The position numbers were made by a program, and so were the translations under genes. A stretch of DNA of 64,000 bases, taken from Thermocrinis jamiesonii. Its GTDB lineage: Bacteria > Aquificota > Aquificia > Aquificales > Aquificaceae. The stretch is taken from NCBI RefSeq assembly GCF_000702425.1, contig NZ_JNIE01000003.1, positions 186,650 through 250,649 of the forward strand. Direction: 5' to 3'. Below, one piece after another: positions 1 through 64,000 of the stretch. The notes beneath the pieces are model-generated. The model searched no databases and was not told the DNA's origin. It saw only the letters and a program-made list of their open reading frames with translations. Position 1 is the first letter of the stretch, and each line of letters starts with the position of its first letter.

Positions 1-402
1 ATTATAGGGGATGCGCCACAGAAAAGGTTCCAAAAAAGGGTCCCTCGTATGGGAAGGAAAAACCCGATAAACATAAAGCTTACCGGATACGGAATACCTA
101 GCGTTAAAGCTAAGGTCTTCAAACCACACCTTTTTTACACCTACGTCTTCAGGTAGCACCGCATTAAGAGCTTTCAAAAGATTTTCTAAGGGAAAGGTCT
201 TGGAGCTTTTGAAGTTGGCTATGTATTCCTTTGCATGAACCCCTGCATCCGTCCTACAGCAACCTATTAGCTTTATTTTTTCTCCAAAGAGTGTGCCCAA
301 AGCATCACTCAAAACTCCCTGCACAGTCCTCAGATTTGGTTGCACTTGCCAACCGTGAAAATTTGTCCCTACGAAAGAAAGCATCAGACAGTAGTTGTGC
401 AT
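1..402 (-). CDS. truA: tRNA pseudouridine(38-40) synthase TruA (3' end cut by window edge)
   Basis: Only the N-terminal 134 residues are inside the window; the gene runs leftward off position 1. Reading back from the ATG at 402 gives a start of the form MHNYCLMLSFVGTNFHGWQV. The TruA signature CRTDAGVHA follows near residue 53, and its Asp is the catalytic nucleophile of the family. A later FNARYSVSGKLYVYRV stretch also fits TruA. The enzyme isomerises uridine to pseudouridine in the anticodon stem-loop of tRNAs. There is no Shine-Dalgarno sequence; a TATTAT hexamer lies 7 bases upstream, so the mRNA may be leaderless. It is divergent from mlaF. Confidence 0.9.
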   Translation of the reverse strand, partial: MHNYCLMLSFVGTNFHGWQVQPNLRTVQGVLSDALGTLFGEKIKLIGCCRTDAGVHAKEYIANFKSSKTFPLENLLKALNAVLPEDVGVKKVWFEDLSFNARYSVSGKLYVYRVFPSHTRDPFLEPFLWRIPYN

Positions 403-409
403 CAAAAAT

Positions 410-415
410 ATAATA
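410..415 (-). promoter_or_regulatory. -10 element of truA (TATTAT)
   Basis: On the minus strand TATTAT lies 7 bases before the truA ATG. This is the spacing seen before many other genes in the window that lack a ribosome-binding site, and it implies a leaderless or nearly leaderless transcript. Inference from sequence only. Confidence 0.4.
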
Positions 416-490
416 AAAAACTACACACGCAAAACTCTATCTTATCCTTCCTACCTTCTCAACGCATTCTTTCATTACCACCTTTGTTAG

Positions 491-545
491 GGTTTAGGGA
501 TATTAAAAATCCTTGCTCTCCAAAGGGCTTTCTAATAAGACAACT
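491..545 (+). repeat. Dispersed 55-bp intergenic repeat, copy A
   Basis: This truA/mlaF intergenic stretch aligns without gaps to 59454-59508 in the same orientation, with 46 of 55 positions identical. Both copies begin GGTTTAGGGATATTA and share CTCCAAAG and GCTTTC blocks. No gene covers either copy convincingly. The rest of the 403-585 intergenic region holds only the predicted promoters. Function unknown. Confidence 0.6.
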
Positions 546-557
546 CAACGCTTTTGA

Positions 558-563
558 TATAAT
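558..563 (+). promoter_or_regulatory. -10 element of mlaF (TATAAT)
   Basis: An exact TATAAT lies 22 bases before the mlaF ATG. An AGAGGA-type ribosome-binding site sits between them, so this transcript should have a short leader. Confidence 0.45.
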
Positions 564-585
564 TTAACACAGCTCAGAGGAAGAA

Positions 586-1353
586 ATGTCCTTTGTCATA
601 GAGATTAACAACCTAAACCTAATTATAAACGGAAGGCAAATACTAAAGGACGTTAGTTTTCAGGTTAAAGAAGGGGAAATATTTACCATACTTGGGGGGA
701 GTGGAAGCGGTAAAACCACCATTACAAAGTGCATAGTTGGTTTGCAAAAGCCTACCAGTGGTCAAATTAAGGTTTTTGGAAATGACCTATCAAAACTAAG
801 CCCTATACAGCTGAACGAACTCAGAAAAAGTATTGGATATGTTTTTCAAAGTGCTGCCCTCTTTGATAGTCTTAAGGTTTGGGAAAATGTAGTTTTTTAC
901 TATCTTGAACATTCACGGATGAAAGAGGAAGAGCTAAAAACAATAGCGCTAAGGTATCTAAAAATGGTAGGCTTGGGAGAGGAAACCTTAGAACTTTATC
1001 CTGCAGAGCTCTCCGGTGGGATGAGAAAGAGGGTGGGAATAGCTCGTGCCATAGCGACAGAACCCAAACTTATCATCTACGATGAACCTACTTCTGGCTT
1101 AGACCCCATAACCAGCAGATTGATAGATGATCTTATTCAGGAACTTAGGGACAAAACGTCCTCCACCGCTTTAGTGGTTTCCCACGACATGGTTTCCGCT
1201 TTTAACATATCGGATAGGATAATGATAATCAAAGATGGGCAAGTGGTATTTATAGGCACACCCCGTGAAGTTCTGACGCACGAAGATGAATTTGTTAGAG
1301 AGTTCTTAAAAAGTGGCTTTGGCCAACTTCAAGTAACAAGCAAAGGATCATAA
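586..1353 (+). CDS. mlaF: ABC transporter ATPase, MlaF-type (lipid asymmetry)
   Basis: A 255-residue ATP-binding subunit of an MCE/Mla-type lipid transporter. Visible motifs are Walker A GGSGSGKT (residues 37-44), a Q-loop VFQSAALFDSL typical of MlaF, the signature LSGGM (142-146), Walker B LIIYDEP (162-168) and the switch His in VVSHD. In the family it powers phospholipid movement between outer and inner membranes with MlaE and MlaD. No permease or MCE protein gene is adjacent: truA is divergent on one side and cfa convergent on the other, so its partners must be elsewhere. The start has an AGGA ribosome-binding site. Its 3' end overlaps the cfa 3' end by 25 bases. Confidence 0.88.
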   Translation: MSFVIEINNLNLIINGRQILKDVSFQVKEGEIFTILGGSGSGKTTITKCIVGLQKPTSGQIKVFGNDLSKLSPIQLNELRKSIGYVFQSAALFDSLKVWENVVFYYLEHSRMKEEELKTIALRYLKMVGLGEETLELYPAELSGGMRKRVGIARAIATEPKLIIYDEPTSGLDPITSRLIDDLIQELRDKTSSTALVVSHDMVSAFNISDRIMIIKDGQVVFIGTPREVLTHEDEFVREFLKSGFGQLQVTSKGS

Positions 1354-2510
1354 AAAACCCGTCTCATCACAGGATAATCGTTTATTACACCTTTTGAAAA
1401 CAGAAACTGAAACAGGTGATTGCTACCAATATAAAAGGAAACCGCAGAGGCGGTCAAATACAGCTCCCACATCCTATAAAAATCCTTCCCGTATTTTTCT
1501 ATAACGTAGTCGCTTACCCTGTAAAACCTTCTTAACCACTCCTTCAAAGTAAAGTAGTAGTGTATCCTCCAGTTGTCCAAGTCTATGAGATTGAAATCTA
1601 AACCTTTTGTAGCTCTCAATACCTCTTCTATTGAAGGCAAATACCCTCCGGGAAAGATATACTTCCTTATCCACCTGCTCTGAGTAGAAGGATGCACCTT
1701 ACCTATTGTATGAAGTAAAAATAGCCCACCTTCCTCTAAAATACTTGAAACCACTTCAAAGAACTTTCTGTGCCTTCCTTTCCCTACGTGTTCAAACATG
1801 CCCACCGATACAATCTTGTTAAACTTTAGCCCTAACTTTGGCAAATCTTCGTAATGAAGGAGGAATACTTTAACTTTTTGCTCCAAGTTATATTCCTTTA
1901 TCTTCTTTTTCACATAATCGTACTGCTGCTTAGAAACAGTTATCCCTACTGTATCTACATCATACAGCCTTGCAGCTTCAAGGATGATAGATCCCCATCC
2001 GCATCCTATGTCCAGCAACCTGTCTCCCTCCTTTAACTGCAATTTTTCGTATATTATCTTCCTCTTTTCCTGCTGAGCCTCTTCTAAGGTGGAATCATTG
2101 GATTTGAAAAAGGCGCAGGAGTAAGTCAAAGATTCATCAAGCCAAAGGCTGTAAAAATCATTTCCCAAATCATAGTGCCTTTGAACCTCTCTTGTTTCTA
2201 TAAACTTTAACAGATTGAATAGCTTAAGAATAAACTTTAAGGGATTAAATTCTAACCGTTTTCCCTTTTCGCTAAAATAATTCAGACATCCGCAGAGCAA
2301 ATCCTCCAGATTTCCTCTAACTTCAATATTTCCTTTAATGTAATGTTCTCCAAAACCCATTTCAGGGTCCCTAAGAATATCTTTAAGCACCTTAGGATCT
2401 TTTATCACAACCCTACACTTACCTTCTCCTATTACCCTTCCATCGTAAAATTCTACTGATAACCCACCTTTAACGCGGCTTGATAGATCCTTTATCAGAC
2501 CTTCTACCAT
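1329..2510 (-). CDS. cfa: Cyclopropane-fatty-acyl-phospholipid synthase family methyltransferase
   Basis: A 393-residue SAM-dependent enzyme that adds a methylene bridge to unsaturated acyl chains of membrane phospholipids. The core reads VQRHYDLGNDFYSLWLD, then LTYSCAFF, then the SAM-binding loop LLDIGCGWGS, all hallmarks of the Cfa family; the length is close to the usual ~380. The start at 2510 is chosen because AGGAGGGG stands just before it. A longer in-frame start at 2660 would run through the galU coding region. It is divergent from galU with only 34 bases between the starts and convergent with mlaF. The exact product (cyclopropane or another methylated fatty acid) cannot be told from sequence. 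Confidence 0.9.
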   Translation of the reverse strand: MVEGLIKDLSSRVKGGLSVEFYDGRVIGEGKCRVVIKDPKVLKDILRDPEMGFGEHYIKGNIEVRGNLEDLLCGCLNYFSEKGKRLEFNPLKFILKLFNLLKFIETREVQRHYDLGNDFYSLWLDESLTYSCAFFKSNDSTLEEAQQEKRKIIYEKLQLKEGDRLLDIGCGWGSIILEAARLYDVDTVGITVSKQQYDYVKKKIKEYNLEQKVKVFLLHYEDLPKLGLKFNKIVSVGMFEHVGKGRHRKFFEVVSSILEEGGLFLLHTIGKVHPSTQSRWIRKYIFPGGYLPSIEEVLRATKGLDFNLIDLDNWRIHYYFTLKEWLRRFYRVSDYVIEKYGKDFYRMWELYLTASAVSFYIGSNHLFQFLFSKGVINDYPVMRRVFYDPLLVT

Positions 2511-2544
2511 CTTATTCCCCTCCTTTGCGCTAAAATAAAAATTT

Positions 2545-3432
2545 ATGATAAGGAAGGCGGTTTTACCAGTTGCAGGGTGGGGGACGAGGTTTCTCCCGGC
2601 AACAAAGGCAATGCCAAAGGAGATGTTCCCGGTCATCGACAAACCAGTGGTCCAGTTCATAGTGGAGGAGTGTCTTCATGCGGGTGTGGATAACATAATC
2701 TTTGTAACCGGAAGGCACAAAAGACCTATAGAGCATCACTTTGACATAAATTCAGACCTTGAAAAGCACTTGGAACAGGCTGGCAAAGATGACCTGTTGA
2801 AAAATGTAAGGGAAATAAGCAGGCTAACAAACCCAATCTACATAAGACAAAAGGAACAATTGGGTTTAGGTCATGCGGTTCTTGTCGCAGAACCTGTTGT
2901 AGGAAACGAGCCCTTTATAGTAGCCCTTGGAGATGTAATCATCGATGGAGAGGAAAATGTAATAAAGCGGATGATAGAAATATACGAGCGCTTTGGCAAA
3001 AGCGTTATAGCGGTGTTTGAAGTTGATAAGGAAATGGTAAGCAAATACGGTATTGTTTCGGTAAAACACATAGAAGAGGATATATATCTTGTGGAAGATT
3101 TGGTAGAAAAACCCAAAAAAGAAGAAGCGCCATCAAACCTTGCCATAGTTGGCAGGTATCTTCTTACTCCAAAGATTTTTGAAAAGCTTAAAGTAACCCC
3201 CATAGGTAAAGGAGGGGAGATACAGCTAACTGATGCCATAAGACTCTTGCTTGAGGATGAGGTGGTTTATGCAATAAAGATTGAATCAAAGGTTTATGAT
3301 ACAGGCACTCCTCTTGGCTACCTAACCACTTTGGTAGAGTATGCTCTAAAAAGGGAAGACCTCAGAGACGATTTTCTCAGATTTCTTGAAGATATTGTCA
3401 GTAAATATAACCAACAGACAGGTAAAGCTTAA
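2545..3432 (+). CDS. galU: UTP--glucose-1-phosphate uridylyltransferase
   Basis: A 295-residue nucleotidyltransferase making UDP-glucose for envelope polysaccharide and nucleotide-sugar synthesis. The N-terminus carries the family signature VLPVAGWGTRFLPATKA followed by MPKEMFPVIDKP, and later GLGHAVLVAEP and ALGDVI blocks that bind the uridine nucleotide. There is no clear ribosome-binding site before the ATG; an A/T-rich TAAAAT sequence lies close upstream, which again fits a leaderless start. Its 3' end overlaps the convergent Omp85 gene by 35 bases. Confidence 0.93.
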   Translation: MIRKAVLPVAGWGTRFLPATKAMPKEMFPVIDKPVVQFIVEECLHAGVDNIIFVTGRHKRPIEHHFDINSDLEKHLEQAGKDDLLKNVREISRLTNPIYIRQKEQLGLGHAVLVAEPVVGNEPFIVALGDVIIDGEENVIKRMIEIYERFGKSVIAVFEVDKEMVSKYGIVSVKHIEEDIYLVEDLVEKPKKEEAPSNLAIVGRYLLTPKIFEKLKVTPIGKGGEIQLTDAIRLLLEDEVVYAIKIESKVYDTGTPLGYLTTLVEYALKREDLRDDFLRFLEDIVSKYNQQTGKA

Positions 3433-6013
3433 ATTTTTTTAAAAAATCTTTTTCTCCTGGAAAGGCTAAATCTACTCTTGCTGGACCTATAGGTGTTCTA
3501 ACACCTGCTCCAAAACCAAAACTGTGCTTGATGTCCTTTGGAAGACTGTTAGAAGGTTCTACGCCCCCTATATCGTAAAAAGGAATCATAACAATAGAAC
3601 CTTTTAAGGGAATTTCTAATTCAAGCCTACTAAAGACAAAAGATTTACCACCGTTTGGTTGGCCTATCTCCTCAAAAGAATAGCCCCTTAAGTCTCTGAA
3701 ACCCCCAAGAAAATATCTATCAAAGATGGGGACTTTGCCCTGAGCAGTACCGCCGGCAACTTTAAAGCTTAAGTTCAAGTTTGAACCTATAGGTATAAGG
3801 TAAAAGGTGGAAAGCTCAAGTTTATTGTAACTAAAATCTCCGTAAGCTTTAAAAAAACTCAAGTTATTGTATTGGATACGCTTAGGATTGAAAATATCGT
3901 CTTTGTATTCCCTCAACAAAAACAGTCCATATTTACTAATTGTAGCGCTACTACCTAAAAACCTATTGTTTGTAATAGAAAAAACGGGACCTATAGAGCT
4001 CCATCTGGTAATCCTGTATCCTAGGCTTAAGGCAAAGCCTTCTGTGCCAAGGCTGTAAGATTTGTGCTCTCGATGATCTTTGAAAAGACTACTTTTAAAC
4101 CAAAGTTTTCTGGTAAAGAGGAAAGGATCTTCAAAGTTTAAACCGTAGGTTTCCCTTTTTCCGGTAAGTTTGTAATTGAGAGTAGTGGTTAAACCAACTC
4201 CAAACAGATTCTTAAGACCAACGCTTAGGTCTAAGATCAAATCTTCTTGTGTGTTGTATCCGAGTCCAAAGTCGTAAAATCCTCTTTTATCCTCTTGAAG
4301 TTTAATTAGTCTATGAACCTGCTTTTTATCCTTGTCCAAAAAGGTGTCTATTTTGACTCCCACAAAGGAATTGCTTGTTATAAAGTTATACAAGGTTTCA
4401 TCTAAGGATCTTTCCGTATAAAAGTCCTCTTTTACCGTCATGTAAGATAGCTCTCTTCTGTTTGTTACGTTTGCACCGTAGTATAGGTCCATACCCAACC
4501 TATACCTTGGACCCTTAACAACCTTGTATACATAGGAATAAAAAGTTGTATCTTCACTTTCTTCCAAAATAACATCTATGTCAAAGACTCCCTCCATGTA
4601 ACCGTTACCTTCAAGATACCTACTAAGCCTTACGTTTAGCTGTTCTATTATGGAAGAGTCATATACCGCTGGAAGCTTTCTGTTTATCTCTTGAAATATT
4701 TTTTTAATTTCCCTATCATCTCCGGGGTATGAGATGCTTCTCAGTATTTGCCTTTTTCCCTTGGATATTTCAAAGGAAACCATCACAATTCCCTTTTCCT
4801 TGTCTAACTCTTTTTTAATACTACCTTCCGCAAGGGTGTATCCTTGTTTTTTTATCTCTGTCAATATATCTCTTAGTCGCTTTTCAAAAATATCTTCATC
4901 ATACTCTGTATATTCGCCATTTATAACCGCACCATACCTTTTATTTTCTTTTATGTAAAAGTAAATTTTTTCATCATCCAAACTATAACTAATTTCCACA
5001 TCAAAGAAACCCTTTGAACGGTAAAGATCTATAAGCCTATTCTTAGCTTCCTCCAAAGAAAACAGATCTACTCCCATCTCTCTTAAACCCGAAACCTTCA
5101 ACAGCTCTTCCTGATTGAAAAATTGATTTCCTTCAAAAAAGACCTCATACCTTTTCCCTTCAAACACAGAAAATACTGGATAGGCAAGCTTTCCTTTACC
5201 TACAGCGGTCTTTAACGTGCTTATAGGATGGCTAAAAAGATTCTTAAAACCTTCTGCAAGTGACCCTAACAGTTTTAGCGGATGCCTTTTAATCTTAGGA
5301 CCTGTTGGCATAAAAACGCTTAAAAAAGGCTTATTCGCACTTACTTTATGCAAACCTTCGTAATATACATAACTATCCCAAAAACCTAAGCTTATGTAAG
5401 CTTCTTGCAGATCAAAAACCTTTTTGGCTAACTCCCCCTCCTTAACTATCTTGCCTTTTATTAACTCCAATTTTTCGTCCAAGAACTCAGCATCCAAGCT
5501 TGAACCCTTGTATATTCCACCACCAAGGAAAAACACATCGCCCTCTTTTATGTTTATATCTATCTTGGCGAACCCAAATTCATCAATCACAAGCTCTACC
5601 TTTGCTTGCATCTCAAGAAATCCCCTTTCCCTGTATAGTTCCCTTAGCTTGTTCTCTATAACTTGTGCATCAACGTCCTTTAACGCCATACCTTCATAAA
5701 GGGCTAAGTAGCTTAGTATTTCTTCTTTCCAAACTGCCATGTTTCCCCTTATTTTTATCTCTTTCAATATAGGATATCTTTCTACTCTTATTATCACATC
5801 TCCATTCCTCTCCTCTACACTTACATCCTTTATCTCGTCCAAGCTTCTTAAAATTTCCACCATTTTGGAATAATTTTCTTCATTCAAAACACTCTCAAAG
5901 TTGTTCTTGGGTAATGGATAGTTGGAGATAAGCAATACCTTAGAAAATGAAGAAAGAGGTAGGAGATATATAACAGCCCACCACACAAAAAGAAATTGAC
6001 AAAAGCCTTTCAT
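3398..6013 (-). CDS. Omp85-family outer-membrane protein (BamA/TamA-like)
   Basis: About 871 residues. From the ATG at 6013 (an alternative ATG lies at 6019) the protein opens MKGFCQFLFVWWAVIYLLP, a plausible signal peptide. Residues ~60-500 form several alternating helix/strand segments with motifs such as LREMGVDLFSLEEAKNRL and LYRSKGFFDVEI, as expected for POTRA domains. The C-terminal ~350 residues are strand-rich with LGGFRDLRGY, the conserved loop-6 motif of the Omp85 barrel, and end in the aromatic-rich ...LYLSVGYIY. The family inserts outer-membrane proteins or exports polypeptides. I cannot decide between BamA and TamA from sequence alone. The start lies only 18 bases from the divergent gene at 6032. 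Confidence 0.85.
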   Translation of the reverse strand: MKGFCQFLFVWWAVIYLLPLSSFSKVLLISNYPLPKNNFESVLNEENYSKMVEILRSLDEIKDVSVEERNGDVIIRVERYPILKEIKIRGNMAVWKEEILSYLALYEGMALKDVDAQVIENKLRELYRERGFLEMQAKVELVIDEFGFAKIDINIKEGDVFFLGGGIYKGSSLDAEFLDEKLELIKGKIVKEGELAKKVFDLQEAYISLGFWDSYVYYEGLHKVSANKPFLSVFMPTGPKIKRHPLKLLGSLAEGFKNLFSHPISTLKTAVGKGKLAYPVFSVFEGKRYEVFFEGNQFFNQEELLKVSGLREMGVDLFSLEEAKNRLIDLYRSKGFFDVEISYSLDDEKIYFYIKENKRYGAVINGEYTEYDEDIFEKRLRDILTEIKKQGYTLAEGSIKKELDKEKGIVMVSFEISKGKRQILRSISYPGDDREIKKIFQEINRKLPAVYDSSIIEQLNVRLSRYLEGNGYMEGVFDIDVILEESEDTTFYSYVYKVVKGPRYRLGMDLYYGANVTNRRELSYMTVKEDFYTERSLDETLYNFITSNSFVGVKIDTFLDKDKKQVHRLIKLQEDKRGFYDFGLGYNTQEDLILDLSVGLKNLFGVGLTTTLNYKLTGKRETYGLNFEDPFLFTRKLWFKSSLFKDHREHKSYSLGTEGFALSLGYRITRWSSIGPVFSITNNRFLGSSATISKYGLFLLREYKDDIFNPKRIQYNNLSFFKAYGDFSYNKLELSTFYLIPIGSNLNLSFKVAGGTAQGKVPIFDRYFLGGFRDLRGYSFEEIGQPNGGKSFVFSRLELEIPLKGSIVMIPFYDIGGVEPSNSLPKDIKHSFGFGAGVRTPIGPARVDLAFPGEKDFLKKFKLYLSVGYIY

Positions 6014-6031
6014 TGACATAAATATTAAACA

Positions 6032-7030
6032 ATGGAAATCATAGGGGGGGTTAATAAGAAGGTTTTTAATGTAGAAAATCAAGACACTTATTCCTTTTTC
6101 CTTACTCATTGTTTGTGTTTTGAGCAGGTTCTGAACCTAATCTTAAGTGACGAAACATTACGTTCAGAAGTTACTGATTTAGTCTTTCATCAGTCAAAGA
6201 AAGATAAGCAGTCTTTTGAAAACATCCAAATATTCCCAAAAGGATTTCAGGCTTTGAACATAAACATGGAAGACTTTCAACAACCAAATGTAAAAATTGA
6301 AAACAAAGCTCCTGTTGAAGGCTCTAAAGACGAAATACACAATTATCCAAGTTTAAATAAAGATCAAATGGTTAACAACACAAAAGTTTTACAGGATTTT
6401 ATACCAATGGGTGAAAAAAACAGCACAACGGATTTTCCACATTCAATCTCAATAAGCAATGAGCAAAAAATAGATAATCTTATTCGCAAAGTTTTTGCTA
6501 CAGAAAAGCATAATGAAAACATAAATTTGGAAAATCTCATTCAATCTAAAGTGTCCCGCATAAGGCACAGTGTTGAAGATAATAAACCTGATATATCCTA
6601 TCCCGAGAAGATTAAAGACAAGATAGCGGAGCGCGTAGATAGTTACGACTCAGAACCATTAGTCCTAAAGTTTGAAGAAGAGTTAAAGCCAACTCAAGAA
6701 GTAAGAAATGCAAAACATTATGGTGCGCAGGAGCATAAAATCTTTCATGTAAAGTTTGAAAATGGAGACCTAAGGATAAGGTTTGTGAAAGATTCGCTGA
6801 GTATAAGTTTGAATATCAAAGAAGACATAAAGGTGCCATCAGCATACGATAGCTATAGGCTTATAGAAAGTCTTTCCCAAATGGGTTTAAGGGTAGATTT
6901 TTTCAGCATAAACGGTAAAAACCTTCTGTGGGAGTTTAGACAGGGGCAAGAAGGAAAGAAAGAAGGCAAATTTAAAGATGTAGAATCAAGCACACGTGAT
7001 GAAAAAAGGACCTTTAGCTTGTATTTGTAA
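6032..7030 (+). CDS. Hypothetical protein, possible FliK-like C-terminal domain
   Basis: A 332-residue protein with no signal peptide or membrane segment. Residues ~50-230 are polar, Asn/Lys/Glu-rich and look disordered. Residues ~235-310 form a compact segment (FENGDLRIRFVKDSLSISL, then IESLSQMGLRVDFFSING) whose pattern resembles the folded C-terminal domain of flagellar hook-length control protein FliK. That comparison is from memory of the family pattern and is weak. The start codon is 18 bases from the divergent Omp85 start and has no ribosome-binding site. A strong hairpin follows the stop. Lower confidence on function than on coding potential. Confidence 0.6.
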   Translation: MEIIGGVNKKVFNVENQDTYSFFLTHCLCFEQVLNLILSDETLRSEVTDLVFHQSKKDKQSFENIQIFPKGFQALNINMEDFQQPNVKIENKAPVEGSKDEIHNYPSLNKDQMVNNTKVLQDFIPMGEKNSTTDFPHSISISNEQKIDNLIRKVFATEKHNENINLENLIQSKVSRIRHSVEDNKPDISYPEKIKDKIAERVDSYDSEPLVLKFEEELKPTQEVRNAKHYGAQEHKIFHVKFENGDLRIRFVKDSLSISLNIKEDIKVPSAYDSYRLIESLSQMGLRVDFFSINGKNLLWEFRQGQEGKKEGKFKDVESSTRDEKRTFSLYL

Positions 7031-7050
7031 AAACCCCCCAAAAAGGGGGG
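7029..7050 (-). terminator. Rho-independent terminator of tpx
   Basis: A perfect CCCCCC/GGGGGG stem (7034-7039 with 7045-7050) and a five-base loop. On the minus strand it is followed by TTTTT, so it terminates tpx. On the plus strand it also lies directly after the stop of the 6032-7030 gene, but without a T-run. Confidence 0.85.
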
Positions 7051-7057
7051 AGTAAAT

Positions 7058-7567
7058 TTATAGAAGCTCCTTAACCTTTTGTACTACCTCTTCGTAGTTA
7101 GGTTCCTGAGTTATTTCTGGAACAAGTTGGATGTATCTTATGTATCCTTCTTTGTCCACAACAAAAACTGCCCTTGCCAGAATACCCTTTAGCACCCCTT
7201 CGGATATCAAAACTCCATACTTTTCCATGTCTCTGTAGCGAAAGTCAGAGGCTACTGTAATGTTGCCTATGTTAAAGCTTTCGCAGAACCTCTTCTGAGC
7301 AAAGGGTAAATCCATAGAAATTACTGTTACATCAACACCAGACATACCAGCCATTAGCTCGTTAAACTTTTTAGTTTCAGTTTCACATACAGGTGTATCC
7401 AAGGAGGGTACTGTAACTATAACCTGAACTACCCCCTTTGCACCACCCACAGTCTTTTCCTGAAGGTCCTTGGTTACCACAATTGCCTCTGGCGCCTTCT
7501 GTCCAATTTCCAAAGTTGGACCAGACAAAGCAACAGGATTACCTTTTAAATTAACAGTCTGAGCCAT
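7058..7567 (-). CDS. tpx: Thiol peroxidase (atypical 2-Cys peroxiredoxin Tpx)
   Basis: A 169-residue cytoplasmic peroxidase that reduces hydrogen peroxide and alkyl hydroperoxides. It has the Tpx layout: PSLDTPVCETET with the peroxidatic Cys61, and KRFCESF with the resolving Cys95, plus the conserved DFRYRDMEKYG. Length matches the family. AAGGAGGT precedes the ATG and a strong terminator follows the stop, so it is probably a single-gene unit. Its likely job is oxidative-stress defence in a microaerophile; the electron donor would be thioredoxin or a disulfide oxidoreductase such as the one at 37952-38620. Confidence 0.95.
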   Translation of the reverse strand: MAQTVNLKGNPVALSGPTLEIGQKAPEAIVVTKDLQEKTVGGAKGVVQVIVTVPSLDTPVCETETKKFNELMAGMSGVDVTVISMDLPFAQKRFCESFNIGNITVASDFRYRDMEKYGVLISEGVLKGILARAVFVVDKEGYIRYIQLVPEITQEPNYEEVVQKVKELL

Positions 7568-7648
7568 TCCGCATACCTCCTTTTAAATTTTTTTTTACTA
7601 CTTATTTTAAATAAACCTATAAGTCTCAAACAATGATTAATCTCAGTT

Positions 7649-8824
7649 TTATAAAAAGCTTAAGGTTTTTTCTATTCTGTGTATTCCTTCTTCAAGTATG
7701 TCCTCTGAAACGCAATAAGAAATTCTTATGTAACCTTCCCTTCCAAAGGCAGACCCTGGAACTACAGCCACATTGCCCTTTTCCAACAAAAATTCAGCCA
7801 GTGCAAGATCAGAACCTAATTTAGCGGAGTAAAAACTCAGATTTGGGAATATGTAAAAAGCGCCTTTTGGCTTCGCTACGCTGACGTTGGGTATGCGATT
7901 AAGTAATTCGTATGCTAAATCTCTCCTTCTTTGAAAGGCATTATGCATAGTTTGAATAAATTTTTTACTCTCTGGGTTTTTCAGAGCTTCAAGGGCACCA
8001 TACTGTGCGAAGGTTGTTGCATTGGAAATGGTCTGACTGTTAAGATCTGCTATAATCTTAGAAAACTTTTCGGGACATGCTACATAACCTATCCTCCAAC
8101 CTGTCATAGAATAGGTCTTTGAAAAGGCATTTACAGTAAAGGTTATTTCTCTGATCTCCTTAGAAAGGCTTGCAGGACTTACAAACTTTTCATTGTCATA
8201 CACAAAAGCTTCATAACATTCATCCGAGATTATAAATATGCGGTGTTTTAAACACAGATCTGCTATCTTTCTCATCTCTCCTTCCGGGATTACTGCTCCA
8301 GTAGGATTGGATGGGGAGTTTAGAACCAAAGCTTTAGTTCTTCTCGTTATATGGGGCAGTATATCCTCAGCGGTTAATACAAATTGCTTTTCTTCACTGA
8401 GCATTATTTCCTTAGGTTTTGCCCCACATAAAAGTATCTGCTCTGGATAGGTGACCCAATACGGAGAAGGTAGTAGAACCTCATCCCCCTCCTCAAGTAT
8501 AGCGGTAAAAACTAAATACAATGCCATCTTAGCACCTGCTGTTACGACTATCTCCGATGGTTTGTATTCTACACCGTTCTCTTTTAAAAGCTTTTCTGAA
8601 AGAGCTTCTCTTAAAGGAAGAATTCCAGCAGAAGGGCTGTATTTTGTCTTTCCTTCTTTTAGGGCTCTTATACACGCTTCCTTCACAAACTCTGGAGTGT
8701 CAAAATCTGGCTCTCCAGCCCCAAAACCTATCACATCCACGCCTTGACTTTTTAGGTAATTTACCTTAGCGGTTAGCGCTAACGTAGGTGCAGGCTTTAT
8801 GTGAGATACTCTTTTGGATAGCAT
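7649..8824 (-). CDS. aspC: Class I aminotransferase (aspartate aminotransferase type)
   Basis: A 391-residue fold-type I PLP enzyme. Motifs seen are GFGAGEPDFDTP near residue 33, NSPSNPTGAV (169-178) that binds the cofactor, SDECYEAFVYD, and NAFSKTYSMTGWRIGY, where Lys236 should form the Schiff base with PLP. A conserved Arg lies in YIRISYC near the C-terminus and binds the substrate carboxylate. It probably exchanges amino groups between aspartate and 2-oxoglutarate; other amino-acid substrates are possible. There is no ribosome-binding site, but an exact TATAAT lies 8 bases before the ATG. Confidence 0.9.
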   Translation of the reverse strand: MLSKRVSHIKPAPTLALTAKVNYLKSQGVDVIGFGAGEPDFDTPEFVKEACIRALKEGKTKYSPSAGILPLREALSEKLLKENGVEYKPSEIVVTAGAKMALYLVFTAILEEGDEVLLPSPYWVTYPEQILLCGAKPKEIMLSEEKQFVLTAEDILPHITRRTKALVLNSPSNPTGAVIPEGEMRKIADLCLKHRIFIISDECYEAFVYDNEKFVSPASLSKEIREITFTVNAFSKTYSMTGWRIGYVACPEKFSKIIADLNSQTISNATTFAQYGALEALKNPESKKFIQTMHNAFQRRRDLAYELLNRIPNVSVAKPKGAFYIFPNLSFYSAKLGSDLALAEFLLEKGNVAVVPGSAFGREGYIRISYCVSEDILEEGIHRIEKTLSFL

Positions 8825-8832
8825 GATCTTTT

Positions 8833-8838
8833 ATTATA
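8833..8838 (-). promoter_or_regulatory. -10 element of aspC (TATAAT)
   Basis: An exact TATAAT on the minus strand, 8 bases before the ATG at 8824, with no Shine-Dalgarno sequence. A leaderless transcript is inferred. Confidence 0.5.
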
Positions 8839-8896
8839 AAACACATTTGGTAAAGCGTTGAGTTATTTTTAGCGAAATTGGGTAATGAGTTTAGTT

Positions 8897-9097
8897 TTAG
8901 ATAAGATTTCTCTTCTTCATAGCCTTAATTATTCTCTTTCTCGCTTGGCGTTCTCTTCTTTTCCTTTTCTCGCTTGGTTTTTCATAAAACTGGCGTCTTC
9001 TTACTTCTGTTAGTATTCCTTCTTTTTCTACTATCCTCTTAAATTTCTTGAGTGCCTTTTCAAAGGGTTCATTTTCTTCAACCACCACCAATACCAA
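8897..9097 (-). CDS. rpsU: Small ribosomal subunit protein bS21
   Basis: A 66-residue basic protein of the 30S platform. It reads [20 protein letters not shown], matching the usual bS21 start, and ends in a run of Arg/Lys-rich helix ([20 protein letters not shown]). The TTG at 9097 is chosen as start because GAGGAGG stands at the right distance before it. The upstream GTG at 9106 is part of that Shine-Dalgarno sequence itself and would add three residues. The next gene upstream, queD, ends 12 bases before the GTG, so the two are probably co-transcribed. Confidence 0.93.
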
Positions 9098-9118
9098 CTT
9101 TTTCACCTCCTCTATAAA

Positions 9119-9619
9119 TTATAACACGTTTTCCGAATACTCCGCTTTTGAGGTTGCGGTCTCCCAAAGGACGACTTTTATTACTTTAACCTCTTCCAAC
9201 AAATTTGCTTCTTTTAGTTTTTGCTTTAAGAAATCATAAAAGAATTTGGCAAGGGCTTCCGCTGTAGGACAAAAGTCTACGGGAAATATTTTTAATGCTC
9301 CGTACTTTTCTGCCAACTGTTTGAGTTCTGGATACATCGGGTCATTTACGTCTATTATAAAGCTGTGGTCTATGGTGTCTATTAAATCTTTTAGGGCATT
9401 CTTGACGTGATAAAAGTCTATTACCATATCCTGCTCGGATAGACTATCCGAACCCAAAACCACTTCCAAGACATAACTATGTCCATGTAGGTTGACACAC
9501 TTGTTTACAGGTATTTCCTTTCCTAAGGAAAAGTTTGAACCTCTCCCATGCGTTAAGTTTTGTTTCCAAACCCTGTGTCCTGCTTCAAATCTAAAGGTCT
9601 TTGATATCTGCCACTTCAA
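9119..9619 (-). CDS. queD: 6-pyruvoyl-tetrahydropterin synthase / QueD family protein
   Basis: A 166-residue T-fold enzyme. Zinc ligands are visible as His15 (FEAGHRVW) and His45/His47 (CVNLHGHSY). The same stretch contains the CxxxHGH arrangement of 6-carboxytetrahydropterin synthases (QueD), with Cys41 as the likely catalytic residue. DHSFII and [10 protein letters not shown] complete the active site. QueD converts dihydroneopterin triphosphate on the way to queuosine; a role in pterin synthesis is the alternative. It overlaps panD by four bases (ATGA-type coupling) and lies just upstream of rpsU. Confidence 0.88.
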
Positions 9620-9996
9620 ACAAGCTCCTCCAATATTTCTCTTTTTACCTCCTTTATTCTGTTAAACTCATCCACATATACAAGTGTTGGTTTGAAACCG
9701 CTCAGCTCCTCTTGGTCAAAAAGGCCATAGGATGCTATTATGATTATGTCTCCCACTGCTCCTAATCTTGCTGCAGCTCCGTTTAACCTCACTTCTCCAG
9801 AATACTTAGGTGCGGGTATAACGTAAGTGGAAAACCTAACTCCATTGTTTATGTTATATACTTCTATCTTTTCATAAGGCAAAAGGTCTGCTGCCTCCAT
9901 AAGGCCTGCATCTAAGGACAGGCTACCCTCGTAGTGCAACTCTGTGCCAGTTATACGCGCTCTGTGTATCTTAGATTTTAGCAGAAACCTCCTCAT
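9616..9996 (-). CDS. panD: Aspartate 1-decarboxylase (pyruvoyl enzyme)
   Basis: A 126-residue proenzyme that makes beta-alanine for pantothenate and coenzyme A. The self-cleavage site YEGSLSLD places Gly24-Ser25, where Ser25 becomes the pyruvoyl group, and the downstream [20 protein letters not shown] block is typical. Length is normal for PanD. First gene of a short minus-strand group with queD and rpsU; a TATACT/TATATT-rich stretch just upstream could be its promoter. Confidence 0.95.
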
Positions 9997-10036
9997 GGGA
10001 GTATAAAAATATAAAAATCCTTAGATTTTTGCAAGC

Positions 10037-11080
10037 TCACCACCTCAGCTCGCTTCTTTTGGCGTAAGTTTGGGGTTTTGCTTGAAAGAAGTCCGTCTTT
10101 GTGTCATTTATCGTTCTAAACTGATCTATCCACTTCATAGGATTTTCCGTAACTTCTGGATAGAGAGGCTTGTAGCCGATTTGAGAAAGTCTAAGGTTGG
10201 ACAAATACTTTATGTATCTTTCAATAAGCTTGTCGTTTAGCCCAAGAATTTGGTTGTTGGTCACATATTTGCCCCACTCTATTTCCTTATCTGTCGCAAA
10301 CTTGAAAAACTCATAAACCCACCTGTTTATCTCAGGAGTGAAAAGCTCAGGCGATTCCTCTTTTAAAGTGTTGATTATATTTCTAAAAAGTGTCACATGC
10401 GTTAGCTCGTCCCTGTTTATGTACTTTATCTGCTGGACAGTGTTTAACATTTTCCCTTGTCTTCCCAGCGTGTAGAAAAAGGCAAAACCAGAGTAGAAGT
10501 AAAGGCTTTCAAGCACATAGTTCCCAAAAACCGCCTTTATAAAATTCTCTTCGTTAGGTTTTCTTATGAATTCGTTGTAAAGCTCCGCTATTACTTTGTT
10601 TCTTTCCATAAGTTTTTCGTCTTCTCTCCAGTAGTTGTATATTTCATCTGCCTTTCTTGGATCAACCACGCTTTCCAGTATGAACTGATAAGAGTAAGAG
10701 TGTAGCGCTTCTTGGAATTCCTGAGAGGTAATAGCCATTACGAGTTCTGGTGCGGTCAAATACCTTGCAAACTCCTTTAGCATATTCACTTGATAGCTAT
10801 CCAAGGCTATAAGAAAGCTCAGCACAAGTTCGTATGCCCTCTTTTCGTGTTCAGACAGCAGTTTTTCGTATTGCTTTTTGTCTTCCAGCATTGGTATTTC
10901 TTCCGGTATCCAGAAGTTGGTAAAACCCATGGTTTTGTATAGATCGTATGCCCATTGGTATTTTATGTTGTTAAGCTCCATTATGTTGGTTGGATTTCCA
11001 AAGACGATCCTTCTTTTACTTGCGGAACGGTCCCCTTTTGGATTAAAAATTAGCACCCTTTCCATGTCAGTTTTTAACAT
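10037..11080 (-). CDS. nrdB: Ribonucleotide reductase class I small subunit
   Basis: A 347-residue R2 subunit that houses the diiron-tyrosyl radical for deoxyribonucleotide synthesis. The metal ligands can be followed: Asp in ALDSYQVNM, Glu and His in SQEFQEALHSYSYQF, Glu in VLESLYFYSGFAFFY, and Glu/His in NRDELTHVTLF. A Tyr after the EALH motif could be the radical residue. Length shows there is no intein. No large subunit lies next to it. Start is uncertain: ATG at 11080 (TATACT 4 bases upstream) or ATG at 11065. Confidence 0.93.
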   Translation of the reverse strand: MLKTDMERVLIFNPKGDRSASKRRIVFGNPTNIMELNNIKYQWAYDLYKTMGFTNFWIPEEIPMLEDKKQYEKLLSEHEKRAYELVLSFLIALDSYQVNMLKEFARYLTAPELVMAITSQEFQEALHSYSYQFILESVVDPRKADEIYNYWREDEKLMERNKVIAELYNEFIRKPNEENFIKAVFGNYVLESLYFYSGFAFFYTLGRQGKMLNTVQQIKYINRDELTHVTLFRNIINTLKEESPELFTPEINRWVYEFFKFATDKEIEWGKYVTNNQILGLNDKLIERYIKYLSNLRLSQIGYKPLYPEVTENPMKWIDQFRTINDTKTDFFQAKPQTYAKRSELRW

Positions 11081-11107
11081 AAAAAGTATAGCATACCTGG
11101 GGGGATG

Positions 11108-11722
11108 TTAGATTTTCTGAGAAATCTCTTTACACTTAGTGTTCAATATACCAAAACTTCCCCCTCTTTTTCTGTAAGCTATTTTCAATTCTCCTGTTTT
11201 GGCGTCTATAAAAGGTAGAAAATAGACACCACTTTCTTGAAGCTCAAGGATGGCATCCTCTTCGCTCATGGGCTTTTCTATTACCAGCTCTTCCTCAATT
11301 ATCTGAGGTTTTTCCCTTTCCTCAGAAGGTGCAATCATAGCGTTTATAACTTCTTCCTTTATCTTAGCACCGCGCCTTCTTTGTTCCAATCTTCTCTGTT
11401 TTAGCTTTATTATCTGCCTTTCCGCTTCATCAAGCACCTTGTCTAATGCGGAAAATACGTCTATATCCTCCTCCCATGCGTGGATGACCCCACCGCCCCA
11501 GGTTTTTAAGTACAGATCCAAATCAACCCTATAAACTGTAGGTCTGCTTTCACCTGCGTATTCCTTATGCTTTGCCCTTGAAGCGGATAGGGTTACTACA
11601 ACTTCTACTTGATCTTCTTCCGCTTCTTTTAAAAGCCTAGAAAACCTTTCCAACTTACTTTCTACAAAACTCTTCATAGCGTCTGTCCACTGAACCGCCT
11701 TTCCCACAAATTCTATGTTCAT
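11108..11722 (-). CDS. hpf: Ribosome hibernation promoting factor, long form
   Basis: A 204-residue long HPF. The N-terminal ~110 residues form the ribosome-binding domain (IEFVGKAVQWTDAMKSFV, RVDLDLYL, DVFSALDKVLDEAERQI). A charged linker leads to the C-terminal dimerisation domain beginning KPMSEEDAILELQESGVYF. Long forms bring two 70S ribosomes together into inactive 100S dimers in stationary phase or stress. AGG of TTTGGAGG provides a ribosome-binding site. It stands alone between nrdB and the Crp/Fnr gene, on the same strand as both. Confidence 0.93.
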   Translation of the reverse strand: MNIEFVGKAVQWTDAMKSFVESKLERFSRLLKEAEEDQVEVVVTLSASRAKHKEYAGESRPTVYRVDLDLYLKTWGGGVIHAWEEDIDVFSALDKVLDEAERQIIKLKQRRLEQRRRGAKIKEEVINAMIAPSEEREKPQIIEEELVIEKPMSEEDAILELQESGVYFLPFIDAKTGELKIAYRKRGGSFGILNTKCKEISQKI

Positions 11723-11772
11723 AAGAAACCTCCAAATGTTTGTGGAAGTATAAAAATTTTAACAAATTTTTG

Positions 11773-12477
11773 CTAAACCGATAACCTTTCCAACTCTCTA
11801 CGTTTAAGTATCTCTATAAAACCCCTTTCGGTGTTTATAATGCCCATCTTCTTCCACTTACTCATTACCCTTATGGTAGTTTCCACAGTGGTGCCGGTCA
11901 TTTCTGCTATGTCGTTCCTCGTCAATGGAGCATCTATGACTATGGTATCCTCATACTTTTTACCTATTCTGTCTGCTATCTCTAAAAGGACCTTTGCGAT
12001 TCTTTCCTCTACCTTACCGCCCGCTATACTCTTTAAAGTTTCATATGTTTGCAACAAGGTTGCAGTAGCCTCACAGGTCATTTTAATAGCAATGGCAGGA
12101 TGTTTTATGGCCAAGTTTATAAAATCTTTGTTAGATATGTAAAGGGTTCTTGATTCTGTTATAGCCTTAGCTGTGTAGGTATTTTTGGGAGTTCTTTTTC
12201 CCCATTCTATCCAACCGAATATGTCGCCCGGATATACAAGACGAACTATTACTATTTTTGCATCGTGAGTTTCTTTTAAAAGCTTTATCAATCCGTCAAG
12301 AAGTATGTATATGCCAGGTTCTGCCTCTTCTTCAAAAAACAGATATTCACCTTTTTTAAAGGTCTTTTCTTGCATATATTGAATGGCTTGTTTAAGCTCA
12401 TTTTCAGAAAGGTCCTCAAAAAGGTGCAGTTTTCTTAAATCCTTAATCTTCCCTTCTGCAGAAGTAACTTTTGCCAT
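11773..12477 (-). CDS. Crp/Fnr-family transcriptional regulator
   Basis: A 234-residue regulator. Residues ~15-130 form the cyclic-nucleotide-binding-type beta roll (KGEYLFFEEEAEPGIYILLDG, PGDIFGW). A long dimer helix follows, then a winged HTH near residues 180-215 (LTRNDIAEMTGTTVETTIRV). The cysteines needed for an Fnr iron-sulfur cluster are absent, so it is not an oxygen-sensing Fnr of the classical kind; the ligand is unknown. AGGAGG lies before the ATG. The start overlaps the upstream aminopeptidase by 43 bases, so translation is probably coupled. Confidence 0.88.
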   Translation of the reverse strand: MAKVTSAEGKIKDLRKLHLFEDLSENELKQAIQYMQEKTFKKGEYLFFEEEAEPGIYILLDGLIKLLKETHDAKIVIVRLVYPGDIFGWIEWGKRTPKNTYTAKAITESRTLYISNKDFINLAIKHPAIAIKMTCEATATLLQTYETLKSIAGGKVEERIAKVLLEIADRIGKKYEDTIVIDAPLTRNDIAEMTGTTVETTIRVMSKWKKMGIINTERGFIEILKRRELERLSV

Positions 12478-13511
12478 CCTTTTCCTCCTATCATTACTGT
12501 TGGTTCAAAGATAACGTAATCTGTGTGAAAGGGAACTTTATTGATACCACCAAAGGTGTGATTGTCCCCTATGGCTATATGCACTGTCCCCATTATTTTC
12601 TCACATTCCAAAATGTTATCTGCCCTTTTTGCCTTTGGATTTGTCCCCACGCCCAACTCTGCAATGATCCTTGCCCTTTCGTGCTCTTTGAAAACCTTTT
12701 CTAAATACTCTACGTATTGATCAAAACCTTCAACCTCTTCTACTGCACCATCTTTAAACTTGAAGGTTAAGGGACTATCGAATTGCCTGTCAGGTCCATA
12801 AAGAATGGTCATCTTACCGTAAGCTGAATCTTCCAACGGTGCGATAAAGGATTCTCCAGCAGGTAGATTGCCGTAATCTCCAGGGTTGTGAAACAGGCCC
12901 GTATCCGCTATACCATACCTTCCTTTTATGGAAAACTCCAGTTGAGTTCCATCTGCTTTTATTTCCACCCACTCCCCTTCGGTTAGTATATCCGCCACTT
13001 CTGTGCTAATTTTGCCTACTTCGTTCCAATCCACATCCATGGGACCGTAAAACATTTCTGGTTCAAAAAGGGGCATGGATGCATACCTTACCCCGAAGTA
13101 TTTCGTAAGAACTTTTCTGTAAAAGGTATGGGTTGTGGAGTAGTATGGAAAGGCTACCACCACCTGAGGCACATCCTTTGCATGCTCTTTGAGTATGCTT
13201 AAAACCTCTTCCTCTGAATAATTTTCTTTGTTTAGTATTCTGTCAAACAGACCTCTCTTTTTTAGCTCATCTATTGCAACTTCGCCAAAGGTGTTTAACC
13301 ATACCTCTTCTGGTGGCTCCTTTCCGTGCTGTCCAAGGGAAGGATAGCATATTTTTTTTACCTGCTTAGATATTGATCTTCCAACCTCGTAAAATTCCTC
13401 AAGAAGGTCAATCAAATAGCTTTTTGTATCGTCAGTAATTAAAAGCAGACTCTCGCTCTCTTTCAAATTCATATTGACACGATAGAGCCTTTCTATGTGA
13501 GTCTCAAACAT
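12435..13511 (-). CDS. M29-like aminopeptidase
   Basis: A 358-residue protein with features of leucyl aminopeptidase T/AmpS. It contains the block LPAGESFIAPLEDSAYGKM, the region ELGVGTNPKAKRADNILE, and GTVHIAIGDNHTFGG with His and Asp residues that would bind metals. The family are metal-dependent cytoplasmic aminopeptidases. The C-terminal ~14 residues run into the Crp/Fnr gene. Whether the enzyme is active in this lineage cannot be judged without mapping all metal ligands. Confidence 0.8.
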   Translation of the reverse strand: MFETHIERLYRVNMNLKESESLLLITDDTKSYLIDLLEEFYEVGRSISKQVKKICYPSLGQHGKEPPEEVWLNTFGEVAIDELKKRGLFDRILNKENYSEEEVLSILKEHAKDVPQVVVAFPYYSTTHTFYRKVLTKYFGVRYASMPLFEPEMFYGPMDVDWNEVGKISTEVADILTEGEWVEIKADGTQLEFSIKGRYGIADTGLFHNPGDYGNLPAGESFIAPLEDSAYGKMTILYGPDRQFDSPLTFKFKDGAVEEVEGFDQYVEYLEKVFKEHERARIIAELGVGTNPKAKRADNILECEKIMGTVHIAIGDNHTFGGINKVPFHTDYVIFEPTVMIGGKGWQKLLLQKGRLRI

Positions 13512-13532
13512 GTAATAAAAATTTAATACTTT

Positions 13533-14177
13533 TTAAACGGTTAAGGAAAGCAGTAAAGAGGGAAGAAGATTTATAAGCCTGACTTGCTCAAGAAGTCCAA
13601 AGATTTTAAGACCCAGCACGATAAGAAGGCCTCCACCTAAAAAGAGGGTGTTTGCAACAGATTGATCTCCTACAAACTTTCCCAAAAGGTAAAATCCAAA
13701 GGTTAAAGTCCCTTGGAAAGCAAGGACATAAAAAGCGGAAAATAAAACTCCCCTTCCAAATACACTACTTAAGATAGTTGAAGAGATCCCATCCATAAGT
13801 GCCTTTGAAAGTAAAAGACTACTGTCTTTCTTGTTTGCCTCAAGAAAGCATCCCATAAAGGTCATTGGACCAATGGTAAAAAGCAAAGATGCGGTCAAAA
13901 ATCCAGACTTTTTCTCTCCCTGAAGCCTTTCCATCCTCTCTTCCAACCGCAGTATATATCCAATCCCACTTCCAAAGAGGAGCAAAAAGAAAATTTTTAG
14001 AATCTCCGGTTTGTTCTCTGTCAGGAGCTTTATTCCCAAAAGGATCGTAAAAACTCCTATGGCGTGGGTTATACCGTTTTTAAACCTTTCCGGTATGTAT
14101 CTTTTGGCGTATAGTCCAACAGCAGAACCAAGGAGAATAAGTGCTGTATTTACCAGTGTGCCAAAGCCCACAAACAT
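13533..14177 (-). CDS. DUF554 family membrane protein
   Basis: A 214-residue integral membrane protein with about six hydrophobic segments. The N-terminus FGTLVNTALILLGSAVGLY and the later TIGPMTFMGCFLEANKKD and ALMDGISSTILSSVFGRGV blocks fit the DUF554 (YdfK-like) family, whose function is not known. The start lies 3 bases after the stop of the glycosyltransferase-like gene, so the two form one transcription unit. Confidence 0.85.
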   Translation of the reverse strand: MFVGFGTLVNTALILLGSAVGLYAKRYIPERFKNGITHAIGVFTILLGIKLLTENKPEILKIFFLLLFGSGIGYILRLEERMERLQGEKKSGFLTASLLFTIGPMTFMGCFLEANKKDSSLLLSKALMDGISSTILSSVFGRGVLFSAFYVLAFQGTLTFGFYLLGKFVGDQSVANTLFLGGGLLIVLGLKIFGLLEQVRLINLLPSLLLSLTV

Positions 14178-14180
14178 ATG

Positions 14181-15374
14181 TTAGCTTTGCTGAGAGGTTT
14201 TAAGTATGTTGGAAAATAGCTCGTAAAGAAAGTCTGCTCTGTCTTGGGGTGTGTATCTTTCAAAGACTTTCTGTCTTGCCCTTTCTCCAATTTCTAAAGC
14301 TTCGTCCGGATTGTCCAAATAATAAAGAACTTTCTCTTCTATTTCAGCTCTGTCCAACGGAAGATAGGTTATTACTTCTTCTTCTGGATTGAAAAAGCCA
14401 GGGAGGGTTGCCCTGTAATCCACAAACATGGCACATCCCATACATGCTACCTCCAAAGGGACAAAGCCTATGCCCGTTGGTACGCTGTGAGGATAGGAAG
14501 TGATAACAATAAGACTTTGTCCCAAAAGATCCAGAAGCTCGTTCCAGTTCTGAGGCACTATGGACTGATGTCCTTCAAAGAGTTCTCCCTGAACTTCCCC
14601 AAAGATCTTTAACTCCATGCCGTCAAGAAAGCTAAGCAAAAACCACCTTTTCTTTGCGGTAGCATAAAGGGATATTTGATTTAAAAAGGTTAAAAACTCC
14701 TGAGGTTTTTCTTGCTTCCACTTGATGTATTCTTCCTGAAGGTTCGGGTTAAACATTGAAAGTATATAGTCGTGGGCTTGAAGTATATGGACTTCTGGAT
14801 TTCTAAACATAAAATCTCCCACTTCAAAGAATACGCCCAAGAACTCTTGCTTAACACTTTGAGCGACATGGTTTGCAATGATGTTTGGGTCTATTGCGGG
14901 TCCAAAGAAGGCAAGGTTTATATTCCTTTCTATGCTTGGTTCTTTCATCTGCTGAAGGTCTAAGAAAGGTGTAATGTAAGAGGGTATCTGTTTTATCCCA
15001 AGGAAAGCTAAGCTGTCTGCGTATTTGAGGTCACAAACTATTGGCAGAAAGTTGGTGGCAGAGCTTATATCCATAAGCGGTGGAAAGTTAAACAAAGGTT
15101 CATCTGTGAAGATAGACACATGCACAAAACCAGCGGCATCAGAAAGAGCTTTCTTGCTATCCTCTTGATTTACGGTAATCACACCGTTGGCGTTTAGGTC
15201 TATACAGAAAAAGGGTGAGAAGTCTAAAAGCTCTTTAACTTTTTCGTTTAACTCTCCTTCTGCTATGTTTAACTCCAACACTTCTGCACCTTTTTCTTTG
15301 AAGCTTCTGACAAGAGCTTTAAAGTGTCTTGCTAAACCTTCGTATTCTCCGACTTTTAAAAACGCTACTCGCAT
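14181..15374 (-). CDS. CgeB-like glycosyltransferase family protein
   Basis: A 397-residue soluble protein with a two-domain Rossmann look. The C-terminal half resembles the GT-B/CgeB group: VPTGIGFVPLEVACMGCAMF, then NPEEEVITYLPLDRAEIEEK and the helix ALEIGERARQKVFERYTPQD that typically ends such enzymes. The N-terminal half is divergent. The acceptor is unknown; flagellin or envelope sugars are possibilities since a flagellar cluster is present in the window, but that is inference. An exact TATAAT lies 6 bases before the ATG with no ribosome-binding site. Confidence 0.7.
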   Translation of the reverse strand: MRVAFLKVGEYEGLARHFKALVRSFKEKGAEVLELNIAEGELNEKVKELLDFSPFFCIDLNANGVITVNQEDSKKALSDAAGFVHVSIFTDEPLFNFPPLMDISSATNFLPIVCDLKYADSLAFLGIKQIPSYITPFLDLQQMKEPSIERNINLAFFGPAIDPNIIANHVAQSVKQEFLGVFFEVGDFMFRNPEVHILQAHDYILSMFNPNLQEEYIKWKQEKPQEFLTFLNQISLYATAKKRWFLLSFLDGMELKIFGEVQGELFEGHQSIVPQNWNELLDLLGQSLIVITSYPHSVPTGIGFVPLEVACMGCAMFVDYRATLPGFFNPEEEVITYLPLDRAEIEEKVLYYLDNPDEALEIGERARQKVFERYTPQDRADFLYELFSNILKTSQQS

Positions 15375-15380
15375 ATGTTG

Positions 15381-15386
15381 ATTATA
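15381..15386 (-). promoter_or_regulatory. -10 element of the CgeB-like gene (TATAAT)
   Basis: TATAAT on the minus strand, 6 bases before the start codon at 15374. It belongs to the divergent intergenic region shared with reverse gyrase. Confidence 0.45.
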
Positions 15387-15452
15387 ACTTAAAATTAGTA
15401 AAGCGCTTAATTTATAATATCCCTGTGCTTAAGTAATTTTTCACCTAGCGTA

Positions 15453-15458
15453 TATAAT
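15453..15458 (+). promoter_or_regulatory. -10 element of reverse gyrase (TATAAT)
   Basis: TATAAT 9 bases before the ATG at 15468, with no Shine-Dalgarno sequence between. Leaderless transcription is inferred. Confidence 0.5.
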
Positions 15459-15464
15459 TAGTTA

Positions 15465-18400
15465 GTGATGATAAAGGCTATCTTCAGTAAATTGTGTCCT
15501 AATTGTGGTGGGGATATATCTTCGGAAAGGCTAACAAAGGGTCTTCCTTGTGAGAGGTGTCTTCCGGTTGTGGAGCATGATCTTTGTAAAAGTATCAAAG
15601 ATGGTTCATTGAAGAGTATATGCAATGTGGAAGAGGAGCTTTTGGAGTGGATGGAGGAGTTTAAAAGGGGACTTTCTGCAAGTCCGTGGGCTCTTCAGAA
15701 AACTTGGGCTAAAAGGGTGCTGGTTGGAAGTTCTTTTGCCCTCCTTGCACCTACGGGTGTGGGTAAAACCTCCTTTGGCCTTTCCATGGTTTCATTTTTG
15801 GCAAAAAAGGGGAAAAAGTCCTATGTGATACTTCCTACAAAGCTTTTGGTTGAGCAAACGGTAAGAAAGCTCAAAGATTTTGGCATAAAGGAAAATGAAA
15901 TACTTTTCTTTGGAGATGACAAAAACAAGGAAAAGGAAGAAAAGAAGAAAAGGCTTGTAGAAGGGCAATTCCTCGTTTTGATCACCACCTCTATGTTTCT
16001 TTACAAGAACTATCAAATTATACCAAAGGACTTTTCTTTTATCTTTGTGGATGACGTAGATTCCTTTTTGAAGACTGCAAAGAACGTGGATAAAGCCCTA
16101 TACCTTTTGGGATATACAGAGGAAGATATAGAGCTTGCCCTAAAACTGATAAAGCTTAAGGAAAAACCAAACAAAAGTCAGGAGGACTGGGACAAGATCA
16201 GGGATTATTCCAAACAACTACGGGAGATATCTAACCAAAAGGCTGGAGTCCTTGTGGTTTCTTCTGCAACCTCTAACCCAAAGTCCAGCAGGATAAAGCT
16301 TTTTAGAGAACTTCTTGGTTTTGAGGTAGGCACACCTACCTTTTACCTGAGAAACATAGTGGATGCTTACGAAGATATCAATGCCCTACCTTTGGAAGAG
16401 TGGATAAGAAAACTTGGAAAAGGAGGTCTTATTTTTGTGCCTTCGGACAAAGGTAAGGAATACGTGGATCTTCTTAAAGAAGAGCTAAGCTTTAAGGGTA
16501 TATCTTCTTTAACCTACGAAGAGCTGACGGAAGAAAACCTAAGGCTCTTTGAAAGTGGGCAGGTGGATGTGCTAATTGGCATAGCATCCTACAGAAATCC
16601 CTTAGCCCGTGGCTTTGACATGCCTCATGTAGTAAGGTATGCTCTGTTTTATGGGGTGCCAAAGATAGTGGTTTCGTTAAAGCTTGAGTCTAATCTGTCC
16701 CATCTTCTTTGGGCTTTGAGTTCCATAAGGTCTAACATAGTTAAGAAACTTCCTCAACTTTCTCAAAAGCTTGATGGATGGCTTTCTCAGTTAAGAAGTT
16801 ATCAGTATCTCACTGAAGAATTTCTAAGCGACAAGCCTGAGTTGAAGGCTAAGATAGATAGGTTAAAGGCTGAGCTGGAAGAATTCCTTAGGTCAGAAGA
16901 GGTTTTAAGCATTCTCAGACAGTCCGAAGATGTGAGTTTGAGGGTTACGGAGGAAGGTTATCAGCTGGTAGTTTCGGACGTGACCGGTTATTTGCAGGCG
17001 AGCGGTAGGACTTCACGAATGTTTGCAGGTGGAATAAGCAAAGGGCTTAGCTTAGTTCTCGTAGATGACAAAAGAGCTTTCAATCATTTAATTAAAAAGG
17101 TAAGGTGGTTTAGTGAAGACATTCAATTTGTTAAAGTGGGAGAGATAAACCTTGAGGAGCTGATGCAGGAGATAGAAAAGGACAGGAACCTTATAAGAGA
17201 GTTTATAAAGAGTGAGAAACCTTCCAACAACACTGACCTTTTAAAACCTGTCCTTATAGTGGTGGAATCTCCCAACAAAGCCCGGACCATTGCCAACTTT
17301 TTTGGAAAGGCTGTGCGAAGAAGGGTTGGTGGTCATGAGGTTTTGGAGACTTCAACCGAAAGCCGTTATTTGATGATAACCGCATCTTTGGGACATGTTT
17401 TGGACCTGGTCAATGAAGGTGGATTTCATGGAGTAATTTTGAACGATGGAATTCAACCTATGTATGAGGTCATAGAGGGCAAGAGGGAATTGGTGGAAAG
17501 TTTGAGAAAGTTGGCTTTTGAAAGCGAAGAAGTTTTCATAGCGACGGACCCAGATGCGGAAGGGGAAAAAATAGGGTGGGACATAGCTCAACTTCTAAAG
17601 CCCTTTGCTAAAAGCATAAAACGTATGGAATTTCACGAGATAACAAAAAAGGCTATCGTCAAAGCCCTCAACGAGCTAAGGGATGTGGACGAAAACAAGG
17701 TTAAGGCGCAGATAGTCAGGAGGGTTTCGGACAGATGGGTTGGGTTTGAGTTTTCACAAATGCTTTGGTCCGCTTTTGGTAAAAACTGGCTGTCCGCAGG
17801 AAGGGTTCAAACACCCGTTCTTGGTTGGATAGTGGAAAGGGAAAAAGAACACAGAAAAAAGATCTATAAAGTTTTGGTAAATTTAGGAGAAAAGGACAGA
17901 AGGCTCGTAGTTGAATTTTCGTTTGAAGACAAGCAATCCGCAAAGGAGTTTTTTGACAGCTTAGAGTATGTGGAAGTGCATACTCTTTCCGAGAAGGAGG
18001 AGTTAAGGTATCCTCCACCACCTTATAGAACGGACACCATGCTAAAGGACGCCAGCGACAAGTATAGATTTTCCCTTCCAAAGACAATGGAGCTTGCCCA
18101 AACGCTCTTTGAACTTGGTTTTATAACATACCACAGGACAGACTCAGTGAGGGTTTCCGATTACGGAATTGCCTTAGCAAAGGAGTATATAAAAGAAGAG
18201 TTTGGAGAGGAATACTTTAATCCAAGGGTTTGGGGAGAGGGTGGAGCCCACGAGTGTATAAGACCTACAAAGATGCTTGAACCAGAAGAACTAAGGTCCA
18301 TGCAGGTGAGCGGACAGCTTGAAGGCATAACCAATCAGCACATACTTCTTTACGAGCTAATATTCAAAAGGTTCGTCGCAAGCCAGATGAAGCCGGTAAA

Positions 18401-18908
18401 AGTTAAAGTGAAGGAGATTCTAATAAAGGCAGGGAATTTGGAGCAAAAAAAGGAAATCATAGCGGAAGTGTTGGAAGATGGTTGGAACAAGGTTCTTCCT
18501 TTGGAACTGAGTTTGTCCTTAGAGGGAAAATTGGACGTGAGAGAGCTAAAGCAGTTCAGAAAACAACCAAAAGCCTACCTTTACACTCATGGAGAGCTTG
18601 TGCAAGAGATGAAAAACAGAGGCGTGGGAAGACCATCCACCTATGCAATGATAATATCCAAGCTAATTGAAAGGGGATACGTGATAGAGAGAAAGAACTT
18701 CTTGATACCTACAAGTTTGGGTAAGATGGTGTATGAATATCTCAGCAAAGAGGAAAAAATTAAAAAGTTTCTCTCTGAGCAATTTACAAAGGAGTTGGAG
18801 GAGCTTATGGATTTAGTTGCAGAGGGTAAAGCGGACTACCAAAAGATCCTTAAAGACTTATATCAGGACATAATAAGTGTTGAGCAAGAAGTGGAGGTAA
18901 GGCGATGA
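15465..18908 (+). CDS. rgy: Reverse gyrase
   Basis: A 1147-residue ATP-dependent type IA topoisomerase that introduces positive supercoils, the hallmark enzyme of hyperthermophiles. In order: an N-terminal zinc finger (CPNC at 11-14, CERC at 29-32), helicase Walker A APTGVGKTS (~95-103) and DDVD (~196-199), helicase domain 2, then a TOPRIM start VVESPNKARTIANFF (~600) and ATDPDAEGEK, and the catalytic Tyr of ITYHRTDS near residue 889. Full length, no visible damage. The start is GTG at 15465 or, better, ATG at 15468, which lies 9 bases after TATAAT. The stop overlaps the next gene by four bases. Confidence 0.97.
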   Translation: MMIKAIFSKLCPNCGGDISSERLTKGLPCERCLPVVEHDLCKSIKDGSLKSICNVEEELLEWMEEFKRGLSASPWALQKTWAKRVLVGSSFALLAPTGVGKTSFGLSMVSFLAKKGKKSYVILPTKLLVEQTVRKLKDFGIKENEILFFGDDKNKEKEEKKKRLVEGQFLVLITTSMFLYKNYQIIPKDFSFIFVDDVDSFLKTAKNVDKALYLLGYTEEDIELALKLIKLKEKPNKSQEDWDKIRDYSKQLREISNQKAGVLVVSSATSNPKSSRIKLFRELLGFEVGTPTFYLRNIVDAYEDINALPLEEWIRKLGKGGLIFVPSDKGKEYVDLLKEELSFKGISSLTYEELTEENLRLFESGQVDVLIGIASYRNPLARGFDMPHVVRYALFYGVPKIVVSLKLESNLSHLLWALSSIRSNIVKKLPQLSQKLDGWLSQLRSYQYLTEEFLSDKPELKAKIDRLKAELEEFLRSEEVLSILRQSEDVSLRVTEEGYQLVVSDVTGYLQASGRTSRMFAGGISKGLSLVLVDDKRAFNHLIKKVRWFSEDIQFVKVGEINLEELMQEIEKDRNLIREFIKSEKPSNNTDLLKPVLIVVESPNKARTIANFFGKAVRRRVGGHEVLETSTESRYLMITASLGHVLDLVNEGGFHGVILNDGIQPMYEVIEGKRELVESLRKLAFESEEVFIATDPDAEGEKIGWDIAQLLKPFAKSIKRMEFHEITKKAIVKALNELRDVDENKVKAQIVRRVSDRWVGFEFSQMLWSAFGKNWLSAGRVQTPVLGWIVEREKEHRKKIYKVLVNLGEKDRRLVVEFSFEDKQSAKEFFDSLEYVEVHTLSEKEELRYPPPPYRTDTMLKDASDKYRFSLPKTMELAQTLFELGFITYHRTDSVRVSDYGIALAKEYIKEEFGEEYFNPRVWGEGGAHECIRPTKMLEPEELRSMQVSGQLEGITNQHILLYELIFKRFVASQMKPVKVKVKEILIKAGNLEQKKEIIAEVLEDGWNKVLPLELSLSLEGKLDVRELKQFRKQPKAYLYTHGELVQEMKNRGVGRPSTYAMIISKLIERGYVIERKNFLIPTSLGKMVYEYLSKEEKIKKFLSEQFTKELEELMDLVAEGKADYQKILKDLYQDIISVEQEVEVRR

Positions 18909-19303
18909 TACTACACCCAATGTTTTCTTACACTGCCATTTTCTTGGCTATTGTTGTGTTTTCAATGTATATATTGAGTAGTCTTTCAGGCAGAGAAAGT
19001 TTAAACAGGTATGCCCTATACGGAAACGTAGTCCTTTCTTTTATCCTTCTTTTAGCGGTGTTTTTTGGTTTTAGATTGTCAGAAGTTCCGCTGGTTGCAT
19101 CAAAACTGCCTTTCCTTTGGGCTTTTCCTCACAAATGGAACGGCATACTGCTAACAGTATTTTCCTTCATAACTTTGGCTTACTTTAAGCTAAAAAGTGA
19201 AGGCTCCAAGAAGATTGGATTTATTCTTGGCCTTCTCGGTTTGGTTTTGGTTGGTTTTCAGCTTATAACAGGATGGATGCTAAGGTTGGTGTTCTTTGCC
19301 TAA
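18905..19303 (+). CDS. Small membrane protein, four predicted segments
   Basis: 132 residues with four hydrophobic stretches (about 8-30, 38-58, 74-92 and 102-130) and few charges between them. I do not recognise the family with certainty; the layout resembles small DUF2231-type or cytochrome-associated membrane proteins, but no heme-binding motif is convincing. Its ATG overlaps the reverse gyrase stop (ATGA), so it is translationally coupled to a topoisomerase, an unexpected partner. Its 3' end overlaps folD by 24 bases. Confidence 0.75.
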   Translation: MILHPMFSYTAIFLAIVVFSMYILSSLSGRESLNRYALYGNVVLSFILLLAVFFGFRLSEVPLVASKLPFLWAFPHKWNGILLTVFSFITLAYFKLKSEGSKKIGFILGLLGLVLVGFQLITGWMLRLVFFA

Positions 19304-20155
19304 GTTTCTTCTATATGCCTGAAGGGTATTCAGAAGTAAAGCGCTTACCGTCATAGGTCCCACACCCCCTGGCACGGGTGTAATAGCATAGGCTTTGTTT
19401 TTAACCGCTTCAAAATCTACATCTCCCAAAATTTTATCCCCTACTTTGCTTATTCCTACGTCCACCACCACCGCTCCTTCTTTTACCATATCTTCCTTTA
19501 TAAGGTGTGGAACTCCCGTGGCGGATATTAATATGTCCGCTTCAAGGGTGTATTTTTTTATGTCTTTCGTATGTATATGGCAGACGCTAACTGTTGCATC
19601 CCTCCAAAGCATAAGCGCACTAAGGGGCCTTCCCACTATAAACCCTGCACCCACAATAACCACGTCTTTTCCCTTTAAGTCTATTTGATAGTGTTTTAAA
19701 AGAAGGTCTATGCCTAAGGGAGTGCATGGGATAAAGCCTCCTTCAAGCCTTCCCAAGAGCCTACCCATGTTTTCTGGATGAAATCCATCCACGTCCTTTT
19801 TTGGTGAAATTGCCAAGATCACATCCTCCATAGGTATGTGTTTTGGCAAAGGCAATTGCACTAAAATACCATCCACATCTTCTTTTGCGTTTAACTCTGC
19901 AATCAGTTCCAAAAGCTCACTGAGGTTAGTGTTATAAGGAAGATGATAAAGCAAAGACTTTATTCCTACGTTTTCACACGCCTTTCTTTTATTCCTTACA
20001 TACACCACACTCGGAGGATCGTCCCCTACGAGCACCACTGCCAAACAGGGTTGTCTTAAGCCTTTTGCTATGTAACTTTGTATTTCTTCTTTTATCTTCT
20101 GCCTTATATTTTCTGAAAGCGCTTTGCCATCTAAGATTATCGTTGAACCTTCCAT
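19280..20155 (-). CDS. folD: Methylenetetrahydrofolate dehydrogenase/cyclohydrolase
   Basis: A 291-residue bifunctional enzyme of one-carbon metabolism. The substrate site is seen in [17 protein letters not shown] with the catalytic Lys, and in [13 protein letters not shown] and [14 protein letters not shown]. The nucleotide-binding part reads [19 protein letters not shown], and the protein closes with [13 protein letters not shown]. It interconverts methylene-, methenyl- and formyl-tetrahydrofolate. The start overlaps the cysS 3' end by 19 bases, so cysS-folD is an operon. Confidence 0.96.
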
Positions 20156-21612
20156 TTTGTCCCTGCCGGAGTATCTTCCAAAATCACGTTCAATTTTTTA
20201 AGTTCCTCTCTTATGTAGTCAGCTAATTCATACTGTTTTATCTTTCTTGCCCTATCTCTAACATCCACTAAAAGGCTTATAAGTCTTTCATCCACAAAAG
20301 GTTTTTCTTGCTCTGTTTCCACTTTCTGAACCTTTTGACATTCTGGCTTTATGTCTTCGAGTATTCCAAATATACCCTTTACATGTTTTAGAATGGAATC
20401 TACCGCATACTGATAGGCAGACAGTTCTTGTGTAGTTATTGCCTTTCTTTCAAAGGCGCTTTTCTTTATTTTATTTAGTTCCGAAACTAAGTTGAAAATT
20501 TGGGCTAAGCTTGCGGGTGTGTTGAAGTCTTCACTTAATTCTTCAAAAAATTTCTCCTCCGCTTCCTTTACCTTTTCAAAGAGTGGATGAGGTGCGCCGG
20601 AAGCTTCCACAGTAGGAAAGTTTTTTAACAACTCTAGATCAAGAACCGCATCTCTTAGCCTTTCGTAAGCCTTTTTTGTCTCTTCCATCTTTTCCCAAGA
20701 GAAGTCTAAGGGACTTCTGTAGTGGGTAAAGAGAACTAAAAGTCTTAAAACATCTGGATGGTATTTAGAATAAACTTCCCTTAGGGTTATGTAATTTCCA
20801 AGGGACTTGGACATTTTTTGACCGCCTACGGTTACCAGTCCGTTGTGCATCCAGTATCTTGCAAAAGGCTTTCCGGTGCAAGCTTCAGCCTGAGCTATTT
20901 CATTTTCGTGATGAGGAAAAACAAGGTCCAAACCTCCTGCGTGTATGTCTATGGTTTCGCCTAAATGTTTGAATATCATTGCTACGCATTCGGTGTGCCA
21001 ACCTGGTCTTCCTGGACCCCAGGGAGAATCCCACGCAGGCTCTCCAGCCTTTGCGGACTTCCAAAGGGCAAAGTCCAAAGGATTTCTTTTCTTTTCGGAG
21101 GGTTCTACTCTCGCACCTGCCTCCAACTCCTCAGGGTTTCTCTTTGAAAGCTTACCGTATTCGGGAAATGCGGATACGGAAAAATAAACATCTCCACCAG
21201 ATTCGTAAGCGTAACCCTTCTCAATAAGCTTTGATATCAGCTCTATTATCTCCTTTATGTGTTCAGTTACCCTTGGCTCTACATCTGCAGGTTTTACACC
21301 TATGGCTTCCATGTCTCTGTAATAGCTTGCTATGTATCTGTTGGCTATGGTCATAAAGTCCGTGCATTCGCTTTTTGCCCTGTTTATGATTTTGTCATCC
21401 ACATCGGTGAAGTTCCTGACAAACTTTACCTTATAACCAAGGTGCATCAGATACCTTCTGAACACATCAAAGACTATCAAGCTTCTACCGTGTCCCACGT
21501 GGGAATCATCATAAACAGTTACACCGCACGTGTATATCTTAACCTCAGGTGGATTTATAGGCACAAATTCCTCCAATTTACCACTTAAGGTGTTGTATAT
21601 TTTCAAGCCCAT
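20137..21612 (-). CDS. cysS: Cysteinyl-tRNA synthetase
   Basis: A 491-residue class I synthetase. The HIGH-type motif appears as [10 protein letters not shown] and the KMSKS loop as [11 protein letters not shown]. Zinc-binding residues are visible in [18 protein letters not shown] and [11 protein letters not shown]. The length is typical, with an intact anticodon-binding C-terminus. There is no ribosome-binding site, but an exact TATAAT lies 8 bases before the ATG. Divergent from smpB. Confidence 0.97.
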
Positions 21613-21620
21613 AGCTTTAG

Positions 21621-21626
21621 ATTATA
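21621..21626 (-). promoter_or_regulatory. -10 element of cysS-folD (TATAAT)
   Basis: A minus-strand TATAAT 8 bases before the cysS ATG at 21612; no Shine-Dalgarno site. A leaderless cysS message is inferred. Confidence 0.5.
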
Positions 21627-21665
21627 ATGCGTAAAAGTGTTTGAAAACAACTCAGGAGGCTAAAG

Positions 21666-22130
21666 TTGAAAAAAACGGGAGAATTTACCGTAGCTTACAA
21701 CAAAGAAGCAAAGGCAGAGTATGAGGTTATAGAAACCTACGAAGCGGGTATTGTGCTTGAAGGTTCAGAGGTAAAGGCTCTCAGAAACAAGCAAACGGTT
21801 TCCTTCAAGGACAGTTTTGTAAGAATAGAAAACGGAGAAGCGTGGCTTTATAACCTATACATAGCTCCATACAGGTATGCTACCATAAAACCACCTGATC
21901 CCTTGAGGAAGAGAAAGCTTTTACTGCACAAAAGGGAAATCCTTAAACTTTTTGGTAAAGTTCAGCAAAAAGGTTTTACCATAATACCCCTAAGGGTTTA
22001 TTTCAAAAACGGGAAGGTAAAGGTAGAAATTGCGCTGGTAAAAGGTAAGAAAGCATACGACCGCAGGGAAGAGCTAAGGGAAAGGGATATGAAAAGACAG
22101 ATGGAAAGAGAACTAAAGCATTGGCGATAA
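21666..22130 (+). CDS. smpB: SsrA-binding protein SmpB
   Basis: A 154-residue basic protein that loads tmRNA onto stalled ribosomes. It has the SmpB blocks NKEAKAEYEVIETYEAGIVL, GSEVKALRNKQTVSFKDSF and the C-terminal basic tail KKAYDRREELRERDMKRQM. The start is a TTG at 21666, supported by AGGAGG at the correct distance. No tmRNA gene is visible nearby. Confidence 0.96.
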   Translation: MKKTGEFTVAYNKEAKAEYEVIETYEAGIVLEGSEVKALRNKQTVSFKDSFVRIENGEAWLYNLYIAPYRYATIKPPDPLRKRKLLLHKREILKLFGKVQQKGFTIIPLRVYFKNGKVKVEIALVKGKKAYDRREELRERDMKRQMERELKHWR

Positions 22131-22176
22131 GATTATATTTATATAAAAACCCCTTTACTGCAGGAGGTGAAAAAGT

Positions 22177-23046
22177 ATGGGATACATGATTAGAAGCGTG
22201 CTACTGCTTGGTTTGCTAACCGGTATATTTCTGTTTGTAGGAAATCTGATAGCTGGTAAAGTTGGTATGACCATTGCGCTAATACTTGCCGGCATTATGA
22301 ACTTTTTGACTTACTGGTTTTCCGATAAGATCGTTTTGGCTATGTATGGTGCAAGGGAGATAAGCTACGAAGAGGCTCCTTGGTTGCACGCCATGGTGGA
22401 GGAACTTGCCAAGAGGGCAAACATACCAAAACCCAAGATCTATTTAGTCCCGATGGAACAGCCAAACGCCTTTGCTACCGGAAGGGGTCCGAGCAATGGT
22501 GTAGTAGCGGTAACCTCCGGCATACTCAGGTTGTTAGATAGAGACGAACTTAGGGGTGTTTTAGCCCACGAAATTGGACACATCAAAAACAGAGACGTGC
22601 TTGTAGCAACAATGGCTGCTACGATTGCTGGAGCGATTTCTTATTTGGTTAATATGCTTCAGTTTGCTTTGCTTTTTGGACACTCAAGGGATGAAGAGGG
22701 CAATCAAAATCCTTTATCTATAGTAGGCAGTATTCTTTTGATAATCGTAACTCCCATAATAGCTACTCTAATTCAGATGGCAATCTCAAGGTCAAGGGAA
22801 TATTTGGCGGACGAAACGGGTGCAAAGATAAGCGGGGACCCTCTTGCTTTGGCAAGGGCTTTGGAAAAGATCCACTATTACGTTTATAACATCCCTGCAG
22901 AGGTCAATCAAGGAACTGCCCACCTCTTCATAGAAAATCCGCTAAAAGGTGGAGGCATATGGGAGCTCTTTTCTACTCACCCGCCCACAGAAAAGAGGAT
23001 AGAGAGGCTAAAAGAGCTGGCAAGAAGAATGGGTAAGCTATACTGA
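22177..23046 (+). CDS. htpX: Membrane protease HtpX
   Basis: A 289-residue zinc metalloprotease of the inner membrane (M48B), which degrades damaged membrane proteins. Two N-terminal hydrophobic helices lie at ~7-45, the zinc site HEIGH at 131-135 and the third ligand in SREYLADETGA; two further hydrophobic stretches lie at ~150-195. The ribosome-binding site is GCAGGAGG. The stop overlaps the start of the ADP-ribosylglycohydrolase gene, and hfq follows, making a three-gene stress-related operon. Confidence 0.95.
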   Translation: MGYMIRSVLLLGLLTGIFLFVGNLIAGKVGMTIALILAGIMNFLTYWFSDKIVLAMYGAREISYEEAPWLHAMVEELAKRANIPKPKIYLVPMEQPNAFATGRGPSNGVVAVTSGILRLLDRDELRGVLAHEIGHIKNRDVLVATMAATIAGAISYLVNMLQFALLFGHSRDEEGNQNPLSIVGSILLIIVTPIIATLIQMAISRSREYLADETGAKISGDPLALARALEKIHYYVYNIPAEVNQGTAHLFIENPLKGGGIWELFSTHPPTEKRIERLKELARRMGKLY

Positions 23047-24017
23047 TGGACCTTGAGAGTAAGTTTGTCGGCACCATCGTTGGTGCCGCTTTGGGAGATG
23101 CAATAGGAAAATCGGTAGAAGACTTAACTGAGGAAGAAGTATTCAGCTTTTACGGGGGACCGATAGAAGGATTCGTAGATCCCCATCCCCAAAGTCCAGC
23201 TTACGGCTTTAAGCCCGAAGAAGTTTCTGATGAGACAACCATTAGTCTTTTGCTTCTTGAAAGCATAGTAGAAAGAAAGGGCATAGACCCCTATCATTTC
23301 TTTAGCAAGCTGGTAAAGTGGAGAAAAGAAGAGTCAAAGCATCGCTATCCAGATCCGGCCCTATTAACAGCCATAGACCTTCTTTCCTCTGGAATAAGCT
23401 TAGAGAAAGCCTGTTTTTACTCTTCTTCTGTGGAAGGTGTGTTAAGAAGCACGGTTGTGGGACTTTTCCACTTTTATAATCCCTATCTTTCTGCAGAAGG
23501 TGGAAGGTTGGTATGCATCATGACTCATAGAAGCAAAGAAGTTTATGACGTATCAGCCATGCTTTCTGTTTTCATTGCAAGTTTGGTAAGCGGAGAGTGG
23601 CATCTGGAGGAGCTAAAGCAAAGAATAAACCTTCTTTCCTTTCTACAAGAGTTTGCCAAGTATGAAAATAGCAAAAAAGACATAGAGCGCGTGAAAGATC
23701 TTTTACAAAAGCGTGCTTCTTTGAACGATGCTATAACAGCCCTTGGCAACTCTACCTACGTTTTGGAAGCCTTTCCCCTTTCTCTGTTTATCTTTTTAAG
23801 CAACTTAGATGATCCCCAAAAGGCATTCTTTGAGAGTGTGAATTCTTATGGTAAATTTGGAGGAGACACAGATTCCATAGGCTACTTGGTAGGTTCATAC
23901 ATAGGAGCCTACTTTGGTGCAGAAGCTTTTGATAGGGAACTTGTTGAAAAATTGGAAAACTCAGATTATTATATTTTCTTAGCCAAAAAACTTTTTGAAA
24001 TAACACAAGAAAGATAG
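23046..24017 (+). CDS. ADP-ribosylglycohydrolase family protein
   Basis: A 323-residue DraG/ARH-type hydrolase that would remove ADP-ribose from proteins or nucleic acids. The N-terminus GTIVGAALGDAIGKSVEDL and the C-terminal metal motif GGDTDSIGYLVG are typical. The first metal motif is SDETT instead of the usual (T/S)DDT, a conservative but notable change. The start codon overlaps the htpX stop. The substrate is unknown; no ADP-ribosyltransferase gene is visible in the window. Confidence 0.87.
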   Translation: MDLESKFVGTIVGAALGDAIGKSVEDLTEEEVFSFYGGPIEGFVDPHPQSPAYGFKPEEVSDETTISLLLLESIVERKGIDPYHFFSKLVKWRKEESKHRYPDPALLTAIDLLSSGISLEKACFYSSSVEGVLRSTVVGLFHFYNPYLSAEGGRLVCIMTHRSKEVYDVSAMLSVFIASLVSGEWHLEELKQRINLLSFLQEFAKYENSKKDIERVKDLLQKRASLNDAITALGNSTYVLEAFPLSLFIFLSNLDDPQKAFFESVNSYGKFGGDTDSIGYLVGSYIGAYFGAEAFDRELVEKLENSDYYIFLAKKLFEITQER

Positions 24018-24028
24018 GAGGTTGCCTT

Positions 24029-24271
24029 ATGCCTTATAATTTACAGGAATCCTTTTTGAACACTATAAGGAAAAGAAAAGTGAAAGTGATCGTGTATCTC
24101 ATCAACGGAGTGCGCATTCAAGGTAGGATAAAGTCCTTTGATACCTTTACAATCCTTATAGAAGATAAAAGACAACAAACCTTAGTTTACAAACATGCCA
24201 TAAGCACCATAGTGCCTTCGGAACATATTCAGATTGAATTTGAAGAGGAAGGTGTACCCGGGCAGGCTTAA
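24029..24271 (+). CDS. hfq: RNA chaperone Hfq
   Basis: An 80-residue Sm-fold protein that forms hexamers and pairs small RNAs with mRNAs. The N-terminal NLQESFLNTIRKRKVKV and the second Sm motif (VYKHAISTIVP) are characteristic. A ribosome-binding site (TAGGAGG) precedes the ATG. The terminator hairpin begins within its last codons. It is the third gene after htpX and the ADP-ribosylglycohydrolase. Confidence 0.96.
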   Translation: MPYNLQESFLNTIRKRKVKVIVYLINGVRIQGRIKSFDTFTILIEDKRQQTLVYKHAISTIVPSEHIQIEFEEEGVPGQA

Positions 24272-24288
24272 ATGCCCGGCTTTGTTTT
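24258..24288 (+). terminator. Rho-independent terminator of hfq
   Basis: A perfect stem CCGGGCA (24258-24264) with TGCCCGG (24273-24279), an 8-base loop and TTTGTTTT after it. The left arm lies inside the hfq coding sequence. Confidence 0.9.
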
Positions 24289-24619
24289 AAAACATTCCCG
24301 GAGGTTTGCCTTTAGAAATAGCCAACCTCTCCACTACCTCTCCCTTTTTGATGTGCTTTTCTATTATCTCATCCACATCCTCTGGTCTTACCCTTCCATA
24401 CCACACACCTTCTGGATAAACCACTACCACAGGTCCCACTCCACAGGCATTTAAACAACCTGTGGGTGTTATCATACAGCTCATAAAAAGTTCAGGGTCC
24501 ATTTGCTGTTTTTCCATAAACCTTTGCAAAACTTCCCTGCTTTGCCTGTCCGAACAGGAGCCCATAGGATGTCCCGGTGGCCTTTGCTGGACGCATACGA
24601 ACACGTGCTTAAACTCCAT
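24287..24619 (-). CDS. Thioredoxin-like [2Fe-2S] ferredoxin
   Basis: A 110-residue electron carrier. Cys9, Cys22, Cys55 and Cys59 stand at the ligand positions known for the Aquifex aeolicus thioredoxin-like ferredoxin; an extra Cys48 is present. The sequence around the cluster reads KHVFVCVQQRPPGHPMGSC and TPTGCLNACGVGP. The fold is related to the NuoE subunit of complex I. AGGAGG precedes the start; a minus-strand TATAAT lies at 24649-24654. Its redox partner is unknown. Confidence 0.93.
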   Translation of the reverse strand: MEFKHVFVCVQQRPPGHPMGSCSDRQSREVLQRFMEKQQMDPELFMSCMITPTGCLNACGVGPVVVVYPEGVWYGRVRPEDVDEIIEKHIKKGEVVERLAISKGKPPGMF

Positions 24620-24648
24620 GCTTTACCTCCTTAAATTTTTTTGCATAA

Positions 24649-24670
24649 ATTATAAGCGATGGTTTATAAT
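24649..24670. promoter_or_regulatory. Divergent promoter between ferredoxin and GT9-methyltransferase genes
   Basis: A minus-strand TATAAT occupies 24649-24654, leading to the ferredoxin. A plus-strand TATAAT occupies 24665-24670, seven bases before the ATG at 24678. The two transcripts would start back to back within about 30 bases. Confidence 0.45.
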
Positions 24671-24677
24671 GCACCCA

Positions 24678-26807
24678 ATGATTACCGTCAGGGCAACAAA
24701 AAAGCTTAACTTTGAGTTTAACGGATACAAGTTCAGCATAAACCAAGGAGAGGAGCTTTTGTTTGCAGAGGATGTCTTTAAGCTCTTGCCTGAGCAAATT
24801 CGGGAAAGCTTCAAACAAACATCCACAAAACTTCCGCCCATTTACGAAGGAGAAAATCTAAACGGTAAAACCATATTTGTCTTTATGCAAGGAGCAATAG
24901 GAGACGTGCTTTGTTCTACGGTAGCACTTAGGGAACTAAAAAGAAGGTATCCGAGGGCTAAGCTTTGGGTAGCGGTGTCTGGCAGGGCAAAGCCTGTTTT
25001 AGAAAAACTGCCCTATATAGATAGATTACTCCCCCATCCTACACTACTGAGGGATGTGTTGAAAGCAAACTACATAGTAAGGGCTGTGGAGATGGTCAAT
25101 ACTCCATCCTTTGATAACCTCAACATGGTCAAGTGGTTTTTGTGGAAACTAAGGCTATACTTTGCGGAAGACGAAACGCCGGACGTTTATGTAGACCATA
25201 AAGTGGTGGAGGAACTAAGGCCCGTTTTTGAAGAAATAAGAAGGCTGTCTGGTGGTAAAAAGGTTTTGCTTTTCCATTACCTTGCCTCCTCTGTTCATCG
25301 CACCTTACCACCAAAGATGCTGAAGGATTTGGAAGAATACATTTCAAAGGAATACGTGCCCGTAGTGTGCAGTCTTCCAACAGAAGACATCGTAGTGGAA
25401 ACTTCCCTTGACATTTACGGAATAAAGGCTGCGAACCTATCTTACCTTATGAAGGACTTAAGATACTTGGTTGCTGCTGTTTATCTTTCAGACGTCGTAT
25501 TAACCACAGACACCGCCACCCTTCACATAGCAGGTGGTCTAAAAAAACCCACCGTTGCCATAAGTGGTCCAATAGAGATATTCAATACCGCAGGCACCTA
25601 TCCAACGGTTATTCCCGTAAGGGCAAATTACACCGGGCAAACTTGCAAGTCTCCTTGTGGAATACATGCCATAGGAGAGCCATGCCCAGAGGCAAAGCTT
25701 AAAAACCAGTTTTACAGTCCATGCTTTGAGAACATACCACCAAAGGTTATATACTACGCCCTAAGGGATGCAGAACTAACAACTCAGGAAGACTATCCAA
25801 AGCCAGAAAGGTGTCCGTTGTGTCAGAACTCTTCTAACTTTAGCCTTTTTGAGGTAATAAACGGCTACCGCATATTTGAATGTCCATCCTGTGGTTTGCA
25901 ATTTAGCTATCCAAGAAGGGCTATGGACTACGACCAAGCTTATGAGGGAGAAACAGAAGGTTTGTTAGAATTTACCCAAATACCTTACACATCTTATTTG
26001 GATGCCCAAGAGGAAGAGCTTGAGCGCAAAAAATGGGAAAGATTGCCAAGGTTTAACGTTCTACTACCTATACTTTCTCTGATTCCAAAGGGAAAGCTGT
26101 TGGATGTGGGTTGTAGCACTGGAAACTTTCTTTTAATAGCCAAAAAGTTTGGGTTTGACGTTTACGGGATGGATGCGGGAGAAAAGGCAGTAGAAATAGC
26201 AAGGAAAAAGTATAAACTTAAGGTTGTAAAGGCTTTGACCTTTGACGAGCTTCCGGAGGACTACAGAGGCCCTTACAAGGTAATCACCGCCTTTGAGGTT
26301 ATTGAGCACTTAGAGGAGCCGATGAAGTTTTTAAATGAGATCTACAGTATGTTAGAAGAGGGTGGCTTTGTGATCCTCAGCTGTCCCCCCTACTTTAAGT
26401 TTGAAAACATGGCGCTGAGCTACAGAAAGTTCAAATGGTGGTGGGGTGACTATCCACCGAACCACATCAACAGGTTCAAGCCCTGGACGCTTTTTTATGC
26501 GCTGAAGTTGGCAGGTTTTAAGGAGGTTGTAGTCTTTACCGAGCCTCTTTTGACTGGAACTGTCCTTGAGGGTATTACTCCAAAAGCGGTTCAGTTGAAG
26601 GACAACCAAAACAGAATTATCAACCTTACTCCACAAACGGTAGCTTACATAATTCTTGAAAATCTGAAACCTCTTTATGTAAATGCCCGACTGCTTGGTA
26701 ACTTTCAGTTTGCCATAGGAGTAAAAGGTGATAGTGGTATAAACTGGGAGAAAGTTTTGCAAGACAGCATTGCCATATCCTGCGCAGATATTATGTGGCC
26801 TCACTAA
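24678..26807 (+). CDS. GT9 heptosyltransferase - zinc ribbon - methyltransferase fusion
   Basis: About 709 residues in three parts. Residues ~50-370 match the GT9/heptosyltransferase group (MQGAIGDVLCSTVALRELKR, then TDTATLHIAGGLKKPTVAI). Residues ~385-420 hold a CxxC...CxxC zinc ribbon (CPLC and CPSCGL). Residues ~450-610 form a SAM methyltransferase (GKLLDVGCSTGNF, ITAFEVIEHLEEP, HINRFKPWTL). It may glycosylate and methylate, or use a methylated sugar on, an envelope or flagellar glycan; the neighbouring flagellin makes flagellar modification an attractive guess. The ATG at 24669 overlaps the likely -10, so 24678 is preferred. It overlaps the SapC stop by four bases. Confidence 0.85.
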   Translation: MITVRATKKLNFEFNGYKFSINQGEELLFAEDVFKLLPEQIRESFKQTSTKLPPIYEGENLNGKTIFVFMQGAIGDVLCSTVALRELKRRYPRAKLWVAVSGRAKPVLEKLPYIDRLLPHPTLLRDVLKANYIVRAVEMVNTPSFDNLNMVKWFLWKLRLYFAEDETPDVYVDHKVVEELRPVFEEIRRLSGGKKVLLFHYLASSVHRTLPPKMLKDLEEYISKEYVPVVCSLPTEDIVVETSLDIYGIKAANLSYLMKDLRYLVAAVYLSDVVLTTDTATLHIAGGLKKPTVAISGPIEIFNTAGTYPTVIPVRANYTGQTCKSPCGIHAIGEPCPEAKLKNQFYSPCFENIPPKVIYYALRDAELTTQEDYPKPERCPLCQNSSNFSLFEVINGYRIFECPSCGLQFSYPRRAMDYDQAYEGETEGLLEFTQIPYTSYLDAQEEELERKKWERLPRFNVLLPILSLIPKGKLLDVGCSTGNFLLIAKKFGFDVYGMDAGEKAVEIARKKYKLKVVKALTFDELPEDYRGPYKVITAFEVIEHLEEPMKFLNEIYSMLEEGGFVILSCPPYFKFENMALSYRKFKWWWGDYPPNHINRFKPWTLFYALKLAGFKEVVVFTEPLLTGTVLEGITPKAVQLKDNQNRIINLTPQTVAYIILENLKPLYVNARLLGNFQFAIGVKGDSGINWEKVLQDSIAISCADIMWPH

Positions 26808-27505
26808 AGAAGGTCAAAAAGCTTAAAGTTTCTGATGCTGAAGTATACGGAATACAAAATGGGTAGATAGCCTACGTTGTTTAGGTAATATAGCTTTTCT
26901 GGAGAAAGTTTTGAAAGGGTGTCAATGTTTCCTATTAGCACGTTCTTAAAAACTGCCTTTTCCCCCTTGGCTTCCACCTCTAAGCTTGAAAGAAGCTTTA
27001 GACATCCAATTTCTAACATCTCCTTGGAGAAGTTGAGAGCCTTTTCAAAGTCAAAAGCCAACTCCTCAAGCTTGGACTTTATGTCTGAGAAAAAGGCGGT
27101 TTCATTGCCTTCTTCATCAAAGAGCCTTTCTCCTTCTTTGTCTTCCCAAACCCTATCAAATACCACCGTCCATTGCTTGACTTCTCCTTCTTTTGTGCGC
27201 ACAACAGAAAAAGGATAGAGCTTTATCGCATTGGGTATTACATCCACCTTGAACCTTCCCTCGGGATCTAAATATACGTTCCTACGGTTTATCCCCATCA
27301 CCACAAAAGGAAATACTTCCCCTTCTGAAACACCAAAAAACACCGGATAATACATAGAAACGCTCAAGATTTCGGAAAACCCTACAGGCACCACATCCAC
27401 GTCCCAGCAAAAGCTGTAATCTTCTGGAAGCTTTATCCTTAGCTCTTTGTGCAACTCAGTATCAAGAAACGTAGGCTTTTTTATAGCCCGAAAAACCCCC
27501 AACAC
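26804..27505 (-). CDS. SapC family protein
   Basis: A 233-residue cytoplasmic protein. The core GEVFPFVVMGINRRNVYLD followed by FKVDVIPNAIKLYPFSVVR fits the SapC family, named after an S-layer locus of Campylobacter but of unclear function. It begins with GTG at 27505; a TAAAAT stretch lies a few bases upstream and there is no Shine-Dalgarno sequence. It is divergent from flagellin and convergent with the GT9 fusion. Confidence 0.75.
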   Translation of the reverse strand: MLGVFRAIKKPTFLDTELHKELRIKLPEDYSFCWDVDVVPVGFSEILSVSMYYPVFFGVSEGEVFPFVVMGINRRNVYLDPEGRFKVDVIPNAIKLYPFSVVRTKEGEVKQWTVVFDRVWEDKEGERLFDEEGNETAFFSDIKSKLEELAFDFEKALNFSKEMLEIGCLKLLSSLEVEAKGEKAVFKNVLIGNIDTLSKLSPEKLYYLNNVGYLPILYSVYFSIRNFKLFDLL

Positions 27506-27520
27506 GGAAGAAATTTTAAT

Positions 27521-27547
27521 TAAAAAATTGAAAAAAAGTCCGATATA
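27521..27547 (+). promoter_or_regulatory. Sigma-28 (FliA) promoter of flagellin
   Basis: TAAAAAAT at 27521-27528, 11 bases, then CCGATATA at 27540-27547. This closely matches the flagellar sigma-28 consensus TAAAGTTT-N11-GCCGATAA, and lies about 34 bases before the flagellin ATG. It implies class-3 flagellar control with FliA and FlgM. Confidence 0.85.
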
Positions 27548-27580
27548 AAGAATTAGAAAACCTTAAAGGAGGTGTTAGCT

Positions 27581-29095
27581 ATGAGGATCAACTTTAACTA
27601 CGAAGCTGCATCAACCCACACCGCATACCTTGTAAACCAAAGGGAGATGAACAAGTCTCTCCTGAGGTTGTCTACGGGTATGAGGATTTTGGAAGCTGCA
27701 GATGACGCAGCAGGGCTGTTTATAGCAGACCAGCTGTCCATTGTTGCTACCGGTTTAGAAGAAGGCAACAGGAACATAAGAACTGGCATATCCGCCCTCA
27801 GGATTGCGGAAAATGCAGCTGGTCAGATCTTTGAAAGGCTAAGGGGGATCTATGCAAGGGCAGTAAGAGCAGCAAACGATATCAACGACCCCAACGCGAG
27901 AGCTTCTCTACAACAGGAAATAGCAAACCTAAGGGACGCCATCCAAAAGATCGGAACAGACACAGAATACAACGGGATCAAGCTTTTGGATGGAACATTT
28001 ACCGGCAAATACATCCACTACGGACCAAGGATGGATCAAACTGTATTAGTCTCCATAGGGGACGTGAGGGCTGAGTCCTTGGGAGCGCATATAGTAAGCG
28101 GAACTGGACGTATTACCTCAGGTACCGGAGAAATTTCTTCTTCTGCTCCAGACGAGTTTCTTTTATCTTCAGCAACCGAATACTTAAGGGTAGCGGGGCA
28201 GAATGTGTTGAGTGTTACTTCTGGAACATACCTTGTTGACGCTGCTACCGCCGCACGCAACATAAACAACAACGCCACTTTGGCTGCCATGGGCATAGAG
28301 GCAACCGCAAGCAACAGAAGTGTGGCAGAAACTTACACTGGATTAATCACCGGCGATGGTACTGTGACACTTCACTTTTACATTGGACAAGAAAGCGTAA
28401 CCAGTCCTACCTTTTCAATAACTGGAATTACCGCAGCTACCACGCTGAACGATTTAGTGACTCAGATCAACTCCGCAGCTTCTGCAGCAAACTCCCCCAT
28501 TTCAGCCCGTGCAGATAACGGAAAGTTAGTCTTGGAAACTTCCAACGGAGAGACAATAGGCATAGAGGCTGAAGTTAACGTATCAAGTGGCACTGTATAT
28601 GTTAACCTTGGCCAACTTCTAGAAGGTGCAAATAGTTTTTCTTTTACGAGTTCAGGCACTGCCCACGCCATAAAGGTGGGTAGCTTGCATATAGCAGGAA
28701 CAGACAGCTTTGTGGTAAATGAAAGTGGGATTGATATTGTGGGTGGAACTGGGCCTGATGCTACTATAAACTCCACCTTCACTAACCTATACGCCATAGA
28801 TGTAACTTCAAACGAGGGAGCAGAAAGGGCTCTGCTTATTACCAAAAAGGCGATGCAGTATGTGGATAGACTGCGTTCTGACATTGGTGCGGTGATGAAC
28901 AACCTGCAGTCTATCTTTGACGCCCAAAAGGTAGCCTATGACAATACCAAGGAAGCGGAAAACGTCATTAGGAATACCGACTACGCAGAAGAGATGACAA
29001 ACTTCACCAAACTACAAATAAAGATGCAGTCCACTATAGCTATGTTGGCGCAGGCGAACGCATTGCCTCAGTTGGTGCTACAGCTTCTCAGGTAA
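27581..29095 (+). CDS. fliC: Flagellin
   Basis: A 504-residue filament protein. Residues ~1-165 form the conserved D0/D1 coils (KSLLRLSTGMRILEAADDAA, GLFIADQLS), and the last ~100 residues the returning coils ending ALPQLVLQLLR. The middle, ~165-400, is Ser/Thr/Gly-rich and variable, suited to surface exposure and O-glycosylation. The ATG at 27581 is chosen because AAAGGAGG precedes it; the GTG at 27572 lies at that Shine-Dalgarno site. It has its own sigma-28 promoter and terminator. Confidence 0.96.
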   Translation: MRINFNYEAASTHTAYLVNQREMNKSLLRLSTGMRILEAADDAAGLFIADQLSIVATGLEEGNRNIRTGISALRIAENAAGQIFERLRGIYARAVRAANDINDPNARASLQQEIANLRDAIQKIGTDTEYNGIKLLDGTFTGKYIHYGPRMDQTVLVSIGDVRAESLGAHIVSGTGRITSGTGEISSSAPDEFLLSSATEYLRVAGQNVLSVTSGTYLVDAATAARNINNNATLAAMGIEATASNRSVAETYTGLITGDGTVTLHFYIGQESVTSPTFSITGITAATTLNDLVTQINSAASAANSPISARADNGKLVLETSNGETIGIEAEVNVSSGTVYVNLGQLLEGANSFSFTSSGTAHAIKVGSLHIAGTDSFVVNESGIDIVGGTGPDATINSTFTNLYAIDVTSNEGAERALLITKKAMQYVDRLRSDIGAVMNNLQSIFDAQKVAYDNTKEAENVIRNTDYAEEMTNFTKLQIKMQSTIAMLAQANALPQLVLQLLR

Positions 29096-29104
29096 AAAGT
29101 ATTT

Positions 29105-29134
29105 AAGGAAGGGTCTTTGACCCTTCCTTTTTTT
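29105..29134 (+). terminator. Rho-independent terminator of flagellin
   Basis: An 11-bp perfect stem (29105-29115 with 29119-29129), a TTT loop, and then a T-run. It separates abundant flagellin mRNA from flaG-fliD-fliS. Confidence 0.93.
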
Positions 29135-29145
29135 AGGTTTTAGCC

Positions 29146-29520
29146 ATGAGGGTAGATAAGGTAAGTCAAGGTTTTGAATACAAAGAGTTAAACGTGGAGG
29201 GACAGAAGCTTTTGTCCAACGTAGAAGGTACGCTAAAAAAGATCCAAAAAGAAATGGAGCAACAGATAAAAGAAGCTCAAGCTGAGAGGAAAGTAAGCTC
29301 TGAAGAACTCCAAAGGCTTTTTGAGGAAATAAAAAGAAAGTTTGACATGCTAAGCAAATACCTTAAAATAGACATAGACCAGGAATTGGAAATACCGGTG
29401 GTGAAGATTATAGAGAGGGAGACCAACAGGGTAATAAGACAGATACCACCTGACTATCTTTTGGAGCTTATGAAACGCATAGACCAGCTTTTAGGTTTGC
29501 TTATAGAAAAAGAGGTATAA
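29146..29520 (+). CDS. flaG: FlaG family flagellar protein
   Basis: 124 residues, with a helical, charged N-terminal two thirds and the FlaG hallmark at the end: KIIERETNRVIRQIPPDYLL followed by an LLGLLIEKEV tail. FlaG influences filament length in several bacteria. It lies 3 bases upstream of fliD. Confidence 0.88.
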   Translation: MRVDKVSQGFEYKELNVEGQKLLSNVEGTLKKIQKEMEQQIKEAQAERKVSSEELQRLFEEIKRKFDMLSKYLKIDIDQELEIPVVKIIERETNRVIRQIPPDYLLELMKRIDQLLGLLIEKEV

Positions 29521-29523
29521 ATC

Positions 29524-30855
29524 ATGGCTGGAGAGATTTACTTTAGCAACATAACCGGGAAGTTTGACTGGGGTTCCATAGTGGATCAAATCTTGCGCAT
29601 AAAGTCTTTGCCCCTTGAGAGGATGGCTCAGGAGAGCGCTCAGATAAAAGCAAAGCAAGAGAGCCTATCAAAGCTGGCAAATGCTGTAGACGCCTTCAAC
29701 AACCTCTTTTCCAACCTTTCAGTGGAGGACCTATTCAAGCAAAAAAGTGCCACCTCTTCTAACACGGACGTACTAACTGCCACTGCAAGTGCAGATGCCC
29801 CTAACGTAACCTTAAACGTAACCGTAGATCAGCTATCTTCTAAGGAAATAATGCTTTCAAGAGGTGGAGTAAGGGATCTGAACGATACCATAACTTGGAA
29901 CGACTTTCAACTGCGATATGCAAAAGACGATGGTGACTACGAAACTTTTAGTATAAGCGCAGGTAGTGGCAAGCTTGAGGACCTTGTAAGACAGATAAAC
30001 GAAAGGGCAGGCTCAAGAATAGTGGCAAGCATCTTTTACGACGGAACAAAATACAGACTTATGCTATCTGAAAAGAACGAGGCAGACTCAAGGTTGGAAA
30101 CAGACCCTTCAACTAACACCTTTGTAATTTCTGAAGCAAGCGCTATGAACCTAAACGGAACCTGGGGGCTTGACTACGGCAACCCTCTACAATTTGCCAA
30201 GAATGCGCAGATCACCATAGGAAGCACTACCTTTAGCAATCCCTCAAACACTTTGGAAAACGTAATAACTGGTCTGACCGTAGAACTGAAGAATACTGGG
30301 AGCGCTACGATAACCATAAGGGACGATTACTCAAAGGTAAAGAATTTCTTTTCGGACTTTGTGAATAAATACAACGCTGTTGTTAAGCAGATAAACGAGA
30401 TGACGGACAAAGATAAAGGGCTATTCCAAGGTGATCAGATAATAACAGGAGTTAAAAACTCTTTGGCAAACATGTTGGACCCTCTATTCAGATACGGTAT
30501 AGTCTCTTATAACGAAGATGGAACACTTACCTTTAACGGCTCTGCTGTGGATGAGCTGGCTTCTAACAATCCCCAAGAGCTAAAGAGACTAATAGAAGGT
30601 TTAAAAATTAGCTATGGAACCTATTTGGAACAAACAAGGATAGACTTTCAGTTCTTCATCAACGACTATCAGTCCAGTATAGATGACATAAACGAAAGGA
30701 TGGCTAAGTTTCAGGAACAGTTGATCGAGGAAGAGCAAAGATTAAAGCGTGAGTTTTCCAGCGTGGAAGTTTTTATAAACCAGGCGCAAGAGATCATGGA
30801 AAGAATGAGAATCTTTATAGTATCCCTATCTGAAATGCAAGGAGGTAAAAAATGA
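29524..30855 (+). CDS. fliD: Flagellar filament cap protein FliD
   Basis: A 443-residue cap (HAP2). It opens YFSNITGKFDWGSIVDQILR, has the FliD_N region to ~residue 100, an adhesin-like beta-rich centre, and the FliD_C helical part (DFVNKYNAVVKQINEMT, QSSIDDINERMAKFQEQL). It forms the pentameric cap that folds flagellin at the filament tip. GAGGT before the ATG; the stop overlaps the fliS start (ATGA). Confidence 0.93.
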   Translation: MAGEIYFSNITGKFDWGSIVDQILRIKSLPLERMAQESAQIKAKQESLSKLANAVDAFNNLFSNLSVEDLFKQKSATSSNTDVLTATASADAPNVTLNVTVDQLSSKEIMLSRGGVRDLNDTITWNDFQLRYAKDDGDYETFSISAGSGKLEDLVRQINERAGSRIVASIFYDGTKYRLMLSEKNEADSRLETDPSTNTFVISEASAMNLNGTWGLDYGNPLQFAKNAQITIGSTTFSNPSNTLENVITGLTVELKNTGSATITIRDDYSKVKNFFSDFVNKYNAVVKQINEMTDKDKGLFQGDQIITGVKNSLANMLDPLFRYGIVSYNEDGTLTFNGSAVDELASNNPQELKRLIEGLKISYGTYLEQTRIDFQFFINDYQSSIDDINERMAKFQEQLIEEEQRLKREFSSVEVFINQAQEIMERMRIFIVSLSEMQGGKK

Positions 30856-31262
30856 TCAATAACCCTTACCTTGAAAACATGGTGATGAATGCAAACCCAG
30901 TGCGTCTTGTTATAATGCTTTACGATAAGGCTATTTCTTCCCTTGAAACCGCCCTTGAGTTGATGGACAGCCCTTCAGAGGACTTTGATTTGAAAGAGAG
31001 AAAATACCAAGCCATAGGAAAAGCCTTAGAGATCATAAACGTGTTGGACGCAACCTTGAACATGGAAAAAGGAGGAGAGATAGCAAAGAACCTAAGGGAG
31101 ATATACACTGCTTTGATGGATGAGCTAACGTCCCAGATGTTCAAAGAAGACCCAGCAAAGCTTGAAAGGATAATAAACATACTCAAAGGCTTAAGGGAGT
31201 CTTGGGAAGAGGTAGAAAGGATCCATTATGGAAAAAGCCAAAAGGTTGCTCCTGGAATGTGA
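30852..31262 (+). CDS. fliS: Flagellin export chaperone FliS
   Basis: A 136-residue all-helical cytoplasmic chaperone that binds the flagellin C-terminus and keeps it unpolymerised for export. The family signature is NPVRLVIMLYDKAISSLETA. GGAGGT precedes the ATG, which overlaps the fliD stop. The 3' end overlaps the next small gene by 35 bases. Confidence 0.93.
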   Translation: MINNPYLENMVMNANPVRLVIMLYDKAISSLETALELMDSPSEDFDLKERKYQAIGKALEIINVLDATLNMEKGGEIAKNLREIYTALMDELTSQMFKEDPAKLERIINILKGLRESWEEVERIHYGKSQKVAPGM

Positions 31263-31461
31263 GTTAGCTCTAAAGGAAAGGCAAATAAACACAGCTCTTG
31301 AGAAACTTCAGGAGCTTTCCAGTCTTCCAATGGACAACCTAACAAAAGAGCAGGCTGAGGAATTGCTAAGGCTTATAGAACACACGATAAAGTGCGCAGA
31401 GGATTACAGAAACTCCTTAGCGCAGGCACTTGTAAATCTAAGAAGGTTTAAAGGAGTCTAA
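31228..31461 (+). CDS. Small FliT-like flagellar chaperone
   Basis: A 77-residue helical protein (ALKERQINTALEKLQELSSL, then a second helix with EEAEELLR-like pattern). Size, helical content and position right after fliS suggest a FliT-type chaperone for FliD, but the sequence match is not strong. A GAAAGGA site precedes the ATG. The 35-base overlap with fliS indicates coupled translation. Its 3' end overlaps the convergent VCBS-type gene by 14 bases. Confidence 0.65.
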   Translation: MEKAKRLLLECELALKERQINTALEKLQELSSLPMDNLTKEQAEELLRLIEHTIKCAEDYRNSLAQALVNLRRFKGV

Positions 31462-32938
31462 ATTCTAACTCGTATAATTCTCCTTTATCTTGCACCGGAA
31501 TGGTGCCCACTCTTCCTGTAAGAACAAAAACCCTTCCGTCCTTTGTGCTAACTACCGCTTGAATGGCTTCCAAAAACTCGCTTCCCCTAACTGTCTTTGA
31601 GAACACGAGACTTTTTTTCCTTTCTCCAACTATCACAAGCTCCCCTCTGGAAAACTTAAGAATGTCCAAAATTTTAAGCACGTTCCCTGCCGTGTTTTTT
31701 GGCACCAAGGCAAACCTAAAGTTTAGCAAATTAACCAAAGCCGGTTTTGGATAGAAAACCACTCTGTCCTTTATATCCTCAACTATTTCTGCGTAAGCGT
31801 AGGAACCGTCAAAGCTGTCTTCCGACGCATAAACTTCCGAATCACCTTCAAAGACTTTTAGCCTTCCGGTCCCATCCACAAAAATTAGATAGTTTTCGTA
31901 GTATATGGCAGAGTCTATTCTAAAACCCCTTGGTGCTAAAAAGAAGCCTCTTTCTTGGAGTTTGTTTCCTTCAAAACTCAACCTCAGCACGTTACCAAAC
32001 TTTACCTTTGAGTCAAACCTTTGGCCCAGAAAGGTTTCCTTTGGTTTTGTTTTGTCCAAAACACCCATTATGTATGGCACATCCTTTAGCACAGGCACTA
32101 AAACTCCGCCTACCATCTTGAGTATTACAGAGTTTGCCCTTGTTCCAGAGACCATATTTACGATTATGTAATCCTTCTTTTCATCTCCTATGGATGCCAC
32201 CACTACGGATACGGGCACTCCCGCAGGTAAAGAGTAAGAAGCTTTTAAAACTATGTCGTTTCTGACGATTTCATACACCTCTACCCTTCCAGAAAAGAGA
32301 ATTACCAGATGGTCCTTTCCGTCTCCTGCCACATCTCCCACATCCGCAGAGATGGGGAGACCTGGTAGCTGTTTTACAAACTTTCCTTTAACCAAAATAT
32401 TTATGTCCTCTAAGCTTGCCTTTGGCACTCCCACTGTAGGTTTTTCAAAAAAAGCTATAGCAGAGCCCTTAAATTCTACCCCATAGCCCCTTTCAAATTC
32501 TCTAACTGTATAAGCGCAACCTTTACCCTTTTCTACTCTGGCAAACACAGAGCTTAACAGAAAGTATCCCTCTTCTGAGCCTTCGTAGCAAAGACTCTTT
32601 ATCTCAACCTTTACCCTATCACCGGGCTTTATACCTCTACCTTCTACCAGCTTTCCCACGGAAAAGTTATCTTTAACCTCTTCCACCACTATCTTACCAA
32701 TTCTTTCTAACTCTTTCCCGAGGGATTGCTTTGTGATAGGATGGATGATCTCTTCTCCTTCCCTAAGGACTGTCAGCTCTTCCTTTTCTCTCAGATTTTT
32801 TATATCCACCCAAACCCTATCTCCCTCTACCTTTATAACGTAACCTTCCCTCTCAAAGAAGGCTTTTAGCTTTTCCTTCAGCTCGTCCGAAAAGCCAAAG
32901 GAGAGAAAAAATAGAAAGATCAATATAACTCTTGCCAT
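31448..32938 (-). CDS. Secreted FlgT/VCBS-like repeat protein
   Basis: 496 residues with a signal peptide ([20 protein letters not shown]). Residues ~20-130 show the pattern RVWVDI..., [18 protein letters not shown] and [12 protein letters not shown], as in the C-terminal domain of FlgT and related secreted proteins. The rest is a chain of beta repeats ([33 protein letters not shown]) like FG-GAP/VCBS propeller blades. Probably a periplasmic or outer-surface beta-propeller. Its start overlaps the leuB 3' end by 19 bases. Function unknown. Confidence 0.75.
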
Positions 32939-34014
32939 ACTTCCTCCAAGGACTTTATTATAGCGTCAGTCATTTGCTGGGTGCCAACCCTTAGGCAACC
33001 TTCCGAGTATATGTCCGGTGTTCTGTAGCCCTTTTCAAGAGTTTTTTCCACAGCTTTTTCTATGGCTTGCGCTTCCTTTTCTAAGTTAAACGAATACCTT
33101 AGCATCATGGAAACTGAAAGTATGGTGGCTATTGGATTGGCTATGCCTTTACCCGCAATGTCTGGAGCAGAGCCATGCACTGGCTCATAAAGGGCATACC
33201 TTTCTCCAAGGCTTGCAGAAGGCAACATACCCAAGCTTCCTGTTATTACCGCAGCTTCGTCTGAGAGTATGTCTCCAAAGATGTTTCCTGTGACGATCAC
33301 GTCAAAGGAAGAGGGCCTTCTTACTATCTGCATTGCGCAGTTATCTACGTAAAGGTGTTCCAACTCCACCTCCGGGTAATTTTTACTCTCCTCTTCCACG
33401 ATCTCTTTCCAAAGCCCGCTAACCTCAAGCACGTTGGACTTATCCACGCTGGTTAGCTTCTTTCTTCTTTTCATTGCTATCTCAAAGGCTTTCTTTACAA
33501 CCCTCCTTATCTCATCTTCCGTATATCTCATGGTGTTTATGCCAACACGCTTGCCGTTTTCTATAAAGATCCCCCTTGGTTCTCCATAATACACATCTCC
33601 GGTCAGTTCCCTAATTACGATAAAGTCAGTTCCTCTTGCGGTTTCTTCTTTTAAGGGAGACGCTTGAATCAGAGGCTCATAAACCTTTGCAGGTCTTAAG
33701 TTTGCGTAAAGGTCCAAAGCTTTTCTTATCTGCAGTAATCCTTTCTCCGGTCTTTTGGATGTGGGTAGGTTATCCCACTTTGGACCACCCACCGCTCCAA
33801 GAAGCACCGCATCCGCTTGCAAACATAGGTCCAGGGTCTCCTTTGGAAGAGGCTCACCCTTTTGGTCAATGGCTATGCCACCAATTAGACCCTCTTCCAA
33901 CTCAAAGCTGTGTCCAGAGAGCTTTTCCACATGCCTTAGCACTTTTATTGCAGAATCTACGATCTCTGGACCTATTCCGTCCCCTTTCAAAACCGCTATT
34001 TTATAGACCCCCAT
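32920..34014 (-). CDS. leuB: 3-isopropylmalate dehydrogenase
   Basis: A 364-residue NAD-dependent enzyme of leucine biosynthesis. It opens with [18 protein letters not shown], and has [12 protein letters not shown], the substrate-binding [12 protein letters not shown], and the dehydrogenase signature [19 protein letters not shown]. The ATG at 34014 is used; upstream in-frame codons would run into the divergent gene. TATAAT lies 10 bases before the ATG. It is followed by the secreted repeat protein on the same strand. Confidence 0.95.
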
Positions 34015-34024
34015 GAGGGAAAGA

Positions 34025-34032
34025 ATTATAAT
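34025..34032. promoter_or_regulatory. Shared symmetric -10 element (ATTATAAT) for leuB and the coiled-coil gene
   Basis: On the minus strand TATAAT (34025-34030) lies 10 bases before the leuB ATG. On the plus strand TATAAT (34027-34032) lies 7 bases before a GTG at 34040. One 8-base palindromic block can serve both directions. Confidence 0.55.
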
Positions 34033-34039
34033 ATATCCT

Positions 34040-34675
34040 GTGGATTTGGAGAAAATTTTGGAAAAGTTAAAGGATGTTGTCCTTGGAGAGATAAAAGAAG
34101 AACTTAGGGACTTTAAGGTATCTGTGAGCGGTGAGCTAAGCGGATACAGATTGGCTATTGAATCAATGAACGCAAGAATGGCTGGCATAGAAGCCAGAAT
34201 GAGCGCTTTGGAAGAACGTCAGCTTGCCTTGGAAAGAAAGTTGGACGAAACAAACAAAAGAATAGACGAGCTTAGCAAAAGAATTGATGAGACAAACAAA
34301 AGAATTGATGAGACAAAAGCTGAACTGAAAGCAGAAATTATGCAAAATACTATGAGGATTGATGAAACAAACAAAAGAATTGACGACACGAACAAAAGAA
34401 TTGACGAAACAAGGGCTGAACTGAAAGCAGAAATCATGCAAAATACTATAAGGATTGACGAAACAAACAAAAGAATTGACGAAATAAGGGCTGAACTAAA
34501 ATACGAGATAAGGGAAAACACCGCAAGGATTGATCAGATAAACAGTAGGATAGACTATCTGCATTATAAACTATCTGAGATAAGCGGTGAATTAAAGGAA
34601 GCTATTTCGAACAAAGAAATAATCAACGATATACTTCTTAGGGTAGAAAAGCTTGAATCAAAACTATCAAACTAA
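34040..34675 (+). CDS. Coiled-coil protein with RIDETNK heptad repeats
   Basis: About 211 residues, almost wholly coiled coil. From residue ~70 a seven-residue unit (RIDETNK, with RIDDTNK and RIDELSK variants) recurs, interrupted by [11 protein letters not shown]. No membrane segment or signal is seen. The GTG at 34040 is preferred, since it lies 7 bases after TATAAT; the alternative ATG at 34013 overlaps the leuB start codon on the other strand. It ends 16 bases before the proA ATG. The function is unknown; structural or filament-forming roles are possible. Confidence 0.7.
34300..34487 (+). repeat. Tandem DNA repeat encoding [18 protein letters not shown] blocks
   Basis: Near-identical units of roughly 110 bases follow one another in the coiled-coil gene (AAAGAATTGA-GAAACAAA cores alternating with GCTGAACTGAAAGCAGAAAT). 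DNA-level similarity suggests recent duplication and possible length variation between strains. Confidence 0.7.
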
Positions 34676-34691
34676 GTTAAGGAGTTCTGCC

Positions 34692-36014
34692 ATGGAGCTA
34701 AAAGTTTATGCAGAAGAAAAGGTAGATAGGGCAAGGAAGGTATTAAGGACCTTGAGCTCTATTCCTACGGAGGTAAAAAACAGAACCCTTTTAACCGCTG
34801 CAGAGCTTTTGGACAAAAAAAGGGACCACATAAAGGAGCAAAACAAAAAAGATGTGGAGTATGCGGTAGCCCAAGGTCTTTCTCCTGCTTTGATAGATAG
34901 GCTTGTTCTAAACGACAAAAGAATAGATGGTATGATAAAGGTGCTGAAGGATGTGGCGAGCCTTCCGGACCCTGTGGGAGAAATAACCCGTATGTGGACC
35001 CTTCCCAACGGCTTAAGGGTTGGAAGGATGAGGGTGCCTTTGGGTGTGATCTTTATCGTCTACGAAGCAAGGCCCAACGTAACCGTAGAGGCAGCTTCCC
35101 TTTGTATAAAGTCTTCCAACGCTGTAATACTCAGAGGTGGAAAGGAAGCTATAAACTCAAACAGGGCGCTTGTGGAACTGTTAAGAGAAGCTTCAGTTAA
35201 AGAGGGGTTTCCGGAAGAAGCTATTCAGTTCATAGATAGACCGGAAAGGGAGATAGTTTGGGAAATCCTTAAAATGGAGGGTAAGGTAGATGTAGCTATT
35301 CCAAGGGGTGGAGAAAGTTTAATTAGGGCGGTAGCCGAAAACGCAAAAGTACCGGTTATAAAGCACTACAAAGGAGTTTGCAACATATACGTAGATGAAG
35401 AGGCGGACTTGGAAAAGGCTTATCACATAGTTTATAACGCAAAGGTTCAAAGACCATCTGTTTGCAATGCGGTAGAGAACCTGATAATCCACAGAAATAT
35501 TCTTAATAGCTTTCTTCCAAAGATGGCCTACATACTCGGAAGGGCTGGTGTGGAGCTAAGGTGCGATGAAGAGAGCCTAAAGGTAATAAAATCCCATCCA
35601 AAGCTTGACTTTGTGAAGGCTGTTCCCGCAACGGAGGAGGATTACTACGAAGAGTTTTTGGACTTGATACTTGCCATAAAGGTGGTGGGCAGTTTGGACG
35701 AAGCCATAGAATTTATAGAAAAGTATGGTTCAAAGCACTCAGACGCCATAATAACAGAAAATTACACAAAGGCTATGAAGTTCCTTGCAGAAGTAGATTC
35801 CGCTGCGGTTTATGTTAATGCATCTACAAGATTTACCGATGGCAACGAGTTTGGGCTTGGAGCAGAGATGGGTATTTCCACAGACAAAATACACGCAAGA
35901 GGTCCAATGGCTTTGGAAGAGCTAACCATACAAAAGTTTGTAATACTTGGCAACGGGCAACTTAGGGATAACTTTAGAATACCTGACGAGATTCTTGCGG
36001 AATGGAATACGTAG
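34692..36014 (+). CDS. proA: Gamma-glutamyl phosphate reductase
   Basis: A 440-residue NADPH-dependent aldehyde dehydrogenase-fold enzyme, second step of proline synthesis. Conserved regions are IVYEARPNVTVEAASLCIKS, ILRGGKEAINSN and the catalytic Cys in QRPSVCNAVENL, then NASTRFTDGNEFGLGAEMG. The ATG at 34692 follows TAAGGAG and is preferred over an upstream in-frame codon at 34653, which lies in the previous gene. It overlaps rseP by 13 bases. Confidence 0.96.
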   Translation: MELKVYAEEKVDRARKVLRTLSSIPTEVKNRTLLTAAELLDKKRDHIKEQNKKDVEYAVAQGLSPALIDRLVLNDKRIDGMIKVLKDVASLPDPVGEITRMWTLPNGLRVGRMRVPLGVIFIVYEARPNVTVEAASLCIKSSNAVILRGGKEAINSNRALVELLREASVKEGFPEEAIQFIDRPEREIVWEILKMEGKVDVAIPRGGESLIRAVAENAKVPVIKHYKGVCNIYVDEEADLEKAYHIVYNAKVQRPSVCNAVENLIIHRNILNSFLPKMAYILGRAGVELRCDEESLKVIKSHPKLDFVKAVPATEEDYYEEFLDLILAIKVVGSLDEAIEFIEKYGSKHSDAIITENYTKAMKFLAEVDSAAVYVNASTRFTDGNEFGLGAEMGISTDKIHARGPMALEELTIQKFVILGNGQLRDNFRIPDEILAEWNT

Positions 36015-37291
36015 TAGCTTTTTTAGTACTCATAGGTGTTTTAATTTGGTTTCACGAGCTTGGGCACTTCTTGTTTGCCAAGCTTTTTGGTGTAAAGGTG
36101 GAAGTCTTTTCCATAGGCTTTGGTCCTGTGCTCTTAAAAAAGCAGTATGGAGAAACTGAGTACAGGCTCTCAGTCATACCCTTGGGTGGATTTGTCAAGC
36201 TTTACGGTGAAGAGGATAACTTAGCGGATCCGAGAGCTTTCTCCTCCAAGCCCAATTGGCAGAAAATACTAATAGCCTTTGCGGGATCATTCTTTAACTT
36301 CATTCTGGCGATCCTTGTCTTTTGGTTTCTTGGTGTGTTGGGTAAAGAAGTTCCAAAGTATGCTTTAGAAAAACCTGTGGTGGGGTATGTGCAAGAAAAT
36401 AGCTTGGCTGAAAGATTAGGTATAAGGGAAGGGGACTTGGTGCTTTCCGTAAACGGAAAGGAGGTTAAAACCTGGAAAGACTTAGAGGAAAGAATGCTAA
36501 GAGAGATCTTTGCAAGGACAATAACTGTGGAAGTGCTAAGAGGTGGAAAGGTTGAGGTTTTAAGGGGGGAGTTGGATGTTAGAAACCCAAAAGCCTTTGG
36601 CGCGGAGCCTATCATAGAGCCTGTTATTGGTGGTGTGTTAGAAGGAAGCCCTGCCCATCAGGTGGGTATAAGAAAGGGAGACAGAATATTAAGCATAAAC
36701 GGAGTTGAGGTTAAAACTTGGCAAGAGGCGGTAAAGCTCATAAGGTCCTCCGAAAAGATAAACCTAAGAATAGAAAGGGACGGAAGGGAAAAAGAATTAA
36801 CGATCCTTCCTATGAGGGATCCAAAAACCAACCTTTCCGTGATAGGTGTTATACCACATATAGAAACGGTAAGACTAAAACAAGGAGTTTATGAATCCTT
36901 AGTTGCCAGTGTGGAAAAGATCGTTCTTCTTTCTGGGCTAACCTTAAAGGCTGTGTGGAGTATGATAACTGGCGCTTTGTCTCCTACAAACTTGGGGGGA
37001 CCTATAGCCATTGCCCAGTTGGCAGGACAGTCTGCCCAGCAGGGAATAATCCCTTACTTAAACCTGTTAGCCTTTATCTCTGTTCAATTAGCCATATTCA
37101 ACCTTCTTCCACTTCCCATGCTTGATGGGGGCCTGATAGTTCTATTCTTTATTGAGATGTTGAGAAGAAAACCGCTCTCTGTTAAGTTCAAAGAAGCTTG
37201 GCAAAAAACGGGTTTAGCTCTTATAATAGCCCTTTCCCTTTTTGTAATACTAAACGACTTGATCAGGCTTTTCTCTGGGAAGAAGTTTTAG
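36002..37291 (+). CDS. rseP: Site-2 protease RseP family
   Basis: A 429-residue intramembrane zinc metalloprotease. HELGH lies at ~20 in the first membrane segment, and FGPVLL and the beta loop [17 protein letters not shown] follow. Two PDZ domains lie at ~120-195 and ~205-280 (each with a GIR-GD core), and the C-terminal [10 protein letters not shown] motif has the third ligand Asp. In the family it cleaves anti-sigma factors after a first cut. It overlaps proA, and its stop overlaps the convergent transaldolase by four bases. Confidence 0.94.
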
Positions 37292-37941
37292 AAAGGTTTT
37301 CCTGGCACTTTCTCCCAATCCTTAAGGAATAGCTCTATTCCTTTATCCGTCAATGGATGTTGGAATAGCTTTTTCATTACCTCAAAGGGCATAGTGCATA
37401 TGTCCGCCCCTATGAGCGCCGCTTCTACCACGTGCATTGGATGTCTCACGCTTGCTACTATGATCTGCGTATCGTAATCGTAATTGTCAAAGATGGTCTT
37501 TATTTCCCTTATGATTTTCATACCCTCGTTTGACGCATCATCCAATCTACCTACAAAAGGTGAAACATACGTAGCTCCAGCCTTTGCAGCTATGAGAGCT
37601 TGGGATGGGGAAAACACTAAGGTAACATTAACCGGTATGCCTTCTGATTCCAACTCCTGCACAGCTATTATACCCTCTGGAGTCATGGGAATCTTTACCA
37701 CCACATTGTCGCCAAGATCCGCAAGCTTTCTACCTTCTTCAATCATACCCTTTGCGTCCCTTGACACAGTCTCTAAGCTCACCGGTCCATCCACCAACTG
37801 CAGAATTTCCTTTGCTACTTCCAGAAAGGGCCTGCCTGTCTTTGCTATAAGGCTTGGATTGGTAGTAACACCATCCAAAATACCCCACTCTAAGGCTTGC
37901 TTTATCTCTTCCACATTTCCCGTGTCCAAGAAAAACTGCAT
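37288..37941 (-). CDS. tal: Transaldolase (TalC/fructose-6-phosphate aldolase family)
   Basis: A 217-residue small-type transaldolase. It opens [13 protein letters not shown] and has [11 protein letters not shown]; the Schiff-base Lys83 lies in [33 protein letters not shown] is typical. It transfers dihydroxyacetone units in the non-oxidative pentose phosphate pathway. A GGAGG site precedes the ATG. The disulfide oxidoreductase gene ends 10 bases upstream, so the two are probably co-transcribed. Confidence 0.94.
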
Positions 37942-37951
37942 GGAAAACCTC

Positions 37952-38620
37952 CTAATTGTTAGTTTTCTTTAGTTTTTCGTAGGCAGAGACCAAGTATCCC
38001 AAAAAGGCATTCTCTGGCTGAGCTCCTACAAACTCCACCAGCCCTTTGTTTATAACTATTTTCGGCACACCTACAACTTGATACCTTTCTGCAAGATCCA
38101 TGTTTTCTCCTGCATCCACGATGATTGCACTTACGTAATCGCTAGCTATTGCAAAGTTCATAGCGGTTATAGCTGCAGAAGGACAGAATCCACAGGTGGT
38201 AGTTACAAAGACCATGATCTCCATAGGCAAGTCTATGGTTTGGAGGATCTCTATGGTCCTGTCGCTCAGCTTTGGCTTTCTCTTGGAAACTTGAACAATT
38301 CCGTTTATAAGCGTGGAAAATTCAAGACCTGCAGGAAGTCCTATGTATCTTATACCATAGTCTTTATCTCCTTCTATGACTAATGTGGGCACCCGCTCTA
38401 TCTTGTAGATCTCAGCTATGTTTTTGTCTATAACCGGCGAGTAAATCTCAAGTTTTAATTTATTAGAAGATAAACTTTCCACCTCTTTTAAAAGTTCCTC
38501 TGCAGTCTGACACGTATCACAACCTATAGCTAAACTAAACAGTTTGACCTTTACCTCGTTTTCAAGCTCCTTTTCAAACAGATCTCTAAGTTGGCTTCTA
38601 ATTTCCAAGTTTAATAGCAT
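37952..38620 (-). CDS. Protein disulfide oxidoreductase (PDO), two thioredoxin folds
   Basis: A 222-residue protein with two thioredoxin-like units. The N-terminal active site is CDTC (34-37), the C-terminal one CGFC (143-146), and a cis-Pro lies in RVPTLVI and GVPKIVI. PDOs are typical of hyperthermophiles and handle cytosolic disulfide formation and peroxiredoxin reduction. AGGAGG lies before the ATG. It is first in a two-gene unit with transaldolase. Confidence 0.93.
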
Positions 38621-38680
38621 TCAAAGATCCTCCTAAAAAATAATTATAACTAAATTTGCTACTTCTAATTCCAATTTCCC

Positions 38681-38709
38681 TTGACTATTGAAAATCATTT
38701 GCATATAAT
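38681..38709 (+). promoter_or_regulatory. Sigma-70 promoter with Fur-like operator
   Basis: TTGACT (38681-38686), a 17-base spacer, and TATAAT (38704-38709): a near-perfect housekeeping promoter. The spacer contains TGAAAATCATTTGCA, which resembles the 7-1-7 Fur box TGATAAT-N-ATTATCA (11 of 14 arm positions). This hints at iron control of the Fe-S protein gene downstream. Confidence 0.6.
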
Positions 38710-38738
38710 AGCATTTATAAAGATTGGAGGTTAGACAA

Positions 38739-40022
38739 ATGGAGTTAGCTATTGGTGGAACAAAGGACTTTGAGTTTAACATCAAGGATCCGAAGTTTTT
38801 GGACGAAAATGCCCTTTGGGAAGAGGCAAAAAGGGTTTATTCCAAGTGCAAAGACTGTAGGATGTGCGTAACCTACTGTCCTTCTTTTCCAGCACTTTTT
38901 GATGCGGTCGATAAACACGATGATGACCTAAGTAAGCTTAGCAAGGAGGAATTGGCTCTTCCCTTAGAACTTTGCTTTCATTGTAAGCAATGTTATTTCA
39001 AGTGTCCTTATACTCCACCACACGAATGGAAAATAGACTTTCCGCACCTTTCTTTAAGATACAAAGTTTGGAAGTTCAAAACCAAAGGCGCCAAACTCAC
39101 AGACAGGTTTTTGGTTAACACAGACTTAGTGGGCAAACTATCCGTTCCCTTCGCACCAATAGTTAATACGGTCAACAACATAAAACCTGTTAGGGTAATT
39201 TTAGAAAACTTTATGGGTATAGATAGGAGAGCAAAGCTTCCACCTATAAACTCTCAAACTCTGATAGACTGGTATAAAAAGAACAGAAATCCTGTGAAGG
39301 GGGAAAACGGTAAGGTAGTAGTCTTTCCCACCTGTCTTTTTAACTACAACTACTTGGAAAAGGGCATAGCTCTCCTTAGGGTGCTTGAAAAAAACGACCT
39401 TTGGGTTGAAATTCCAGAAGTTCAGTGCTGTGGCATACCTTTCTTTGATGTGGGGGACATAGACGCTTCTATTGCTAAAGCAAAACATAACGTCCAAGTG
39501 CTAAAGTCATACGTAGATGCTGGGTATGACATCATCGTGCCGGTTCCCACCTGCGCCCTGCAGATAAAGTATGAGTATCCTCTTCTTCTGCCGGATGATC
39601 CGGAGGCTAAGAGAGTTTCCGAAAAGGTCTTTGATGTGCACGAATACCTTTGGAAGCTTCACGAAAAAGGTAAGTTCAACAAAGATTTCAAGGTCTCCAT
39701 GGGAAGCATTGCATACCATATTCCTTGCCATCTAAAGTCCCTAAATGTAGGATACAGGGCTGTAGCATTGATGAGGCTTATCCCCAACACAAAAGTAAAG
39801 CTCATTGAGAGATGCTCTGGACACGACGGAACCTTTGGTGTAAAGAAACAGACCTTTGATATGGCATACAAGGTAGGCTCTAAGCTGTTTGAGGACATAA
39901 AAAGCTCAGAGGCAGACATTGTGGTATCAGATTGTCCGCTGGCAAGCAATCAAATTGAGTTAGGCACTGGAAAGAAACCACTTCATCCTATAGAGGTGCT
40001 TTATAGAGCATACGGATTATAA
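38739..40022 (+). CDS. GlpC/HdrB-like iron-sulfur protein with two CCG domains
   Basis: 427 residues. Near the N-terminus two [4Fe-4S] motifs are seen (CKDCRMCVTYCP and CFHCKQCYFKCPYTPP). Two cysteine-rich CCG domains follow (CGIPFFD with an upstream VQCC, and IPCHLKS with SGHDGTFG and SDCPLA). This arrangement is that of GlpC, lactate/glycolate oxidase subunits and heterodisulfide reductase-like electron carriers. No flavin partner gene is adjacent, so the electron donor is unknown. ATG at 38739 with GGAGG is preferred over TTG at 38724. Confidence 0.87.
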   Translation: MELAIGGTKDFEFNIKDPKFLDENALWEEAKRVYSKCKDCRMCVTYCPSFPALFDAVDKHDDDLSKLSKEELALPLELCFHCKQCYFKCPYTPPHEWKIDFPHLSLRYKVWKFKTKGAKLTDRFLVNTDLVGKLSVPFAPIVNTVNNIKPVRVILENFMGIDRRAKLPPINSQTLIDWYKKNRNPVKGENGKVVVFPTCLFNYNYLEKGIALLRVLEKNDLWVEIPEVQCCGIPFFDVGDIDASIAKAKHNVQVLKSYVDAGYDIIVPVPTCALQIKYEYPLLLPDDPEAKRVSEKVFDVHEYLWKLHEKGKFNKDFKVSMGSIAYHIPCHLKSLNVGYRAVALMRLIPNTKVKLIERCSGHDGTFGVKKQTFDMAYKVGSKLFEDIKSSEADIVVSDCPLASNQIELGTGKKPLHPIEVLYRAYGL

Positions 40023-40023
40023 T
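40018..40023 (+). promoter_or_regulatory. -10 element of thrS (TATAAT)
   Basis: TATAAT overlaps the stop of the upstream gene and lies 8 bases before the thrS ATG at 40032; no Shine-Dalgarno site. Confidence 0.5.
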
Positions 40024-40031
40024 TTTTAGCC

Positions 40032-41945
40032 ATGTTCAAAGTGGTTTTTAATGGAGTTGAGTACAATGTAGAAGAGGGAACTACGGTAAGACAATTTTTT
40101 GAAAGGGTAGGAGTGAGAGATGCCCTCGGTGCCAAACTAAACGGAAAAATACTGGATTTGCAAACACCTATAAGAGAGAATGGACACATAGCCCCCATAT
40201 ATCAAAAGGATCCAGAAAGTCTTGAAATAATGAGGCATAGCCTTTCTCATATAATGGCGCAAGCTATTAAGGAGATATACGGTAAAAAGGTAGTCCATCT
40301 TGGCGTAGGTCCTACCACAGAGGAAGGCTTTTACTATGACGTAGAGGTGGAAGGCGTCAGGATAAAAGAGGAGGACCTTCCTAAGATAGAGGAGAAGATG
40401 AAAGATATAATAAAAAGAAACCTTCCTATTGTTAGGAGGGAGCTTGAAAGGGAAGAGGCAATAAAACTTTTTGAAAGCTTAAATGAACACTACAAGCTTG
40501 ATATTATCCGAAGGATAGATGCGCAAGACATAATATCCATTTATGAACAGGGGGATTTTGTGGATCTTTGTAGGGGACCTCATGTGCCCCATACGGGAAT
40601 GGTAGGAGCTTTTAAGCTTACCCACATAGCGGGTGCCTACTGGCAAGGAGACCCATCCAAACCCATGCTCCAAAGAATATACGGCATAGCCTACTGGAGC
40701 CAAGAGGAGTTGGAAGAAAGGCTAAGGTTTTACGAGGAGGTAAAAAGAAGGGACCACAGAAAACTCGGTGCAGAGCTTGAGCTGTTTCTCATAGACGAGG
40801 ATATAGGAGGAGGATTGGTAATATGGCTTCCGAAGGGTGGTATTTACAGAAAAATTCTGGAAGACTTTTGGAAAGAAGAACATTTAAAAAGAGGCTATCA
40901 GCTCATATACACCCCACATGTAGGTAAGGCACACCTTTGGCAAACAAGCGGACACCTTGAGTATTACAGACAGAACATGTATCCACCCATGGAAATGGAA
41001 AAAGAGGAGTATTTTGTCAAACCCATGAACTGTCCCTTTCATGTTGCAGTGTACAAAAGTAAGCTAAGAAGCTACAAGGAATTACCTTTAAAGCTGGCAG
41101 AGCTTGGCACAGTCTATAGATACGAATTATCCGGAGTTTTGCACGGACTTATGAGAGTCAGAGGTTTTACCCAAGATGACGCCCACATTATATGCACGCC
41201 CGAGCAGGTGGACGATGTAATACACGAAACCTTGGACTTTGCCATCTGGATGCTAAAGGTATTTGGCTTTGAAGACTTTAAAGTCTATATCTCCACCAGA
41301 CCACCCGAAGCCATAGGTTCCCAAGAGCAGTGGGAAAAGGCAGAAAGTGCCCTTAAGAAAGCGGTGGAGAGTCTGAAGCTGAGTTACGAGATAGACGAAG
41401 GTGGAGGAGCTTTTTATGGTCCAAAGATAGACATAAAGATAAAGGATGCCATAGGTAGATTTTGGCAGTGTTCCACCATCCAGTTTGACTTTAACCTGCC
41501 AGAGCGCTTTGACATGGAGTATGTAGGTCCAGACAACAGAAGACACAGACCTTATATGATCCACAGGGCAATCTTTGGTTCCATAGAAAGATTTACGGGC
41601 ATACTGTTAGAACACTACGCCGGGCTACTGCCCTTCTGGCTGGCCCCAGTGCAGGCAAGAATAATCCCTATATCCTCTAAGCATGTAACCTACGCAAAAG
41701 AGCTTTTAGAATTTCTAAGGTCCCACAAATTTAGGGTAGAAATAGACGAAAGGAACGAAAGGCTTTCTGCTAAGGTAAGGGATGCGGAGCTTTCAAAGAT
41801 ACCTTACTTGCTCATAGTGGGAGACAGAGAGGTGGAAAACAGGTTAGTCTCCGTCAGGTCCAAGGCGGAGGGAGATCTGGGGCAAAAAAGCTGGGAAGAA
41901 CTTTTGGAGTTTTTCACAAGCTTAACAGAGATTAAAGTGTGTTAA
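40032..41945 (+). CDS. thrS: Threonyl-tRNA synthetase
   Basis: A 637-residue class II synthetase of full bacterial layout. A TGS domain (~1-60) is followed by the editing domain (MRHSLSHIMAQAIKEIYG, and the DLCRGPHVPHTG motif), the class II core with the zinc site (PMNCPFHVAVYK), YRYELSGVLHGLMRVRGFTQDDAHI, and the anticodon domain to the end. Catalyses Thr-tRNA formation and Ser editing. A leaderless start is inferred. Confidence 0.98.
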   Translation: MFKVVFNGVEYNVEEGTTVRQFFERVGVRDALGAKLNGKILDLQTPIRENGHIAPIYQKDPESLEIMRHSLSHIMAQAIKEIYGKKVVHLGVGPTTEEGFYYDVEVEGVRIKEEDLPKIEEKMKDIIKRNLPIVRRELEREEAIKLFESLNEHYKLDIIRRIDAQDIISIYEQGDFVDLCRGPHVPHTGMVGAFKLTHIAGAYWQGDPSKPMLQRIYGIAYWSQEELEERLRFYEEVKRRDHRKLGAELELFLIDEDIGGGLVIWLPKGGIYRKILEDFWKEEHLKRGYQLIYTPHVGKAHLWQTSGHLEYYRQNMYPPMEMEKEEYFVKPMNCPFHVAVYKSKLRSYKELPLKLAELGTVYRYELSGVLHGLMRVRGFTQDDAHIICTPEQVDDVIHETLDFAIWMLKVFGFEDFKVYISTRPPEAIGSQEQWEKAESALKKAVESLKLSYEIDEGGGAFYGPKIDIKIKDAIGRFWQCSTIQFDFNLPERFDMEYVGPDNRRHRPYMIHRAIFGSIERFTGILLEHYAGLLPFWLAPVQARIIPISSKHVTYAKELLEFLRSHKFRVEIDERNERLSAKVRDAELSKIPYLLIVGDREVENRLVSVRSKAEGDLGQKSWEELLEFFTSLTEIKVC

Positions 41946-41976
41946 TATGTTTCTCTAAAACTTAGAGGAGAGTGTC

Positions 41977-42222
41977 ATGGAAGAAAGAACTTATGCAGTC
42001 CCCTTTGCTTTGGTAGGCTTTTTTTTAACCTCCAAGCCCGTAGAAGAGAGCATAAGGGATGATGTAACTCCGGAGGAGCTTGAAAAACTGCAGGAAATAA
42101 TCCAAAGGATGCTCTTTACTGAGGGAGTTCAGGTAGCTATTTATCCATCTGTAGTTCCACCGGACCAAGCGGAGGATGCAGTGGAAGAGCTTGAAGATTT
42201 GATCTTTGGAGAGGAGGAATGA
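41977..42222 (+). CDS. Small conserved-looking hypothetical protein
   Basis: An 81-residue acidic protein (YAVPFALVGFFLTSKPVEES, then a helix EELEKLQEIIQRML and an acidic tail). A good ribosome-binding site (GAGGAG) and an ATGA overlap with dapB support translation. I do not recognise a family. It sits between thrS and dapB and is probably the first cistron of the dapB-archease-ubiA unit. Confidence 0.7.
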   Translation: MEERTYAVPFALVGFFLTSKPVEESIRDDVTPEELEKLQEIIQRMLFTEGVQVAIYPSVVPPDQAEDAVEELEDLIFGEEE

Positions 42223-43019
42223 CAAAAGTTATCCTTTGCGGAGCCCTTGGGAGGATGGGAAGGGCGATCTTAAGACTCTCGCTTGAATACAACAACTTGG
42301 AAGTGACTGCTGGAGTAGAACATCCAGATTGTTTGAGAGACCAAGACCTTGGAAAAGCTGTAGGAATGGAAGAGTTCAAAGGTAGAGTGCTAACCTCAAG
42401 GTTAGAAGAAGCCCTTCCCTTGGGTGATGTGGTGGTGGATTTTACTGGGAGTCCAACTGCTGCTTTAGCCCATGCCAAACTTTCTGCCTACGCACGCAAA
42501 CCAGTGGTTATAGGGACCACGGGCTTTTCCCAACAGCAGGTGGAAGAATTAAAAGAACTTTCCAACTTAGCCCCCATACTTTTATCTCCAAACATGAGCT
42601 TAGGTGTAAATCTTCTTTTTAGGCTCGCACAGATAGCAGTAAAAGCCCTAAGGGACAAAAACTTTGACGTGGAGATCTTAGAAATCCATCACAGATTCAA
42701 AAAGGATGCTCCGAGTGGAACAGCTTTAAAACTACTTGAGGTGTCTGCTCAAGCTCTGGATAAAGATCCATCCCAAGTGGGCAAGTTTGGAAGGGAAGGT
42801 ATAGATCCAAGAGGGGATGAAATAGGGGTTATGTCTTTGCGAGGTGGAGATGTGGTAGGGGAGCATACCCTTTACCTCATAGGCTTTGGAGAGAGGATAG
42901 AGCTTACCCATCGGGCTACGTCAAGGGACATATTCGCCAGGGGAACTTTGGAGGCTTGTCTGTGGATAAAGGACAAACCGCCAGGGTTTTACACCATGCT
43001 TGACGTTTTGGAGATATAG
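42219..43019 (+). CDS. dapB: 4-hydroxy-tetrahydrodipicolinate reductase
   Basis: A 266-residue NAD(P)H-dependent enzyme of the diaminopimelate/lysine route. The nucleotide-binding GALGRMGRAI, DFTGSP and TGFSQQQ stretches and the catalytic EIHHRFKKDAPSGTA block are present. It overlaps the upstream small gene by four bases and is followed directly by the archease-like gene. Needed for peptidoglycan and lysine synthesis. Confidence 0.95.
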   Translation: MTKVILCGALGRMGRAILRLSLEYNNLEVTAGVEHPDCLRDQDLGKAVGMEEFKGRVLTSRLEEALPLGDVVVDFTGSPTAALAHAKLSAYARKPVVIGTTGFSQQQVEELKELSNLAPILLSPNMSLGVNLLFRLAQIAVKALRDKNFDVEILEIHHRFKKDAPSGTALKLLEVSAQALDKDPSQVGKFGREGIDPRGDEIGVMSLRGGDVVGEHTLYLIGFGERIELTHRATSRDIFARGTLEACLWIKDKPPGFYTMLDVLEI

Positions 43020-43436
43020 ATGAGTTTTTACGAGCTTATAGAAGATATAACCGCAGATACTGGTATAAGGGTTAGGGCAAAAAGCTTAGAGGAGCTTTTC
43101 TGCAAAGCAATCCTTGCTACCTTCAACGAGATAACGGACATAGAAAGTGTTCAACCATCAAAAAAGGTAGAGTTGGAAGTTTTTGGAGAACTGCCCTATC
43201 TTTTAGCGGACACCATAAACAAAGCTTTGGTTTTGCACGAAAAAGAGAAGTTTGTAGCCAGCGGGTGTGATCTGGTGGAGCTAAAAGAAAACGGTGTCAG
43301 AGTCATACTTTCAGGTGGAGATTACGACCCAAGTTTCCATCCCTCCAAACTGGTTATAAAGGCAGCCACCTACCACAGGCTAAGGGTAGAAAAAGTTGGT
43401 GAAGAGTTTTTGGCAGAGGTAATATTTGACATATGA
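43020..43436 (+). CDS. Archease-like protein
   Basis: A 138-residue protein matching archease: the start YELIEDITADTGIRVRAKSL with a metal-binding Asp, ELFCKAILATFNEI, and the C-terminal KAATYHRLRVEKVGEEF with a final DI. Archease activates the RNA ligase RtcB and broadens its nucleotide use. No rtcB is present in the window. It begins the base after the dapB stop codon, and its own stop overlaps the next gene. Confidence 0.85.
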   Translation: MSFYELIEDITADTGIRVRAKSLEELFCKAILATFNEITDIESVQPSKKVELEVFGELPYLLADTINKALVLHEKEKFVASGCDLVELKENGVRVILSGGDYDPSFHPSKLVIKAATYHRLRVEKVGEEFLAEVIFDI

Positions 43437-44281
43437 ACCTAAAAGCTTACGCAGAGCTTACAAAGTTTGAGCACACGATTTTTGCTCTGCCTTTTTTGCT
43501 ATCTTCCGTGGTCTTGCTGGTGGATAGTTTTCCCTCCCTTTGGAAACTCTTCTGGATACTCTTAGCTTTTGTATCCGCAAGGACCTTGGGAATGTCCCTA
43601 AACAGACTAATAGACCTTCCCATAGATAAGCAAAACCCACGCACAAAAGATTGGATACACGCTAAAGGAATCATTTCGGAAGAAAGCATAAAAAGATTGG
43701 CAATTTTGTCAGGAGCCTTATTCCTTCTTTCCTCTGCGATGATAAACTTGCATACCTTTTTCCTTGCCCCTTTGGTTGTGTTTCTCCTTTGGCTTTATCC
43801 TTACGCAAAGAGAATAACCTACTACCCCCATCTTGTGTTGGGCGTGGTCTATTTTCTCATACCTGTGGCGGTTGATATTGCCTTAAACGAAAGTATATCT
43901 AAGACCGCTCTTGTGCTCGGAGTGGGAATGGGTTTTTGGGTTGCAGGCTTTGACGTTCTCTACTCCCTTCAGGATTATGAGTTTGACAAAAGCTTTGGTC
44001 TTAAGTCCATACCAGTCAAGTTCGGGCTTGGAAAGGCAATAAAAATATCGCGAGCCTTCCACTCTATAACTTTTCTGTTCCTTTTTAGTTTGATCTTTTT
44101 TGTAGATTTTCTGGGTTTTATTTACGTTCTTGGTATGCTCCTTCTTGGAGCTTTTCTTTTCTACGAGCATTCCCTTGTAAAAGAGAATGACCTTTCAAAG
44201 ATAAACAAGGCTTTTTTTACTGTCAATGGCTATGTGAGCATAGCATACTTTTTGACAGTTCTCTTTGATAGATTGCTATAA
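43433..44281 (+). CDS. UbiA-family prenyltransferase (menaquinone/ubiquinone type)
   Basis: A 282-residue membrane protein with about eight hydrophobic helices. The first Asp motif is [18 protein letters not shown] and the second [19 protein letters not shown]; these bind the prenyl diphosphate through magnesium. It is close to the 4-hydroxybenzoate polyprenyltransferase/MqnP group. Aquificaceae use menaquinones, so a quinone role is likely, but the aromatic acceptor is not known. It overlaps the archease gene by four bases. Confidence 0.88.
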
Positions 44282-44282
44282 T
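44252..44282 (+). promoter_or_regulatory. Promoter of glyQ-ridA
   Basis: TTGACA (44252-44257) and TATAAT (44277-44282) with 19 bases between; the -10 ends 7 bases before the glyQ ATG. The spacer is slightly long. No ribosome-binding site, so a leaderless start is inferred. Confidence 0.5.
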
Positions 44283-44289
44283 TTTTCTT

Positions 44290-45132
44290 ATGTTTTTCCA
44301 AGACATCATCATAAACTTACAGCGCTTTTGGGCTGAAAAAGGATGCGCAGTTTGGCAACCTTATGACATAGAAACGGGTGCTGGGACGATGAATCCCGCT
44401 ACCTTTTTAAAAGTGCTTGGACCTAAGCCTTGGAATGTGGCTTATGTGGAACCTTCCAGAAGGCCAAAGGATGGAAGATACGGAGAAAATCCCAATAGGC
44501 TTCAGCACTACTTTCAGTTTCAAGTAATACTAAAGCCTGCACCAGACAATCCGCAAGATCTTTACCTTGAAAGCTTACAAGCCTTGGGCATTGACCCAAA
44601 GGAGCACGATATAAGGTTTGTGGAGGACGATTGGGAATCTCCCACCTTAGGTGCCTGGGGCTTGGGATGGGAGGTTTGGCTTGACGGTATGGAAATAACT
44701 CAATTTACTTACTTTCAGCAGGCTGGTGGGATAGATCTTGAAGAAATCTCCGTGGAGATAACCTATGGACTGGAGCGTATCGCCATGTATCTTCAGGGTG
44801 TGGATAGCGTTTATGACATAAAGTGGAATCAGTGGCTTACCTACGGAGATGTGTTTAAAAAAGCAGAATACGAGTGGAGCGTGTATAACTTTGAAAAGTC
44901 GGATCCCAATCTTCTTTTTAATCTCTACGAGCTATACGAAGGAGAGGTAAAAAGGCTACTCCAAGAGCGGTTAGTTCTTCCCGCATATGACTACCTCCTC
45001 AAATGTTCCCACACCTTTAACCTACTGGATGCAAGGGGTGTAATATCCGTGCAGGAAAGGGCAAGGTATATACGCAGGATGAACAACTTAGCAAAGGAGA
45101 TAGCCAAACTCTACCTTGAGGTGTATGCATGA
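44290..45132 (+). CDS. glyQ: Glycyl-tRNA synthetase alpha subunit
   Basis: A 280-residue catalytic subunit of the two-chain bacterial glycyl-tRNA synthetase. It reads [50 protein letters not shown] and [20 protein letters not shown], all GlyQ hallmarks. The beta subunit glyS is not next to it. Its stop overlaps ridA. Confidence 0.97.
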
Positions 45133-45515
45133 AGACAGAGGTTTTTACGGATAGGGCACCAAAGCCAGTGGGTCCTTACTCCCAAGCGGTAAGGGTAGGG
45201 AATTTCCTGTTTCTTTCAGGACAGATAGGCATAGAGCCAAGCACGGGCAGGTTAAAGGAAAACTTTCAGGAGCAAGCAAAACAGGTTTTTGAAAACATAG
45301 GTGCAATCCTTGAGCAAGCAGGATACTCTTGGGAGGATGTGGTTAGGGTTGTGGTGTATCTAAAGGACCTTTCAAAGTTTAAGGAGTTAAACGACATCTA
45401 CGAGAAGATCTTCAAAGAAGTTAAAGTTAAACCAGCAAGAAGCACTGTAGAAGTTAGCAACCTACCACTTGGAGCGATGATTGAGGTGGAAATCACCGCC
45501 TACAAAGAAGGATAG
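45129..45515 (+). CDS. ridA: RidA family reactive-imine deaminase
   Basis: A 128-residue trimeric protein that hydrolyses reactive enamine/imine intermediates made by PLP enzymes. The hallmarks [28 protein letters not shown] and the catalytic Arg in [21 protein letters not shown] are present. ATGA overlap with glyQ; 16-base convergent overlap with thiD. Confidence 0.96.
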
Positions 45516-46300
45516 AACAGCCACATGTGATTCAAAGGCCCGTGGCCCTTTCCGATGCTAAGAGAGTGCTTTATAGCTCCTTGCACGTAATCCCGAGCCT
45601 TCTTTACCGCTTCTTTAAGCTCTAAACCTTTTGCTAAATAGCTTGCGATTGCAGAAGCTAAGGTGCAACCGGTGCCATGTGTGTTTTTTGTATTTATCCT
45701 TTCGTAAATTAAATACTCAAAGCCTGAACCGTCATAAAGAACATCCACCAGTCTATCCCCTTCCATATGACCGCCTTTAACAAGAACTGCCTTTGTCCCA
45801 AGAGAGTAGAGTGCTTTACATGCCTGCTCCATATCTTCTACGGTCTTTATCTTTATACCCGTAAGGGCTTCTGCTTCTGGTATGTTTGGGGTAATGATGG
45901 TGGCTAAAGGTATGAGAAGCTCTTTGAGAGCCAATTCGTCGGAACTTTTCAAAAGCGGATCGCCAGACTTTGCCCGCATAACTGGATCCACAACCAACTT
46001 TTGGATGTTAAAGTCCTTTATAGCCTTTGCTACTGCTTCCACTATTGCGCTATGAGAAAGCATACCTGTTTTTACCACATCCACACCTATGTCCTCTACC
46101 ACCACCTTTATCTGCGCATAGACAACCTCAGGTGGCAAATCCCACACCCCAAAAACTCCAACTGTGTTTTGAACGGTGATGGAAGTAATGGCGCTCATTC
46201 CAAAAACACCAAGGGCGGTAAAAGTCTTCAAATCTGCCTGAATACCTGCTCCACCTCCACTATCGGACCCTGCCACAGTTAAAACCTTAGGAATACACAT
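45500..46300 (-). CDS. thiD: Hydroxymethylpyrimidine (phosphate) kinase
   Basis: A 266-residue ribokinase-fold enzyme of thiamine synthesis. It opens VLTVAGSDSGGGAGIQADLK, and has DPVMRAKSGDPLL and the anion hole NTHGTGCTLASAIAS with its catalytic Asp region modified to the ThiD-type Cys. It phosphorylates HMP and HMP-P. The 46-base gap to the divergent M23 gene is too short for a TPP riboswitch. TATAAT lies 10 bases before the ATG. Confidence 0.95.
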   Translation of the reverse strand: MCIPKVLTVAGSDSGGGAGIQADLKTFTALGVFGMSAITSITVQNTVGVFGVWDLPPEVVYAQIKVVVEDIGVDVVKTGMLSHSAIVEAVAKAIKDFNIQKLVVDPVMRAKSGDPLLKSSDELALKELLIPLATIITPNIPEAEALTGIKIKTVEDMEQACKALYSLGTKAVLVKGGHMEGDRLVDVLYDGSGFEYLIYERINTKNTHGTGCTLASAIASYLAKGLELKEAVKKARDYVQGAIKHSLSIGKGHGPLNHMWLFYPSL

Positions 46301-46310
46301 GGGATATGGT

Positions 46311-46316
46311 ATTATA
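46311..46316 (-). promoter_or_regulatory. -10 element of thiD (TATAAT)
   Basis: A minus-strand TATAAT 10 bases before the thiD ATG at 46300; no Shine-Dalgarno site seen. Confidence 0.45.
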
Positions 46317-46346
46317 TAGTCTCAGATTACCTTAGGGGGGTAGAAA

Positions 46347-47187
46347 ATGAGGGAATATATAAGCATAATTTTAGTTCAACACGAGGGGGAGCCTCCCAAG
46401 ACTATTAGAATTCGCAAAGCTTACCTGAAAGCCCTTTTTATTCTCCTTGGCATGCTTCTTTTTTCGTCCTTAATGGCTTACATCTTTGGCTTATCCTTAC
46501 TTTTCGAGAAGCTTTATCTGGAAGCTCAAGTAAAGAAGCTTGAGGAAGAAAACAGGAAAATATCCCAGAAGAAACAAAAACTCGGTGAGGAAAAACGCCT
46601 ATTAGCCCAAAAGCTAAAATCTTTAGAAACCCGCCTGATAGAAATAGAGTCCTATCTATCCCAGAGAGGTATTACAAATATCAAAGTTTCTGGTGGATTG
46701 GGTGGACCAAGTTATCAAGGGTCATCCCACCTGGATATTTCACATATAGAGTTTCTTGAAAGTAGAGCTAAGCAGATACTTTCAGATATCAGAAGCATAC
46801 CCTTAGGCTATCCTGTTTATGGAAGAATAACATCAACCTTAGGCTGGAGAAAGAATCCTTTTGGAAAAGGGTACGAGTTTCACACTGGCATTGACATAGA
46901 AGCTCCTATGGGTGCAAAAGGTTAGGGCGACCGCAGACGGTGTAGTGGATTTTGTAGGATGGTATGGGGAATACGGAAATACAGTTATACTAAAACATTC
47001 TTCGGGCTATACCACCCTGTATGCCCATTTATCAAAGATTGAGGTAAAGCCAGGTCAAGAGGTTAAAGCTGGTCAGGTTTTGGGAAGGGTTGGCTCTACA
47101 GGCAGAAGCACAGGACCCCATCTTCATTACAAGGTTAGGCTAAACGGAAAGCATTTGAACCCTTCAAGTTTTCTGGTTTTAAAATAG
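46347..47187 (+). pseudogene. M23 family murein endopeptidase, split by a +1 frameshift
   Basis: Frame one (46347-46925) holds a membrane anchor at ~28-52, a coiled coil and the first zinc ligands in EFHTGIDIEAPMGA, then meets TAG. Frame two resumes at 46915 and holds the rest (DGVVDFVGWYGEYGNTV, TTLYAHLSK, GPHLHYKVRLNG). The HxxxD and HxH ligands lie in different frames, so neither piece can be an active enzyme. The change point is GCAAAAGG: one A fewer would restore about 280 residues. This could be a sequencing error in the A-run, a real mutation, or a +1 recoding site. The bactofilin gene follows, as expected for an intact cell-shape module. Confidence 0.85.
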
Positions 47188-47204
47188 TTGGAAGGTAGTT
47201 TGAA

Positions 47205-47576
47205 ATGTTTGGCGGTAAAAAAAAGGAACCGAGTGTAAGTCAGGAAATTAAAACTCTGATAAGTGCAGGAACGATTTTTGAAGGCAACATTACAGTCCCA
47301 GAGGGGATTACACGAATAGACGGGAAAGTTGTGGGAAATATTAACGGCAATGGCTGTGTCATAATAGGGGAAAGCGGAAGTGTGAAGGGAGATATAAGCG
47401 TGGATAGTTTAATCGCATACGGAGAGATTTCGGGAAATATAAAGGCAAGAAGTGTAGAGCTCAAGAATGGTTCTAAGGTTTTGGGTAACCTTGAAGTTTC
47501 CGAGCTTTATGTGGAGAAGGGAGCGATCTACAATGGCGAGTGCAGAATGGTAGAAGGTTTTAAGGAAAACCCTTAG
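47205..47576 (+). CDS. Bactofilin
   Basis: A 123-residue beta-helix cytoskeletal protein with the DUF583 core: SAGTIFEGNITVPEGITRID, GKVVGNINGNGCVIIGES, SVKGDISVDSLIAYGEISGN. A short basic N-terminus and acidic tail flank it. Bactofilins polymerise without nucleotides and often work with M23 peptidases on cell shape; here the M23 gene lies 17 bases upstream. GGAAGG precedes the ATG; four-base convergent overlap with sbtB. Confidence 0.93.
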   Translation: MFGGKKKEPSVSQEIKTLISAGTIFEGNITVPEGITRIDGKVVGNINGNGCVIIGESGSVKGDISVDSLIAYGEISGNIKARSVELKNGSKVLGNLEVSELYVEKGAIYNGECRMVEGFKENP

Positions 47577-47866
47577 TGTTTTACATAAAGCACATCTGAA
47601 ATTAAGCACACTCCACCGTATTTTTTCAGATAAGGGACAATGTCTTTGGCTATCTCTTCCGCTATTTTCTCTTCGCAAACAGTAAAGATATAGCTGTTTT
47701 TAAAAGTATCTGTGATCTCATCCCCCCTCATCAATCCTCTTTCACCAAGCCCAAGGGCATCCTCTATAACCGTGTAACCTTTCACACCTTTACTTTCCAA
47801 AAATTCCAAAATTCTCTTCAGGTAAGGCTTGTTTACCACAATCTCTACTTTCTTTTGTGCAATCAT
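47573..47866 (-). CDS. sbtB: PII-like signal protein, SbtB type
   Basis: A 97-residue ferredoxin-like fold protein with the PII pattern: KVEIVVNKPYLKRILEFLES, GYTVIEDALGLGERGLMRGDE, and a final YGGVCLISDVLYVKH. The loop GERG-RGDE stands where PII proteins bind nucleotides. Its start is 3 bases after the sbtA stop, with GGGGGTAAGG before the ATG. The C-terminal CxPxxxC redox loop of cyanobacterial SbtB is absent. It probably gates SbtA in response to adenine nucleotides. Confidence 0.88.
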   Translation of the reverse strand: MIAQKKVEIVVNKPYLKRILEFLESKGVKGYTVIEDALGLGERGLMRGDEITDTFKNSYIFTVCEEKIAEEIAKDIVPYLKKYGGVCLISDVLYVKH

Positions 47867-47869
47867 ACC

Positions 47870-48844
47870 TTACCCCCATATAAGGCTAATCAATTGATAG
47901 TATAAAGGAATACCTATGGTAATGTTAAAGGGGAAAGTTAAGGCTAAGCTCATGGTAACATAAAAACTTGGGTTTGCTTCTGGAAGAGAAAGTCTCATTG
48001 CTGCGGGCACCGCTATATAGGATGCACTTGCACATAGCAAAGAAAACATAAAGGCATCTCCTTTAGAAAACCCTAAAAGCTTTGCCAGTAATATCGCAAC
48101 TGCTGCGTTGAAAATAGGAAAAAGAATACCAAAGGCTACTAAAAATCTACCTACTTTCTTTATCGTGCCCATCTGCCTTGCGGCTACTATCCCCATGTCA
48201 AGCAGAAAGAAAGCTAACATAGGTTTAAAAAGGTTTCCAAAAAAGGGTTCCATACTTTTCCAACCCTTTTCTCCTACAAGAATGCCCACAAAAAAGGAGC
48301 CCATAAGCAAGAAAACTGAACCATTAAAGAATGCTTCTTTGAATATTTCCTTCCAGTTTGCCCTTTCTTCGCCATTTTGATTTTTAGCAAGCAAAGAAAC
48401 AAGCAATAAACCCACTATTATGGCTGGTGACTCCATAAGAGCCATTGCCGCCACCATGTATCCACCATAACTTTCTCCCAAAGAGTTAAGAAAGGCTCCA
48501 CCTGTTATAAAGGTAACCGCACTTATAGAGCCATAGGTAGCCGCTATCGCAGCGGCATTATACACATCAAGCTTTAACCTAAGTATGAAAAAGCCGTATA
48601 TTGGAACCGCCACTGCCATAAACACGGCAGAAAGTAGAACCAATAAAACATAAAGACTTAGACTGCTTTGGGCTATCTTATAACCACCCTGCAAACCTAT
48701 GGATATTAAAAGGAAGAGAGAGAAGAACTTAGGTAAAGGTTGTGGAATATCAAGGTCAGACTTTACAAAAACCGCAAGCATACCCAAAAAGAAAAACAGT
48801 ATGGGAGGGTTGAGTATGTTCTGAAGCACAAGCTCTAAGCTCAT
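47870..48844 (-). CDS. sbtA: Sodium-dependent bicarbonate transporter SbtA
   Basis: A 324-residue membrane protein with about ten hydrophobic segments in two inverted halves. Conserved SbtA stretches are ILNPPILFFFLGMLAVFVKS, ATYGSISAVTFITGG, ALMESPAIIVGLLLV and LLCASASYIAVPAAMRLSLP. It imports bicarbonate with sodium. In an organism that fixes CO2 by the reductive TCA cycle this feeds the carboxylases encoded upstream in the same operon. Confidence 0.93.
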   Translation of the reverse strand: MSLELVLQNILNPPILFFFLGMLAVFVKSDLDIPQPLPKFFSLFLLISIGLQGGYKIAQSSLSLYVLLVLLSAVFMAVAVPIYGFFILRLKLDVYNAAAIAATYGSISAVTFITGGAFLNSLGESYGGYMVAAMALMESPAIIVGLLLVSLLAKNQNGEERANWKEIFKEAFFNGSVFLLMGSFFVGILVGEKGWKSMEPFFGNLFKPMLAFFLLDMGIVAARQMGTIKKVGRFLVAFGILFPIFNAAVAILLAKLLGFSKGDAFMFSLLCASASYIAVPAAMRLSLPEANPSFYVTMSLALTFPFNITIGIPLYYQLISLIWG

Positions 48845-48848
48845 GATC

Positions 48849-49763
48849 CTACAACTTCATACGAATGGGTGCGGGAGTTTTTGATATGAATACTAAAAAA
48901 CTTTTACCTTTGTAATTGGGAAGCTCATTTCCAAAGTCAAAGTATCCAAAGCTGTAATTTACAAGCACAGGATAGGGTGCGTGCTTTATCCTAATTATTC
49001 CCTTTGCCCTTACAACTTCCTCAGGTAGCTCTTTGAACATCCTTTGTAGTTCTTCGTATTCAATAGGCTCTTCGTAGTATTGCACGCTTTGGTAGTATGA
49101 ATGGTGGTGATGATCACCTTGTGAAATTTCAAGTAGATCGTTCAAAGAGTAGGATCCTGCGAAAAATTCCTCCGGAAGTATGCCATAAGCGGTCTTATAA
49201 ATGCTAAGCCTACTGTAAACTTTCTCTCCGGTAAAAGTATTTCTTAGTGCGTAAGTTTCCCAAATACTTCTAACTTCTTCTTCCAAATTTTGAAGCTCTT
49301 CCTGAGAAACAAGATCCACTTTGTTTATAACCACCACGTTGGATCCACCGATCTGATAAAGGGCTGTATGGTCCTGTTTGTATTTGTGAAAGTTTTTAGC
49401 GTCTATTACGCAGATTATGGCTTCCAAAGAGCATCCTAAGCTTTTGAGACTGAAGGCTACAGGAAAGGGCTCAGCGGATCCAGAAGTTTCCACCAAAATA
49501 ACCTCCGGGCTATACTTTTCCCTTATTTCCGATAAAGCTTTTTCAAACTCTGCATGCAAAGTACAGCATATACACCCTTCCGGCAGTTCTACCACGCTTG
49601 AATATACATTTTCAAGCACTTTGCCATCTACGCCAACTTCTCCAAACTCATTTACTATAACCGCTACCTTTTTATCTTTGAAATGCTTCCTTGCGGAGTT
49701 TAAAAGCAGTGTGGTTTTTCCACTTCCCAAAAAACCTGTTATTACAAAGGCGGGGATCATCAT
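48849..49763 (-). CDS. COG0523 (CobW/ZNG1) GTPase metallochaperone
   Basis: A 304-residue G3E GTPase. Walker A is GFLGSGKTTLLL, followed by the metal motif ELPEGCICC, VILVETSGSAEP and the NKVD base-recognition motif. A His-rich patch GDHHHHSYY near residue 210 may bind metal. Family members deliver zinc, cobalt or other metals to enzymes. Lying in an inorganic-carbon operon, it may supply a carbonic anhydrase or another enzyme. ATG overlaps the stop of the upstream gene. Confidence 0.9.
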   Translation of the reverse strand: MMIPAFVITGFLGSGKTTLLLNSARKHFKDKKVAVIVNEFGEVGVDGKVLENVYSSVVELPEGCICCTLHAEFEKALSEIREKYSPEVILVETSGSAEPFPVAFSLKSLGCSLEAIICVIDAKNFHKYKQDHTALYQIGGSNVVVINKVDLVSQEELQNLEEEVRSIWETYALRNTFTGEKVYSRLSIYKTAYGILPEEFFAGSYSLNDLLEISQGDHHHHSYYQSVQYYEEPIEYEELQRMFKELPEEVVRAKGIIRIKHAPYPVLVNYSFGYFDFGNELPNYKGKSFLVFISKTPAPIRMKL

Positions 49764-50041
49764 TCTCCACCGTATTCTACCGAGTCTATCTCCTCCAAAA
49801 ATTGCTCAATCTGAAAGGTTACGAAGTTGGCAAGGTCCTTTACGTCTTTTTCCCAGTATTCCTTGTCTATGTCTATTCTCTTTTCATGCACGCTGTGCTC
49901 TTCAACTACGTATCTAACGATTAGGTAAGGAATCCCACAGGATTCATCAAAGCACACTTCCAGATCCACATCAGGATTTGCCATGTTTTTTTCCACTTCC
50001 TCAGCCAACTGTTCAAACTTTTTCTTCAACTGCTCTTCCAT
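49760..50041 (-). CDS. Hypothetical protein of the carbon operon
   Basis: A 93-residue acidic protein starting with a helix (EEQLKKKFEQLAEEVEKNM), then a beta segment with two Cys (VCFDESCGIPYLIVRYVV). No family recognised. It starts 3 bases after the ferredoxin stop, with GGGAG before the ATG, and overlaps the next gene (ATGA). The CFDESC pair could bind metal, which would suit its neighbour, a COG0523 chaperone; this is a guess. Confidence 0.7.
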   Translation of the reverse strand: MEEQLKKKFEQLAEEVEKNMANPDVDLEVCFDESCGIPYLIVRYVVEEHSVHEKRIDIDKEYWEKDVKDLANFVTFQIEQFLEEIDSVEYGGE

Positions 50042-50044
50042 GCT

Positions 50045-50269
50045 TTAGTCTCCCGAAGTCATCATAACCATCCGTATGCAGTTTCTCTTTAGAAGGTCAG
50101 AACACACATAAACGCATATGGCACAACCTTTACATCTTGAAGTATTTACCCAAGCGGTGTGCTTAGAACTTTCATACATAAGAGTGTTTGGCTCGGGACA
50201 AAAGAGCACACACTGCTTGCAGTTATACTTTGCACATTCAGCCTCATTTACCTCCGCCACGTAATACAT
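50045..50269 (-). CDS. 2-oxoacid:ferredoxin oxidoreductase delta subunit (ferredoxin-type)
   Basis: A 74-residue iron-sulfur subunit. Eight or more cysteines are arranged as CAKYNCKQCVLFCPEP and CKGCAICVYVCSDLL, enough for two [4Fe-4S] clusters, plus a further Cys near the end. This is the delta subunit of Por/For-type enzymes. It is the fifth gene of the operon, 24 bases after the gamma subunit. Confidence 0.9.
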   Translation of the reverse strand: MYYVAEVNEAECAKYNCKQCVLFCPEPNTLMYESSKHTAWVNTSRCKGCAICVYVCSDLLKRNCIRMVMMTSGD

Positions 50270-50293
50270 ACCTCAACCTACCTCCAATGGATG

Positions 50294-50977
50294 TTATCGT
50301 GTGTAAGCTTCTTCCTCTACCCATCCCTTTTCCTCCGCAATCTTAAACGCCTCTTTTATGACCTGCATATTCTTTTCAAGCAGTTCCATTTTCTTCTTAA
50401 ACTTCTTTTCTATTGCACTGTCAAGGGCTGTGGTTCCTCCAGAGGCAACAAAGGTATTGCCCAAAAATCTTTCCCTAACCGCCTGCTCTATATGTTCAAA
50501 ACCTACAAGCCTTGTTATTCCAAAGAACAGCCCTACCATAGCCATGTTAGTAGCAAGTTCTGTGCCCGCTATGTCTAGGGCTAACTTTGTTGCGGGAAAC
50601 ATATAAACCTTAGTGTTGAGCTCTTCAAGAATTTTCCAATCCTCTTCAGGTATTATATCCACGTCTGTATTTATTATAACAGTTCCGTTTTCCTTAAGTC
50701 CAGAGTAAAAGGGCATGGTGTAGGACTTTCCGTGTGTTATAACCTGAGGATGGTAGATCATTATCACGTTTGGATAGACCACCTCTCCCACTTCGTAGAT
50801 GGGCTGATCTGAAACCCTTACGTAAGCTTCCACCGGAGCCATTCTCTTTTCAGAGCCAAAGAAGGGAACCAATGTAGCATACTTTCCTGCCGCAGACATA
50901 GCATTTCCAATAATATGGGCGGAGGTGACGACCCCCTGCCCACCAACACCTGCTATGCGTATGTTATACCTTTTCAT
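50294..50977 (-). CDS. 2-oxoacid:ferredoxin oxidoreductase gamma subunit (Por/For type)
   Basis: 227 residues. It opens NIRIAGVGGQGVVTSAHIIG, the gamma-subunit signature, then YATLVPFFGSEKRMAPVEA. The last ~50 residues are a helical extension. The subunit helps to bind coenzyme A. Four-base overlap with the beta subunit. Confidence 0.93.
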   Translation of the reverse strand: MKRYNIRIAGVGGQGVVTSAHIIGNAMSAAGKYATLVPFFGSEKRMAPVEAYVRVSDQPIYEVGEVVYPNVIMIYHPQVITHGKSYTMPFYSGLKENGTVIINTDVDIIPEEDWKILEELNTKVYMFPATKLALDIAGTELATNMAMVGLFFGITRLVGFEHIEQAVRERFLGNTFVASGGTTALDSAIEKKFKKKMELLEKNMQVIKEAFKIAEEKGWVEEEAYTR

Positions 50978-51840
50978 GCCTTTACCTCCTCAGGCTTCCT
51001 TTCTATCTCCTCAAAGAATTCTCTGACTTCGTCGGTCATCCACTCGTAAAAGGCAAAGTCCTGCTTTTCTCTTTTCCTTGCATCTTCAAGAACTTTTTCT
51101 GTGGGTATGGAATACTCTATGTTGCAAGAAGTGTATGCGTGTATGAAGGTTGGACCAAAGTGCCTTGCGGCAAGAATAGCTCTTCTTACTGTCTTTGCAA
51201 TCCTTTTGGGGTTTGTGGGAGCAAGCTTTGCTACATAGACACAACCTGCTACCTTTGCTAGCTCCACCGCATTTATTTTATCAAACTGTTTACCTTTTGG
51301 CGCCATCTTAAGTTGAACACCCTTTGGAGACATTCCACTCTCTTGACCTCCGGTGTTTCCATAAACTTCATTGTCCACCATTATGGTTGTGAATTTTTCT
51401 TTTCTGAACCAAGAGTGCATGGTCATACCAAAACCTATGTCTATAAGACCACCGTCTCCTGCTATAACCACCACGTCTTTGTGTTTGTCTGGGAACCTGA
51501 TGGTAAGCGCTCTTTTAAGACCAGAAGCTACTGCGTTTGTGTCTCCGTAGTTTCCATAAATGAAAGGAACTGCTGCCTGAGAAAGGGCGAGCCTTGCACA
51601 CCCTGCTGTGCCTATAACTATGGTATCCTCTGGATTGGGCAAGGCTGCATAAAAGACCCTTATGAAGTAAGCCATGAAGCATCCAGCACACATTGGATGC
51701 TCTTCTAAAAGCTCTTTGAACTGTCCAAGCTGTTGCACATCTATTTGCTTGCCAAACTGCCCATATTTGACTAAATCCACATAGTCTTTGGGCATGTATC
51801 TCTCAAAGCCTGGAGAGATCCTTACGTATTCCAAACCCAT
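50974..51840 (-). CDS. 2-oxoacid:ferredoxin oxidoreductase beta subunit (Por/For type)
   Basis: 288 residues. Thiamine diphosphate binding is visible as GDGGLIDIGFG followed by DNEVYGNTGGQ. MCAGCFMAYF provides cluster-binding Cys residues near residue 50. With the alpha subunit it forms the active site that makes pyruvate or 2-oxoglutarate from an acyl-CoA, CO2 and reduced ferredoxin in the reductive TCA cycle. Substrate choice cannot be fixed from sequence reading. Confidence 0.94.
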   Translation of the reverse strand: MGLEYVRISPGFERYMPKDYVDLVKYGQFGKQIDVQQLGQFKELLEEHPMCAGCFMAYFIRVFYAALPNPEDTIVIGTAGCARLALSQAAVPFIYGNYGDTNAVASGLKRALTIRFPDKHKDVVVIAGDGGLIDIGFGMTMHSWFRKEKFTTIMVDNEVYGNTGGQESGMSPKGVQLKMAPKGKQFDKINAVELAKVAGCVYVAKLAPTNPKRIAKTVRRAILAARHFGPTFIHAYTSCNIEYSIPTEKVLEDARKREKQDFAFYEWMTDEVREFFEEIERKPEEVKA

Positions 51841-51863
51841 GATAATACCTCCTTTTTAGTTTT

Positions 51864-53033
51864 TTAGACTACTACTTTCTTTTCCTTCTTTATGCCAAAG
51901 GCGGAATATACCTTTTCCATGATAAGTTCCACTGGCAAGGTCATACCGCCGTAAACCCTTGGACCACCTATAACCTTATCGTTGTCTGGAATGGTAGCCT
52001 TAATTTCTTTGGCTAACCATCCTACTATGTTGTGCTCTGGAACTATTACAGCCTTTGCCTTTTTAAGTACTTCCCTTATCTCCTTTTCTGGGAACGGTCT
52101 TATGGATTTTACTTTAACAAGGCCAACATTTAGGCCTTCCATCTGCGAATACCTTACCGCTTCCCTTCCCTGCGCCGCTGCACAGCCAGAGGCTACTATA
52201 AACACCTCCGCATCAGGATTTACCACCTCTATTGGACCACCTAGATACTTGTATATGTATTTCATAGCCCTTATGTTTGAAGCCCAAACTTCCTGTTGCC
52301 ACACCGCGTGTATTAGATAGCTCATAAAGTTAGACTTCTGAACTGGCGCATCCCTTTGGATCCTTGCGGGAGGTATTTCGCAGTCGGTGGGTGGAACTGG
52401 TGCCTTATATGGGTCCCTTGGGGGTAACTTCATATCTTCTGGGGTCATATTCACGTAACCCTTTGCGTGAGTAACGAAAAATCCTTCGGTGCAAACTGCT
52501 ACCGGTATATAAACATCCACCTTTTCGGATATTACAAAACCCGCCAAAGTAAAGTCAAAAACATCCTGCTGATTTTCTGCATGCAGAACTATCATCCCAC
52601 AGTTCAAAAGGTAAGAGATCTCTATGTTGTCAGGCTGTATGGAAAGGGGAGCATTTACTACTCTTGTTAGCACACCAAGCACCGCAGGTATTCTGTGCCC
52701 TGGCCAAGAAGCAATTGCTTCAAGACCTCTTAAAAGACCAGGTCCTGAGGTAGCAGAAAAAGCCCTTGCACCACCTCTTACCGCACCCGCTATGGCAGAC
52801 ATAGCACCATATTCCTCTTCTGCCCTGTAGTAATCCCTAAGATAGCCCTGAGCCCAAAGATCTCCTACAAGGTGCATAACCTCAGATTGGGGAGTGATAG
52901 GATAGGCTATGGCAATATCTACGTTGGCACGCTTGACTGCCTCTGCCATAGCTTGGGCACCTGTTATAAACTTGCGCTCCCTTGGAGCTTCTAAAAGAAG
53001 ATAATCTGCATCTACAACTCTCTGCTCTGGCAT
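51864..53033 (-). CDS. 2-oxoacid:ferredoxin oxidoreductase alpha subunit (Por/For type)
   Basis: 389 residues with the alpha-subunit landmarks: FITGAQAMAEAVKRANVDIA, IAYPITPQSEVMHLVGDL, the EEEYGAMSAIAGAVRGGARA helix and FSATSGPGLL. The C-terminal part (IVASGCAAAQGREAV, VKVKSIRPFPEKEI) is the transketolase-like domain. Size and partner genes resemble the five-subunit pyruvate and 2-oxoglutarate enzymes described in Hydrogenobacter thermophilus. Confidence 0.94.
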   Translation of the reverse strand: MPEQRVVDADYLLLEAPRERKFITGAQAMAEAVKRANVDIAIAYPITPQSEVMHLVGDLWAQGYLRDYYRAEEEYGAMSAIAGAVRGGARAFSATSGPGLLRGLEAIASWPGHRIPAVLGVLTRVVNAPLSIQPDNIEISYLLNCGMIVLHAENQQDVFDFTLAGFVISEKVDVYIPVAVCTEGFFVTHAKGYVNMTPEDMKLPPRDPYKAPVPPTDCEIPPARIQRDAPVQKSNFMSYLIHAVWQQEVWASNIRAMKYIYKYLGGPIEVVNPDAEVFIVASGCAAAQGREAVRYSQMEGLNVGLVKVKSIRPFPEKEIREVLKKAKAVIVPEHNIVGWLAKEIKATIPDNDKVIGGPRVYGGMTLPVELIMEKVYSAFGIKKEKKVVV

Positions 53034-53049
53034 GGTTTTACCTCCAAGT

Positions 53050-53757
53050 TTATTCGCTTTCTTCTACAGTCTCGCCTTTTTTAGGCATAAGAAGGTATAA
53101 GTATTCTCCGTAATCTAGTGCAGAAAGGGTTTCGTATTTTTCAGGTGGAAGGGATGGATTTTCTGGAGGAAGCTTGGGTTCCCACTCTATACCAAGCTCC
53201 TTTCTTACTTGCACAAGCACATCCTTGAACTTCCTTATTTCGTCTGCATGCACATCCCTTAGAGAGACCATTGCGTCTTCGTGTCCCATCTCTGCACACA
53301 AGGCTATAGTAAAGCAATTTGTTCCTGCTCTTATCATCCTAAGAGAAAGGTTTGCATAATGACAATGAACCCCTACGAATATACAGACTTCTATCTTATT
53401 GTGAAGTATGGTAAGGTTTGGATGATTTGGATTTATTTCCGCCTCTGGGTCTATCTTTGGATACTTTGGTCTGTAGTCTGGCATAGGAATAATTCTGCAA
53501 TTGGGAATTTCCATAGCAAGTTCCAACACAGCCTTAGCCTTCTCCATAGCTGATGCGTTCCAACCCCACAAAACCAAAGGTCCCGGGAATATGGTAGGGT
53601 TTCTGCGTGTAAGCAAAGCCTTTGCCGCTTCCCTCATAGCGACTTCTTCGTCCACTATTTCACCATAAAGCAAAGCTTTACCTGGCGGAGGTAGTTCCAC
53701 TCCTTCAAAAGCAGCTGGGGTAGGCATATAACCGACAGGTCCAGGTAGCACTCGCAT
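53050..53757 (-). CDS. 2-oxoacid:ferredoxin oxidoreductase epsilon subunit, CODH-epsilon-like
   Basis: 235 residues. The central part (NPTIFPGPLVLWGWNASAME, then VCIFVGVHCHYANLSLRMI) resembles the epsilon (CdhB-type) subunit fold of CO dehydrogenase/acetyl-CoA synthase complexes. It is the extra subunit of the five-subunit Por/For enzymes of Aquificaceae. It is the first gene of the nine-gene operon, with TAAGGAGG before its ATG. Confidence 0.8.
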   Translation of the reverse strand: MRVLPGPVGYMPTPAAFEGVELPPPGKALLYGEIVDEEVAMREAAKALLTRRNPTIFPGPLVLWGWNASAMEKAKAVLELAMEIPNCRIIPMPDYRPKYPKIDPEAEINPNHPNLTILHNKIEVCIFVGVHCHYANLSLRMIRAGTNCFTIALCAEMGHEDAMVSLRDVHADEIRKFKDVLVQVRKELGIEWEPKLPPENPSLPPEKYETLSALDYGEYLYLLMPKKGETVEESE

Positions 53758-53784
53758 ACTTTACCTCCTTATTTCTTGCATTAT

Positions 53785-53845
53785 CAAAAAATTAGCATAT
53801 GCTTAATAAGTGTCAAGCGTAAATTATATGATATTTATCATAGTT
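53785..53845 (-). promoter_or_regulatory. Promoter/operator region of the carbon operon
   Basis: On the minus strand TTGACA is followed after 16 bases by TAATTT. Two palindromes lie around it: ATGATA-AA-TATCAT upstream and AGCATATGCT in the spacer. They are candidate operator sites for an unknown regulator, since the operon head is the logical control point. Confidence 0.45.
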
Positions 53846-53859
53846 TTTTGTAAAGGCTA

Positions 53860-54048
53860 TTATTCCCCTTGTTCCTTTTCTCCCAGCTCTCTCATCCTCT
53901 TTCTTCTCATTTCTTCATACTTAGGCTCTATCTTCTTGTAGAGAAAGTTTGAGAGAGCAACTATGATCAAAAGAAGGGGAATGCTAATTATTATCAAGAC
54001 GATCAGGAGTTTAACTATAAACACAACCCAAGCGATAAGGCTATCCAT
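53860..54048 (-). CDS. Small single-span membrane protein
   Basis: 62 residues: a long hydrophobic stretch at ~5-35 followed by a charged tail (YKKIEPKYEEMRRKRM). It overlaps the 3' end of the leuS subunit gene by eight bases, so it is co-transcribed with it. No family recognised. Confidence 0.6.
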   Translation of the reverse strand: MDSLIAWVVFIVKLLIVLIIISIPLLLIIVALSNFLYKKIEPKYEEMRRKRMRELGEKEQGE

Positions 54049-54913
54049 CGCTTACTACTAAATTTATAAGCTTATCTTTAACATAAACAACCTTTACTAT
54101 CCTTTTTCCTTCTATGAGTTTTCTTATCTTCTCGTTTGCAATTGCTACAGACTTTGCAACTTGCTCTTCCGCTCCGACGGGTAGTCTTATGTGTCCCCTA
54201 AGTTTTCCGTTTATCTGCACAGGAATTTCCACTTCCTCCACTTTGAGAGCTTCTTGGTCTGGTTCGGGGAATGGATAATGGATGAGTAGTCTTTCATGAC
54301 CCATTCTGTTCCACAACTCTTCACATATGTGAGGCGTGATCGGATAGAGCATAAATAGGACAATCTCTAAGCCCTCTTTTAAAACTTTGTAGTCTTCCTC
54401 TTTTTCCGGTTTGAACTCTTGAATGGTATTCACTAACTCCATAATGCTGGCTATTGCGGTATTGAAGGATAGCTCCTCCATATCCTGAAGATACTTTTTT
54501 AGGGTCTGATGGACTTTTCTTCTTATTTGCTTAGCCTTTTCGTTGAGATTTGCAAAATCCTCCTTCGAATAGGTTACACCTTTTATGTCTTCAAGCCTTT
54601 CGTGAAAGTAATTCCAAAGTCTTTTCAAAAATCTATAGGCTCCTTGAACTCCTTCGTCGGTCCATTCAAAATCCTTTTCCACAGGCCCAGCAAAAAGTAT
54701 GTATAGCCTTATGGTATCCGCGCCAAAGCTTTGCACCGCAAACTCTGGGTCCACAGTGTTAGCCTTTGACTTAGACATCTTGGCAGGTTCTCCTATTTTA
54801 CTTTCCACGCTTTTTATCAGTCCTTCGTCATACATATCAAGCCTTTCAAGAAGTAGTCTAAAGTTGTCTCCTAAGGAGAGTTTGTTCTCTTTCAAAAATT
54901 CCATTATTCGCAT
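54041..54913 (-). CDS. leuS: Leucyl-tRNA synthetase, C-terminal (beta) subunit
   Basis: About 290 residues that begin inside what is a single chain in most bacteria. The KMSKS loop reads GEPAKMSKSKANTVDPE near residue 50, followed by the class I anticodon-binding helices (TIRLYILFAGPVEKDFEW, FNTAIASIMELVNTIQEF) and the C-terminal domain (VQINGKLRGHIRLP). The HIGH-containing catalytic part is not in this window. Split alpha/beta LeuRS is known from Aquifex aeolicus. Starts at 54913 or 54904; TAAAAT lies 7 bases before the former. Confidence 0.92.
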   Translation of the reverse strand: MRIMEFLKENKLSLGDNFRLLLERLDMYDEGLIKSVESKIGEPAKMSKSKANTVDPEFAVQSFGADTIRLYILFAGPVEKDFEWTDEGVQGAYRFLKRLWNYFHERLEDIKGVTYSKEDFANLNEKAKQIRRKVHQTLKKYLQDMEELSFNTAIASIMELVNTIQEFKPEKEEDYKVLKEGLEIVLFMLYPITPHICEELWNRMGHERLLIHYPFPEPDQEALKVEEVEIPVQINGKLRGHIRLPVGAEEQVAKSVAIANEKIRKLIEGKRIVKVVYVKDKLINLVVSDG

Positions 54914-54944
54914 ATTATCTATTTTAGCTCTATAAAATTCTAAT

Positions 54945-55550
54945 ATGCTCAGAATTGCTCTACCGAAGGGAAGGCTTTTTGGGGAAACTGTTGAATTTTT
55001 GAAAAACAGAGGCATAATCCAAGAAGGTTTTGAGGAAGGAAGAAAGCTCCAAATTCAGGTTGGAAATTATGAGTTTCTTTTGGTAAAACCCTTTGACGTA
55101 CCCGTTTATGTAGAAAACGGTGTGGCGGACTTGGGAGTGGTGGGTTACGATGTGCTGTTGGAAAGAGAACCAGATGTGTATGAACTGTTTGACCTTGGTA
55201 TAGGCTTTTGCAGGCTAGTTGTAGCGGGAAAGCAAGAGAAATACGACTACTACAGGACTTCTTCCTGTTTAAGAGTTGCGACAAAGTATTTAAGGATAAC
55301 AAAAAACTTCTTTTTGGAAAAGGGCATAAAGGCTAAGGTAATACACCTAAATGGGTCTGTAGAGCTTGCCCCCCTTCTTAACTTATCTGATGCCATAGTT
55401 GATTTGGTGCAAACCGGAAGAACCTTAAAGGAGAATAATTTAGTAATCTTTGAAGAGATAAGTCCATCAACCGCAAGGCTTATTTGTAATAGGGCAAGCT
55501 ATCGCAACAAAAAAGAGCAGATATTCCAGCTAATCAGCAAGCTTGAGTAG
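54945..55550 (+). CDS. hisG: ATP phosphoribosyltransferase, short form
   Basis: A 201-residue catalytic subunit for the first step of histidine synthesis. It starts MLRIALPKGRLFGETVEFL and has VENGVADLGVVGYDVLLE and the PRPP loop DAIVDLVQTGRTLKEN. The short form lacks the C-terminal regulatory domain and normally needs HisZ as partner, which is not seen here. TATAAA lies 8 bases before the ATG. Its end overlaps the convergent gene by 17 bases. Confidence 0.95.
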   Translation: MLRIALPKGRLFGETVEFLKNRGIIQEGFEEGRKLQIQVGNYEFLLVKPFDVPVYVENGVADLGVVGYDVLLEREPDVYELFDLGIGFCRLVVAGKQEKYDYYRTSSCLRVATKYLRITKNFFLEKGIKAKVIHLNGSVELAPLLNLSDAIVDLVQTGRTLKENNLVIFEEISPSTARLICNRASYRNKKEQIFQLISKLE

Positions 55551-56184
55551 GTGCGTCTAAGGGTGGAAGTTGAACTTCCCCTTCTGGCAACCTTATTGGT
55601 GCTTTTGTTAGCTCTTCAATAAAGTTAAGGTAGTCTTCAATGGATCTTAGTTCCTTCCCGTAAAGCTTGGCTAAGATGTCTAAGTCAGGTGGGTTCATCG
55701 CCTTTTGAACTATAGCTTTGGATATGGAATAGGTTTTTCTATCCACCTCTGGGTATATATCCTTTATGTAAGTTAAAACATCCATAGAATACACCACTAT
55801 TCTGTCTTTGCTTGCTAACTGTCTGATCATTGCTTCTAAATTAAGCTGGTCGTAAGTATATATCTGACCATCTACCTTTATCCCTGCGATAACTTTATTG
55901 CCGTCAAAGATGGCATGATAAAACGCAAAGCTTTCTGGCACCTTTTCCCATCCCAGTTCCTCCGCAAGACTTAAAAAAGCTCCCATAGCTTCTTCTTTAG
56001 TTGCAAAAATACCTATCAAGGCGTCAAAGCTTTCTGGATTTAGACTAACTTCCAAAACTAAGCAGTTGTTGATCTCTTGAGTTTTAAACTCATAGTCTAT
56101 CTCTTGCCACTCTTTGAAAAGCTCCTGCACCTCTGACCTTTCATCCAACAGCTCGCTTTTTCTTAGCAATTTTCTTAACTTCAT
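55534..56184 (-). CDS. Hypothetical protein of the nadB operon
   Basis: 216 residues, soluble. The N-terminus is charged and helical; a beta-rich middle ([20 protein letters not shown], then [18 protein letters not shown]) leads to [10 protein letters not shown]. The order of these pieces faintly recalls the 3'-5' exonuclease fold of the RNase D/Pol I type, but the acidic catalytic residues are not evident, so I do not claim it. It overlaps nadB by four bases. Confidence 0.7.
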
Positions 56185-57692
56185 TCCAATAAGTTTAAAC
56201 CAAAGAAATCTATTATAGTATCCCTTTCAAACTGGTCCCTTTGGTAAGGAAAGTCCTTTCTGTAATGGCATCCCCTTGATTCTTTTCTTTGCAGGGCACC
56301 AATTAGTGTAGCAAGAGCTACAAGACCTATGTCAAAAAGCCTTCTGCTTTCTGGAGTCCTCTCCCAACTTTTCCAATCCTTTAGCCAATTTAAAAGCTTT
56401 TTTATACCTTCCGCTAAGGAAACTTCTTCCCTTTCAATACCGCAGTGATCCCACATTAAAACTTTTAAGTCTTCAAAGCTGTATTTGGGCTTTTCGTGTC
56501 CTGAAGCGATGTGTTTAAATTGGGCTCTGCTCTTTTTTGCATATTTTTTGTCATGATAGATCTGATAAGCAGTTCTGTAGCCAAAGACTAAGCCCTCAAG
56601 TAAAGAGTTAGAAGCGAGCCTGTTGGCGCCGTGGACTCCTGTGCAACTGCACTCTCCCACCGCATAAAGGCCAAAAATGCTTGTCTGCCCATAAGTGGAA
56701 ACCTCTAAACCACCTATGTAATAGTGTGCTGCGGGAACGATAGGTATGGGTTGTTTGTATGGGTCATAACCGCTTTCCACAAGCTTAGAGTATATGGTAG
56801 GGAACCTTTCTTTGATATCCACCCCTTTTTCTGCTATGGGTCTAAGGTCAAGGAATACCTTCCTTCCCTCTTTTAGTTTAGAATATATCGCCCTTGCCAC
56901 TTGATCCCTTGGCAGAAGTTCATCTACAAACCTATTGCCTTTGTCATCTATCAAAATAGCTCCCTCGCCTCTTACTGCCTCTGAGATGAGAAAGGAAGAA
57001 TTTTCCAAGACTGTTGGATGAAACTGGACAAACTCAGGATTTTTTATGGGCACGCCTTTTCTGAAAGCTATGCCTATTCCATCGCCTTTAACGTGTCCGG
57101 AAGAGTGTAGAAACATAGAGCTTGCTCCACCTGTAGCCAACACCAAAAAGTTTGTCCTAAAAAACTTTAGCCTTCCTCCTTCCAAAACAATGGCTCCCTC
57201 TACAGCTTGTTCTCCCAATATTTCCTGTAGCTCTCCCTCTACAACCTTTATACCTTTTTCTTTTATCCTCTCCCAAAGGGCGGTGTATATGGCTTTTCCC
57301 GTATGGTCCTTTACCTTTAGCACCCTTGGCACAGAATGACCTCCCTCTAAGGCTTTGTCCTCATCAAAGATCACACCCCACCTTTGGAGGTCTATTATCC
57401 TCTGAGGACCTTCTTCCACCATAACCCAAAGGCTTCTGGAATTACAAAGACCCCTCCCTGCTCTTTGAGTGTCCAAAAAGTGAAGGGAAGGACTATCTTG
57501 AGGACTTACTGCACAGGCTATACCACCTTGAGAGTAAAAGGTATTACCTACACCTCTGGTGATGATAACAGGTTTTAGTCCTAATTCCCACAGAGTTAAG
57601 GCGCAAACAAGACCACCTATGCCACTGCCTATTACTAAAACCTCCGCTTGTTCCTCTGGGATCAAAGAGGTGTTAAACTCAAGAAAGTGCAT
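56181..57692 (-). CDS. nadB: L-aspartate oxidase
   Basis: A 503-residue FAD enzyme that makes iminoaspartate for NAD synthesis. The FAD site [19 protein letters not shown] is at the N-terminus. [44 protein letters not shown] and [20 protein letters not shown] follow, all typical of the succinate dehydrogenase/NadB group. Fumarate or oxygen may accept electrons. It overlaps both neighbours (yvcK-like upstream by 14 bases). Confidence 0.95.
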
Positions 57693-58650
57693 GAGAATAG
57701 GCTCTTAGGATCGTATCCGTTAGCTTGTCTGGATCGTGTCTTACAAAATCTTGGTTTTCTCCTATCAGATCTTCCGCATATACAGTTATGCCCGCTTTGG
57801 CTATTTTTGCTATGTCTGGTATAACCGGCTCTTGTCCTTGTTCTATGTATCTTCTTAAAACCCCATCGGAAGGCATCTTTGTGTTGAGAATAGCTATATC
57901 CACCCTTGAAAGACCGGTAGTTTCCAAAAAGGCTCTTATGTGGTCATAGGCGCTGTAGCCATCCGTTTCGCCCGGCTGGGTCATAGCATTTACTATAAAG
58001 ATCCTTATAGCGTTTGAGCTTTCTATTGCCTCCCTCAGATCGCTAATTAGCAAGTTGGGGACTATGCTGGTGTATAGACTGCCTGGACCAAAGATAATTA
58101 AATCTGCATCTTGAACCTTTGCTATGGCGTCAATGGGCGCCCTAGCATCAGGTGGTTCAATCCAAACTTTAACTATCTTAGCCTTGCTCGCCTTACCATA
58201 CTCGGTTATACTCTCCTCCCCTTCAACCACTTCTCCGTTTGAAAACTCTGCCAACAGATTAATGTCTTCCGTAGTAGCCGGAATTATCTCCCCCTTAGTT
58301 CTGAGTATCTGAGAAGCCAAATTTATGGCTGAAATAAAACTGCCTGTAATGTCGGTTAGTGCTACCAAAAAGAGGTTTCCAAAGGAGTGTCCCTCTAACT
58401 CTCCGCCTTTAAACCTGTATTGGAACAGCTTCTGAAGGATCTCTTCACTTTCCGATAGTGCTACCAAACAGTTTCTGATGTCTCCGGGTGCAGGAATGTG
58501 ATAAGCCTTTCTTAGCCTTCCCGTACTTCCACCACTGTCTGCTACAGTCACTATAGCGGAGAGGTCCTCTATGCGGTTTCCAACTTCTTTTTTGAGCCCC
58601 CTCAAAAGATTGGACAAACCCGTTCCTCCTCCTATGCATACAACTTTCAT
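57679..58650 (-). CDS. yvcK: Gluconeogenesis/cell-wall factor YvcK (CofD-like)
   Basis: A 323-residue protein of the CofD/YvcK fold that binds UDP-sugars and is required for gluconeogenic growth and cell-wall homeostasis in other bacteria. It opens [20 protein letters not shown] and has [28 protein letters not shown], and [15 protein letters not shown]. The ATG at 58650 follows AGGAGG and is preferred over 58677. Confidence 0.93.
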
Positions 58651-58696
58651 TTTTCTCCTCCTTGAAAAAGACCTCAACTAACTTATTTTAAATCTT

Positions 58697-59179
58697 ATGC
58701 CCGTATTAAACCTAAAGGAAATTTTCAAAACTTCAAAACGGTTCTCCGGCTTTTACACGATCGGTCCAAAGGACTTAAATTTGCCGGCAGACCTTGGAGA
58801 TCTGGAAAAGCCGGTAGATGTAGAAGTGGAGATAGAAAAAGCAGCAGGTGGCTATTTGGTTAATTTGAAAATCAAGGGAGAAATTAAGCTTGGATGCAGT
58901 AGATGTCTAACGCCATTTGTAAGGGAGATTGAAAGCGAAGAAACTGTAAGACTGGAAAACTTTCCAGAGAAGCTGACTATAAACCTAAAAGCTCAAGATC
59001 TGAACGTGTGTTTTTTGGAAGACGAAGAACATTTTGACCTAACCCAGCTTGTAAGGGAGCAAATTATCCTCAGCATACCCACAAAGCCTCTCTGTAGCCC
59101 AGACTGCACGATTCCTACATTAGAAGAGTATCAGGAAGATTCAAGGTTTATCGCCTTAAAAAGGTTAATCCAAAAATAA
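58697..59179 (+). CDS. yceD: DUF177/YceD family protein
   Basis: A 160-residue protein with the YceD pattern: IKGEIKLGCSRCLTPFVREI, an acidic LDLTQLVREQIILSIPT-type block, and KPLCSPDC. YceD-type proteins are linked to ribosomal RNA processing and usually precede rpmF. No rpmF follows here; instead a short Cys-rich frame lies on the opposite strand. Confidence 0.9.
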   Translation: MPVLNLKEIFKTSKRFSGFYTIGPKDLNLPADLGDLEKPVDVEVEIEKAAGGYLVNLKIKGEIKLGCSRCLTPFVREIESEETVRLENFPEKLTINLKAQDLNVCFLEDEEHFDLTQLVREQIILSIPTKPLCSPDCTIPTLEEYQEDSRFIALKRLIQK

Positions 59180-59187
59180 TGAATAGG

Positions 59188-59268
59188 CTACCTGTCCCAA
59201 ACTAAGACTTCTACTACCTTCTTGTTTTCTTTGTGATTTTCTCCACCGCATCCACACTCTTTGCACAT
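59188..59268 (-). pseudogene. HypB N-terminal remnant (or tiny Cys-rich peptide)
   Basis: A 26-codon frame reading MCKECGCGGENHKEN, then KKVVEVLVWDR and stop. MCxxCGCG plus His is the nickel-binding start of hydrogenase nickel-insertion protein HypB, whose next part normally continues with a KVVEVL-like stretch before the GTPase domain. Here it stops where the yceD end begins. It still has GGAGG at the right distance and a TATAAT upstream, so a 26-residue peptide could be made. It is listed as a remnant because hydrogenase maturation fragments follow. Confidence 0.5.
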
Positions 59269-59345
59269 AACCTTTCCTCCGAATGATTGTTCATAGACAC
59301 TCTCATTATAGAATTTATACTCTAAGTGAGAAATTAACCAAGCAC

Positions 59346-59368
59346 ATAGCTTTTTCTGAAAAAGCTAT
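59346..59368. repeat. 23-base palindrome
   Basis: ATAGCTTTTTC, one T, then GAAAAAGCTAT: 11-base perfect arms around a single centre base. It could be an operator for a dimeric regulator or the stem of a small hairpin. It lies about 80 bases upstream of the HypB remnant start. Confidence 0.7.
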
Positions 59369-59453
59369 AGCCAATAGCATATCCATAAAGGTAAGCCAAA
59401 AGTGTTATACCTTTCATCCACCTGCTAATGTAATTGAAAAACTTATTTGGCGA

Positions 59454-59508
59454 GGTTTAGGGATATTATAAGTCCCTACCCTCCAAAGAGCTTTCCAACA
59501 AGAAAACT
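59454..59508 (+). repeat. Dispersed 55-bp intergenic repeat, copy B
   Basis: Same orientation as 491-545, with 46 of 55 bases identical and no gaps. Within this copy TAGGGA and TCCCTA form a 6-base stem that is only partly kept in copy A. Confidence 0.6.
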
Positions 59509-59565
59509 TGCCTTTTTCTTAATTTCTCACCCGACGTATTTCAATAATTATAACCTTTCAATCTC

Positions 59566-60015
59566 CTAAGTCTTCCTTCCATCCACTTGGATTGACTTTT
59601 TGTGCTTTTCTTCAACACCTGCCAGTTCTGCAATAGTAGTTGTTGTCAAGTATTCCATAATATGTTCCCTAAGGTCTATCCACTTATCGTGAACTGCACA
59701 GGGTGAAGTTTGCCACTCTTCACATCTTCCAGGTCTCAAAGCGCAGTAATCTAAGCGATAGTCTTCATCAAGGTATCTTATCACATCGTATATAGATATT
59801 TCTTCAGGTTGTATAGCAAATGTAAAACCCCCATTGGGACCCTTGTATGATTTTAAAACCCTTTCCCTGACCAGTTTATGAAAGATCTTTGAGAGAAAGG
59901 GTTTAGGGATGCTTTGCACTTGAGCGATCTCTTCTACCTTCACAAGCCGCCCTTTCTGTAAGGCTAAATAAGCTAAAGCCAACAAAGCGTATTTAACAGT
60001 TTCTGAGTAAATCAT
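59566..60015 (-). CDS. Rrf2-family regulator with three-Cys cluster motif
   Basis: 149 residues. The N-terminal winged HTH reads YALLALAYLALQKGRLVKVE and IPKPFLSKIFHKLVRERVLK, with the Rrf2 wing GPNGGFTFA. Three Cys lie in YCALRPGRCEEWQTSPC, the layout used by IscR/NsrR-type proteins to bind an iron-sulfur cluster. It may sense redox state, NO or Fe-S supply. The ATG at 60015 lies 6 bases after TATAAT; the upstream ATG at 60051 would add an unlikely extension. Its targets are unknown. Confidence 0.9.
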   Translation of the reverse strand: MIYSETVKYALLALAYLALQKGRLVKVEEIAQVQSIPKPFLSKIFHKLVRERVLKSYKGPNGGFTFAIQPEEISIYDVIRYLDEDYRLDYCALRPGRCEEWQTSPCAVHDKWIDLREHIMEYLTTTTIAELAGVEEKHKKSIQVDGRKT

Positions 60016-60021
60016 GAATAT

Positions 60022-60027
60022 ATTATA
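60022..60027 (-). promoter_or_regulatory. -10 element of the Rrf2 gene (TATAAT)
   Basis: A minus-strand TATAAT 6 bases before the ATG at 60015. The overlapping A/T-rich symmetry (TATATTATATA) could also hold an autoregulatory site. Confidence 0.45.
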
Positions 60028-60178
60028 TAGTTCAAACTCCGAAATCTGCAAGATTTAAAAAAGGGTAGGATACAGTGTAGCTTAATAGCCTCAGCTCCCC
60101 ACTGGTTGCTCTCAATGCGAAAACATAAAACTTAAAAAGTTATTGCCTTAGTTTTGTAATTAACTAAATAAAATTATC

Positions 60179-60557
60179 ATGGACAGGTCCCTACTTAAGG
60201 AAAAGAAAAAACTTGAGATAATAAGAACAGCCTGTAAGCTTTTTTCTGAAAAAGGGTATCACAACACCGTTATACCGGATATTGCCAACGCCCTTGGAAT
60301 GAGTGTGGGCAATATTTACAACTACTTTGAATCAAAGGAAGAGCTGGCAAAAGAGATAATGCTAACTGTTTCTAGCTATGTAGCGGAGAGGTTAAGAAGA
60401 ATAAACCAAGAGAATATATCTACAAGGAGAAAAGATATATAGATTTACGGAAGAATTTTTTCAAATGGCTCTGAAGGAGCCAGAATTAATAAACTACTTT
60501 CTCAGGGTTTTTCTGGTTAACAGGGAAATCTTCAAGGAAGGTAGGGAGGTGTTCTAA
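60179..60557 (+). pseudogene. TetR-family regulator, frameshifted and truncated
   Basis: Frame one (60179-60442) encodes a complete TetR HTH: ACKLFSEKGYHNTVIPDIAN, ALGMSVGNIYNYFESKEEL. It then stops at TAG near 60440. The ligand-domain continuation is in another frame (RFTEEFFQMALKEPELINY, FLRVFLVNREIFKEG) and ends at TAA 60555-60557. Even with the shift repaired only ~130 of the usual ~190 residues are present, and the end runs into the antisense HypX remnant. A free DNA-binding domain of 87 residues could still be made. Confidence 0.8.
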
Positions 60558-61011
60558 AAGGTGGTATTCTTCTGACAAAATAGTAGCGGGCTATGTGATA
60601 GCTTGGGTCAAACCCAAAAAAGTTAAGCTTCATTCTCTCAAGCTCTTCGTTTCTGTATTCAAAAAGCGGTTTTTCCATCCAATCCCTAATCCTCTCCTCC
60701 CTTTTCTTTTTCAGAAAAACATCATAATCACTCGTGTTTATAAAGCTTTCAAGAAATCCAGAAACTTTTTCCCTAAACTCCTTTGGTGTTCTTCCAAAAA
60801 CTAAGTCTATTAGGCCAATTTCGTAAGCTTTTTTGGAGCTTATAGGCATTCTGTTTTGCATTATTTCCTTTGCCTTTTCCCACCCAACCCTCTTAGGTAG
60901 AGTGTATGTCCAAAACTCAGACCTATAGAGATTGCTTATGTTTTTATAGTCCATGTTATGTTTATCTATGTGGATAGGTATGCGGATAGGAGTTAAAGAA
61001 TGAAAGAACAA
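60532..61011 (-). pseudogene. HypX (HoxX) C-terminal remnant
   Basis: From about residue 20 the frame matches the enoyl-CoA-hydratase-like C-terminal part of the hydrogenase maturation protein HypX: NISNLYRSEFWTYTLPKRVG, KKAYEIGLIDLVFG, and the unmistakable LNFFGFDPSYHIARYYFVRR near the end. HypX supplies CO to the [NiFe] active site under aerobic conditions. The N-terminal ~400 residues, including the formyl-transferase-like domain, are missing; upstream sequence does not continue the homology. No ribosome-binding site. A decayed gene. Confidence 0.8.
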
Positions 61012-61245
61012 ATCTTTAGCTATGAGCTAACTCTTCCACAAAGAATTTATCCCCACCTTGATAGGCTTTGAATAGCCCAACTTACTGGTAAGTATCCTAA
61101 GGAAGTTGTGGTGATCGGTATGGAACCTCAAAGCTTGGAAATTTCCTTGGAGCTTTCCCCCGCTGTTAAAGACAACTTACAAAAGCTCGTTCAAGAAGTA
61201 ATAAAACAGCTGGAAAGTTGGGATACAGGAGTTATAACATGTTAA
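61000..61245 (+). pseudogene. Hydrogenase maturation protease (HyaD/HupD type) remnant
   Basis: An ATG at 61000 with TAGGAG gives 23 codons (EQIFSYELTLPQRIYPHLDR) of unknown origin before TGA at 61069-61071. The same frame continues from 61072 with AQLTGKYPKEVVVIGMEPQS and LEISLELSPAVKDNLQKLV, the C-terminal third of the endopeptidase that trims the hydrogenase large subunit. The metal-binding N-terminal part is gone. Looks like a deletion that fused two gene pieces. Confidence 0.7.
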
Positions 61246-61603
61246 TGAACGGACCAGCCATCCTTTATGAAATATTGCAAGCTCTCAAAGACTTTCATCA
61301 AAAGAAAGAAAGGCATGTTATTTACATAAACAAGCTCCCCTTAACAGAAGAGGACAAGCACCTAATTCTGGATGTATTAAGAGACGGAAAGGTTAGGATA
61401 ACTTTGAAATCAAACAGCCAAAAGGTTGAATGGAGGGAAACAGGTATAAGTGGAGTATGGATCGGAGTTTTCTTTGATAGAGACGAAAACCCATACTTGA
61501 AACGATTGAAATAACAGACTTTCCCATGCTTGCTGCCTGTCAGAGCGAAGACATAGAAGAAGCTATAAGAACTTTGGAGGATAGGCTTTCTTCCCTTTTG
61601 TAA
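61239..61603 (+). pseudogene. HupH/HyaF C-terminal-domain protein, frameshifted
   Basis: The ATG at 61239 follows AGGAG. The frame reads NGPAILYEILQALKDFHQKK, HVIYINKLPLTEEDKHLIL, then ETGISGVWIGVFFDRDENP, the pattern of the hydrogenase expression/formation domain, and stops at 61514. The missing end is in another frame (ILETIEITDFPMLAACQSED, then EEAIRTLEDRL) to TAA 61601-61603. One lost base near 61490 (CCC run) explains it. The repaired length of ~121 residues would be a one-domain HupH. Confidence 0.7.
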
Positions 61604-61634
61604 AATTTCATTAGTCTAATTGAGCAAACGCTCT

Positions 61635-61662
61635 TTTACAACAGTTATTTCCTAAATATAAT
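61635..61662 (+). promoter_or_regulatory. Promoter of the MBL-fold gene
   Basis: TTTACA (61635-61640), a 16-base spacer, and TATAAT (61657-61662), followed by a short leader with TAAGGAGG before the ATG at 61684. Confidence 0.6.
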
Positions 61663-61683
61663 TAGTTTAGTAAGGAGGTTTCT

Positions 61684-62448
61684 ATGGAAACAAAAAGAGT
61701 AATCTATAATACTCCAGAACACAAGGTCGTGTTCTTTGAAGAGCTAACTCCTGCAAGTGCGGTGCAAGCCAACCAAGTGCTTATAATTCACAAGGATGAG
61801 GGAATGCTTTTGGATCCGGGTGGTCATAAGGTGTTTTCCAAGCTTTTATCCGATATCTCCCTCTACGTTCCGCCAACTCAGATAAAATACATCTTCCTAT
61901 CCCACCAAGATCCAGATATAGTAGCTTCAATAAACGGTTGGCTGATGACCACAAAGGCTGTAGCTTACATATCTAAGCTTTGGATAAGGTTTTTACCCCA
62001 TTTTGGGTTAGACAGCCAGTTAGAGGACAGGGTGGTGCCTATAGACGATAGAGGAACTACCATAGTTTTAGGTGGAGATTGCAAGCTGTTGGTTTTACCT
62101 GCTCATTTCCTTCATTCCGAAGGGAACTTTCAGCTTTATGATCCTTGTTCCAAAATACTTTTCTCCGGAGACTTAGGTGCCAGCTTAGGACAAGATTACT
62201 TTTTTGTAGAAGACTTTGATTCTCACATCAAATACATGGAAGGTTTTCACAAGAGGTATATGGCAAGCAACAAAATACTGAGATTTTGGGCAAACATGGT
62301 CCGCCAATTGGACATAGAAATGATCGTTCCTCAGCATGGTGCTATCTTCAAGGGCAAGGAAATGGTAAATAAGTTCATAGAATGGGTAGAAAACTTGCAG
62401 GTGGGAATTGACCTTTTAACTCAAGAAAACTACAGCTTACCCGTGTGA
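61684..62448 (+). CDS. MBL-fold diiron protein (ODP/flavodiiron-like, no flavodoxin)
   Basis: 254 residues with a metallo-beta-lactamase fold: the FLSHQDPDIVASI metal motif (canonical HxExDH is changed to HxDxDI), PAHFLHSEGNFQLYDP, the bridging Asp in FSGDLGAS and the last His in VPQHGAIFKG. It resembles the catalytic half of flavodiiron proteins and the stand-alone oxygen-binding diiron proteins, and lacks the flavodoxin domain. It may sense or reduce oxygen or NO. Good AGGAGG ribosome-binding site. Confidence 0.85.
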   Translation: METKRVIYNTPEHKVVFFEELTPASAVQANQVLIIHKDEGMLLDPGGHKVFSKLLSDISLYVPPTQIKYIFLSHQDPDIVASINGWLMTTKAVAYISKLWIRFLPHFGLDSQLEDRVVPIDDRGTTIVLGGDCKLLVLPAHFLHSEGNFQLYDPCSKILFSGDLGASLGQDYFFVEDFDSHIKYMEGFHKRYMASNKILRFWANMVRQLDIEMIVPQHGAIFKGKEMVNKFIEWVENLQVGIDLLTQENYSLPV

Positions 62449-62454
62449 TATAAT
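62449..62454 (+). promoter_or_regulatory. -10 element of atpC (TATAAT)
   Basis: TATAAT overlaps the end of the upstream gene and ends 8 bases before the atpC ATG at 62463; no Shine-Dalgarno site. Confidence 0.5.
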
Positions 62455-62462
62455 ATCTAAGC

Positions 62463-62864
62463 ATGATAAAAGTAGAGATAGTTACACCAAAAGGTTTGGC
62501 TTTTTCCAAAGAAGTCAATTCGGTAAATATTCCCACTGTAGAAGGAGAAATAGGAGTTTTAGAAAAGCACATGTATTTGATGACTTTGTTAAAGCCCGGT
62601 CTTGTCTATTTTGATGGAAAGGTGGATGAAGGAATAGCGGTAACCTATGGCTTTGTGGATGTAACACCAGAAAAAGTCATTATATTAGCAGAAGAAGCTT
62701 ACACCATAGGTGAAATAGATGTTGGTAAAGAAAAAGAAGAGTTTGAAAAAGCAATAAAGAAACTTGCTACCGCACAGACTATGGAAGAAATAGAAGAGAC
62801 AACAAAACAGGCAGAAAGGGCAAGGATTCTTTTGGAATTAGTGGAGAGATTTGGAAGAGTTTAA
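62463..62864 (+). CDS. atpC: ATP synthase epsilon subunit
   Basis: A 133-residue rotor subunit of F1. The N-terminal beta sandwich (VEIVTPKGLAFSKEVNSVNI, PTVEGEIGVLEKHMYLMTLL) and the C-terminal helical pair (AERARILLELVERFG) are present. It is separated from the other ATP synthase genes, none of which lies nearby. It overlaps the next gene by 14 bases. Confidence 0.95.
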   Translation: MIKVEIVTPKGLAFSKEVNSVNIPTVEGEIGVLEKHMYLMTLLKPGLVYFDGKVDEGIAVTYGFVDVTPEKVIILAEEAYTIGEIDVGKEKEEFEKAIKKLATAQTMEEIEETTKQAERARILLELVERFGRV

Positions 62865-63561
62865 AAAATTTGACTTCTTCAGAGGTAAAGTAAAGTTTAT
62901 CCAACCTAAGGCTCACAGGCTCTCTGTAGTTGAAGTTTTATTTGTCTCAAGTATAAAAGGTATAAAGAGAAAAAGCTTGGTAGCAGATTTGGGTGCAGGC
63001 TTTGGAGCGCTCTCCATACTAATAGCCCTAAGGTATGGCTGTAGAGTTTTGGCAGTAGAAAGAGACCAAACTATGATCCAACTGCTCAGGCAAAACTTAA
63101 AAAACAACAACCTTGAGGGTAAGGTAGAAATTTTAGAGTGTGACATTAGAGAAATAAACAAAAATATAAAGCGTCAAAGTGTGGATTGTGTTGTTATAAA
63201 TCCACCTTTTCATCCGGAAACTCCATCCACAAAAGCAAATCCATATCATACGGAAATTTATGGAACTTTAAAAGATTTTTTAGAATCAGCTTCCTATATT
63301 TTGAAGGATGGAGGCTTTGTAAATGTTTTATTACCTTCCTATAGATTATTGGAAGCCTGTAATATTATGGAAACTTTAAACATTAAACCGATGTATTTAA
63401 AATTTTTTCATCCATTCATAGATAAAAATGCCAAATTGGTTCGTATTGTAGGCGTGAAAAACTTAAAACCAAAGCTAATTGTAGAAAATCCAATTATAAT
63501 AAATCAAAAAGAAAATAAATATACGAAGGAGGTTTTGAACATCATAGAGGGGTTTCTATGA
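62851..63561 (+). CDS. TrmN6-like SAM-dependent methyltransferase
   Basis: 236 residues of the COG4123 group. SAM binding: VADLGAGFGALSILIALRYG; the catalytic motif NPPF lies in VINPPFHPETPS, fitting N6-adenine methylation of tRNA (tRNA1(Val) A37 in E. coli). The start is TTG at 62851 with GGAG just before it, inside atpC. The C-terminal ~30 residues are Lys/Asn-rich and A/T-rich. Confidence 0.85.
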   Translation: MEEFKKFDFFRGKVKFIQPKAHRLSVVEVLFVSSIKGIKRKSLVADLGAGFGALSILIALRYGCRVLAVERDQTMIQLLRQNLKNNNLEGKVEILECDIREINKNIKRQSVDCVVINPPFHPETPSTKANPYHTEIYGTLKDFLESASYILKDGGFVNVLLPSYRLLEACNIMETLNIKPMYLKFFHPFIDKNAKLVRIVGVKNLKPKLIVENPIIINQKENKYTKEVLNIIEGFL

Positions 63562-63567
63562 TATAAT
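63562..63567 (+). promoter_or_regulatory. -10 element of the DUF507 gene (TATAAT)
   Basis: TATAAT lies 9 bases before the ATG at 63577, just after the previous stop; no Shine-Dalgarno site. Confidence 0.5.
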
Positions 63568-63576
63568 TAACACATT

Positions 63577-64000
63577 ATGAGACTACCAGAAAAATTGATG
63601 GAGCGCATTGCAGATAGGATTATAAAAGAGCTTACAGAAGAAAAAATAATAGAAGTAGAAGATCCTTATGTTTTTAAGAAGAAAATTATAGGAATTTTTA
63701 AGAAGGCTGAAGAGGAAGAAAGACTACTTGACGAAAAGACCAGAGAAATACTAAAAGAAAGAATGGATCTTATAGAAGAGGCAAGTTTAGATTACAGAAC
63801 CGCTTATAGGGCAGTTCGTAACAGACTTGCGGAAGAAATGAATATTAACACCAACAAAAGAGAAAGGATGAATCAAATAGCGGGTATGATAAAGGACCTA
63901 ATAATAGAGGACGATTCGGTAGAAATGTATGAAGAATCCCACATTATAAGAGCAAGAATAAGGAAAATACTAATGGAGGCTCTAAAGGAAGAGGAGGAGA
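63577..64000 (+). CDS. DUF507 family protein (3' end cut by window edge)
   Basis: The first 141 residues of a charged, helical protein (MRLPEKLMERIADRIIKELT, then a repeated pattern RMNQIAGMIKDLIIEDD). It fits DUF507, a family of about 180 residues known mainly from Aquificae and some Deltaproteobacteria; function not known. The open frame continues to the last base. Confidence 0.8.
   Translation, partial: MRLPEKLMERIADRIIKELTEEKIIEVEDPYVFKKKIIGIFKKAEEEERLLDEKTREILKERMDLIEEASLDYRTAYRAVRNRLAEEMNINTNKRERMNQIAGMIKDLIIEDDSVEMYEESHIIRARIRKILMEALKEEEE

Follow-up and report, generated by a model that had tools for sequence, protein, structure and literature searches.

A probable inorganic-carbon uptake cassette at the 3′ end of the 2-oxoglutarate:ferredoxin oxidoreductase operon of Thermocrinis jamiesonii and its relatives

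In the Aquificales, thermophilic bacteria that fix carbon through the reductive TCA (rTCA) cycle, the for operon of this cycle probably carries an exchangeable cassette for inorganic-carbon uptake at its 3′ end, with which it would be co-expressed. We analyzed a 64,000-nucleotide stretch of the Thermocrinis jamiesonii genome (hereafter, the window), in which this cassette is sbtA-sbtB; in relatives, the slot behind for holds either sbtA-sbtB or the non-homologous dabB-dabA, often together with a CPII-type PII-like protein. The arrangement points to joint production of the uptake and fixation proteins. The replacement of one pump by a non-homologous one beside 2-oxoglutarate:ferredoxin oxidoreductase (OGOR) provides strong comparative evidence for a functional coupling of uptake to the cycle, and it names OGOR as the partner enzyme of uptake.

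Carbon concentration is, to our knowledge, understood almost only around Rubisco. A 2024 minireview (PMC10880623) describes, in general terms, genes for DIC transporters or carbonic anhydrases beside rTCA genes, marks porABCD and korAB among the key genes in its Figure 2, and poses as a question whether rTCA autotrophs need regulated uptake; its text mentions neither the for operon, nor sbtB, nor pumps replacing one another at a single position.

The first-pass annotation, made from the window's letters, had described nine minus-strand genes separated by at most 24 bases or overlapping, and we recover all nine (47573-53757; Table 1). From forD through sbtB the spacings are 16, 23, -4, 24, 3, -4, 4 and 3 bases, negative values being overlaps. 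The nine-gene order also occurs in related genomes and is therefore not due to chance. Upstream of forD, the intergenic region contains a strong ribosome-binding site (AGGAGGT). Scans inside the operon are uninformative: terminator-like sites on the minus strand were not found there, and the number of promoter-like sites is what chance would give (15 versus 12.4 +/- 4.2 expected). Pfam backs the assignment of every one of the nine genes bar the 93-residue protein, the 4Fe-4S match of the forE product being weak. Genes for inorganic-carbon uptake, for a PII-like sensor and for an rTCA carboxylase thus likely share one operon.

Table 1. Genes of the operon and the region upstream of it (window coordinates)
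Feature	Coordinates	Strand	Evidence or remark
Intergenic region 5′ of forD	53758..53859	-	TTGACA at 53816-53811, TGC-TAATTT 16 bases further along; no more than a candidate promoter
forD, delta subunit of OGOR, CO dehydrogenase/acetyl-CoA synthase epsilon-like	53050..53757	-	CO_dh PF02552, 163.8 bits
forA, alpha subunit of OGOR	51864..53033	-	POR_N, 215 bits
forB, beta subunit of OGOR, TPP binding	50974..51840	-	TPP_enzyme_C, 77 bits; GDGGLID motif
forG, gamma subunit of OGOR	50294..50977	-	POR, 132 bits
forE, epsilon subunit, 4Fe-4S ferredoxin-like	50045..50269	-	TIGR02179, 31.8 bits, below cutoff; Cys motifs
forF-like, 93-residue acidic protein	49760..50041	-	Adjoins forE; named by position
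COG0523/CobW-family GTPase	48849..49763	-	cobW, 165 bits; CobW_C, 31.5 bits; GCICC motif, His-rich stretch
sbtA, Sbt_1-family transporter, divergent branch	47870..48844	-	PF05982, 402 bits
sbtB, PII-like protein without C-terminal CGPxGC loop	47573..47866	-	P-II, 53.7 bits

The five-subunit enzyme was originally read as a CO2-fixing ferredoxin oxidoreductase of the Por/For kind, a description that holds and can be narrowed. Judged from its genes, it is specifically OGOR (For), because its order D-A-B-G-E (families assigned by Pfam) and subunit sizes fit aq_1166-1171 of Aquifex aeolicus, an OGOR ordered delta-alpha-beta-gamma-epsilon (PMC10052474), and because the paralogue is of the Por (pyruvate) type. 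The position and size of forD fit aq_1166 (27.6 kDa; PMC10052474). Under the naming of that study, the alpha, beta and gamma labels of the first-pass annotation stand, and its delta and epsilon labels are swapped: the CO_dh-like subunit is ForD and the small ferredoxin-like one ForE. The Por-type paralogue (G000:C6:74095) is about 50% identical to the For copy, and in other genomes the Por-type copy is ordered E-D-A-B-G, as in aq_1192a-1200 (PMC10052474). Both copies are widespread across Aquificales, where the For alpha subunits are 83-97% identical among for operons and about 50% identical to Por alpha. The window operon thus resembles forDABGE(F) of H. thermophilus and aq_1166-1171 in subunits, order, alpha-subunit identity and the forF-like gene that follows. 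It differs in what comes next: the window has GTPase-sbtA-sbtB, the genome taken as H. thermophilus TK-6 has GTPase-dabB-dabA-CPII, and the genome taken as A. aeolicus has no pump after the operon.

The 93-residue protein matches the published forF by position, the name deriving from the operon name forDABGEF (PMC2607301). It is acidic, with a conserved C-terminus (EIDSVEYGGE), and at each inspected locus, including L090, where korAB lies alongside, its gene directly follows forE. Searches of Pfam and NCBIfam with it returned zero matches. An AF2 model predicts an a-b-b-b-a fold (pLDDT 77), and since every PDB match in a fold search with it had an E of 0.19 or more, we put forward no function; the genes around the ForF paralogues (ATP synthase b/delta, ndk, yicC-like, rpsO-pnp) give no functional hint. 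The proposal that this protein (the CFDESC protein of the first-pass annotation) and the GTPase form a metal-delivery pair proved weak and was set aside: at 8 of 34 inspected for/forF loci ForF is retained with no GTPase beside it, and these include the genome taken as A. aeolicus, whose OGOR is active (PMC10052474).

We surveyed the slot in 58 Aquificales genomes with a for/forF anchor. DabA lies within about 4 kb in 24, sbtA within about 1 kb in 15, both in one and neither in 18, several of the last being cut by contig ends. By our estimate a gene placed at random would fall within 8 kb in roughly 2% of genomes of 1.5 Mb, and the counts are not independent because the genomes are related. 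The in-slot DabA scores 839 bits. Like SbtA-SbtB, the DAB/DAC pump with CPII is an inorganic-carbon pump that, in Aquificaceae, ends in a PII-like protein; unlike it, DabA-DabB is not homologous to SbtA and, according to the literature, works by hydrating CO2 instead of by HCO3- symport. One genome (G033) has dabB-sbtA-sbtB-dabA between for and por, and in Aquifex-like and Hydrogenobaculum-like genomes DabA lies far from for, so the linkage is not needed. Conservation of the proposed gene order in relatives is therefore partial. The grouping of uptake, sensor and rTCA carboxylase survives, the carbon-concentrating role that the first-pass annotation gave it is a conjecture, SbtA-SbtB after for is not general, and the link of for to carbon uptake appears wider than SbtAB alone, the slot usually holding some predicted inorganic-carbon pump.

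More tentatively, the 3′ end of for may be a selected docking place for interchangeable pumps, each tending to have its own PII-like sensor, that SbtAB or DabBA came to occupy in several independent events; this would make a regulated low-CO2 rTCA module, a counterpart of the uptake systems of cyanobacteria that has neither carboxysome nor Rubisco. The history of the slot could have been simpler. An Aquificaceae ancestor may have had sbtAB behind for, with the mixed SbtA tree produced by outward transfer to the Campylobacterota, the Leptospiraceae and the Acidobacteriota and with Dab coming in later, rather than by repeated arrivals of sbtAB; we regard this as a real possibility, and it is compatible with the function proposed here. 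Monophyly of the slot SbtAs alone is very strongly rejected, whereas a clade of Aquificaceae SbtA plus the outside groups against Hydrogenothermaceae is not (p-AU 0.063), nor is a clade of the window, G013 and Leptospiraceae SbtAs (p 0.42). Dab nevertheless seems older in places: the slot of G022 contains a DabA relic, Dab occupies the Hydrogenothermaceae slot, and it is also present in the g4 genomes, within which the g2 group is placed with weak support. We dropped the SbtA tree as proof of independent arrivals, as ancestral presence with outward transfers is not rejected; since the slot-linked SbtAs are not one clade, we claim only that the module moves.

The pumps might also be hitch-hikers, landing behind for because the site is permissive and highly expressed, so that expression level and not shared control of a pathway would explain the linkage. 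OGOR subunits are indeed among the most abundant A. aeolicus proteins (PMC10052474), and sbtAB or dabA is located elsewhere in some genomes (sbtAB in G022; also G009, G035 and G054). A merely permissive site would not, however, select two modules that each pump inorganic carbon and, in Aquificaceae, each have a PII-like partner, and we find this account unlikely.

The window SbtA is, by its sequence, a member of the Sbt_1 family distant from the solved cyanobacterial SbtA. Its full length passes the curated PF05982 cut-off (402 bits versus 27), and its sole PDB match is the SbtA Slr1512 (E 1.9e-36). The HCO3- ligands of Slr1512 (S114, Y140, S324, S327) come from docking plus mutants (PMC8352866). 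Mapping these docked ligands, S108 and S275 are kept in 55 of 55 branch sequences, while Y140 is replaced by M/L and S327 by A throughout; two of four ligands being changed, this branch could have another substrate or bind it in another way. That SbtA carries another anion (e.g., a carboxylate or sulfur anion) gated by SbtB, so coupling OGOR to the movement of a cycle intermediate into or out of the cell, would agree with these replacements, with the remote homology to characterised SbtA and with a Labrenzia SbtA-like protein that gave no HCO3- uptake in E. coli (PMC4275256), but the slot exchange with DabAB and the conserved pairing with an SbtB/CPII-like protein make it improbable, as does the reported HCO3- uptake by the divergent cyanobacterial SbtA2 family (PMC13249358), if one assumes that the window branch belongs there.

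The window genome encodes two biotin-dependent carboxylases and, about 3 kb before the window, a gamma-type carbonic anhydrase protein; neither DabA nor alpha- or beta-carbonic anhydrase was found in it, so a complete absence of carbonic anhydrase is only partly true. In rTCA autotrophs, CO2 is used at two steps and HCO3- at others. OGOR takes CO2, not bicarbonate, and 2-oxoglutarate carboxylase is the next step. The tie of OGOR to HCO3- import is therefore indirect, and direct supply of imported bicarbonate better suits 2-oxoglutarate carboxylase and pyruvate carboxylase.

Under the cassette reading, a single transcript would tie pump dose to OGOR dose, so that carbon uptake would rise with fixation. 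SbtA would take up HCO3- together with Na+, feeding the two HCO3--using carboxylases directly; conversion to CO2, by the gamma-type carbonic anhydrase or by uncatalysed exchange, which is fast at high temperature, would feed OGOR and pyruvate synthase. The SbtB T-loop would dock in the cytosolic cleft of SbtA and shut it in response to adenine nucleotides, perhaps in combination with bicarbonate, as in CPII. The cassette may have been swapped between lineages, plausibly by the prevailing carbon of the habitat (CO2 favoring Dab, HCO3- favoring Sbt). Close relatives of the Sbt and Dab types within one genus offer natural pairs for testing pump choice against pH and CO2. A. aeolicus has abundant DabA while running the rTCA cycle (PMC10052474).

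The sensor assigned to the SbtB type does have a predicted PII-like fold, and its gene stands next to sbtA; what it lacks is the cyanobacterial C-terminal CGPxGC redox loop, its sequence ending in ISDVLYVKH at residue 97. As this loop is missing, and is conserved in only some SbtB homologues (PMC8352866), we term the protein SbtB-like. Its best fold match is SbtB of the SbtA-SbtB complex 7egk (E 5e-8), with CPII next. The sequence alone favors SbtB (1.9e-6) over Thiomonas CPII (1.1e-5), while a profile of its branch favors CPII (6.5e-10) over SbtB (1.8e-5), which provisionally places the protein between SbtB and bicarbonate-regulated CPII. The Dab-linked PII-like protein is clearly CPII-type (6e-34 to CPII structures), and the matched CPII entries are titled as bound to ADP and bicarbonate. 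Compared with cyanobacterial Slr1512-Slr1513, the window pair likewise adjoins, belongs to the same protein families, has the predicted PII-like fold and keeps two of four HCO3- ligands; it differs in its remote SbtA branch, in the missing R-loop and in belonging to an rTCA rather than a Calvin-cycle organism. Across nearly all of 80 loci from several phyla, sbtA and sbtB are neighbours. Several cyanobacteria also have distant NDH subunit-like genes close to sbtA-sbtB.

The slot behind the for operon (forDABGE, forF and a COG0523/CobW-family GTPase gene) is usually filled by one of two unrelated inorganic-carbon pumps, SbtA with its PII-like partner SbtB or DabB-DabA. Conservation of the gene order across the Aquificales, to which the first-pass annotation had looked, held in part: among 101 sampled genomes of the order, 58 of which carried the for/forF anchor, sbtA lies at most ~1 kb from the anchor in 15, but DabA is there instead, at most ~4 kb away, in 24. 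Both pumps are nearby in 1 of the 58 and neither in 18, the latter including contigs too short to show the slot as well as Aquifex-like and Hydrogenobaculum-like genomes, whose DabA lies elsewhere. The Dab arrangement occurs in several genera of each of two families. At locus L080 the order is for-forF-GTPase-dabB-dabA-PII, with a DabA scoring 839 bits and a PII-like protein that matches CPII structures at 6e-34; the same module recurs in other Sbt-less Aquificaceae (L078, L079, L081, L083-L087). This Dab-linked partner closely resembles the CPII associated with carboxysomes. Hydrogenothermaceae-type genomes carry Dab between for and por. Where sbtAB fills the slot, DabA is absent from the genome, with three exceptions: in G013 DabA is far away, in G027 sbtAB runs divergently to for while dabA lies on another contig, and in G033 both occupy the slot, as dabB-sbtA-sbtB-dabA between for and por. 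Genome G022 retains a DabA remnant in its slot and has sbtAB on a different contig.

Coordinates of the features discussed (unprefixed positions refer to the window; L, extracted locus; G:C, genome and contig)
Feature	Location	Strand	Description
Nine-gene block	47573-53757	minus	gaps of 24 bases or less, two 4-base overlaps
Candidate promoter	53816-53789		TTGACA then TGC-TAATTT, read from sequence; upstream of first gene (forD)
SbtB	47573-47866		
dabB-dabA-CPII module	L080:10413-16020		directly behind for-forF(-GTPase); Aquificaceae without Sbt
DabA remnant	L095:6085-6372 (G022:C28)		96 residues; directly behind GTPase of for operon
korAB-forE-forF	L090:5733-9884 (G006:C10)		
ForF paralogue	L077:9773-10087		
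Gamma carbonic anhydrase-like protein	L197:1339-1872 (G000:C3)		~3 kb before window; matches, at 2.5e-59, a PDB entry titled carbonic anhydrase family 3
SulP-family transporter and pyruvate carboxylase-type subunit	L193:2158-3945 and 7604-9442 (G000:C2)		few kb apart

The nine tightly spaced minus-strand genes claimed in the window were borne out, and Pfam and NCBIfam upheld the family assignments of all but the 93-residue protein, for which these searches returned no family. Scans found no minus-strand terminator-like sites within the block, and promoter-like sites inside it were no commoner than in shuffled sequence. The epsilon and delta labels had been interchanged: in published naming the CO_dh-like subunit is delta and the ferredoxin-like one epsilon, giving the order delta-alpha-beta-gamma-epsilon. 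In Aquifex aeolicus, aq_1166-1171 were identified as OGOR by activity gel and mass spectrometry, with a delta subunit of 27.6 kDa versus 21.3 kDa in Por (PMC10052474). The window's enzyme has the subunit order and delta size of aq_1166-1171 and is assigned to OGOR on these grounds. A second, Por-type alpha-beta-gamma set, ~50% identical, lies on contig 6 of the same genome; Por copies in other genomes are ordered epsilon-delta-alpha-beta-gamma, as in aq_1192a-1200.

Matched by position alone, the 93-residue protein corresponds to forF of the H. thermophilus forDABGEF cluster (PMC2607301). A forF-like gene directly follows forE in all for operons inspected, and at L090 forE and forF follow a two-subunit korAB, so ForF accompanies OGOR of either type. 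ForF paralogues (L077, L180-L190) adjoin ATP synthase b/delta, ndk, yicC-like or rpsO-pnp genes; most share a conserved C-terminal YGG(E/G) tail and match no known family.

On the For-subunit tree, the Sbt and Dab states require at least three changes among the sampled genomes. The for-linked SbtAs do not form a single clade (forcing one costs 88.9 in log-likelihood), and the window SbtA groups with that of a Leptospiraceae metagenome genome (support 98/86). A history in which sbtAB was ancestral and later passed to other phyla was not rejected by the test (p-AU 0.063). Judged from these phylogenies, the sbtAB module is mobile. The SbtA-SbtB pairs of L062 (G022) and L069 (G027) are very similar though from two different families, which likely reflects recent transfer.

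The window SbtA is a full-length Sbt_1 protein (402 bits, Pfam profile) whose sole solved relative in a PDB search is Slr1512 (E 1.9e-36, two aligned stretches), where four HCO3- ligands were assigned by docking and mutants (PMC8352866). Across 55 sequences of the window's SbtA branch, two of these positions are invariant serines and the other two are replaced (Y140 by M or L, S327 by A). A divergent family, SbtA2, partnered by a PII-like protein, has been described in cyanobacteria (PMC13249358). A PII-like gene lies 3' of sbtA in nearly all of the 80 nearest loci (Aquificota, Campylobacterota, Cyanobacteriota and others), and distant NDH subunit-like genes are close by in several cyanobacteria. 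The window SbtB lacks the CGPxGC loop; the nearest folds to its model (pLDDT 86) are SbtB complexed with SbtA and CPII bound to ADP and bicarbonate. Its C64 and C87 are invariant in 14 R-loop-less SbtB-like proteins from several phyla, possibly as an alternative redox or metal site.

CO2 is the substrate of OGOR, and HCO3- that of biotin-dependent carboxylases. The window genome encodes two of the latter; a 653-residue one, adjoining a biotin carboxylase-like gene, is likely 2-oxoglutarate carboxylase, the enzyme acting on OGOR's product. Alpha- and beta-carbonic anhydrases were not found in this genome. Given the two carboxylases and the gamma-type carbonic anhydrase-like protein, imported HCO3- could serve directly as substrate at two steps, besides refilling CO2. 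One transcript would couple pump and OGOR; on the cyanobacterial model, SbtB would gate SbtA according to adenine nucleotides (PMC4275256, PMC8352866), and, on the pattern of CPII, bicarbonate may act as an additional signal.

That genes for DIC transporters or carbonic anhydrases adjoin rTCA genes has been stated in general terms, with the mechanism called unstudied (PMC10880623), and DabA is abundant in A. aeolicus (PMC10052474). In the open-access literature searched, we found no earlier report of the for operon slot, the SbtAB/DabBA exchange or a CPII-type protein in a for/rTCA setting. Elsewhere in the window genome, a SulP-family transporter, which scores 392 bits against TIGR00815 but falls well short of the BicA cut-off, neighbors a pyruvate carboxylase-type subunit.
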